DNA of 29,358 bases from a virus: IMG/VR virus record IMGVR_UViG_3300022752_004768, positions 1-29,358 of that record; one strand, 5' to 3'. The notes under the pieces are model-generated. The model searched no databases, was not told the DNA's origin, and saw only the letters and a program-made list of their open reading frames with translations. Of this stretch, positions 1 through 29,358 are shown piece after piece. The position numbers and the translations under genes were made by a program. Every line of letters starts with the position of its first letter. Position 1 is the stretch's first letter.

Positions 1-2
1 CT

Positions 3-773
3 TTTCTTAGCGGTCAAAGCATGGATATATCAGGAAATGCTACAACTGCTGGCGGACTAGCTGTTCATGCAGGAAGAAACAATGAGGCGAATAAAATCGT
101 TAGAACAGATGCTAATGGATATCTTCAAGCAGGCTATATTAATAGCAATTATAATAATGCATACGCATCTTTTCCAGGAAGATTATGGGGTACAAATGGA
201 AGCGATAATTATCTAAGAACATATTCTGTTATAGAATATACAAAAAAATTTCAATCTACAAGTCATGTAGGAACTTACTGGCTAACAGCAGATCATACAA
301 CATATCCAGGTTGGATCACTATTATATCAAATCATGGCAATGGAATTAGAGTTGGATATGCAAATAGCGTAGGAAGTGCATCAGCACCAACAGCTGGATC
401 TGTTATTTTTGATCATTTAAGTAATAGTAATACTCACAGTAGTAATACATATAGAAGATTTTTAAAATCTTGGGCAGTAATTACAGGAACTACTCCAAGT
501 ATAGCTGCGTCTAGTAATGTAAGTAGTTTAACTGACGCAGGAACAAGTACTAATCATAGATATTATACGCTTAATACTATAGACTCTATTCCAACAAATA
601 GTATTGTAATTGGAGTTGGTCCCAAAAGTGATCAAGGTTATGACTGCGTTTATAATGGAACTAGCGTAGGTTCTAGCTCTTATAGCGCTGGTCTTGTTAG
701 CGCCAGCGCTATTCAGACTGGTCCTCAACATACGCCAGCGGTAAATGCAGTATTATGCCTAGGAGTAGTATAA
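3..773 (+). CDS. Tail fibre protein, C-terminal part (5' end outside window)
   Basis: The reading frame is open to the window edge, reading FLSGQS before the first Met at 21, so this is the C-terminus of a longer protein. It is rich in Gly, Ser, Thr and Asn with no long hydrophobic segment. It contains a SGNATTAGGL stretch and a NGSDNYLRTYS segment of the kind found in repeated distal parts of phage tail fibres and adhesins. It ends in a Ser/Ala-rich region and CLGVV. The likely role is a receptor-binding or baseplate-attached fibre. Two small genes typical of tail-fibre neighbourhoods follow on the same strand. The fold and receptor cannot be read from this fragment, and a large baseplate or neck protein is the main alternative. 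Confidence 0.75.
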   Translation, partial: FLSGQSMDISGNATTAGGLAVHAGRNNEANKIVRTDANGYLQAGYINSNYNNAYASFPGRLWGTNGSDNYLRTYSVIEYTKKFQSTSHVGTYWLTADHTTYPGWITIISNHGNGIRVGYANSVGSASAPTAGSVIFDHLSNSNTHSSNTYRRFLKSWAVITGTTPSIAASSNVSSLTDAGTSTNHRYYTLNTIDSIPTNSIVIGVGPKSDQGYDCVYNGTSVGSSSYSAGLVSASAIQTGPQHTPAVNAVLCLGVV

Positions 774-784
774 TATATTAATTT

Positions 785-813
785 TTTAAAGTAAAATGAT
801 TTAAGTGTATAAT
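785..813 (+). promoter_or_regulatory. Sigma70-like promoter, -10 box 6 nt from ATG at 820
   Basis: A -35-like TTTAAA (785-790) is followed by a 17-nt spacer and a perfect TATAAT (808-813). Six nucleotides separate the -10 box from ATG 820, so transcription would start at or next to the A of the start codon. No Shine-Dalgarno sequence is present. Confidence 0.5.
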
Positions 814-819
814 ATTAAT

Positions 820-1035
820 ATGGCTAAAGAAGAAATTAATAAAGTAATAGTATATCCAAATCCAGATGGAGGAGTTGCAATCATATATCCAGCGCCAGAA
901 TATTTAAACGACCATTCCATGGAAGATATAGCAAAAAAAGATATACCTTCTGGTATTTTATCTTATAGAATTATAGATAGAAGTGAAATACCTAATGATT
1001 GGACATTTAGAGAAGCTTGGGAGTATCAGCCATGA
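820..1035 (+). CDS. Small conserved tail-associated protein
   Basis: This encodes 71 aa starting MAKEEINKVIVYPNPDGG. An upstream in-frame GTG at 805 overlaps the -10 box, so ATG 820 is preferred. The pattern 'IVYPN.DGGVAIIYP', followed by a central 'IAKKDIPSG' and a terminal 'IPNDWTFREAWEY', matches a small family that I recall lying just downstream of tail-fibre genes in many phages. It lacks membrane segments. The stop codon overlaps the next start as ATGA, so the two genes are probably translationally coupled. The function is not established; a tail-fibre assembly or chaperone role is inferred from position only. Confidence 0.7.
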   Translation: MAKEEINKVIVYPNPDGGVAIIYPAPEYLNDHSMEDIAKKDIPSGILSYRIIDRSEIPNDWTFREAWEYQP

Positions 1036-1295
1036 ATATTAAAATTAATATGGAAAAAGCAAAAAACATCTGGAAAGACCAGTGGAGACATGCTAGGGCG
1101 ACTTTATTAGACCAACTAGATGTAGAATTTATTAAAGCAATTGAATCATATGATTCTAAAAATCAAGAGCTAATAAAAAAGAAAAAACAAGAATTAAGAG
1201 ACGTAACAAAAACAGATTTAAATGTTAATAATACTGAAGATTTAAAAAAAATTTGGCCAGAAATACTTGGCCCAAGACCAGATAGTAAGATTTAA
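1032..1295 (+). CDS. Small conserved tail-associated protein (XkdW/fibre-assembly-like)
   Basis: This encodes 87 aa from ATG 1032, which overlaps the preceding stop by 4 nt; the longer frame from 1017 has no better start. The N-terminus 'IWKDQWRHARATLLDQLDVEFIKAIE' is followed by a charged helix and 'TEDLKKIWPEIL' near the C-terminus. This W/R...LLxxLDxxF...LRD...L..IWPE layout is shared by small proteins found after tail-fibre genes. It probably pairs with the preceding gene product. Its 3' end overlaps the 3' end of the convergent portal gene by 4 nt, with no hairpin terminator visible between them. Confidence 0.65.
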   Translation: MNIKINMEKAKNIWKDQWRHARATLLDQLDVEFIKAIESYDSKNQELIKKKKQELRDVTKTDLNVNNTEDLKKIWPEILGPRPDSKI

Positions 1296-3169
1296 ATTTT
1301 ACTATTCCTTAATATTCCTGCGATATAACTATCTACTTGATGATTTGATGCAATATCTAGAGTTTCTTTAATGTTATTTTTATTCTTATCTATTGGATTT
1401 TCAACATAACTAGCAGCGCTCTCAATCCATTTTGTAGAATCTTCATTAGATACAATCATTTTAGAAATATCGTTTACAATAGTTTTTTGTTGTTTATTTA
1501 ATTTTTTAATTTTAAATTTTTCTTTAATTAAGTCTGTTACATGATCTTCTAATTTAGATGCAAGGACGAAATTTTCTCCAACTTTTTTAGCACTAAATTC
1601 TGCTTTAGATTGTTTTCCAGTGCCAATAGGATTTACGTTCTTTGTTGATTGAGGCGTTCCAGTACTACCAGTTGGTCTTCCTCCAGCTTGTTGATTTCCA
1701 CCAATAACAGGTAAATAATATCCCTGATCTCTAAGTTCTTTATATTTCTTTTGACTTTCAATAGAAGACTCTGCATCTGGCAATCTACCACTTTCAATAG
1801 CTTTAAGACCTTCTTCTGGAGTTAATATACCAAGTTCCATAAGTCTATTATAGACTCTAGAATATTGAATATCATCTTTAAGATCAATATCTTCAAAATA
1901 TGGTGTTGGATAATTTTTAAATCCAAGACTTTTACTCATTCTAATAATTTCTGGAGCAAGAAATTCATTAATAAAAGCTTCTCTTGCTTGTTTTAATCTT
2001 TCAATAAATACTTGTACTTTAATGCTTGTATTTGCAAATTTTTCACTTCCAATAAGAATGTTATTTAATCCAATTTGAATATCACGATCTATTACTTCAT
2101 ATTTTTTTGGATCAAGCAAATCAGCAATTGGAGGAACAACAAATTGAGCTTTCGTAGTATAATCTGCAATAAGAACTCTTCCAACACTTTCATTTTGAAA
2201 TAAGGCTTGCATTGCTTCAAGATTTTTTTGATTAATTCCGCCTTTATCTGGATCTGTACCCATTGTGATAAGAAGAATTGCTTGTTGCATTGTTCTTGCT
2301 ATTGCCATATCCATTTTACGCATTTCTGCTTTTGCATTAATATCTTCAAGAACTGGGAATCCCATTGGAACAGAAAATGGCTCGTAATCTTGTTTCTTAT
2401 AAAATACTGCAACTAATCTATGAGAATCTAATGGCATAATTGCTACATTAGCTTTCTTTTGAATATTATCTTTAACTTCTTGAGGCAATGATTCATAAAC
2501 TTCTTTATCTTCTTCTGTTCTTGGGCTACGAAGTCTTTCTAATTCATAATCACTTAATACTTTATAAAATCTATTAGTAACGAAACTAATATTTCCTGCT
2601 ATTTGAATATCTGCTGGATTAATAATAATATATCTAGCTGGTAAAGTGACTGAAGCAGCTTTACTAATACCAAATGTTTGAGTAATTTTAATTAAATCAT
2701 CTTCTTTAATATTTGTGTCAAAACGATAAATAAATACATTACCAGAACGATAATATTCACGGAAAAACTTATCTTGGAAACTCCAAAGATTAATTTTATT
2801 AAATAATGCTTCAAAAAAATCTCTACTCTTTTGACTTCCACCTTTAAAATAAATTTTGCTAGAACTAAATTCAGTCATTAAATCTACAGTATTTCTAAAA
2901 ATTGCAAAATTATAATAAGCTTTTTGACACAATATAACTGCATCTCTGACATCCATATTAGACGAACTATAAACGCTAGTAGAAGACCTATTGAATGGTA
3001 TTAGCCCATTAGTGATATTAGCATATTTATCTGTTCTCTCTATAGTAGCAGATCTATTCCTTCTCATCTTATCAGAAGCTTTAATTTCTTTCATTCCTGC
3101 TACAGCCATCAAAGGCTCACCAGTTGTATAGTTTGTCAATTTTTCGTCTTTTTGGAGTTTTTTAGCCAT
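1292..3169 (-). CDS. Portal protein
   Basis: This 625-aa protein is the presumed dodecameric portal at the capsid vertex, through which DNA is packaged and ejected. Evidence is its length and its position directly after the large terminase. An N-terminal basic region is followed by the portal core, with 'YRSGNVFIYRFD' near residues 141-152 and 'PARYIIINPADIQIAG' typical of portal clip/stem regions. A long helical segment follows ('IQIGLNNILIG', 'FIERLKQAREAFINEFLAPEI'). A Gly/Pro/Thr-rich linker near residues 505-530 (GGRPTGSTGTPQSTKN) resembles one seen in many myovirus portals. The C-terminal ~100 aa are charged and helical, so a fused accessory function cannot be excluded. Transcribed with terminase, 25 nt downstream of its stop. 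Confidence 0.85.
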   Translation of the reverse strand: MAKKLQKDEKLTNYTTGEPLMAVAGMKEIKASDKMRRNRSATIERTDKYANITNGLIPFNRSSTSVYSSSNMDVRDAVILCQKAYYNFAIFRNTVDLMTEFSSSKIYFKGGSQKSRDFFEALFNKINLWSFQDKFFREYYRSGNVFIYRFDTNIKEDDLIKITQTFGISKAASVTLPARYIIINPADIQIAGNISFVTNRFYKVLSDYELERLRSPRTEEDKEVYESLPQEVKDNIQKKANVAIMPLDSHRLVAVFYKKQDYEPFSVPMGFPVLEDINAKAEMRKMDMAIARTMQQAILLITMGTDPDKGGINQKNLEAMQALFQNESVGRVLIADYTTKAQFVVPPIADLLDPKKYEVIDRDIQIGLNNILIGSEKFANTSIKVQVFIERLKQAREAFINEFLAPEIIRMSKSLGFKNYPTPYFEDIDLKDDIQYSRVYNRLMELGILTPEEGLKAIESGRLPDAESSIESQKKYKELRDQGYYLPVIGGNQQAGGRPTGSTGTPQSTKNVNPIGTGKQSKAEFSAKKVGENFVLASKLEDHVTDLIKEKFKIKKLNKQQKTIVNDISKMIVSNEDSTKWIESAASYVENPIDKNKNNIKETLDIASNHQVDSYIAGILRNSKI

Positions 3170-3194
3170 TTTTATTAATTTTTAGTTATTACAC

Positions 3195-5027
3195 CTATTT
3201 TAACATTATAGGCCTAAATGTATCATTTTCTAATTTATTCTCAATCTTATTCATATCATAGTATATTTTACTAGCCCAATTACCTAACATAAGAGCAGTA
3301 TATCTATCTTTTCTTGCCCTATTAGCACTGGTGTTTCTTTTTAAATGTTGTGGTAAATCAAATGATTGAAGACCACGGCTAGTACTTTTTACTTCAATTA
3401 AACTACATTCTTTTTTTGTTCCATAAATCATATCATCTTGATTCTCAATAAAATCAATTAAATTATCAAATCCAGTACTTTCAATATTAATATTACTTCC
3501 AGTTATTCTTCCAAAAGAATCTCCATTTGCAGATATACGACTTGCAAACCAAATCTTTTTATGGTCTATGCTTGCTTGAAGATATTCATTACCTTTTCTA
3601 ATAAATTCAGTAGTGAATACTTGTTTAAAACAAATCCTTTTCGTTTCTTTATTGTATTGTCTTTTTGCGTCTTTTAACATTAAATCATACTCTGCACCTT
3701 CAGCATCTGAATTAATATCAAAAAATTTGAGATCAATTCCAGACTTTTTAAATAATTCATTTTCATTTGCAGAATCAATAAATTGATATCCAGCATTATC
3801 AATAATGATCATTTCGACATTAAAATTATTTAATAAATAATGAAAATATAAAATATGATCTTTAAGATCTCCACCAGCTACCGCATAGGAATGAACTAAA
3901 ATACAATCTTTTCTTTCATCATCAATTTCTAAGACGCTCATAGCAAAATAATCTGAACTTGGACTATTACTAAAACTTGGATCAATTGCTAATATATATT
4001 TTTTATCTTTATCACCATATATTTTAGAAGTTGGATTTTCTCCATCTTTAATTGTACATTCATGCATTTTCTTTGCAGAAAAATAACTATCGCTTCCATC
4101 AGTAAATTGAGCACAATATTCTCTTAAAAATCCGCTATGACTTAATCCACCAGCTTGCGCCTCTTCAATAATAGTTTTATCAACCATCTCTTCTGGCAAA
4201 GCTTCATAACCCATTTGGCTAACAAAATATGTAGCATCTTTAACAGCTTCTTCTGAATAAATATTTGCGATCCATTCTTGATATGTTTTATAAAGATTTT
4301 CAAATGTATAACTAGCAGAAGAAAGAGCTATCATCTTAGATTTATTTGGAAATACCATTCTTTCATCTTCTTTCATTAATCCTTCAGCAATTAATTTATC
4401 TTCCATTTCTCTTATTTGAATACGCTCTTTCATATTTTGAGGAGCCACCAAGAATGGCATAAGAACATTTTTAATGATTTCTTCTGGTATCAATAGAAAT
4501 TCATCAAGAACAAGAACATTAGCTCGGAATCCTCGAACTTTTTCACCATTTAAAGGAATAGCTACAATATTTCCACCATTAATTTCCCATTCAAATAAAT
4601 CATTTCTTTTGCTTTTAACCCCAAATGCTTGTTGAAGCAATTGGGCTTCTTTACTATTAACTAATTTTTCTAGATTTGTAAAAATATTTCTAGCAGTTCT
4701 AAAAGTTGGACCAGCGATTAATATTTTAGAATTTGGTTCAAAGATACATTGTAGGAAAATATAAACACTAGCTATAAATGATTTAGAACAGCCTCGACCC
4801 CAAACGCACATATTAAAATTACGATTAAAAAAGCCTTTTAAAGTGACTTCTTGATATGGTGCAAGTTTAATTCCGCTTATCAACTCGGTAGTTAAACCTA
4901 AATTTGCTCTTAAAAATTTTGCTAAACTAATTTTAGCTTCTTTATCAAGCATTGTACCATCAATTTTTAATAATTCTTTATTAAGATCAACAATATCTTT
5001 CTTATATTTATCATTACAATACCACAT
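3195..5027 (-). CDS. terL: Terminase large subunit
   Basis: This 610-aa protein is the packaging motor ATPase and headful/cos nuclease. A variant Walker A 'GRGCSKS' lies at residues 77-83, and Walker B 'VLVLDE' at about 171-176 with D175/E176. The RNase H-like nuclease domain begins at 'YILAIDPSFSN' (D349), followed by 'MIIIDNAG' (D410) and a third acidic position in 'KDRYTALML' (about D574). Length and domain order match full-length TerL. The start lies 1 nt beyond the upstream gene's stop (TAATATG), which indicates an operon with the ERCC4 nuclease gene. The N-terminal ~70 aa before Walker A contain the 'LAPYQEVTLKGFF' adenine-binding-type segment. Confidence 0.95.
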   Translation of the reverse strand: MWYCNDKYKKDIVDLNKELLKIDGTMLDKEAKISLAKFLRANLGLTTELISGIKLAPYQEVTLKGFFNRNFNMCVWGRGCSKSFIASVYIFLQCIFEPNSKILIAGPTFRTARNIFTNLEKLVNSKEAQLLQQAFGVKSKRNDLFEWEINGGNIVAIPLNGEKVRGFRANVLVLDEFLLIPEEIIKNVLMPFLVAPQNMKERIQIREMEDKLIAEGLMKEDERMVFPNKSKMIALSSASYTFENLYKTYQEWIANIYSEEAVKDATYFVSQMGYEALPEEMVDKTIIEEAQAGGLSHSGFLREYCAQFTDGSDSYFSAKKMHECTIKDGENPTSKIYGDKDKKYILAIDPSFSNSPSSDYFAMSVLEIDDERKDCILVHSYAVAGGDLKDHILYFHYLLNNFNVEMIIIDNAGYQFIDSANENELFKKSGIDLKFFDINSDAEGAEYDLMLKDAKRQYNKETKRICFKQVFTTEFIRKGNEYLQASIDHKKIWFASRISANGDSFGRITGSNINIESTGFDNLIDFIENQDDMIYGTKKECSLIEVKSTSRGLQSFDLPQHLKRNTSANRARKDRYTALMLGNWASKIYYDMNKIENKLENDTFRPIMLK

Positions 5028-5028
5028 A

Positions 5029-5970
5029 TTAAATTATACCTTTATCAACAAGTAATTGCAAATCATATTTTTTATGAAAACAATTTCCAGTTAATATTTT
5101 AATTAATAATTCTGATGTTCTTTTTCTTCCATCAGCAAATACGAATTGAATATTATCATACTTTTGGCATAATTCTCTTACTCTATGAAATATAAATTCT
5201 GGAGTAGCTTTTATCTTTTTAGAAATATGAGGCAAATAATTAAAAGAAAGTGCATCGTTTATAGACTCTTCAATAAGTACTACTAAGTAATAATTAGCAT
5301 TTTTAGCTCTTTCTATCTCATTATTAAACCTATCATAGCCAGCGCTTATCGTTCCAATAAAATCTGATAAATTTTTTCTTTCAACAGCTGTAAAACAACA
5401 TTTTTGTAAATCATTTAAAGTATAGTCTCCAAAATCTAGTTTAGCTACTTGTTGTTGATATTTAAATCTAAGAGGATTCTGCTCTCTTGTGTCTACCATT
5501 ATTTGATAATTTTCAGATTCTTCGAAATTAAACTGCTCTCCATTGTAAGATTCAAACTTATTTTTTAGACCTATAGATTCACATATACTATAATAGTCTA
5601 ACTTATACTTATCAAATGTAACAATTGATGGCATTATTAAAGATCTTAATTCAACTTGAGTAGGAGTATATATAAGATTTTTATGTTCTTTTCTTTTATT
5701 CAATAAATTAGTAAGAAATATTCGAAGTTTATCTATTTCTAAACTTTTAACATATGCTTTTAAATTATTTTTATTATTAAAATCATCAGTAAAATATTGA
5801 TCTTTATTTTTAAAGTTAATCATTTCTCCAGAATATAAATCATATCTTGGAAAATACTTTTGATAATACGTAGCTGTATTTATTTTATGTGCTTTTAAGT
5901 GCAGATGTAAAAATTTATCTGCAGCGAATAGTTGATTACAAATTTTGCATTCAATTTGCATTTCATCCAT
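5029..5970 (-). CDS. C2H2 zinc-finger / ERCC4 (XPF-type) nuclease
   Basis: This 313-aa protein has two recognisable parts. Residues 8-28 form a C-x2-C-x12-H-x3-H finger (C8, C11, H24, H28), followed by 'YYQKYFPRYDLYSGE', which resembles MucR/Ros-like finger proteins. The C-terminal half has the ERCC4 nuclease signature: 'MVDTREQNPLRF' (D160), 'LDFGDYTL' (D182), 'AVERKNLSDFIG' (E197, R198, K199, D203) and 'RFNNEIERA'. This is the GDx(n)ERKxxxD metal site of XPF-family structure-specific endonucleases. No helicase or HhH domain is seen. It overlaps the upstream gene by 8 nt and ends 1 nt before TerL, so a role in packaging or in resolving branched phage DNA is plausible but inferred. Confidence 0.85.
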   Translation of the reverse strand: MDEMQIECKICNQLFAADKFLHLHLKAHKINTATYYQKYFPRYDLYSGEMINFKNKDQYFTDDFNNKNNLKAYVKSLEIDKLRIFLTNLLNKRKEHKNLIYTPTQVELRSLIMPSIVTFDKYKLDYYSICESIGLKNKFESYNGEQFNFEESENYQIMVDTREQNPLRFKYQQQVAKLDFGDYTLNDLQKCCFTAVERKNLSDFIGTISAGYDRFNNEIERAKNANYYLVVLIEESINDALSFNYLPHISKKIKATPEFIFHRVRELCQKYDNIQFVFADGRKRTSELLIKILTGNCFHKKYDLQLLVDKGII

Positions 5971-7042
5971 TCAAGACTTCGTCTTTTGATAATCCTAAAA
6001 TTCTAGCTTTAATTTCATCTATGGTACTTAATCTTTCGACTTCTTTAGATAGCAATTCTTTTCGCATTTCTGCTAGTCTAATCATCTCTTTTCGACTCTC
6101 TTCTTCTTTCCATAGTTCGACAAGATTTAATATTGAAGCATTTTCTTTAACTTGCTTGCTTAATCTATCGCTTCTTTTTACTTTCAAATCTTGTAATAAT
6201 TTTTGCTGTCTACTTACAGACTGATTATATTCATTTCTAGAAGTACTGATAGCTTCTACTAGAGACATTGAAATTTTTTCTCCAGACTCTACAGCAGCAT
6301 CCATTTGCATTTGTAATGCTTGAATAGTCTCTTGAATATTAGAAGAGATAACTACTTCTGTAGCAAGTACAATATATTGGTCTACTTCCTCCTGAGTCAA
6401 ATCATTTTTATCGTAAGTATATCTTATAAAACTACTTTCAAATAATTCTCTTTCTTTCTCATCTTGATATGTATTTATTTGATGTAAAAATCTATAAGTA
6501 TGTAAATATCCAATTATAGCTTGTATATCTCTTTTTTGTTTTCCAGTTAATTTTAATTCATCTAAACCTTCATGTACATATTTATTTATTCTAGATAAGC
6601 ATCTAGTAAAAGTAGTTGGTGGTTTATAATCTCCTTCTGGAATATTATTTGGATTACTATATATAACTTTAGTATCTAATGTTTTAATATATTCTCCAAC
6701 GCTTCTGGTTTCTTGATTTAAATTTGTAAGTTCATTATTTTTAAATATAATTTTAGCCATCTCTACAGACGTCATTGTAGAGCAATTATTACTAATATAT
6801 TCTTTTTGCTCTTCTGTTAGTTCTATTAATCCTTTGGCTTCATATTCATGACTTTTTTTAGGCACAATTTGTCTAGAAGCTAAATAATTTTTTATAGCTT
6901 TCCCTTGCTGACTTCTTCCATCAAATCCTTCTCCAAATATTAATTTAGTTAATTCAGCTAAAGATGGTGGATTGGATGGGCGAGAATTCCATTCGTCTAA
7001 TATTTTTTTCTTATGTTCGTCTGTTAAAATTATTTCATTCAT
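5963..7042 (-). CDS. Probable terminase small subunit (two HTH-like repeats plus coiled coil)
   Basis: This 359-aa protein has no catalytic motif. Residues ~5-60 ('LTDEHKKKILDEW..', 'SLAELTKLIFGEGFDGRSQQGKAIKNYL') and ~74-125 ('LTEEQKEYISNNC..', 'TSVEMAKIIFKNNELTNLNQETRSVGEYI') look like two copies of one helix-turn-helix unit. The second half is strongly helical and charged with coiled-coil character (roughly 230-350). HTH DNA-binding units plus an oligomerising helical domain, two genes upstream of terL in one operon, fit a small terminase. It overlaps its neighbours by 4 and 8 nt. The alternative is another DNA-binding packaging or transcription accessory. Confidence 0.55.
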   Translation of the reverse strand: MNEIILTDEHKKKILDEWNSRPSNPPSLAELTKLIFGEGFDGRSQQGKAIKNYLASRQIVPKKSHEYEAKGLIELTEEQKEYISNNCSTMTSVEMAKIIFKNNELTNLNQETRSVGEYIKTLDTKVIYSNPNNIPEGDYKPPTTFTRCLSRINKYVHEGLDELKLTGKQKRDIQAIIGYLHTYRFLHQINTYQDEKERELFESSFIRYTYDKNDLTQEEVDQYIVLATEVVISSNIQETIQALQMQMDAAVESGEKISMSLVEAISTSRNEYNQSVSRQQKLLQDLKVKRSDRLSKQVKENASILNLVELWKEEESRKEMIRLAEMRKELLSKEVERLSTIDEIKARILGLSKDEVLNG

Positions 7043-7716
7043 AATATATCAATCTCGTCACTATAAATATATCTTTTGACTTTAATCATTATTGATTTTT
7101 TAATATTTTGCACTTGTTTATATCCTGGCGCACGATTTTTTTCATTAGTTTTATAACCCATACTCGCTGCAACTTGATCTTCATCTTTATGTTCAATATA
7201 AAGTAATTTATAGACTTTCCATTCTGTTGGTTTTAGAACTTGTTGCATTTTTTGATGGATATTTTTTGCGCTCTTTTCAATATTTATTTTACCATCTTGC
7301 ATTTCGTGAACTTCTTTTGTATGATTTTCTAATGCAAGGGGAAGCTTTGTATCATGGGCATTTTTTTTATTCTTTTCCCAAGCAGCGTAAAGTGGACAAG
7401 AATTACATTGTTTTCCATAAATATTACAATGATCTTCATCTTCTGCAGCTGCACATTTTAGACAAGGTCTAGAATAATTTCCATAATTATTACGTATTAA
7501 ATTTTTAATTTGATTACTTACTATTCTATTAATCCAAGGAGCAAGGGGTTGGCTAGGATCGTACATGCCCCATTTCTTGTGAATATGAATTCTTAATATT
7601 TGGGCTACGTCATCAAAATCCATCCAGGCAAGCGATGTCAGATTCCACTTATGCTTTCGCTTGTAGATTTCTATATTTATTTCGTTAAATTTATTTTCAA
7701 ATGTTGGTTTTTTCAC
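7039..7716 (-). CDS. Sigma-70-family RNA polymerase sigma factor with Cys-rich insertion
   Basis: This 225-aa protein has sigma region 2-like helices at ~30-76 ('WMDFDDVAQILRIHIHKKW', 'PLAPWINRIVSNQIKNLIRNN'). A Cys-rich segment follows (C85, C88, C97, C104, C107), likely a zinc-binding insertion. A region 4-like HTH lies at ~160-215 ('LKPTEWKVYKLLYIEHKDEDQVA', then 'GYKQVQNIKKSIMIKVKRYI'). Regions 1 and 3 are absent, as in ECF and phage late sigma factors such as T4 gp55. It lies just upstream of the packaging genes and overlaps them, so a role in late transcription is likely (inference). The two halves are separated by more than 80 aa, longer than in classic ECF factors. Confidence 0.75.
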   Translation of the reverse strand: MKKPTFENKFNEINIEIYKRKHKWNLTSLAWMDFDDVAQILRIHIHKKWGMYDPSQPLAPWINRIVSNQIKNLIRNNYGNYSRPCLKCAAAEDEDHCNIYGKQCNSCPLYAAWEKNKKNAHDTKLPLALENHTKEVHEMQDGKINIEKSAKNIHQKMQQVLKPTEWKVYKLLYIEHKDEDQVAASMGYKTNEKNRAPGYKQVQNIKKSIMIKVKRYIYSDEIDIL

Positions 7717-8099
7717 GCATCTTCTGGTTCTTCATCGTAACCATCATCAGAAGCTTGGTAATTTTGATTACCTCTGCGTAAAGTGCCTGCTTCTTTTTGA
7801 AATTGTTTTAAAAATTTATCTTTAGATAATATTTCTGAATCCCTTGGTTGAAAATTATTATCTTTTTCTCCTCGGGCCAAATCTTTAAGTTTCTGTCCTT
7901 TTGGTTTTTGTATTTCAATATCCCAATTTAGATTATTAATTTTTGGTCTAACCTCTGTAATTTCAATCTCTGGCTCAGTTTGTGCTATAACTTGAGGTCG
8001 ACCAGTGCCTAAATTAGTTCCGCATTTAAAACAGAAATTAGGTTTTACATCACTATATTGAACAGGATTTCCACAAGAACTACAATATATTTTTGGCAT
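7713..8099 (-). CDS. Zinc-ribbon protein
   Basis: This encodes 128 aa. The N-terminus is a compact zinc ribbon: 'YCSSCG' and 'FCFKCG' give two CxxC knuckles within the first 31 residues. The remainder is polar and acidic, probably disordered, ending 'DDGYDEEPEDA'. The stop overlaps the sigma-factor start by 4 nt, so the two are likely co-translated and may cooperate, for example as a sigma-associated adaptor; that is inference. A TATAAT lies 7 nt upstream of the ATG (8107-8112), but no convincing -35 box is seen. Confidence 0.65.
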   Translation of the reverse strand: MPKIYCSSCGNPVQYSDVKPNFCFKCGTNLGTGRPQVIAQTEPEIEITEVRPKINNLNWDIEIQKPKGQKLKDLARGEKDNNFQPRDSEILSKDKFLKQFQKEAGTLRRGNQNYQASDDGYDEEPEDA

Positions 8100-8131
8100 A
8101 TTCTATATTATACAAGGAATATGATTTTTTT

Positions 8132-8878
8132 CTATTTTTTATTATTGTTTTTTGGTGTAACGAGTTCTTCAAACTTTTCAATAATATAAGCCAATATATC
8201 ATTTCTCATAATATCATCTGTGCCAAACTTAAACGTTTGTATTCCTTTGTCTTTACTTTTTTTATCATCAAATAAATCATATATAGATTCAAAACCACTA
8301 TTTTTAATATCTGATTGACGAATATCACCAATTAATATTAGTTTACTAAATTTGCCCATTCTTGTGGTAATTAATAAAAGATCATGGATGCTTAGATTTT
8401 GAGCTTCATCACATATAATATAACTTGCATTTATGCTTAATCCTCTTAAAAATCCTACTGGAAGTCCTTTTACTCTTTCTTCTTTTAAAAGCCTTTCTAC
8501 TTGATTTTTTGGTAATAATTCATGTAATTTATCCATCAAGGGCTGTAGATAAGGATCCAATTTACTATGAAGATCTCCTTTAAGAAATCCTAAATTATGA
8601 GTAGAACTTTCAACAGGATTACGGATATAGAATATTTCACCTATTTTTTTGCTATTAATAGCGTTTAAAGCTGCATATACGCTCAGTAAACTTTTAGCTG
8701 TGCCTGCTGGACCCTTACAGAATACAATTTTTGTCTCTTTATTTTGTATTAATTGAATAAATTTCTTTTGATTATCTGTCCATTGTAATTCACGAATATC
8801 TAACTGGCCTTCAATTTTATCTCTTTGAGGAACAACTGGCGATTTATCTTGTGCTTTTTGCTTGTGTTTTTTAGACAT
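8132..8878 (-). CDS. phoH: PhoH-like ATPase
   Basis: This encodes 248 aa. It has Walker A 'GPAGTAKS' (residues 56-63), the PhoH-family segment 'RNPVESSTHNLGFLKGDLHSKLDPYLQPLMD', Walker B 'YIICDEAQN' (D157, E158) and the sensor-like 'LILIGDIRQSD'. This is the single-domain P-loop PhoH found in many aquatic phages; the family is predicted to act as an RNA-associated ATPase or helicase, and its role in infection is unsettled. It starts the reverse packaging/late block and is divergent from the gene at 8935. No good Shine-Dalgarno is visible before the ATG. Confidence 0.93.
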   Translation of the reverse strand: MSKKHKQKAQDKSPVVPQRDKIEGQLDIRELQWTDNQKKFIQLIQNKETKIVFCKGPAGTAKSLLSVYAALNAINSKKIGEIFYIRNPVESSTHNLGFLKGDLHSKLDPYLQPLMDKLHELLPKNQVERLLKEERVKGLPVGFLRGLSINASYIICDEAQNLSIHDLLLITTRMGKFSKLILIGDIRQSDIKNSGFESIYDLFDDKKSKDKGIQTFKFGTDDIMRNDILAYIIEKFEELVTPKNNNKK

Positions 8879-8893
8879 TCAACTTTACAATCA

Positions 8894-8926
8894 TATTTAC
8901 ACGAATTATTAAATAATGTGTAAATA
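8894..8926. promoter_or_regulatory. Dyad in the phoH/8935 divergent intergenic region
   Basis: A perfect 9-bp inverted repeat, TATTTACAC (8894-8902) and GTGTAAATA (8918-8926), encloses a 15-nt spacer that itself contains ATTATT-A-AATAAT. It occupies the centre of the 56-nt gap between two divergent genes, where an operator or overlapping divergent promoters would be expected. TTTACA on either strand could serve as a -35 box, but the -10 assignment is ambiguous. Confidence 0.5.
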
Positions 8927-8934
8927 ATTTATAG

Positions 8935-9576
8935 ATGGCATTTTTGAACGCAAATATACCTCCAATTGAATGTTTCGTTAGAGGAAACTACCTAAGAGAT
9001 CAAAAAGACAGCCATGATAAATATTTCCGATGTCTTGTTTTTAGTGTTTCAAGTCTTCCAAGTCAAGTTCCACTTTTTAATTTTGTCATGGAGGATGGAG
9101 GAATATGGTGGCATGCACCAATAAGCGCATTTACTTACAAAGAAGGAGCACCAGAACAAGACTTGCATGAATTAGAATTATGGGATAGTTTTAGTTATCA
9201 TATTGCCGTCACAAAATTCTCTTTATTTCAAAATAAGAAAATGAAATTTTTAGCTAGAAGCGGAAAAGAATATCTTGGAACATATTTATTTACTCTTGAT
9301 TGGGCGCATAGTGATTTTAACGAATTAAATTTTGGTTTTAGCGAGCATCCAGATCAGCATAAATGCGGACATGTATTGCAATTAGATAATGGTAATTTTG
9401 CTATACAACCAAATAATCGTATAAGATTATTTGATCCTAATTTTGTAACAAAACAAAGTAAAAATCTTATAGAAAGAAAAGTAAATACACAGATTTATAC
9501 TGTAGAAAACTGCCCTAAATGGGTAACAGAAGATAGTAATAACTATGAGTATAAAATAGAGGAGGTAAAAGAATGA
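8935..9576 (+). CDS. Conserved phage protein, unknown function
   Basis: This encodes 213 aa starting MAFLNANIPPIECFVR, followed by 'VMEDGGIWWHAPISAF', 'LELWDSFSYHIAV', 'TYLFTLDWAH', 'DQHKCGHVLQLDNGNFAIQPNNRI' and 'LFDPNF'. I recognise this composition as a highly conserved protein of large aquatic myoviruses; it is rich in aromatic residues and beta-type sequence and has no known catalytic motif. It starts a transcription unit divergent from phoH and overlaps the next gene by 4 nt (ATGA). Function unknown. Confidence 0.75.
   Translation: MAFLNANIPPIECFVRGNYLRDQKDSHDKYFRCLVFSVSSLPSQVPLFNFVMEDGGIWWHAPISAFTYKEGAPEQDLHELELWDSFSYHIAVTKFSLFQNKKMKFLARSGKEYLGTYLFTLDWAHSDFNELNFGFSEHPDQHKCGHVLQLDNGNFAIQPNNRIRLFDPNFVTKQSKNLIERKVNTQIYTVENCPKWVTEDSNNYEYKIEEVKE
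9559..9566 (+). promoter_or_regulatory. Strong Shine-Dalgarno site for the gene at 9573
   Basis: GAGGAGGT lies 6 nt upstream of ATG 9573, inside the 3' end of the previous gene. It shows that ordinary 16S anti-SD pairing is used for internal genes in this phage, in contrast to the SD-less first genes of transcription units. Confidence 0.8.
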
Positions 9577-9836
9577 AAAAACACATTACAATAAGTAATA
9601 AAAACATAAAAGAAGGCGAATTAGCTAATCCAGAAAATTGTGCAATTGCACGTTCTTTAAAAGATAGTATTCGCAACCTCAAAGATGTTTCTGTTCTTGC
9701 AGATCATATTAAAATTAGTTTTAAAAATGGCAAATCTTATTATGCAGATATGCCAAAGCAAGGCACTAATTTTATTAAAAGATTTGACAGAGGACAAGCG
9801 GTAAATAAATTAGAATTAGATTTAAATTTTGTTTAA
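9573..9836 (+). CDS. Small conserved phage protein
   Basis: This encodes 87 aa starting MKKHITISNKNIKEGEL. It contains 'NCAIARSLKDS' and a C-terminal 'FIKRFDRGQAVNKLELDLNF' that ends in a beta-rich pattern. The layout (N-terminal strand, 'CPIAxAxK'-like helix, 'FDRG..V' tail) is shared by small phage proteins that I recall next to the preceding gene. It has a strong SD and overlaps the preceding stop by 4 nt. It converges with the gene ending at 9839; the two stops lie within a weak AT hairpin (GTTTAAA/TTTAAAC, 9831-9851). Function unknown. Confidence 0.7.
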   Translation: MKKHITISNKNIKEGELANPENCAIARSLKDSIRNLKDVSVLADHIKISFKNGKSYYADMPKQGTNFIKRFDRGQAVNKLELDLNFV

Positions 9837-9838
9837 AT

Positions 9839-10189
9839 TTAATCTTTAAACATCTCTGGATGTTTTTTACCTTTGCGTTTCTTGCTCCAGTCTTCCCAAT
9901 ATTTCTTTTTGACTGGATCTTTTCCATACATTTTTTTTCTAGCCTCAGATAATTCCTTACTTTGGTCAAACATGTCGCCTAAACTTCCACGTTTATTCTT
10001 TGTCTTATCTGAAAATTCTCTAGCGGATGTATTTGCATCCATTTTAGTATCAACACCCATTTGAGGAACAGTATATATTCTATTCCATTTTGTTCCACTT
10101 TCGTCAATATATTCATGCTTGTCGTGAACACTTTGAATCACGCTTTTCATTTCTTGAGTATCAGGATGTTGATATAAATATTCTGGCAT
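9839..10189 (-). CDS. FmdB-like small phage protein without zinc cysteines
   Basis: This encodes 116 aa starting MPEYLYQHPDTQEMKSVIQSVHDKHEYIDESG, followed by 'WNRIYTVPQMGVDTK' and a basic tail 'KKRKGKKHPEMF'. The start resembles FmdB-type zinc ribbons ('MPxYxYxC'), but no Cys pair is present, so zinc binding is probably lost. Similar Cys-less versions occur in T4-like aquatic phages, to my recollection. It shares one nucleotide with the upstream glycosyltransferase stop (TAATG). Function unknown. Confidence 0.65.
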   Translation of the reverse strand: MPEYLYQHPDTQEMKSVIQSVHDKHEYIDESGTKWNRIYTVPQMGVDTKMDANTSAREFSDKTKNKRGSLGDMFDQSKELSEARKKMYGKDPVKKKYWEDWSKKRKGKKHPEMFKD

Positions 10190-11277
10190 TATATATGAGA
10201 TAGAATTGAATCTACCATTTTTTCGTAAGTAAATTTACTTTGTAGTTTTAATCCAGCTTCATTTACTCTATTCTTTTTGACTTTTTCTATAGCTGTATCG
10301 CAAGCGCTTAAAAAGTCGTTATGATTAAAGTCAAAAATATTACCTTGATTATATGGAGATCCTTTTTTGAAGAATGCTCCATCATATGCTTCTATTTTAG
10401 AATTTGGATTAACAAGAGTAGCATTATCTTCGTTTGCCCATCCTTTATAAGCGTGAGCATTTAAAATAACTCCATGCTTACCTAAACATAGACTGTTGAA
10501 CTCTGGTAATCCCCAACCTTCTCCACCACTCATACCAACTATAATATCAGCACTGTTTAAATAATCATTATATATACTATTATTAGGCATAAAACCTAAA
10601 AAATTAATATTAAAATATTTTTTATTATCCAAAAGATTTGCTAGTAATTTTTGTTGATCCTCCACTTTGATGAAATGATTGAATACTGAACAATTTAAAT
10701 AATAGTCTTTGTTATTTCCATATTTCAATGCCCAAGATTTAATCACTTTAGCATGATGCTTTCTTTTCTCTAATTTTCCAACGACATTAAAAGTAATTCT
10801 ATCATTTAAAATAGAAGCGTTATTTTTTACATGAAAACTATCTTTATCAAATCCCAATGGAAGATATTCTACATTAGTAAGTCCGACATCTTTAAAAATA
10901 TTTTTACTATATTCAGAAGAAACTAAAACTTTTGAATTATTTTTAATAATATTTATTTCTTCTGCAGTAGGAGAATCTAGTTCGTAAAAAGTTAATAATA
11001 TTTGTTTATCACTATAATTTTCTAAGGACCCATTTAGATGCCATAATTTAAAAACGGGATGAGATCTCTTATGATCTTTTAAAGCTTTATTAACACAATT
11101 TTGAATCCATTCAGTAAAATTTGAATCTACATTATAAACACTAAGATCAGCTTGACCACCAATAAGAAATAGGCAAGGCTCCAGTTTTCTTCTATAGAAT
11201 TCTCTAAGAATACTAACTGAAACCTGCCCAAAACTTACTGCATTGACAGGTAAATGCAATGCAAATTGTTTATTCAC
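10189..11277 (-). CDS. GT-B glycosyltransferase (GT4/family 1-like)
   Basis: This encodes 362 aa. The C-terminal half carries the nucleotide-sugar-binding pattern of GT-B retaining enzymes: 'FNVVGKLEKRKHHAKVIKSW', 'INFLGFMPNNSIYNDYLNSADIIVGMSGGEGWGLPEFNSLCLGKHGVIL', with the E-x7-E type region around 'EGWGLPE'. The N-terminal half ('VSFGQVSVSILREFYRRKLEP', 'LVSSEYSKNIFKDVG..LPLGFD') is the acceptor domain. It likely transfers a sugar to DNA bases, a phage protein or host glycan; the acceptor cannot be read from sequence. It overlaps the upstream gene by 4 nt. No signal peptide, so cytoplasmic. Confidence 0.85.
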   Translation of the reverse strand: MNKQFALHLPVNAVSFGQVSVSILREFYRRKLEPCLFLIGGQADLSVYNVDSNFTEWIQNCVNKALKDHKRSHPVFKLWHLNGSLENYSDKQILLTFYELDSPTAEEINIIKNNSKVLVSSEYSKNIFKDVGLTNVEYLPLGFDKDSFHVKNNASILNDRITFNVVGKLEKRKHHAKVIKSWALKYGNNKDYYLNCSVFNHFIKVEDQQKLLANLLDNKKYFNINFLGFMPNNSIYNDYLNSADIIVGMSGGEGWGLPEFNSLCLGKHGVILNAHAYKGWANEDNATLVNPNSKIEAYDGAFFKKGSPYNQGNIFDFNHNDFLSACDTAIEKVKKNRVNEAGLKLQSKFTYEKMVDSILSHI

Positions 11278-11597
11278 AGAATATCTTCGTCTTCTGACTC
11301 GACAGCTGCAACTACAGTCTTCTTCTGTGGGGTTTTAATTGAATTTTTTGCGACATTCTTTGTAGACGTCTCTGTACCAGAATTATTTCTTGGTTCAGAA
11401 AGATATACTCTGAAGTCTGGAGCTTTGTCATTGTCTTTCTTATTCTTATTAGAAAAAACGACAACTTTTACTTCTTTTTGAGTTCCAAGTTCATCCACTT
11501 TAATATATCCACTTAGATATGTTTGTGTTGGACTCTTTCTCTTCCAAAGAGCACCTAATTCTAATTTTGACCAATCGGTTTTATTATTTTCGCTCAT
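11274..11597 (-). CDS. DUF736-like small protein
   Basis: This encodes 107 aa with 'LELGALWKRKSPTQTYLSGYI' and 'VVVFSNKNKKDNDKAPDFRVYLSE', the two short blocks that mark DUF736-like proteins of phages and plasmids, in reversed order compared with classic DUF736. The C-terminal ~40 aa are low-complexity Lys/Thr/Val and end in an acidic 'ESEDEDIL'. An AAGGAG motif occurs upstream, but about 13 nt from the ATG, which is further than optimal. It lies between the sigma factor and the glycosyltransferase. Function unknown; single-stranded nucleic-acid association has been speculated for relatives. Confidence 0.6.
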   Translation of the reverse strand: MSENNKTDWSKLELGALWKRKSPTQTYLSGYIKVDELGTQKEVKVVVFSNKNKKDNDKAPDFRVYLSEPRNNSGTETSTKNVAKNSIKTPQKKTVVAAVESEDEDIL

Positions 11598-11621
11598 TTT
11601 ATTTTTGTTTCTCCTTATTGT

Positions 11622-12221
11622 TTATATTTTATCAAATAAATCTTTACTTGTCAATTTATTTTTTAAAATTTGTAATCCTTTATTATGAAGATTAATCGCA
11701 TTTTGAGTACTCATCTTCATCTTTTTGCCTATCTTTGTCCAAGTTTGATTAGACGAATCTTCAAAATATCTCATATTAAATATTTTACATATTCTTTCGT
11801 CCTTAAGCTGATCTAATAATGTTATAATATAATCTTTTAATTCGTTTAATTTTTCATTTTTTTGCTCAACATTTTTATCAATTATAAATTGAAGATCTTT
11901 TTGTTCTAAATATATAATATCTTCTTTTTTATTTATAGCGTTTAAACATTGATACCTTATTTGATTACCAAGCCAAGTAGAGAATTTAACATTTTTGGTA
12001 GGTTTAAACGACATTACTGTTTTATATATAACGTAATCTTTCTGTTGATAAATTTCGTTTAAATCTATATTTTTAACATTAAAAGATGGTATATATTTTT
12101 TATATACTTTAAAACATAATGGAGCGTGTCTGTTTATTAGAATAGATAGACTTTTATCGCAATTCTTTTTTTGCACTTTCAGTACTAAATACTCGTCACT
12201 TTTATTTTCTAAATTTATCAT
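11622..12221 (-). CDS. Second sigma-70-like RNA polymerase sigma factor
   Basis: This encodes 199 aa. Region 2-like: 'LSILINRHAPLCFKVYKKY...LNEIYQQKDYVIYKTVMSFKPTKNVKFSTWLGNQIRYQCLNAIN' (about 26-97), matching the core-binding and -10 recognition helices ('F.P.....FSTW..N.IR'). Region 4-like: 'LKDERICKIFNMRYFEDSSNQTWTKIGKKMKMSTQNAINLHNKGLQILKNKL' (about 139-190), an HTH for -35 contact. It overlaps the upstream dNMP kinase by 20 nt. With the sigma factor at 7039-7716, this phage encodes at least two, so its transcription is probably staged by sigma replacement (inference). Confidence 0.8.
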   Translation of the reverse strand: MINLENKSDEYLVLKVQKKNCDKSLSILINRHAPLCFKVYKKYIPSFNVKNIDLNEIYQQKDYVIYKTVMSFKPTKNVKFSTWLGNQIRYQCLNAINKKEDIIYLEQKDLQFIIDKNVEQKNEKLNELKDYIITLLDQLKDERICKIFNMRYFEDSSNQTWTKIGKKMKMSTQNAINLHNKGLQILKNKLTSKDLFDKI

Positions 12222-12795
12222 AATATTTTATAAATCCTTTCACTACTTCATTAAGATGATAATCTTCTAAAGCTGTATGATTTGGCTCTACCGTATTCCA
12301 CTTAATAGAATAATCTGCCTTACTACGAAGTTTTTCATTGTTTATAGACTCTTCTTCATTTGCTGGAGGTATTTCATCTTCACCAAACATTCGAGTTATA
12401 TGTATTAAAATTCCATTATTTTCATTTTTTAACCAATGAAATTCATCTTTTGGATAAATATCATATCTTACATCAGTAATTACTGGGATTTTATCACTTC
12501 TAAGAATTTCATTAATCTTTTTTTGAGCAAGACAAGTCCAGTAAGCTCCTTCTGTTTGTTGGCGTTTAATTTTACCATATTCAACCATTAAGCCTCTTAT
12601 AAGACTCTTATCTTTAGTTTCATCTGTGAAGACTGATATACCAATTTTAGATTTTACAAAATCATCTAGATCTTTTTTTAATTCGTAAGCTAAAGCGACT
12701 TGTTCAATTTCTGGTATATATTTTTTTAATATATTAAAAAAAGTATCTTTTCCAGATCGTGCGCATCCTGCAACACCAATAATTTTATTTTGCAT
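12202..12795 (-). CDS. Deoxynucleoside monophosphate kinase
   Basis: This encodes 197 aa. P-loop 'GCARSGKDTFF' (about 10-20) near the N-terminus, 'VALAYELKKDLDDF', 'EYGKIKRQ' and 'VITDVRYDIYPKDEFHWLK' (Asp-Arg of the base/substrate region) match T4 gp1-type dNMP kinases. It phosphorylates dNMPs from host DNA breakdown or synthesis to dNDPs. It begins the reverse unit with a TTGATT/N17/TATAAT promoter whose -10 box is 6 nt from the ATG. Substrate choice is not deducible. Confidence 0.85.
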   Translation of the reverse strand: MQNKIIGVAGCARSGKDTFFNILKKYIPEIEQVALAYELKKDLDDFVKSKIGISVFTDETKDKSLIRGLMVEYGKIKRQQTEGAYWTCLAQKKINEILRSDKIPVITDVRYDIYPKDEFHWLKNENNGILIHITRMFGEDEIPPANEEESINNEKLRSKADYSIKWNTVEPNHTALEDYHLNEVVKGFIKYYDKFRK

Positions 12796-12801
12796 TTACA
12801 A

Positions 12802-12830
12802 ATTATAAATTATATTTAATTTAAAATCAA
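12802..12830 (-). promoter_or_regulatory. Sigma70-like promoter for dNMP kinase, -10 box 6 nt from ATG
   Basis: On the minus strand, TTGATT (12830-12825), a 17-nt spacer and TATAAT (12807-12802) are followed by 6 nt (TTGTAA) and ATG 12795. The geometry is the same as at plus-strand sites, predicting a leaderless mRNA. The -35 box overlaps the 3' end of the upstream gene. Confidence 0.6.
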
Positions 12831-13231
12831 GAAGTTTCTTTTTTGTTCGTCATACTAGCTAAAAATATTAAATTTCTGATATCTTTTTCAGTTATCCTTT
12901 TAGCGTCACAGTAATCCTTTTTATCTTTAATTTGGTTGCAAAAATCATTAATTACTTGAGCAATCATATTACAAGTAAAACCTCCGAGATTGATGTTTTG
13001 ATCATAAGAATCTAAAGGTTTCTTTAAAATGTATATTTTTCTTTTACCAATTTGATGACTTTTAATTAAATCGCTTTTTTCCAAATCTTCTAAAGCTAAG
13101 ATAAAGGCAATTTTAGTTTCTTCGGGATTTTCAGATATCAAGACTAAGTCTTTATAGTTTTCTTCTAAAGAGAACGAAATATTTGTAGTAAAATATTCTA
13201 ATAGTTTATTAGCAGCTTCAACAATAGTCAT
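12827..13231 (-). CDS. Conserved phage protein, winged-helix-like, unknown function
   Basis: This encodes 134 aa, helical. It opens 'MTIVEAANKLLEYFTT' and has 'AFILALEDLEKSDLIKSHQIGKRKIYILKKPLDSY', resembling a winged-helix unit (helices followed by a beta hairpin 'KRKIYILKK'). The second half has 'TCNMIAQVINDFCNQIKDKKDYCDAKRITEKDIRNLIFLAS', a pattern that I recall from T4-like aquatic phages. Four Cys are present but no paired zinc motif. A TATAAT (13240-13245 on the minus strand) lies 8 nt before the ATG without a clear -35. The function is unknown. Confidence 0.65.
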   Translation of the reverse strand: MTIVEAANKLLEYFTTNISFSLEENYKDLVLISENPEETKIAFILALEDLEKSDLIKSHQIGKRKIYILKKPLDSYDQNINLGGFTCNMIAQVINDFCNQIKDKKDYCDAKRITEKDIRNLIFLASMTNKKETS

Positions 13232-13256
13232 CCATTATTATTATAATAAAACAAAC

Positions 13257-13284
13257 TTGCATTTTCTAAAAAATATATTATAAT
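13257..13284 (+). promoter_or_regulatory. Sigma70-like promoter, -10 box 6 nt from the ATG at 13291
   Basis: TTGCAT (13257-13262), a 16-nt spacer and a perfect TATAAT (13279-13284) are followed by TACAAT and ATG 13291. The expected start of transcription is at the ATG. The region is divergent from the gene starting at 13231, whose own TATAAT lies at 13240-13245 on the other strand. Confidence 0.55.
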
Positions 13285-13290
13285 TACAAT

Positions 13291-13350
13291 ATGACGATAA
13301 GTATTATTTTAGGGTTTTTGGTTTATATTGGAATGTGCATAAAAAAATGA
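13291..13350 (+). CDS. 19-aa hydrophobic leader peptide upstream of dCMP deaminase
   Basis: This small frame encodes MTISIILGFLVYIGMCIKK, one hydrophobic stretch ending in two lysines, so a possible single-pass membrane microprotein. It begins exactly 6 nt after a TATAAT box and its stop overlaps the ATG of dCMP deaminase as ATGA. It could be a real microprotein or a translated leader that couples ribosomes to the deaminase start. Its small size keeps confidence moderate. Confidence 0.45.
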   Translation: MTISIILGFLVYIGMCIKK

Positions 13351-13769
13351 GAGCATCATTTGAGGACATGGCTATGAAAATAGCTGAAGCGGCAAGTCAC
13401 AGATCGGAAGATCCTTTTCAAAAAGTAGGAGTATCTATTTTAAATAAAAATGGTCGAGTATTAAGTGTTGGGTATAATGGTCTTAAGCCCAAAGATAAAC
13501 GAGATGACATTTTCTGGTCGGATAGACAAAATAGAAGAAAATATATTCTTCATGCAGAAACAAATGCATTATCTTGTATTACCAGATATGATGAACCCTA
13601 TCTATTGGCTTCCACACTTTTACCATGCTCATGTTGCGCTATCAATATAGCTTCATATGGAATAGAAAAAGTTTTATATTTGGAAGATTATGAAAATGAT
13701 TTATTTGCTCATGAAATATTAAAATTTCATAATATAGAATTAAAAAAATATGAATCAAATCAAATTTAA
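13347..13769 (+). CDS. dCMP deaminase (zinc cytidine-deaminase fold)
   Basis: This encodes 140 aa from ATG 13347; an in-frame GTG at 13335 is less likely because ATG 13347 couples to the leader ORF. The zinc site is 'HAETNA' (H69, proton-shuttling E71) and 'PCSCC' (C94, C97). 'DPFQKVGVSILNKNGRVLSVGYNG' is the family's N-terminal strand and substrate segment. It hydrolyses dCMP (or dCTP-derived dCMP) to dUMP, feeding dTMP synthesis. The next gene, a dUTPase-like protein, overlaps it by 20 nt. It is shorter than T4 Cd (193 aa) and lacks its inserted zinc segment, resembling compact bacterial/phage deaminases; a ComEB-like label is equivalent. Confidence 0.88.
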   Translation: MRASFEDMAMKIAEAASHRSEDPFQKVGVSILNKNGRVLSVGYNGLKPKDKRDDIFWSDRQNRRKYILHAETNALSCITRYDEPYLLASTLLPCSCCAINIASYGIEKVLYLEDYENDLFAHEILKFHNIELKKYESNQI

Positions 13770-14193
13770 ATCTTTGCATAATAAAGGAAAGAAACCTACA
13801 AATGAATATAAATCTGCAATATATAGTATTTCTAGCGGAGAAAGATGCTATATATATCCAGGTGAAAGAAAAATAATTAAAACATTCATAGAATTAGAAA
13901 TTCCAGAAGGATATTTTGGCATGATTCTACCTAGAAAAGAAAATTACATTAGGAATGGGCTATATGCATTTCAAGAGATTATATATCCACAAGATAAAAA
14001 AGAGTTGCTTTTGATGGTAACAAATGTTAACATTCCTAAAAGTCCATATATGATGACTGATAATGAAAGATTTTTAGGAGAAAGGTCTAAAATAGATGTT
14101 TACATAGGTGACAAAGTGGCAAATTTGATGCTAGTCCCTATATATAAATATATTTTTGATGACGGCAAGAAACAAGAAATTATCAATGAATAA
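13750..14193 (+). CDS. dUTPase-like fold protein with degenerate catalytic motifs
   Basis: This encodes 147 aa. Recognisable dUTPase/dCTP-deaminase family landmarks are 'SSGERCYIYPGERKIIKTFIELEIPEGYFGMILPRKENYIRNGLYAF' (motif 2, PRxxxxxxNGL) and 'IDVYIGDKVANLMLVPI' (motif 4 equivalent of G.RIAQL...P). Motif 1 Asp and the motif 3 'GVIDxDYRGEI' block are not recognisable; the corresponding 'EIIYPQDKKELLLMVTN' lacks the base-contacting and catalytic Asp/Tyr arrangement. It may be inactive, bind nucleotides, or act on a different substrate. It follows dCMP deaminase, whose product is dUMP, with 20 nt of overlap. Confidence 0.6.
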   Translation: MNQIKFKSLHNKGKKPTNEYKSAIYSISSGERCYIYPGERKIIKTFIELEIPEGYFGMILPRKENYIRNGLYAFQEIIYPQDKKELLLMVTNVNIPKSPYMMTDNERFLGERSKIDVYIGDKVANLMLVPIYKYIFDDGKKQEIINE

Positions 14194-14692
14194 ATTAATA
14201 TTTTTATATATTCTATTTATTTCATCTTTAAGCTTTGGACAAAGAGAAGAAGCCACAATAACAAGAACATTTGGAACTAATAGCGTATACCCACGTCAAT
14301 TTCCATCAATGACTGTAAGAAAGATGAACGAAAATGAATATTGGCTTTATGACAGTTTAAATACAAATACAATTTTTCATAGAATTTTCCCAACATACAT
14401 TGTGAGAAAACAAAATACTTATACATCATCTCAACAATGGGGAGTTTATAGAACAACTGGTACAAACAGTGTTTATCCCCAACAATTCCCAGATAGATAT
14501 ATTTCCGATTTGAATTGGAGAAATAACAAAAATGTTACTGAAAATCAATATCCAAAAAACAACAATATTAGAAATGAAAGTATTTCAATAAAAAATATTT
14601 CTACAGAAAATGAATCTATTTCTGCAGCAACTTATACCAGAGCTTTAAGAAGCGATAAGAAAGCTGCTTACGCACCAGAAAGTCCAGAATAA
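14186..14692 (+). CDS. Predicted secreted protein with three internal repeats
   Basis: This encodes 168 aa from ATG 14186 (overlapping the previous stop by 8 nt); the in-frame Met at 14156 would place the signal peptide internally. Residues 1-18 form a signal peptide (MNKLIFLYILFISSLSFG|Q). Three related units follow: 'FGTNSVYPRQFPS' (29-41), 'NTNTIFHRIFPT' (59-70) and 'TGTNSVYPQQFPD' (91-103), the first two each followed by a 'xxVRKxN' segment, spaced about 29-33 aa. The C-terminal ~60 aa are polar and Asn/Ser-rich. It is probably exported to the periplasm or surface. Role unknown; superinfection exclusion or envelope binding are possible but unsupported. Confidence 0.6.
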   Translation: MNKLIFLYILFISSLSFGQREEATITRTFGTNSVYPRQFPSMTVRKMNENEYWLYDSLNTNTIFHRIFPTYIVRKQNTYTSSQQWGVYRTTGTNSVYPQQFPDRYISDLNWRNNKNVTENQYPKNNNIRNESISIKNISTENESISAATYTRALRSDKKAAYAPESPE

Positions 14693-15033
14693 TGATTGAT
14701 GCATTTTTGATCTCATTTTTTAATACTTTGATACTTTTGATTTGGTTTAAAACAGAAGCATTTATAGAGTATTTTAGATATTCTCCTTTAATAAATAAAA
14801 TTATTAAACAATACGATAAATCTATAAACTCTGGAATTAATAATAATTTTATTAATTTTTTATCTTTAAATTACAATTCTTTTCTTACAAGGTTAATAAC
14901 ATGTCCATTTTGTTTAAATTTTTGGATTTCTGTTGTTACGACTTTTTTTGTTGGATATAGATTTTTTGCTTTAATTTATGTTACAAGTTTGATATACTAT
15001 AAGATAGTAAATATACTTTCAAAATATGAGTGA
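14692..15033 (+). CDS. Membrane protein with CPFC-LNFW motif (DUF1360-like)
   Basis: This encodes 113 aa. Hydrophobic segments lie at about 3-20 and 74-107, separated by a polar 25-70 linker. 'LITCPFCLNFWISVV' (about 68-82) is a CxxC followed by aromatic residues at the start of a membrane helix, as in DUF1360-like small membrane proteins of phages and Bacillus. It is likely an inner-membrane protein. ATG overlaps the previous stop (TAATG). The CxxC might be redox-active or bind metal. Function unknown. Confidence 0.6.
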   Translation: MIDAFLISFFNTLILLIWFKTEAFIEYFRYSPLINKIIKQYDKSINSGINNNFINFLSLNYNSFLTRLITCPFCLNFWISVVTTFFVGYRFFALIYVTSLIYYKIVNILSKYE

Positions 15034-15331
15034 AATAGATAAAAATAAAGATATTCTTTTGGTTGAACAACATTGGGAACTTGTGGTAATGATACATTCT
15101 TACAATTTAAAAGGAAATGATGGACAGTTGACTGTTTATAGCGATATTTATCAAAAAGTTGGAGAAAAACCAGATTGCCCATGTAATAAAAATAATATTG
15201 CATTTTTAGATAATATAAAAGATAATTTAGATAAATTTTTACTTCCAGAAGAAATAAACAAAATAAAAAAAGAAGAACAAGCCAAGATTGTTCACGTAAA
15301 AAAGAAAGATGGATCTATTTTAGAATTCTAA
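15026..15331 (+). CDS. Hypothetical protein
   Basis: This encodes 101 aa. It overlaps the preceding membrane-protein gene by 8 nt and ends 1 nt before the IMPDH/GMPR-like gene, so it is part of one operon. 'KPDCPCNKNN' gives a single CxC pair; the rest is polar, with mixed strand and helix, ending 'KIVHVKKKDGSILEF'. I do not recognise the family. No signal peptide or membrane segment. Confidence 0.55.
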   Translation: MSEIDKNKDILLVEQHWELVVMIHSYNLKGNDGQLTVYSDIYQKVGEKPDCPCNKNNIAFLDNIKDNLDKFLLPEEINKIKKEEQAKIVHVKKKDGSILEF

Positions 15332-15332
15332 T

Positions 15333-16442
15333 ATGAAAATACATTTTGAAGAAGGACTAGGATACGATGATATTGCTTTATTGCCAAATTTTTCAAATAT
15401 TATTTCTAGAAAAGAAGTAAGTACTATCACAAAAATTTCTAAAAATAAATATATTGATATTCCTATCATTCTATCTCCTATGGATACAGTTTCTTCAGTT
15501 AAATCTTGTATTAAAATTAATCAAATTGGTGGTGCTGGAGTCCTTCATAGATTTATGACTCCAGAACAGCAAGCTAAAAAAGCAAAATATATTAAAGACG
15601 AAAGTAATTTTTGTATTAATGCGATTGGATTAAAAGATTTTAAAAATAGGATTGAGACAATCTCAGCATATACAGATATTTTCTTTTTGGATACAGCGAA
15701 TGGATTATCTCAAAATGTAGAAGACTTTCTTATTTGGTATAAACAATCTTCATATAAGCAAGATATTATTGTTGGAAATACTTTGACCAAAGAAAGCGTA
15801 TATAGACTAGCTAATCTAAAGGCGGATGGTTTTAGGCATCTTATTGGTCCAGGCAGTATGTGCCTGACTCAAATTAAGACAGGTATAGGTTGTCCTAGCG
15901 TTACAGGATTATATTACGCATGGAAAGCGGTTAGAAATCACCACTTAGCAACTCTTGATTATTTCAGACATGAAAATCCAAAAGAAGAAGATCGTCCAAG
16001 TATATTAGCTGATGGTGGAATTAGAAATCCTAGAGATTTAGTCAAAGCTATAGCAAGCGGTGCGGATAGCGTAATTTGTGGCAGAATTTTTGCTGGTCTA
16101 GCAGATACAGTTGATGAAGATAATATTATTGAAAAAGATGGCAAGAGATATGCAAAATATAGAGGTATGGCAAGTAAAGATGTAGTTGAGGATTACGAAT
16201 TACATGACGGAACAAAGAAAAATCTTTTTGTAGAAGGAGATAAGACTTTAATTCCATTAATAGAAGATAAAACAATAGAAGATGTTGTCTATGACTTTGC
16301 CAACGGCTTAAGAAGTGCGATGAGTTATCTTGGATTCAGATCTATAGAGGACATGCGGGGTGGAATTTGGAATAATAAAATAAAAGTAGTAAAAGTAAGC
16401 GCAAATAGTATGTACGAGAGCTTTGCTCATGGTAAAATATAA
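15333..16442 (+). CDS. IMP dehydrogenase / GMP reductase family enzyme without CBS domains
   Basis: This encodes 369 aa forming one TIM barrel: 'LGYDDIALLPNFSN', 'PIILSPMDTVSS', 'GGAGVLHRF', active-site loop 'IGPGSMCLTQIKTGIGCPSV' (Cys177, Thr179), 'ILADGGIRNPRDLVKAIASGADSVICG' and 'YRGMASK'. The bacterial-IMPDH CBS pair is absent; length is close to GMP reductase (~347). The 'KTGIG' after the catalytic Cys is typical of GMPR, whereas the GMPR Glu of 'GMSSE' is Lys here and 'FRSIEDMRG' near the end resembles IMPDH. GMPR would make IMP from GMP using NADPH; IMPDH would do the opposite step to XMP. The call between them is open, with a lean to GMPR because PurA follows. Confidence 0.85.
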   Translation: MKIHFEEGLGYDDIALLPNFSNIISRKEVSTITKISKNKYIDIPIILSPMDTVSSVKSCIKINQIGGAGVLHRFMTPEQQAKKAKYIKDESNFCINAIGLKDFKNRIETISAYTDIFFLDTANGLSQNVEDFLIWYKQSSYKQDIIVGNTLTKESVYRLANLKADGFRHLIGPGSMCLTQIKTGIGCPSVTGLYYAWKAVRNHHLATLDYFRHENPKEEDRPSILADGGIRNPRDLVKAIASGADSVICGRIFAGLADTVDEDNIIEKDGKRYAKYRGMASKDVVEDYELHDGTKKNLFVEGDKTLIPLIEDKTIEDVVYDFANGLRSAMSYLGFRSIEDMRGGIWNNKIKVVKVSANSMYESFAHGKI

Positions 16443-16744
16443 TGATAGGAATAGATATCGTAAATATTAAAAGATTCAAAAATAAATCTATCAAATTTTT
16501 TAATAAAATATTTTCAAATCAAGAAATTTTAGAATCTAATAGTAATCTATACGAAAAACTTGCAGGAAAATGGGCAGCAAAAGAAGCAGCATTTAAGGCG
16601 GGATTAAATTACGCAAATCATGAGATAGAAATCCTAACTTTTGATAAAAAACCACACATTATAATAAATGGAGAAAAAACAAATCATATGGTATCAATAA
16701 GTCACGATAATGATTATGCAACAGCTATAGTTTTGAAAATATAA
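16442..16744 (+). CDS. acpS: Holo-[acyl-carrier-protein] synthase
   Basis: This encodes 100 aa, near the usual ~120-aa size. The AcpS signature 'IGIDIVNIKRF' carries the metal-binding Asp (D5), and 'LAGKWAAKEAAFKA' carries the Glu (E48) of the WAxKEAxxKA motif. The C-terminus 'HMVSISHDNDYATAIVL' matches the SxSHxxxxAxA block. It transfers 4'-phosphopantetheine from CoA to the Ser of an apo-ACP. An ACP gene is 1.9 kb downstream on the same strand. It begins inside the preceding stop (TAATG). Minor shortening relative to bacterial AcpS is in loops. Confidence 0.92.
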   Translation: MIGIDIVNIKRFKNKSIKFFNKIFSNQEILESNSNLYEKLAGKWAAKEAAFKAGLNYANHEIEILTFDKKPHIIINGEKTNHMVSISHDNDYATAIVLKI

Positions 16745-16749
16745 TAAAT

Positions 16750-17409
16750 ATGCATGATTGTCTTATCATTTCAGATGTTCATTTAGGGTCTAAAGATTGT
16801 CGTCCAGATAAACTTTTAAAAATCTTAAAAAAAATTAAAGCTAATAAAATAATTATTGCTGGAGATTTATTTGATCATCATAATCTGCATAGACTCAAAA
16901 AAGAACATTGGAAAGTTTTATCTAAATTAAGAAAACTATCGAAAAGATGTAAAATAATTTATTTGATTGGTAATCATTGCTTTCTTAAAGCAGAATTTAT
17001 GAGTATTCTTTTAGGGTTTAAATGTTGCAATGATCATATATTAGAATATGGTAATACAAAGATTTTAATTGTTCATGGTGATATTTTTGATATATATTTC
17101 ACAAAATATAAATGGATTACAAATTTAATTATTAAATCTTATTATTTTATTAGAAAATATACTCCTTACGCAGATGATTTTTTTAAAATTTTTAAGAGCC
17201 AAACAAATGATTTTGTTGAAAAAAGTTCTGATGTTAAAAAAAATGCTCTAAAATATATAGAATTAAATGGATATAATAAAATTATATGTGGTCATACTCA
17301 TGTAGCAGAAATATCAGATAAATATATAAACATAGGTAGTTTTTGCGAAACTAAATGTAGCTACGTCACTATTGAAAAAAATGGTAAAATATATCTAGAC
17401 TTTTGCTAA
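16750..17409 (+). CDS. Calcineurin-like metallophosphoesterase (LpxH/UDP-diacylglucosamine pyrophosphatase-like)
   Basis: This encodes 219 aa. All five metallophosphoesterase motifs are present: 'ISDVHLGS' (D9, H11), 'AGDLFDHH' (D39), 'GNHC' (N75, H76), 'IVHGD' (H109, D111) and 'CGHTHVAE' (H182, H184). The 'SDVHLGSKDCRPDKLLKILK' opening and a helical lid (~120-165) are LpxH-like, the UDP-2,3-diacylglucosamine hydrolase group of lipid A synthesis, though a nucleotide or DNA end phosphatase is possible. The residue after GNH is Cys rather than Asp/Glu. A short hydrophobic patch could give membrane association. It lies 5 nt after acpS, and PurA and ACP genes follow. Confidence 0.8.
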   Translation: MHDCLIISDVHLGSKDCRPDKLLKILKKIKANKIIIAGDLFDHHNLHRLKKEHWKVLSKLRKLSKRCKIIYLIGNHCFLKAEFMSILLGFKCCNDHILEYGNTKILIVHGDIFDIYFTKYKWITNLIIKSYYFIRKYTPYADDFFKIFKSQTNDFVEKSSDVKKNALKYIELNGYNKIICGHTHVAEISDKYINIGSFCETKCSYVTIEKNGKIYLDFC

Positions 17410-17424
17410 AAAATAGGATAATAT
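17396..17424 (+). promoter_or_regulatory. Sigma70-like promoter, -10 box 6 nt from ATG 17431
   Basis: TAGACT (17396-17401), a 17-nt spacer and TAATAT (17419-17424) precede ATG 17431 by exactly 6 nt. The -35 lies inside the last codons of the phosphoesterase gene. It would drive the small beta-barrel protein and purA. Confidence 0.45.
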
Positions 17425-17430
17425 ATAAAT

Positions 17431-17649
17431 ATGGAAACAAACATTAAAAAAGTAAAAATTAATATCTTAAAAAGAATGCTAGGTAAAAAAGTTTTTATTA
17501 TTACAAATTCTATTACTGAAGAAGGTTATTGTGGATTAGTCAATAGAGTAGTAGATCATGAGACTTTGAATATTATCAATGATAGAAAAGAGGAGAATGT
17601 ATCTATATTTAATGTAAGATCTCCAAGTAGACTTTACAACTGCGAATAA
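17431..17649 (+). CDS. Small conserved phage protein, probable SH3-like barrel
   Basis: This encodes 72 aa with 'KVFIITNSITEEGYCGLVNRVVDHETLNIINDRKEENVSIFNVRSPS', an alternating strand pattern ending in 'EVSMFDIR-PS'-type residues. Such proteins recur in aquatic T4-like phages beside metabolic genes. It is one codon boundary from purA (TAATG overlap), so it is translated with it. No catalytic residues recognised. Confidence 0.6.
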   Translation: METNIKKVKINILKRMLGKKVFIITNSITEEGYCGLVNRVVDHETLNIINDRKEENVSIFNVRSPSRLYNCE

Positions 17650-18638
17650 TGATAAAAAAAGTAGATATTGTTTTTGGTTTGTGCTGGGGAGATGAGGGCA
17701 AGGGGAAAATTATAAATGCAATAGCAGACAAATACGATTATATTTGTCGTTGGAATGGCGGTCCAAATGCTGGACATACAGTTTACTTAAATAATAAAAA
17801 ATATAAAACTCATATTATTCCTTGTGGAATTTTTCATAATAAAAAATGTGTTATTGGTCCAAATTGCGTTATTAACATAGATAAATTTTTTGATGAAATA
17901 GATTATCTTAATAAAGAAGGATTTGATACATCATTAATTAAAGTTAGTCCAAAAACACATATCATAACGGAACGACACATTCAATATGATTTAAAATATT
18001 TAAAACCTAAATTAGGAACAACAGGTCAAGGTATCGCACCAGCTTACTCAGATAAAATGCTTAGAATAGGAAAAATTGCTAAAAATTATTTAGATAAAAA
18101 GTATTTATGGAATGGAGAATTAGATGGAAATATTCTTTGTGAAGGTGCACAAAGTTTTTGGTTAGATATTAATTATGGAGATTATCCATATGTGACTAGC
18201 AGTGAAACCTTACCTTATGCTGCGTGTTCTTTGGGCTTTTCACCTAAATTAATTGATCAAATAATTGGCGTAGCTAAAATTTATGATACAAAAAGCGGAA
18301 TTGATCCATTATTTCCAGAATCTTTATGGAAAGATGAAGAACTTAATAAGATTATAGAATTTGGCAAAGAATATGGAACAACAACTGGAAGAAAAAGATT
18401 AGTTAATTGGTTAAATTTAAATAAACTCTTACATGCAGTTAAAGTCTCTGGAGTTACAAAGCTTATTATTAATAAATGCGATATTTTAGAAGAGATTGGG
18501 CCATTTAAATTAATTCATACAGCTCAAAACGAACAACCAATAAATTTTGAAAATTTCTATAAAATGAAGAATTATATATCTAATTTATTAAATTCTTATT
18601 GTGAAATTGTATTTTCTGGACATAAAGAGAATATTTGA
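17649..18638 (+). CDS. purA: Adenylosuccinate synthetase, compact form
   Basis: This encodes 329 aa. Conserved features: 'WGDEGKGK' (catalytic-base equivalent D15), 'GPNAGHTV' (H43), 'GTTGQGIAPAYSDK..R' (R139), 'EGAQSFWLDINYGDYPYVTSS', 'GTTTGRKR' (R248, R250) and 'NKCD' (K276, D278, GTP specificity). It joins aspartate to IMP with GTP, yielding adenylosuccinate. The protein lacks about 100 aa of bacterial PurA, mainly between R139 and EGAQ, making it like archaeal PurA and phage PurZ (2-aminoadenine) proteins. PurZ proteins carry Ser for the catalytic Asp; Asp is retained here, so IMP is the likelier substrate. The usual Arg of TTGRG is Gln, and the C-terminal GTP loop reads 'SGHKEN' rather than SGPDR. 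Confidence 0.9.
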   Translation: MIKKVDIVFGLCWGDEGKGKIINAIADKYDYICRWNGGPNAGHTVYLNNKKYKTHIIPCGIFHNKKCVIGPNCVINIDKFFDEIDYLNKEGFDTSLIKVSPKTHIITERHIQYDLKYLKPKLGTTGQGIAPAYSDKMLRIGKIAKNYLDKKYLWNGELDGNILCEGAQSFWLDINYGDYPYVTSSETLPYAACSLGFSPKLIDQIIGVAKIYDTKSGIDPLFPESLWKDEELNKIIEFGKEYGTTTGRKRLVNWLNLNKLLHAVKVSGVTKLIINKCDILEEIGPFKLIHTAQNEQPINFENFYKMKNYISNLLNSYCEIVFSGHKENI

Positions 18639-18644
18639 TATAAT
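18636..18644 (+). promoter_or_regulatory. Extended -10 promoter for the ACP gene
   Basis: TGA-TATAAT (18636-18644) is a TGn-extended -10 box. It ends exactly 6 nt before ATG 18651. The -35 hexamer is weak (CTGGAC-like), as expected when the extended -10 compensates. The TG overlaps the purA stop codon. Confidence 0.5.
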
Positions 18645-18650
18645 AATTAT

Positions 18651-18929
18651 ATGAAAACTGTAGATCAAGAAAAAATTAAAACATTTATAAAAAACGAACT
18701 TCTAAAAGAAAAAAGAGGAATAGAAATTAATCCCGAGACTATGCTAGAAGATCTTAATTTAGATTCATTTGCTCTTTTATCTATCGCATCTGAAATTGAA
18801 GACGAATATAATATTTGGTTAATTCAAAATGCTAAACAAATTGAAGAGATGAAATCTAGCATGAAAACATTTGGAGAATTTATTGATTTTTTAAATAAAA
18901 AAATAAACGATGTATCAAATACGAAATAG
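18651..18929 (+). CDS. Acyl carrier protein
   Basis: This encodes 92 aa, the size of ACP plus a short insertion. Helix I (about 5-20) leads to 'TMLEDLNLDSFALLSIASEIEDEYNI', in which S39 of the DS motif is the phosphopantetheine attachment site. 'FGEFIDFLNKK' forms the last helix. An acidic central helix is typical. The insert 'WLIQNAKQIEEMKS' before helix IV is longer than in FabD-type ACPs. The encoded AcpS upstream could modify it. Its acyl partner enzymes are not in this window. It overlaps the next gene by 20 nt. Confidence 0.9.
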   Translation: MKTVDQEKIKTFIKNELLKEKRGIEINPETMLEDLNLDSFALLSIASEIEDEYNIWLIQNAKQIEEMKSSMKTFGEFIDFLNKKINDVSNTK

Positions 18930-19230
18930 AAATGAGGCTAGGCCAAGATTATATCAACTAGCAAAATTTTATGGCAAATCTGAACAAGATCCCATATTAA
19001 ATAATTTAATAGATGTCTATTTTGCAAAACTTATGACAATGCCAAAACCACCAGAGAATAAACATAAGACTCAAACCTTACTGGAGCTATATAATGAATT
19101 GGATATAGATCCAGATATATTAGAAGATGGTTGGTGGAGATATAATTCTTATTATGTAGCTCACAATAGTATGTTTGGACATACAAAAAATGAATGGAAA
19201 AATCTAATTGGGTATATAACAAATGGCTAA
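18910..19230 (+). CDS. Hypothetical protein
   Basis: This encodes 106 aa. ATG 18910 lies inside the end of the ACP gene. Helical N-terminal half ('RPRLYQLAKFYGKSEQDPILNNLIDVYFAKLMT'); 'DILEDGWWRYNSYYVAHNSMFGHTKNEWKNLIGY' is aromatic-rich. I do not recognise the family. It is close to the ACP gene in an overlapping operon (8 nt overlap with the following gene). No membrane segment. Confidence 0.5.
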   Translation: MYQIRNRNEARPRLYQLAKFYGKSEQDPILNNLIDVYFAKLMTMPKPPENKHKTQTLLELYNELDIDPDILEDGWWRYNSYYVAHNSMFGHTKNEWKNLIGYITNG

Positions 19231-19408
19231 GAAAAAACAAAAAACTAAAGTTAAAGCTAAAAAGAAAAAGTATTATCTTTTAATATCAAAAAAAGACAAT
19301 TTCCAATATGGAGTTTTTCCATATAGTAAAGAAGGACTATCTAATGCTAGGTCTTATTTGAATAAAATTACGACAAAACCAGAGTTATATACTATTAAAT
19401 CTAAATGA
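19223..19408 (+). CDS. Small basic protein
   Basis: This encodes 61 aa. The N-terminal 16 residues are nearly all Lys plus Gln/Ala (MAKKKQKTKVKAKKKK), followed by 'YYLLISKKDNFQYGVFPYSKEGLSNARSYLNKI', a likely small alpha/beta unit. The Lys tail suggests nucleic-acid binding. Overlaps both neighbours (8 and 4 nt). No recognised family. Confidence 0.5.
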   Translation: MAKKKQKTKVKAKKKKYYLLISKKDNFQYGVFPYSKEGLSNARSYLNKITTKPELYTIKSK

Positions 19409-19647
19409 ACTGTGTAAATGATAGTGTGAGTAATATAGAAGAAGCTTTAATTTTATGCTCTGAATTCACGAATAAATATGGCATAAGCATTCACGAAGAT
19501 AAAGTCATAGGCGCATATGTAGAAAAAAAATATTTTGATGAGTTGTGCAATATTTTAGACCATAAAGGCTATTCTTTAAGATATTTTGAAGTCCACGGTA
19601 AAGAAGTTTTAGTTGAATTTGCTCCTAAAATTAATAAAAATGAATAA
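19405..19647 (+). CDS. Hypothetical protein
   Basis: This encodes 80 aa ('EEALILCSEFTNKYGISIHEDKVIGAYVEKKYFDELCNILDHKGYSLRYFEVHGKEVLVEF'). The pattern helix-strand-helix-strand suggests a compact alpha/beta fold. It overlaps the previous gene (ATGA) and the next (8 nt). No catalytic motif is identified. Confidence 0.5.
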   Translation: MNCVNDSVSNIEEALILCSEFTNKYGISIHEDKVIGAYVEKKYFDELCNILDHKGYSLRYFEVHGKEVLVEFAPKINKNE

Positions 19648-19909
19648 AGAACAAGATCTCATCAATAAAGCTCTTTTAGCAATTAACTCTTCTGCTTTTC
19701 TTGAAGAGATAGCTCAAAAAGAGTTTTCTAAAATGGATCAATTAAATTCTTTGCCTTGGTCGAAAGAAAATGAAAAAGAAATCCAAGAAACAATAAAAAA
19801 AATAAAAAATATTGTTCAAAAGAGCGAGTTAGAACTGAGTAACTTGTCAAAAATAGAACAAGAAGTCAATAAGTTTATTCAAAATAAGAAAAAGCCCCAC
19901 AAGCCCTAA
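19640..19909 (+). CDS. Helical hypothetical protein at the end of the forward metabolic run
   Basis: This encodes 89 aa from ATG 19640; the frame also extends to an upstream non-ATG codon, but ATG 19640 overlaps the previous stop (ATGAATAA) and is better. Almost entirely helical and charged, with probable coiled coil ('EIQETIKKIKNIVQKSELELSNLSKIEQEVNKFI'), ending in Lys/Pro. Its stop codon lies within the bidirectional terminator hairpin. Confidence 0.55.
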   Translation: MNKEQDLINKALLAINSSAFLEEIAQKEFSKMDQLNSLPWSKENEKEIQETIKKIKNIVQKSELELSNLSKIEQEVNKFIQNKKKPHKP

Positions 19910-19930
19910 AATAAGACTTATGGGGCTTTT
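19890..19930. terminator. Bidirectional intrinsic terminator
   Basis: The arms AAAAGCCCCACAAG (19890-19903) and CTTATGGGGCTTTT (19917-19930) pair with one internal mismatch and end in T-rich tracts in both directions. It separates the converging 3' ends of the forward metabolic genes and hsp20, and serves both. It is the clearest GC-containing hairpin in this AT-rich window. Confidence 0.9.
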
Positions 19931-19935
19931 ATATT

Positions 19936-20274
19936 TTATTTGATTGTTATTTTATAGGATTTGGTATTTGAATTAAAATTCAAAATCAAAAGTCCGTCTT
20001 CGTGAGATGCTTTTACATTATCTGTATTAACATCTTTTGGAAGATAATAACTTTGCTCGAATTTAATTTCACCTTTTTCACCTCTATGAGCCTTTACCTT
20101 GAGGACTCCTTTTTCAATATTGACTTCAATATTTTCTTTTTTGAAGCCAGCAAGAGGAACCTCTAGTTTGTACCCATTTTCAGTTTTTTGAAGATGAGTA
20201 TACCAATCTTCATTAAACCAATCGTCTAGTAGATTATTTGGTTTAAATATATTGTTTCTTAAGCTTAGTGTCAT
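19936..20274 (-). CDS. hsp20: Small heat-shock protein (Hsp20/alpha-crystallin)
   Basis: This encodes 112 aa. The alpha-crystallin domain spans about 30-107: 'ENGYKLEVPLAGFKKENIEVNIEKGVLKVKA', 'FEQSYYLPKDVNTDNVKASHEDGLLILNF'. The C-terminus 'KITIK' supplies the IxI oligomerisation motif. A 27-aa N-terminal arm precedes it. Such Hsp20s are common in T4-like aquatic phages, where a role in capsid or scaffold folding is usually proposed. AAGGAG lies 9 nt before the ATG. It is alone on the reverse strand between the forward operons, preceded by a sigma54-like element. Confidence 0.93.
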   Translation of the reverse strand: MTLSLRNNIFKPNNLLDDWFNEDWYTHLQKTENGYKLEVPLAGFKKENIEVNIEKGVLKVKAHRGEKGEIKFEQSYYLPKDVNTDNVKASHEDGLLILNFNSNTKSYKITIK

Positions 20275-20305
20275 AATTTGTATCTCCTTTCATATAGATT
20301 GTATA

Positions 20306-20322
20306 TGCAAGTACTATGCCAA
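20306..20322 (-). promoter_or_regulatory. Sigma54-like -24/-12 element upstream of hsp20
   Basis: On the minus strand, TTGGCAT (20322-20316), AGTAC and TTGCA (20310-20306) match the sigma54 consensus TTGGCAC-N5-TTGCA/T with the canonical 10 nt between GG and GC. A start about 12 nt downstream (near 20295) would leave the SD (20289-20284) and ATG at a normal leader. A sigma70-type promoter of the kind used elsewhere is not apparent here. A chance match is possible. Confidence 0.45.
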
Positions 20323-20378
20323 CTTTTTACTCTGTAGAATCTGTATTTATGAGTCGAATTGTCACAAATATATAAAAT

Positions 20379-20627
20379 ATGGTTTTGCCAAAATGTCTCA
20401 CTATATGTAATTGTGTAATCAATAGCGTGAATAATCCTAGATACAAAATTGGAGATTATATTAAGTTCTTTTGTAAGTATAAAAATGAAGAAGTAATTGG
20501 TGAAATTATAAATATAAGACAAGCTCATCTTAATTGGGACTATAATATTAGATATCAAATATATACTGATTTAAGCTATGTTCAATGGATAGAAGAAAAA
20601 TATATAATTGACAAGGTTAAAAAATAG
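20379..20627 (+). CDS. Small conserved phage protein, probable SH3-like
   Basis: This encodes 82 aa from ATG 20379. The core 'NNPRYKIGDYIKFFCKYKNEEVIGEIINIRQ...YNIRYQIYTDLSYVQWIEEKYIIDKV' is a strand-rich barrel-like module known in phages. The N-terminal 16 aa (MVLPKCLTICNCVINS) are unlike it, so GTG 20427 may be the real start. Its last codons include the TTGACA of the tRNA-Thr promoter. Confidence 0.55.
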   Translation: MVLPKCLTICNCVINSVNNPRYKIGDYIKFFCKYKNEEVIGEIINIRQAHLNWDYNIRYQIYTDLSYVQWIEEKYIIDKVKK

Positions 20628-20636
20628 GGTTATATT
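20608..20636 (+). promoter_or_regulatory. Sigma70 promoter for tRNA-Thr
   Basis: TTGACA (20608-20613), a 17-nt spacer and TATATT (20631-20636) are followed 9 nt later by the tRNA 5' end at 20646, leaving a few nt of leader at most. The -35 lies in the 3' coding end of the previous gene. Confidence 0.65.
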
Positions 20637-20645
20637 AATTTTAAT

Positions 20646-20717
20646 GCCAGAATAGCACAGCGGTAGTGCAACGGTTTTGTAAACCGTAGGTCATCGGTTC
20701 GAATCCGATTTCTGGCT
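20646..20717 (+). tRNA. tRNA-Thr (anticodon TGT)
   Basis: A 72-nt cloverleaf: acceptor GCCAGAA/TTCTGGC, D-stem GCAC/GTGC with AGCGGTA loop, anticodon stem ACGGT/ACCGT with loop TTTGTAA (TGT), variable AGGTC, T-stem ATCGG/CCGAT with TTCGAAT loop. Discriminator is T; CCA is not encoded. It reads ACA, an A-ending codon favoured in an AT-rich genome. Confidence 0.95.
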
Positions 20718-20725
20718 CAGATTTT

Positions 20726-20944
20726 ATGAGATATAAAATATACGATATAATTTATAAACAGCCTAATGGTATAATTAATGGCGTTCTACCAACCACAATC
20801 TATGCAGATTTAAGCAAATATTATGCCGATAAAGGATTTGGACATTTAAATTCAAAAGTCTACCAAGCTGTTAAAGATATAACAGGATTTGAAATAGTTA
20901 GCTGTAAAACAACTATGATTTCTAGATATCCAGGATCAAAATAA
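20726..20944 (+). CDS. Hypothetical protein
   Basis: This encodes 72 aa starting 8 nt after the tRNA-Thr ('MRYKIYDIIYKQPNGIINGVLPTTIYADLSKYYADKGFGHLNSKVYQAVKDITGFEIVSC'). It seems a small alpha/beta protein; no recognised domain. It is probably on the tRNA transcript. The next gene has its own promoter immediately downstream. Confidence 0.55.
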   Translation: MRYKIYDIIYKQPNGIINGVLPTTIYADLSKYYADKGFGHLNSKVYQAVKDITGFEIVSCKTTMISRYPGSK

Positions 20945-20945
20945 C

Positions 20946-20974
20946 TTGACAATATTTTTATTACCTGATAATAT
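20946..20974 (+). promoter_or_regulatory. Sigma70 promoter with -10 box 6 nt from ATG 20981
   Basis: A perfect TTGACA (20946-20951), exactly 17 nt and TAATAT (20969-20974), then TTATAT and ATG 20981. Transcription would begin at or within 1-2 nt of the start codon. No SD precedes the gene. Confidence 0.75.
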
Positions 20975-20980
20975 TTATAT

Positions 20981-21175
20981 ATGAAGCACTTGGTCTCCTT
21001 ATTTTTATACCATATAGGCGATATTATCAGCAGGACTACTATGGTTTGGGGAAATGGATTTGGCTATTCTGTTTATAGATATACTATGCTTTGGAGTTGC
21101 GATCTTGATACTGAAGGTAAAATTTGGAAATATGTAAAGCCAAAAGTAAAAAAATCTAAAAAGAGAAAGAAATGA
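20981..21175 (+). CDS. Small conserved phage protein with basic tail
   Basis: This encodes 64 aa: 'LVSLFLYHIGDIISRTTMVWGNGFGYSVYRYTMLWSCDLDTEGKIWKYVKPK' followed by 'KKSKKRKK'. The 'YHIGDxxSR...YxxYxxxMLWSxDLDxEGxIWK' pattern recurs in small proteins of aquatic phages. It is first in its unit and preceded by a leaderless-type promoter. Stop overlaps the next ATG (ATGA). Function unknown. Confidence 0.6.
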   Translation: MKHLVSLFLYHIGDIISRTTMVWGNGFGYSVYRYTMLWSCDLDTEGKIWKYVKPKVKKSKKRKK

Positions 21176-21375
21176 TCACCATAAAAGATATCTCAAATCT
21201 TAAATTAAGCAAGAAGCAAAAGAAAAAATTACTTGCTAAAGGTAAATTAAGAGATCCTTTTGAGATATGGGTAGATCATCACAACCATAAACTAGAAATA
21301 ATTAGGACAATTAGTAGTCTAGTTGGTGCAACAGCATCTTCTATTGTTTTACTAAAAGTATTTGGACTATTATGA
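21172..21375 (+). CDS. Small protein with C-terminal membrane helix
   Basis: This encodes 67 aa. A basic N-terminal half ('LKLSKKQKKKLLAKGKLRDPF') and one hydrophobic helix at about 44-67 ('IIRTISSLVGATASSIVLLKVFGLL') indicate a tail-anchored inner-membrane protein. Overlaps both neighbours by 4 nt. No known family recognised. Confidence 0.55.
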   Translation: MITIKDISNLKLSKKQKKKLLAKGKLRDPFEIWVDHHNHKLEIIRTISSLVGATASSIVLLKVFGLL

Positions 21376-21662
21376 ACTGGGTAAAAATTCTTAATTTTAT
21401 TGATGGAGTTTTTCCTATCGAAGAGAAAAATATGAAATTAGGAACTTTGTATAAAATCAAAGGCGAGGAATTGCCATTTAGATATATTCAATATAGTCAC
21501 CTTAGAAAAGCAGATAAAAAATCTTTTCACTTTAAACATCATCAATTAAAAGAATATGTTTTTAAAGATCTTAGCCAAGTGGAAAGAGAAGCGACATCAG
21601 AAGAGGCGAGGCTATATAATTTAATAAAAGAGCACGTTAATCAAATCGATAGGAGAAAATAA
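21372..21662 (+). CDS. Hypothetical protein
   Basis: This encodes 96 aa: 'FIDGVFPIEEKNMKLGTLYKIKGEELPFRYIQYSHLRKADKKSFHFKHHQLKEYVFKDLSQVEREATSEEARLYNLIKEHV'. Strands followed by a terminal helix; several aromatic and basic residues. It is translationally coupled to its neighbours. I do not recognise it. Confidence 0.5.
   Translation: MNWVKILNFIDGVFPIEEKNMKLGTLYKIKGEELPFRYIQYSHLRKADKKSFHFKHHQLKEYVFKDLSQVEREATSEEARLYNLIKEHVNQIDRRK
21651..21655 (+). promoter_or_regulatory. Shine-Dalgarno site for the gene at 21662
   Basis: AGGAG sits 6 nt before ATG 21662, which also overlaps the preceding stop codon. It is a second example of SD use by an internal gene. Confidence 0.7.
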
Positions 21663-22411
21663 TGAAAAAAATATATTATTCTTGGATTATAGGCTATCCA
21701 AAGCAAGAGTATCAATCTTTAGTTTATCCATGGTATGAAGATTTTAAAAAAGCAGGCCCATTTCCAGAAGATTTTTTTAAACCACTATTAAAATCTATAG
21801 AGAATTATAATCAAGAATATCAACATTTTAAATGTCCAGCATTCCAAGAGTGGAATAGAAACATGTGGACAGTTAAACAGCCCTTTGATATAACATTTGC
21901 TTATTTAAAAGAAGCTAAAAAAATTATTCATTCTCAGTTAGGAGATGGATTTAAAGACTTTTTTCTTTTACATGAACCTACTAAAAATACAAATCATCAA
22001 GAAGCTCAATTTGCTTATCAAATTTTATTTTGGACTGAAGAAAAAAATATATGGATAGAAATTTATCCTCATCCCGAATTATCTCGTTTAAATTTAGATT
22101 TAGTTCCTGGCACTTTTTCTATATCGGATTGGACAAGACCAGTGTCTTTTGGTTTTAAAATCTTAGAGCCAGAAAAAGAAATTATATTAAAAAAGAATAC
22201 ATCTTTATATTATATAAAGTTTTTATCTAAATCAAATCCAAATGATAATTTTATTTTAGAAAATAAAAATGCTTCTGATGACTTGCTTGCAAAATTAAAT
22301 AAAGATATTAGTTTAAAATTTTATAATAAAAATGAATCATGGAGATTGATGAAATCAAGATCTGATAAATCAGAAAAGAAATGTCCGTTTTTTCATTTTT
22401 TTAAAAAATGA
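21662..22411 (+). CDS. Conserved phage protein, DUF6065-like, unknown function
   Basis: This encodes 249 aa. Motifs such as 'CPAFQEWNRNMWTVKQPFDITFAYL', 'NIWIEIYPHPELSRLNLDLVPGTFSISDWTRPVSFGF' and a terminal Cys-containing 'KKCPFFHFFKK' resemble a family of uncharacterised phage and bacterial proteins. The aromatic-rich beta pattern is unlike any enzyme I can name. Its stop overlaps the reductase start (ATGA), so they may act together. Confidence 0.6.
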   Translation: MKKIYYSWIIGYPKQEYQSLVYPWYEDFKKAGPFPEDFFKPLLKSIENYNQEYQHFKCPAFQEWNRNMWTVKQPFDITFAYLKEAKKIIHSQLGDGFKDFFLLHEPTKNTNHQEAQFAYQILFWTEEKNIWIEIYPHPELSRLNLDLVPGTFSISDWTRPVSFGFKILEPEKEIILKKNTSLYYIKFLSKSNPNDNFILENKNASDDLLAKLNKDISLKFYNKNESWRLMKSRSDKSEKKCPFFHFFKK

Positions 22412-23013
22412 ATTTCACTTTAAATTTAACAATTATTAACGGTTCTATTGGCGGCAAAAATGGCAACACAGCTTCTCTTATAAAAAAAATAAAAAGAAAA
22501 ATTATTGGTATTGATGCAAATATAAAAATTAAAATAGTACATCTTCATAAAGATTTTTATTGGCCAAAAGTAAGACATATTATCAAAGAGAGCGATGCTT
22601 TAATTTTTTGTACAGGAACATATTGGGATAGCTGGGGTTCAAATATGCAACAGCTTTTTGAAAAGATGACAGAGATTGAAGGAAAGAAACATCTATTAGG
22701 AAAACCAGCTGGAGTAATTGTTACAATGCATTCTGTTGGTGGAAAAGAAGTGGCGTCTAGAATGCAAGGCGTTCTTTGTTCTATGGGGTGTGTGCTTCCT
22801 CCATTCTCTGCTTTTGCCTATAGTTATGCAGACCATGTTGCTCATCAATCAAGATATATGGGCAAAAAATTACTAGATGATGTTTGGCATATTGAAGATT
22901 TACAAGCTTTTCTTTCTAATATTATTTCTTATTCTAAAGGGCAAAAAGATTGGAAAGTTTGGGATTATCTTGATACAGAAGCATATAATCCTACATCTGT
23001 ATGGTTAAAATAA
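22408..23013 (+). CDS. Flavodoxin-fold NAD(P)H-dependent FMN reductase
   Basis: This encodes 201 aa. The FMN phosphate loop is 'NGSIGGKNGNTASLI' near the N-terminus; 'ALIFCTGTYWDSWGSNMQQLFEKMTEIEG' contacts the isoalloxazine ring, and 'KPAGVIVTMHSVGGKEVASRMQGVLCSMGCVLPP' is the third flavin region. It likely reduces FMN or quinones/azo compounds using NAD(P)H. It is an auxiliary metabolic gene, unusual beside phage tRNA and glycan genes. The stop is 2 nt before the tRNA-Ser 5' end. Confidence 0.85.
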   Translation: MNFTLNLTIINGSIGGKNGNTASLIKKIKRKIIGIDANIKIKIVHLHKDFYWPKVRHIIKESDALIFCTGTYWDSWGSNMQQLFEKMTEIEGKKHLLGKPAGVIVTMHSVGGKEVASRMQGVLCSMGCVLPPFSAFAYSYADHVAHQSRYMGKKLLDDVWHIEDLQAFLSNIISYSKGQKDWKVWDYLDTEAYNPTSVWLK

Positions 23014-23015
23014 TT

Positions 23016-23103
23016 GGAACGATGGCTGAGAGGTCTAAAGCAGAAGCCTACTAAGCTTCCGATGGTTTAATATCATCCGTAGGTTCGAATCCTACTCGTT
23101 CCG
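23016..23103 (+). tRNA. Type II tRNA-Ser-like, anticodon ACT
   Basis: An 88-nt cloverleaf: acceptor GGAACGA/TCGTTCC, D-arm GCT/AGC, anticodon stem GAAGC/GCTTC with loop CTACTAA (anticodon ACT), long variable arm GATG...CATC, T-arm GTAGG/CCTAC with TTCGAAT, discriminator G, no CCA. The variable arm and G73 indicate serine. Anticodon ACT (codon AGT) is very rare; GCT is the norm. The cloverleaf is otherwise regular, so it looks functional. Confidence 0.9.
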
Positions 23104-23109
23104 AATATC

Positions 23110-23138
23110 ATATTTGCTAATGAAAAAATGCCAAATAT
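23110..23138 (+). repeat. Dyad repeat copy 1
   Basis: ATATTTG (23110-23116), 15 nt, CAAATAT (23132-23138), with the internal CTAAT...AAAAA...C shared with the other copies. It lies between tRNA-Ser and the promoter TTGACA at 23141. Confidence 0.75.
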
Positions 23139-23140
23139 AC

Positions 23141-23169
23141 TTGACAAAACCCTAATATCCATATATAAT
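23141..23169 (+). promoter_or_regulatory. Consensus sigma70 promoter, -10 box 8 nt from ATG 23178
   Basis: Perfect TTGACA (23141-23146), 17 nt, perfect TATAAT (23164-23169). The expected start (6-8 nt after the -10) coincides with ATG 23178. It begins 2 nt after dyad copy 1. No SD. Confidence 0.85.
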
Positions 23170-23177
23170 ATATTAAT

Positions 23178-23471
23178 ATGAATAAAATTAAAACACTAGC
23201 ATTAGTTGCACTATTCTTTAGCTCTTTAGCTATAGCCGATTCTGGAACTCAAAATGAATCAACTCCAGTAGCAGATGGTTTTCTATCTGCTGGAGATCTT
23301 GTAATTGTTCGTCCAATTTCAACCGCAGCAACTATTGGTGCATTTGGAATTTTTGCAGTAGTAGCACCATTTACTGAAATGGCAGGATGCACAGAAGAAA
23401 CTTACGAAGGTCTTGTAGAAAAGACTGGAAAATTTTCTTTTGATCGTGATCTTGGCGATTTTAAAAAGTAA
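23178..23471 (+). CDS. Small exported protein with hydrophobic core
   Basis: This encodes 97 aa. A signal peptide with AxA-type site (MNKIKTLALVALFFSSLAIA|DSG) is followed by a hydrophobic stretch 'VRPISTAATIGAFGIFAVVAPFTEMAG' and 'LVEKTGKFSFDRDLGDF'. The 'RP...ATxxGxxxFxxxxPF...F.FxRxLGxF' layout resembles a family of small envelope proteins of Gammaproteobacteria, suggesting host-derived acquisition. It is likely inner-membrane or periplasmic. Its promoter is the strongest in the window. The stop overlaps the first base of dyad copy 2. Confidence 0.65.
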   Translation: MNKIKTLALVALFFSSLAIADSGTQNESTPVADGFLSAGDLVIVRPISTAATIGAFGIFAVVAPFTEMAGCTEETYEGLVEKTGKFSFDRDLGDFKK

Positions 23472-23499
23472 TATTTGCTAATTAAAAATTCCCAAATAT
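23471..23499 (+). repeat. Dyad repeat copy 2, ending at ATG 23500
   Basis: ATATTTG (23471-23477), 15 nt, CAAATAT (23493-23499), directly abutting the start codon of the RmlC-like gene. It has no TATAAT-type -10 box, so the element itself may set expression. Confidence 0.8.
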
Positions 23500-24000
23500 A
23501 TGGAATTGCCATCTAATATTGAGCAGTTCCAGCAAGATCCTCCATTGGAAATTGCGAAATCTAGTATTATTAATGATAATATTAATATTGATGAAGTAGT
23601 TATCGAGCGTTTAAATCCTAATTGTGATAAAAGAGGATGTTTGATAGAATTATTAACAACCAGAGATAGCATACAAGAGCCTATTGTTCATGTTTATAAA
23701 GTTGTAGCAGAGGGTGGAAGTAAAAGAGGATGGGTATATCACAAATGGCAAAAAGATAGATTAACTTTTACAGAAGGTAATTTTAATGTTTATCTTTTAG
23801 ATGTAAAAGAAAATTCAAAAACAAAAGGCAATAAAATGATTCTTAATCTTGGTGAACACAATAAAGTTAGATTAACTATTCCACCATTTGTTGCTCATAG
23901 GGTAGATAATATAGGAGAAAAAGCATCTTTCATTAATATGCCAACTAATTTTTACGATCCAAATAATCCAGATAAATTTAGATATAAAATAAAAGATTAA
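23500..24000 (+). CDS. RmlC-like cupin (dTDP-sugar epimerase/isomerase family)
   Basis: This encodes 166 aa. RmlC-type pattern: 'DKRGCLIELLT', 'VHVYKVVAEGGSKRGWVYHKWQKDRLTF' (RGxxxH region with candidate catalytic His), 'FNVYLLDVKENSKTKGNKMILNLGEHNKVRLTIPPFVAHRV' and the family C-terminal 'FINMPTNFYDPNNPDKFRY'. It likely acts on an NDP-4-keto-sugar in surface or DNA glycan synthesis. The classic Lys of 'QxKLV' is replaced by Arg (DRLTF), so catalysis could differ. The glycosyltransferase starts at the very next base. Confidence 0.78.
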   Translation: MELPSNIEQFQQDPPLEIAKSSIINDNINIDEVVIERLNPNCDKRGCLIELLTTRDSIQEPIVHVYKVVAEGGSKRGWVYHKWQKDRLTFTEGNFNVYLLDVKENSKTKGNKMILNLGEHNKVRLTIPPFVAHRVDNIGEKASFINMPTNFYDPNNPDKFRYKIKD

Positions 24001-24927
24001 ATGAATCCTTTAATAAGTATAATTATTCCCACATATAATTGGAGTAGTGCTTTAAAATTAGCAATCAAAACTGCTCTTTGGCAAAGTTATCAGAATTTTG
24101 AAATTATAGTAGTTGGAGATTGTTGCACGGACGATTCAGAACAAATAGTAAAATCTTTTAATGATTCAAGAATCAAATGGTTTAATTTAGAACAAAATAG
24201 CGGTAGTCAATCAATTCCTAATAATTTTGGTATTGAAAAATCTAAAGGCGAATATATAGCCCATCTTGGTCATGATGATGTATGGCATCCAAAACATTTA
24301 GAATATTTATTGCAATATTTAGATCAATTTGATTTTTTTCATTCTTTGTGCGTATCTATTGGGCCAGATAATGAAGAAACAAAACAAAAAAATAAAATGA
24401 TGTTATATGGACTTAATACTCATCAAAACGAAAATGATGATATGTTTTTTGTACCGCCATCTTGTTTTATGTATAAAAGATCTTTATATGAAAAAGTTGG
24501 AGCTTGGAAACATTATAAAGAAATTTATAATAATCCAGATGTTGATTTTGTTTTAAGATGTTTTAAAAAATCTATTGGTAAAGTCTTTTGTTCTAATAAA
24601 TTAACATCTTTTAAATTTAACTCCGCTTGGAGAAAAGATTCTTATATTATTAAACCTACCCATCAACAAGAACTTTTTATAAACAAATTAATCAAAAATG
24701 AAGATTTTTTCAATAAAGCTATAATTGAATTAGCTGGACATTATAAGAGTTTAATTGGATGGCAAAACGCAGATTCTTCGACATTTGATTGTGCTTTATT
24801 TATTTTACAAAATTATTTTATAATTCATCCAATGACAGCGTTTAGGATGAAAGAAATAGAGACTTCAGATAAACCGAAGGGATTTGGAGTAACAGAGGCT
24901 AGAATTTATAGAGGATTAGAAAAATAA
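24001..24927 (+). CDS. Family 2 glycosyltransferase (GT-A fold)
   Basis: This encodes 308 aa. The N-terminal GT2 domain is clear: 'LISIIIPTYNWSSALKLAIKTALWQSYQNFEIIVVGDCCTDDSEQIV' and 'GEYIAHLGHDDVWHPKHLEYL', where HDD is the DxD-like metal site. 'FVPPSCFMYKRSLYEKVGAWKHY...DVDFVLRCF' is the acceptor region with ED-like catalytic Asp. The C-terminal ~80 aa are helical without membrane segments. It starts immediately after the RmlC-like gene, so both probably build one glycan. The preceding reverse GT (10189-11277) is of the other fold. Confidence 0.9.
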   Translation: MNPLISIIIPTYNWSSALKLAIKTALWQSYQNFEIIVVGDCCTDDSEQIVKSFNDSRIKWFNLEQNSGSQSIPNNFGIEKSKGEYIAHLGHDDVWHPKHLEYLLQYLDQFDFFHSLCVSIGPDNEETKQKNKMMLYGLNTHQNENDDMFFVPPSCFMYKRSLYEKVGAWKHYKEIYNNPDVDFVLRCFKKSIGKVFCSNKLTSFKFNSAWRKDSYIIKPTHQQELFINKLIKNEDFFNKAIIELAGHYKSLIGWQNADSSTFDCALFILQNYFIIHPMTAFRMKEIETSDKPKGFGVTEARIYRGLEK

Positions 24928-24955
24928 TATTTATGAATACAAAAACGCCAAATAT
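24927..24955 (+). repeat. Dyad repeat copy 3 (degenerate left arm)
   Basis: ATATTTA (24927-24933), 15 nt, CAAATAT (24949-24955). It overlaps the GT2 stop and lies 33 bp before copy 4, in tandem. Confidence 0.65.
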
Positions 24956-24959
24956 AGCT

Positions 24960-24988
24960 GTATTTGCTAACAAGAAAAAACCAAATAT
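24960..24988 (+). repeat. Dyad repeat copy 4, ending at ATG 24989
   Basis: GTATTTG (24960-24966), 15 nt, CAAATAT (24982-24988), directly before the ATG of a 58-aa gene, as with copy 2. Confidence 0.75.
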
Positions 24989-25165
24989 ATGAACGAAAAA
25001 AGTGCAAATAATGGGGCTGGAAAAGGGGATAAACCAAGAAATTGTTTCTCTAATAGTTTTAAACAAAACTATGATAGTATAGATTGGAAAAAAGAAAATC
25101 AAAAGTCGTTGATTAAAAAAGAATTAAAAAAGCAAAACGGCTCATCAACATATATTTACAAATAA
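24989..25165 (+). CDS. Small conserved phage protein (58 aa)
   Basis: It encodes MNEKSANNGAGKGDKPRNCF followed by 'FKQNYDSIDWKKENQ' and a Lys-rich end. The 'GxGDxPRxxFSxxFxxNYDxIxW' pattern recurs in small phage proteins of unknown function. The start abuts dyad copy 4. Spacing and codon use are normal for coding DNA in this window. Confidence 0.65.
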   Translation: MNEKSANNGAGKGDKPRNCFSNSFKQNYDSIDWKKENQKSLIKKELKKQNGSSTYIYK

Positions 25166-25167
25166 AT

Positions 25168-25257
25168 ATGAAACATAAAACATTTGAATTATTTGTGGTA
25201 GTTCTTGGTGTGATTGCTAATATAGTCCTTATTGTCAATGCTATACATCATTGGTGA
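25168..25257 (+). CDS. 29-aa single-span membrane microprotein (putative)
   Basis: The frame begins MKHKTFELFVVVLGVIANIV and ends LIVNAIHHW: a charged start, one hydrophobic helix of about 19 residues and a polar His/Trp end. It lies 2 nt after the previous stop, probably in the same transcript. The clear membrane-helix composition argues for a real product, but short length keeps this tentative. Confidence 0.45.
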   Translation: MKHKTFELFVVVLGVIANIVLIVNAIHHW

Positions 25258-25263
25258 TAGTGC

Positions 25264-25292
25264 TTGACTATATTTGTATATTATCTTAATAT
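25264..25292 (+). promoter_or_regulatory. Sigma70-like promoter, -10 box 6 nt from ATG 25299
   Basis: TTGACT (25264-25269), 17 nt, TAATAT (25287-25292), GGTAGT, ATG 25299. The geometry is identical to the site at 20946-20974. Confidence 0.7.
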
Positions 25293-25298
25293 GGTAGT

Positions 25299-26198
25299 AT
25301 GAGTAGAAAAGGTGTTTGTTGTATTGTCTTATCTCTTGCAGAGAGAGATGAGCCAATCAAATTTAATACTATGACTTATGCTAGGTTTTCTGCTATGAGC
25401 AGAGGAGAGGCGTTATCTACTCTTTCTTCACGCATATTAAACAATATGCTTACTACATATCACTATATTAAGTATTGTGCTAACCATAATCATACATACA
25501 GACTTTCTTCTGATCTATTTCCTCTCATTACTTACGATAAAGCTAATGTATCATTACAAGATTTACCAGACTACAATAGAATTGTAGATCAATTTAATAA
25601 TATCAAGAAACTTGTTCAATCTACAAATGTTCGTATCTCTTGTCATCCTAGCGAGTTTAATGTTCTTGCTAGTGATAACGACAATGCAGTAGATAAAACA
25701 ATAAAAGAATTAAATCACTATGGTTGGTTTATGACGCAAATTGGTTGTCCACTTAATTATGATGCACCTATGAATATGCACATACATAATGCAAAAGGCA
25801 ATCTTAACGATGTAGTAAAAAAGTTTATGAGTAACTTTGAAAGACTATCAAATGATGTTAAGTTTAGATTAGTTATTGAGAATGATGACAAAGACACTTG
25901 CTGGTCTATTAAGAAACTTATGAAGTATTTTCATTCTGTATCTAATATTCCTATCACATTCGATTATCTTCATCACAAATGTCATCCAGATAATCTATCA
26001 GAGGAACAAGCATTTCATCTCGCAAGAATTACTTGGGGTAATCATACTCCGCTATTTCATTATTCAGAAAGTATTGTTGGACATAAAAACCCTCGCAAAC
26101 ACGCTGACTATGCAACTACTTTGCCCAACACATACGGACATAATATAGATGTAGATTTTGAATTAAAAATGAAAGAACAATCTTTTGCTAAACTATGA
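25299..26198 (+). CDS. uvsE: UV-damage endonuclease UvdE/UvsE
   Basis: This encodes 299 aa, the length of bacterial UvsE. TIM-barrel metal motifs: 'YRLSSDLFP', 'RISCHPSEFNVLAS', 'MNMHIHNAKGN', 'RLVIENDDK', 'PITFDYLHHKCHPD', 'FHYSES...NPRKHADYAT', 'DVDFELKMKEQSF'. These His/Glu/Asp residues bind the metal trio that nicks DNA 5' of cyclobutane dimers and 6-4 photoproducts. It would repair phage DNA in sunlight. It is the first gene of its unit with a leaderless-type promoter and overlaps the HNH gene by 4 nt. Confidence 0.93.
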   Translation: MSRKGVCCIVLSLAERDEPIKFNTMTYARFSAMSRGEALSTLSSRILNNMLTTYHYIKYCANHNHTYRLSSDLFPLITYDKANVSLQDLPDYNRIVDQFNNIKKLVQSTNVRISCHPSEFNVLASDNDNAVDKTIKELNHYGWFMTQIGCPLNYDAPMNMHIHNAKGNLNDVVKKFMSNFERLSNDVKFRLVIENDDKDTCWSIKKLMKYFHSVSNIPITFDYLHHKCHPDNLSEEQAFHLARITWGNHTPLFHYSESIVGHKNPRKHADYATTLPNTYGHNIDVDFELKMKEQSFAKL

Positions 26199-26710
26199 AA
26201 AAAGAAAGAACATTAATTAAACACTTTCCAAAAGGAAAAGAAGATATTGATAAATATTTTATCGTAGATGAAGAAAATCAAAAAGTTTGGAATAGAAAAA
26301 CAGGAAACCTATTAAAGTTTTATCCTAACAAAGAAAACTATCCTAGATTTTCTATAAGGATCAATAAAAAACAAATTCATATAAAAGTTCATCAATTTTT
26401 TTGGTATTATAGATATAATTATCTTCCAGAAGAAATAGATCATATAGATCGGGACAGATCAAATTATAAATTAGAAAATTTAAGACCAGCAACATCAAGA
26501 CAAAACAATCTAAATGCCGTATGGAATAAAAGAACAAAAAAATATATTCCAAAACATATTTATCAAGTAGGTGGCAAAAAAAGTTATTTTGTTAGAATAG
26601 ATAATAAATATATAGGATGTTCTTTAAATTTAGATGAAGCAATTAAAATGCGTGACGAAGCATATAAAATTATCTATTCAGAAGAAGATAAGAAATATTT
26701 ACCAATATGA
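26195..26710 (+). CDS. HNH homing-type endonuclease with AP2-like DNA-binding part
   Basis: This encodes 171 aa. An HNH core lies at about 62-96: 'IKVHQFFWYYRYNYLPEEIDHIDRDRSNYKLENLRPAT' shape with H66, D82-H83 and N90/N95. The C-terminal 'KSYFVRIDNKYIGCSLNLDEAIKMRDEA' is a NUMOD/AP2-like recognition module. Free-standing HNH enzymes of this layout are mobile in phages. Its ATG overlaps the uvsE stop and its stop overlaps the next gene, so it is integrated without breaking the operon. Confidence 0.85.
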   Translation: MKKERTLIKHFPKGKEDIDKYFIVDEENQKVWNRKTGNLLKFYPNKENYPRFSIRINKKQIHIKVHQFFWYYRYNYLPEEIDHIDRDRSNYKLENLRPATSRQNNLNAVWNKRTKKYIPKHIYQVGGKKSYFVRIDNKYIGCSLNLDEAIKMRDEAYKIIYSEEDKKYLPI

Positions 26711-27087
26711 GCAAAGGAAGAAAGCGTAAGCCTTTTACAAAACTTTTAAGAAATGTTAAAAACTCTGGTTCAAGGGCTAGAGCTATGACTAAAAAAAGAT
26801 TAGGCGAATATATAAAGATTGAAGTAAATGAAAATGATCTTGAAGAATTGTGGAATAAACAAAGTGCAAAATGTTTTTGGCTTGATATTACTTTAAAATT
26901 AGATTGGCTTTATGAAAAGTGGCATCCTCTTGCTCCTAGTGTAGATAGACTACAAGAAACTAAAGGATATGTCAAGGATAATATTGTTATATCATCTAGA
27001 TTAGCAAATTTAGGCAGATTAAAGTATGATACAGAAAAGTATAAAGATGTTATGAAATATGTCAAAGGACAAATAAATGAGATTTAA
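26707..27087 (+). CDS. Second His-Me finger/HNH-like endonuclease
   Basis: This encodes 126 aa. 'LWNKQSAKCFWLDITLKLDWLYEKWHPLAPSVDRLQETKGYVKDNIVISSRLANLGR' matches the phage endonuclease pattern C-x-W...LAPSVDR...KGY..DN (D80-R81, N92). The basic N-terminus likely contacts DNA. It directly follows the HNH gene and precedes a DUF3027-like protein with 11 nt overlap. The catalytic His normally in the first strand could be H73. Two endonucleases in tandem indicate a mobile hot spot. Confidence 0.75.
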   Translation: MSKGRKRKPFTKLLRNVKNSGSRARAMTKKRLGEYIKIEVNENDLEELWNKQSAKCFWLDITLKLDWLYEKWHPLAPSVDRLQETKGYVKDNIVISSRLANLGRLKYDTEKYKDVMKYVKGQINEI

Positions 27088-27340
27088 TTTAGATCACGAT
27101 TATTTTTTAAAAAATGTTAAGAGATTGCCAGAAGATTATAAACCTTTTGGACAGGTAGAAAGATGGGCTAATCCAGAAATAGATTATCCAGATTGCTCTA
27201 TGGGATGTAAATATTACGCTCCTTTACAGGGGAAATTTGGAAGCGATTGGGGAGTATGCCTTAACTCTGATAGTCATAGATGCGGATTATTGACTTTTGA
27301 ACACCAAGGATGCCAAAAATTTAAGTTTGACAAAAGTTAA
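27077..27340 (+). CDS. DUF3027-like zinc-binding protein
   Basis: This encodes 87 aa: 'PDCSMGCKYYAPLQGKFGSDWGVCLNSDSHRCGLLTFEHQGCQKFKFD'. Five Cys (CSMGC, VC, RC, GC) and a conserved 'DWGVC...SxRxGLLTFEHxGC' are family features. It is a small cytoplasmic protein of unknown role. Its last codons contain the TTGACA of the next promoter. Confidence 0.7.
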   Translation: MRFNLDHDYFLKNVKRLPEDYKPFGQVERWANPEIDYPDCSMGCKYYAPLQGKFGSDWGVCLNSDSHRCGLLTFEHQGCQKFKFDKS

Positions 27341-27354
27341 TAAAAGTATATAAT
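27327..27354 (+). promoter_or_regulatory. Sigma70 promoter, -10 box 8 nt from ATG 27363
   Basis: Perfect TTGACA (27327-27332), 16 nt, perfect TATAAT (27349-27354), 8 nt, ATG 27363. The -35 overlaps the 3' end of the DUF3027-like gene. Confidence 0.75.
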
Positions 27355-27362
27355 AGATTATT

Positions 27363-28025
27363 ATGGGATTATTTAATTATGTAAGAGTAGAACAAGAGCT
27401 TCCTTTGGATGCTACACTAAAGGTATTGAATCATAATTGGCGTGATGAAGAATATCAAACCAAAGAGCTTGAAGATAATGTTATGGCTACTTATATTTTA
27501 AGAGATAATAAATTATTTGAGGAAATAATTGAAGGACATCACGAACCAAAGTCTAAAGAAGAATTAGAAGAAGATAAGAAAATATATGGCAAGAGATTTT
27601 GTTCTATTTGGACTGATAAATTTGTTGTTGATAAAAAGTATGAGAAGTTTAGGAATGATTATACTGGCACTTTTGTTTTTGGTTGTGTAGTAAATGGCGA
27701 GACTATTGATAGCACAGATTTCTTTCCAGATTGGAAAGCTGTTGTTGTGGATGGAATTGTAAAAGAAATTACTATTCTTCCAGAATATACCAAGTTTTCT
27801 AGCAAAGATCGAATTGAAAATCAATTAAAATTTGACGAGGAACTTGCAACTCATAATAGAAAAATGAAATGTCCAGTTTATAATTTCTATTATACTTATT
27901 ATGTTCAAGCTGTTGAAAGATTTAGTTGGAAGATTCAAAGGTTAATCTCTCAAGCTATTAGAGGTTTAGATTGGGTTAATTGGAAGGGAATCAGACTGCT
28001 TGTTAAAATCTTGACACCTAGATGA
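27363..28025 (+). CDS. Conserved hypothetical protein
   Basis: This encodes 220 aa starting MGLFNYVRVEQELPLDATLK, with 'EYQTKELEDN' and 'YILRDNKLFEE' near the start. This pattern is seen in phage and bacterial proteins that begin MGLFDYV. The C-terminal 60 aa are Trp/Tyr rich ('YYTYYVQAVERFSWKIQRLISQAIRGLDWVNWKG') and may be amphipathic, possibly membrane-contacting. No enzyme motif. The stop overlaps a tiny following ORF. Confidence 0.6.
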   Translation: MGLFNYVRVEQELPLDATLKVLNHNWRDEEYQTKELEDNVMATYILRDNKLFEEIIEGHHEPKSKEELEEDKKIYGKRFCSIWTDKFVVDKKYEKFRNDYTGTFVFGCVVNGETIDSTDFFPDWKAVVVDGIVKEITILPEYTKFSSKDRIENQLKFDEELATHNRKMKCPVYNFYYTYYVQAVERFSWKIQRLISQAIRGLDWVNWKGIRLLVKILTPR

Positions 28026-28120
28026 ATAGAATTAATTTTGAATTTGACGAACCATCAGAAGATATTAAAAAAATAGAACACTTATTTAAGAATCTTCCAC
28101 CAATGGCAGATTTAAAATGA
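28022..28120 (+). CDS. 32-aa acidic microprotein (putative)
   Basis: Sequence begins MNRINFEFDEPSEDIKKIEH and ends FKNLPPMADLK. It overlaps both the preceding stop and the next ATG by 4 nt, the same coupling used by the certain genes here, which supports it being translated. No domain is recognised. Confidence 0.5.
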   Translation: MNRINFEFDEPSEDIKKIEHLFKNLPPMADLK

Positions 28121-28305
28121 AAAACCCTCATATTCTTGAAGTAAAAGAAAAAGATGGCTATTTATATGTTGAATTGCCAAATTCTTTAATGAAAAAAATG
28201 GGTTGGAAAATTGGTGATAATATAGATTGGCACGATAATAAAGATGGCACTTGGAGTTTGCTAAAAGTCGCAACTCCTTCTAAATCAAAAAAAAACAAAA
28301 TTTGA
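28117..28305 (+). CDS. SpoVT/AbrB-like DNA-binding protein
   Basis: This encodes 62 aa: 'DGYLYVELPNSLMKKMGWKIGDNIDWHDNKDGTWSLLKV' fits the swapped-hairpin AbrB fold (beta-LPxxxxxxxGWxxGDxxxW-beta), followed by a Lys-rich tail. It probably dimerises and binds DNA, maybe as a phage transcription regulator. The next gene's promoter TTGACA overlaps its stop. Confidence 0.65.
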   Translation: MKNPHILEVKEKDGYLYVELPNSLMKKMGWKIGDNIDWHDNKDGTWSLLKVATPSKSKKNKI

Positions 28306-28330
28306 CAAGTTGGTTAATCCAGTATAGACT
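28302..28330 (+). promoter_or_regulatory. Sigma70-like promoter, -10 box 6 nt from GTG 28337
   Basis: TTGACA (28302-28307), 17 nt, TAGACT (28325-28330), GGAGTT, GTG 28337. The same 6-nt spacing is seen even with a GTG start. GGAG is too close to serve as an SD. Confidence 0.55.
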
Positions 28331-28336
28331 GGAGTT

Positions 28337-29358
28337 GTGAAGCTACCTACAATTTATAAAAAGACAAAGACTGGCAAAATCCAAGAGTGGACTATTGAAG
28401 TCAAAGGCAACAAGTATCGCACGATTTCTGGTCATACAGATAGCGATAATAAAATCACTAATGAATGGACAGATTGTAATGTAAAAAATGCTGGTCGTTC
28501 TAATGCTACAACTCCAGAAGAACAAGCAATTAAAGAAGCAGAGGCTAAACGAAAGCAAAAACTAGAAGCTGGTTATTTTGAAGATATAAAAAATATCAAT
28601 AAGAAAAAGTTTTTTGAGCCAATGCTTGCACAAAAATATGAAGATCACGAAATTGATTATCCAGTTTTAAGCCAGCCAAAACTAGATGGTATTCGTTGCA
28701 TTGTCACAAAAGATGGTATGTTTAGCAGAAATGGTAAAGCAATTTCTTCTGCTCCTCATATTAGAGAGAACCTAAATAAGTTTTTTAAAGATCATCCTAA
28801 TGCAATTTTAGATGGCGAACTATATTGTGATAAGTTAGCTAATAACTTTAACAAGATTGTTTCTCTTGTCAAAAAATCAAAACCTACTGATGAAGATTTA
28901 AAAGAGAGTGAAGAAGTAATTGAATATTGGGTATATGATGCTCCTAAGATTGGTATGCTTGACCAAAATGATACTTTTCTTGAGCGTTATAATCTCGTTA
29001 AAGATACGCTTCAAAAGAAGTTTAAGAGCATAAAGATTGTAGATACAATTAAAGTTTCTAATGAGAAAGACTTAACTAATACATACGAGATGTATGTTGA
29101 GCAAGGCTATGAAGGTCAAATGGTTAGACTAGATCGAGCTTACGAAAATAAGCGTAGTAAGTTTCTTCTCAAAAGAAAAGAATTTATGGATGAGGAGTTT
29201 AAGATTCTAGAAGTTGTTGAGGGTGAAGGCAATAGAAAAGGAACTGCTGGATATATGGTCTTTAAGAACAAAGACGGCAGAAATTTTAAAAGCAATATCA
29301 AAGGAGACTTTGATTATCTAGCTCAACTACTTAAAGATAAAAACAAACTTGTAGGCAA
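28337..29358 (+). CDS. ATP-dependent DNA ligase (3' end outside window)
   Basis: Open from GTG 28337 to the edge (340 codons). The N-terminal ~90 aa ('TIYKKTKTGKIQEWTIEVKGNKYRTISGH') resemble a WGR-like domain. The nucleotidyl-transferase core has 'QPKLDGIR' (motif I, AMP-accepting K115), 'AILDGELY' (III), 'YWVYDAPK', 'GYEGQMVR' (IV) and 'KFLLKRKEF' (V). It seals nicks in phage DNA, possibly after UvsE incision. GTG is chosen because the promoter ends 6 nt before it; no closer ATG is in frame. The OB-fold C-terminus is mostly beyond the edge. Confidence 0.9.
   Translation, partial: MKLPTIYKKTKTGKIQEWTIEVKGNKYRTISGHTDSDNKITNEWTDCNVKNAGRSNATTPEEQAIKEAEAKRKQKLEAGYFEDIKNINKKKFFEPMLAQKYEDHEIDYPVLSQPKLDGIRCIVTKDGMFSRNGKAISSAPHIRENLNKFFKDHPNAILDGELYCDKLANNFNKIVSLVKKSKPTDEDLKESEEVIEYWVYDAPKIGMLDQNDTFLERYNLVKDTLQKKFKSIKIVDTIKVSNEKDLTNTYEMYVEQGYEGQMVRLDRAYENKRSKFLLKRKEFMDEEFKILEVVEGEGNRKGTAGYMVFKNKDGRNFKSNIKGDFDYLAQLLKDKNKLVG

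Follow-up and report, generated by a model that had tools for sequence, protein, structure and literature searches.

Acyl carrier proteins (ACPs) are known as single genes in phages, where they have been assigned to PHROG 5934 and 4154 and are carried by Erythrobacter phage R6L, Alteromonas phage R22Y, Vibrio phage R16F and, as acpP, by a Rhodobacteraceae prophage. IacP is an ACP dedicated to the acylation of SipB, an SPI-1 translocator (PMC5279801), and JamABC and the polyyne cassettes bring together a fatty acyl-AMP ligase, a desaturase and an ACP (PMC8406139). The ACP genes of phages have long been counted among the auxiliary genes; a charging enzyme encoded by the phage itself makes the question of their cargo directly testable. 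The single ACP is thus a known phage gene, and we found no report in the literature of a conserved pair of an ACP with an AcpS-type 4'-phosphopantetheinyl transferase. A paper on an 'acyl carrier protein' of phage SP-15 was set aside because its subject is a reductase. Among isolated phages, the only annotated AcpS is that of Microcystis phage MaAM05, which sits among glyS, secDF and smc and therefore looks like part of a bacterial contig; the other matches, labelled Listeria and Staphylococcus, are unannotated contigs.

We analyzed a window of 29,358 nucleotides (the whole stretch of DNA, IMG/VR virus record IMGVR_UViG_3300022752_004768), in which a single operon contains the genes for AcpS, a metallophosphoesterase and an ACP, with a small gene and purA interspersed (Table 1). 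The three reading frames are intact and lie where the original prediction had placed them. The source is an uncultured tailed phage, which probably performs a private acyl-carrier step during infection; the same probably goes for its viral relatives, found in three or more further genomic contexts.

Table 1. Cassette genes and neighboring features, in window coordinates
Feature	Position	Strand	Basis
IMPDH/GMP-reductase family enzyme, 369 aa, directly upstream of AcpS	15333..16442	+	PF00478, 226.7 bits
AcpS-type 4'-phosphopantetheinyl transferase, 100 aa	16442..16744	+	D5, E48 and K52 intact; profiles and structures
219-aa metallophosphoesterase, resembling PlcP more than LpxH; separable neighbor	16750..17409	+	PF00149
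u17431, conserved small gene, 72 aa	17431..17649	+	62–81% identity among relatives
Short adenylosuccinate synthetase (PurA, 329 aa), a purine gene within the cassette	17649..18638	+	PF00709, 277.5 bits; catalytic Asp kept
TATAAT hexamer, possible promoter of a leaderless message	18639..18644	+	6 nt before ACP start; conservation
ACP of 92 aa with S39 as attachment serine	18651..18929	+	PF00550 and AlphaFold2 fold
u18910, 106 aa, all-helical, overlaps ACP end; candidate ACP partner	18910..19230	+	Synteny and co-change with ACP types

Results

The order of the cassette is kept in 13 viral records of the window clade. Across 23 AcpS-bearing viral records, which represent four genomic contexts, an ACP is present in 22, and the contig of the remaining one ends before the ACP position. 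One record without the cassette (G016) is unusable as an absence because its contig stops exactly at the stop codon of the IMPDH-like gene; judging by their ranges, two further contigs (G014 and G015) end there as well, and these records were probably trimmed at a gene boundary. Purifying selection acts on both genes, with a median dN/dS of 0.17 for AcpS and 0.12 for ACP. Given this co-occurrence, the purifying selection and the carrier fold of the ACP, the earlier reading of a self-sufficient pair, conserved together and not decaying, is well supported at the sequence level. The acyltransferase, ketosynthase and desaturase genes that had been suggested as a check fared differently between lineages: neither these (the acyltransferase sought being of the PlsC type) nor a ligase was found in the window clade, all records of which are fragments, whereas two of the four contexts carry membrane desaturases, one of them together with a ketosynthase. 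In these lineages (G051–G054 and G044/G056) the desaturase gene adjoins that of the ACP. No AMP-binding ligase was found in the records searched.

The AcpS reading frame was recognized by PF01648 (45 bits, cut-off 25) and by the pantetheine-transferase domain model TIGR00556 (55.1, cut-off 45.35), and its closest solved structures are AcpS enzymes. In an alignment with E. coli AcpS its D5, E48 and K52 match the catalytic residues, and none of the viral copies departs from them; the Asp and Glu that bind metal are present, as is the KEA..K motif. The protein scored below the cut-off of the housekeeping holo-ACP synthase equivalog TIGR00516 (36.3 vs 59.8 bits), and we therefore classify it as AcpS-type and not as the housekeeping enzyme.

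By sequence, the ACP is a marginal member of PF00550 (21.2, cut-off 20.8), and its fold confirms the assignment: the AlphaFold2 model is a four-helix carrier fold, and nearly all of its top structural matches are acyl or peptidyl carriers. No Foldseek match had an E-value below 0.001, so that the uniform list of carrier proteins, and not the score, bears the fold assignment. The predicted attachment serine, S39, was borne out; D38 and S39 at the start of helix II are invariant across 13 aligned viral ACPs. The protein fell well below the housekeeping ACP equivalog TIGR00517 (27.6 vs 70.45 bits), and its recognition helix (helix II) lacks two acids present in E. coli AcpP, with Ala in place of Asp38 and Ser in place of Glu41. 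Asp38 is normal in the ACPs of G045–G047, and the altered helix II surface is therefore not general. The window ACP matched no PHROG, and tblastn gave no match to the known phage ACPs named above.

An extended -10 promoter had been proposed for the ACP gene, and TGATATAAT is indeed found at 18636–18644. All 11 of 11 relatives conserve the TATAAT hexamer that immediately precedes the ACP start codon. The extended form does not hold up: the window has 5 copies of its motif, TGNTATAAT, where 4.45 would be expected, and the TG of the proposed promoter, part of the purA stop codon, is kept in only 3/11 relatives.

In every uncut clade record u18910 directly follows the ACP gene, and its long and short forms switch together with two types of ACP. 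The switch is a block replacement, in which identity is 96–98% for PurA and 77–93% for AcpS but 46–48% for ACP and 32–35% for u18910. Since the AcpS sequence is nearly constant while the ACP is swapped, the two are not tightly co-specific. The u18910 model (pLDDT 84) matched no fold among PDB or viral models. Within the window clade, u18910 is the best candidate for an ACP partner; its joint replacement with the ACP could reflect linkage only.

The original prediction had omitted u17431 and purA, both of which lie in the cassette stretch; u17431 is missing in G048. We considered whether purA points to a 2-aminoadenine (Z) genome and rejected this, as the product scored 95.7 against the PurZ cut-off of 300 and keeps the catalytic Asp15. 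The IMPDH-family protein missed the equivalog cut-offs of both IMPDH and GMP reductase; aligned with E. coli GuaB and GuaC, its flap is GMP-reductase-like and lacks the Arg-Tyr pair (DRYF in GuaB).

Discussion

We favor, with a probability of roughly 55%, a private two-gene carrier system with a specialized ACP, in which u18910 is the most likely partner and the phosphoesterase and purine genes are dispensable for the pair. AcpS, judging from its family and intact catalytic residues, would load S39 of the phage ACP with the 4'-phosphopantetheine arm of host coenzyme A. The resulting holo-ACP would be a specialized carrier and not a duplicate of the housekeeping ACP of the host, as the two missing acids of helix II and the missed housekeeping model suggest. 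It would then receive a thioester-linked group, acyl or other, from host metabolism and deliver this to a partner encoded by the phage. That partner, or an adaptor, would most likely be u18910, which overlaps the ACP gene and changes together with it, while the phosphoesterase and purine genes would share the operon without being needed by the pair. Against this reading stands the lack of any acyl-loading or acyl-using enzyme found in the clade, though its records are fragments; the constancy of AcpS across the ACP swap, the possible linkage of ACP and u18910 and the normal Asp38 of the G045–G047 ACPs also weigh against it. Tentatively, the pair may be a portable viral biosynthesis kit, by which several phage lineages conduct carrier-protein chemistry of their own: an acyl chain would be loaded and then modified by phage desaturases or a ketosynthase, or in the window clade received by u18910 as a new kind of partner, and the product would be a phage-specific lipid, an acylated protein or a small molecule.

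An ordinary auxiliary metabolic gene would enlarge the host ACP pool and raise fatty acid and phospholipid synthesis, AcpS keeping the ACP charged where host AcpS is limiting. Published phage ACPs have been interpreted along these lines, and fabG-acpP-fabF is found in some roseobacter prophages; with no other acyl enzyme found in the clade, host fatty acid synthesis (FAS) would be the only user. We nonetheless consider this unlikely, since the ACP departs from the housekeeping type in helix II and in model score, and two divergent ACP types occur with one AcpS and a co-varying partner gene. It is quite improbable that the phage ACP carries no cargo and acts as a regulator or decoy, binding host ACP-binding proteins or soaking up coenzyme A arms. 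Bacterial ACPs do bind non-FAS proteins such as SpoT and MukB, and no cargo enzyme was found, but a pure decoy would not require its own AcpS to be kept under selection across the clade.

The phosphoesterase had been called LpxH-like and counted as part of the set. It belongs to PF00149 (48.2, cut-off 21.5) and falls far below the LpxH equivalog models (49.2 vs 134 and 33.3 vs 190.35). The GNRD motif of LpxH, with its substrate-binding Arg, is absent, the phage protein having GNHC. Identity is higher to a Sinorhizobium (S. meliloti) protein (30%, 78 bits) than to E. coli LpxH (25%, 39 bits); the S. meliloti gene, which we take to be SMc00171, encoding the phospholipase PlcP, adjoins AHL synthase and LuxR genes. 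The window enzyme is probably PlcP-like and, as far as its sequence and distribution tell, is different from LpxH and separable from the pair: it is absent from G050 and was not found in G045–G047, although AcpS and ACP are present there, and in Pelagibacter phage Mosig and Synechococcus phage S-SRM01 neither an AcpS nor an ACP is annotated close to its homologues. A genome-contig scan gave weak, mostly partial matches only. Joint action of all three proteins in lipid A or phospholipid metabolism is therefore very unlikely, even though AcpS and phosphoesterase are neighbors in 12/13 records of the clade (in some with one or two genes between them) and phospholipid breakdown is conceivable from the PlcP resemblance; the lipid A, phospholipid or lipoylated product once hinted at finds no counterpart, as no enzyme for the synthesis of any of these was found.

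Set against known systems, the window AcpS shares superfamily and catalytic Asp, Glu and Lys with bacterial AcpS but is shorter (100 vs 126 aa in E. coli) and misses the equivalog cut-off. The phosphoesterase has the fold family and metal ligands of both LpxH and PlcP phospholipase C, and does not match the GNRD motif and model cut-offs of LpxH. As in other phages with single ACPs, a small ACP with its attachment serine is encoded in a phage genome; the published accounts consulted describe no AcpS there, whereas the window has one. JamB-JamC places a desaturase beside an ACP, as two of the other viral lineages do, but JamABC includes a ligase, whereas the viral records add AcpS, and no desaturase was found in the window clade. 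Modified acyl chains may be made by some phages themselves, as the contexts with a desaturase or ketosynthase suggest. Although IacP is bacterial, with no AcpS of its own mentioned (PMC5279801), and the window pair is phage-borne with a candidate partner only, this non-housekeeping ACP serving one partner protein offers a functional analogy to the window ACP.

A conserved AcpS–ACP pair

The AcpS, metallophosphoesterase (MPE) and ACP reading frames are intact and lie where originally predicted in the window, a viral record of 29,358 bases and 28.6% G+C, in a plus-strand operon; the minus strand carries terminase, portal and PhoH-like genes (PhoH assigned by eye). AcpS exceeds the cut-offs of the Pfam ACPS and NCBI pantetheine-transferase domain models and scores under the housekeeping AcpS equivalog cut-off. 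Its closest solved structures are AcpS enzymes, and D5, E48 and K52, which match the E. coli residues in alignment, are invariant across all aligned viral copies. ACP is marginal against Pfam (21.2 bits, cut-off 20.8) and falls far under the housekeeping ACP equivalog cut-off. Its AlphaFold2 model (pLDDT 81) has helices at 6–16, 39–53, 61–70 and 74–91, helix II starting at S39, and nearly all the structural matches leading its list are acyl or peptidyl carrier proteins; with Z ≤ 9.8, moderate for a helical bundle, the uniformity of that list is what counts. Both identities are as first assigned, and we infer that the phage AcpS would pantetheinylate ACP. Aligned to E. coli AcpP, the window ACP retains Asp35–Ser36 and Glu47, and has Ala and Ser at the positions of Asp38 and Glu41, acids that assist docking of FAS enzymes; these substitutions suggest a specialised carrier.

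Table. Features in the window and in loci (Lxxx) read from related viral records (Gxxx).
Record	Position	Strand	Feature
Window	~13.3–19.9 kb	+	Operon, in order: dCMP deaminase, dUTPase, u14156, DUF1360-like membrane protein, u15026, IMPDH/GMP-reductase-family enzyme, AcpS, MPE, u17431, PurA, ACP, u18910, small genes
Window	13335–18638	+	Nucleotide genes of this one operon: dCMP deaminase, dUTPase, GMP-reductase-like enzyme, PurA
Window	16442–16744	+	AcpS
Window	16750–17409	+	MPE
Window	17431–17649	+	u17431
Window	17649–18638	+	PurA
Window	18651–18929	+	ACP
Window	18910–19230	+	u18910
Window	21662–22411		Protein resembling ~245-aa family
G052	L187 3285–6300		AcpS; on opposite strand radical SAM, membrane fatty acid desaturase, ACP, 209-aa protein
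G054	L189 3289–6300		As G052
G044	L168 1172–16499		~8–10 membrane desaturase-like genes (parts read; family tested for one gene, rest by eye), ketosynthase, ATP-grasp, GNAT-like proteins, ACP, AcpS
G056 (112.9 kb)	L206 5692–17006		As G044
	L002 5345–6088		~245-aa family
	L004 5358–6092		~245-aa family
	L108 8864–9592		~245-aa family
	L131 8554–9303		~245-aa family
G012	L108 3695–5188		Carbamoyltransferase (PF02543, PF16861)
G048	L131 11418–12299		Similar ORF

A first pass yielded nine other viral records with AcpS, among 43 records reached via ACP or terminase similarity; profile scans supplied further ones. Within the clade (the window and viral relatives keeping the cassette order), AcpS occurs in 13 records, window included, and ACP in 12, with gene order identical throughout, barring inserted or missing genes; the 13th contig (G011) stops inside purA, upstream of the ACP position. 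The G014–G016 contigs stop short of acpS: the G016 contig (L110 1–1110) stops exactly at the IMPDH-like stop codon, just before the expected acpS, and G014 and G015 stop at the same place, judged from contig ranges. The remainder was possibly trimmed as host. Decay, which the original prediction had named as refuting the pair, is made unlikely by low median pairwise dN/dS (AcpS 0.17, ACP 0.12; rough values, dS being near saturation) and by the absence of internal stops from the copies used. Across all contexts, ACP accompanies AcpS in 22 of 23 viral records, the other being contig-cut; these include near-duplicates and hence fewer than 23 independent cases, and the four genomic contexts weigh more.

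Outside the clade, G045–G047, phages related through several syntenic proteins, share a row of dUTPase, membrane protein, small gene, AcpS (30–32% identity), 75-aa protein and canonical-looking ACP; an IMPDH-like gene, MPE and PurA were not found in them. AcpS is also carried by G051–G054, and ACP overlaps the desaturase gene in the two that were read, G052 (which has an endolysin gene) and G054. AcpS, ACP and a ketosynthase occur together in G044, G055 and G056, the last of which is a phage because tail-fibre and baseplate-like genes are present. The G044 and G056 clusters, which lie on phage-like contigs, look like viral acyl-chain biosynthesis, recalling polyyne clusters; a ligase was not found in them.

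Neighbouring genes

The original prediction joined the pair to an LpxH-like phosphoesterase in a lipid-linked module. That identity does not hold: MPE scores 49/134 and 33/190 bits against LpxH models, has GNHC in place of GNRD, and matches a Sinorhizobium meliloti protein (30%, 78 bits) better than E. coli LpxH (25%, 39 bits). The S. meliloti gene sits next to AHL synthase and LuxR regulator genes, as does that of PlcP (SMc00171), the phospholipase C that serves to remodel lipids under phosphate starvation; its product is probably PlcP. S. meliloti PlcP acts on PE and PC (PMC4796936). Any lipid role of MPE would, judging from these matches, likelier be phospholipid breakdown than lipid A synthesis. 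Pelagibacter phage Mosig and Synechococcus phage S-SRM01 have MPE homologues near which neither AcpS nor ACP is annotated; viral record G050 retains AcpS and ACP without MPE, which is therefore a neighbour of the pair. The GMP-reductase-like enzyme is without the IMPDH Arg–Tyr pair and the window PurA retains its catalytic Asp; with dCMP deaminase and dUTPase, they could turn host C/G nucleotides into T/A, suiting a genome of this G+C content. Given this possible theme, gene adjacency in the operon is no evidence of a common pathway.

The gene u18910 overlaps the ACP stop and comes after ACP in all uncut records. Between viral records G003/G005 and G049/G007, identity is 96–98% for PurA, 93–97% for MPE and 77–93% for AcpS, falling to 46–48% for ACP and 32–35% for u18910. 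Its long form (106–110 aa) pairs with one ACP type and its short form (81–90 aa) with the other, the latter combination being shared by two distinct backgrounds, that of G049/G007 and that of G050. ACP and u18910 thus move as a unit, and one AcpS would evidently handle both ACP types. We hypothesize that u18910 is an ACP partner; linkage alone could also explain this joint movement. The u18910 model is all-helical (pLDDT 84), and no structural match to it was found. Ketosynthase, AMP-binding ligase, PlsC-type acyltransferase and membrane desaturase were not found in the clade records searched, which included stretches of 47 kb from G012 and 91 kb from G016, a weak negative, these records being fragments.

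A ~245-aa protein family is mobile around the cassette: in some relatives it separates AcpS from the phosphoesterase, and in another it follows u18910; the resemblance of the downstream window protein was judged by eye (no Pfam match). A carbamoyltransferase gene also lies near the cassette in G012.

For the extended −10 promoter proposed for ACP, TGATATAAT is present upstream of the gene, and TATAAT immediately 5′ of the ACP ATG is conserved in 11/11 relatives; however, the TG belongs to the purA stop and is conserved in 3/11, and the extended motif occurs five times in the window against 4.45 expected. A promoter yielding a leaderless ACP message is possible on this pattern. TATAAT precedes eight window starts versus 3.3 in shuffles (largest shuffle 10), a mild excess located 10–14 nt 5′ of the starts, and Shine–Dalgarno-like sites are scarce (8/40 window gene starts vs 8% background). 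Given both, host translation signals may be unusual.

Comparison with known systems

No published account of a phage AcpS was found in the open-licence literature, AcpS queries matched no PHROG family, and two AcpS queries of an isolate phage collection returned no convincing AcpS. Microcystis phage MaAM05 (MW495066), although its record is labelled a phage genome, was rejected as a phage case: 118861–143238 has glyS, secDF, smc and scpAB and is probably bacterial sequence. ACP occurring singly is an established putative auxiliary gene of phages (Erythrobacter R6L, Alteromonas R22Y, Vibrio R16F). It is also found in Rhodobacteraceae prophages, there as fabG-acpP-fabF, and phage ACPs form two PHROG families. 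The window system would be a paired, self-charging version of phage ACP. The best working analogies are IacP–SipB, in which a dedicated ACP acylates one partner (PMC5279801), for the window ACP, and the desaturase–ACP pair JamB–JamC (PMC8406139) for the desaturase-bearing AcpS–ACP systems.
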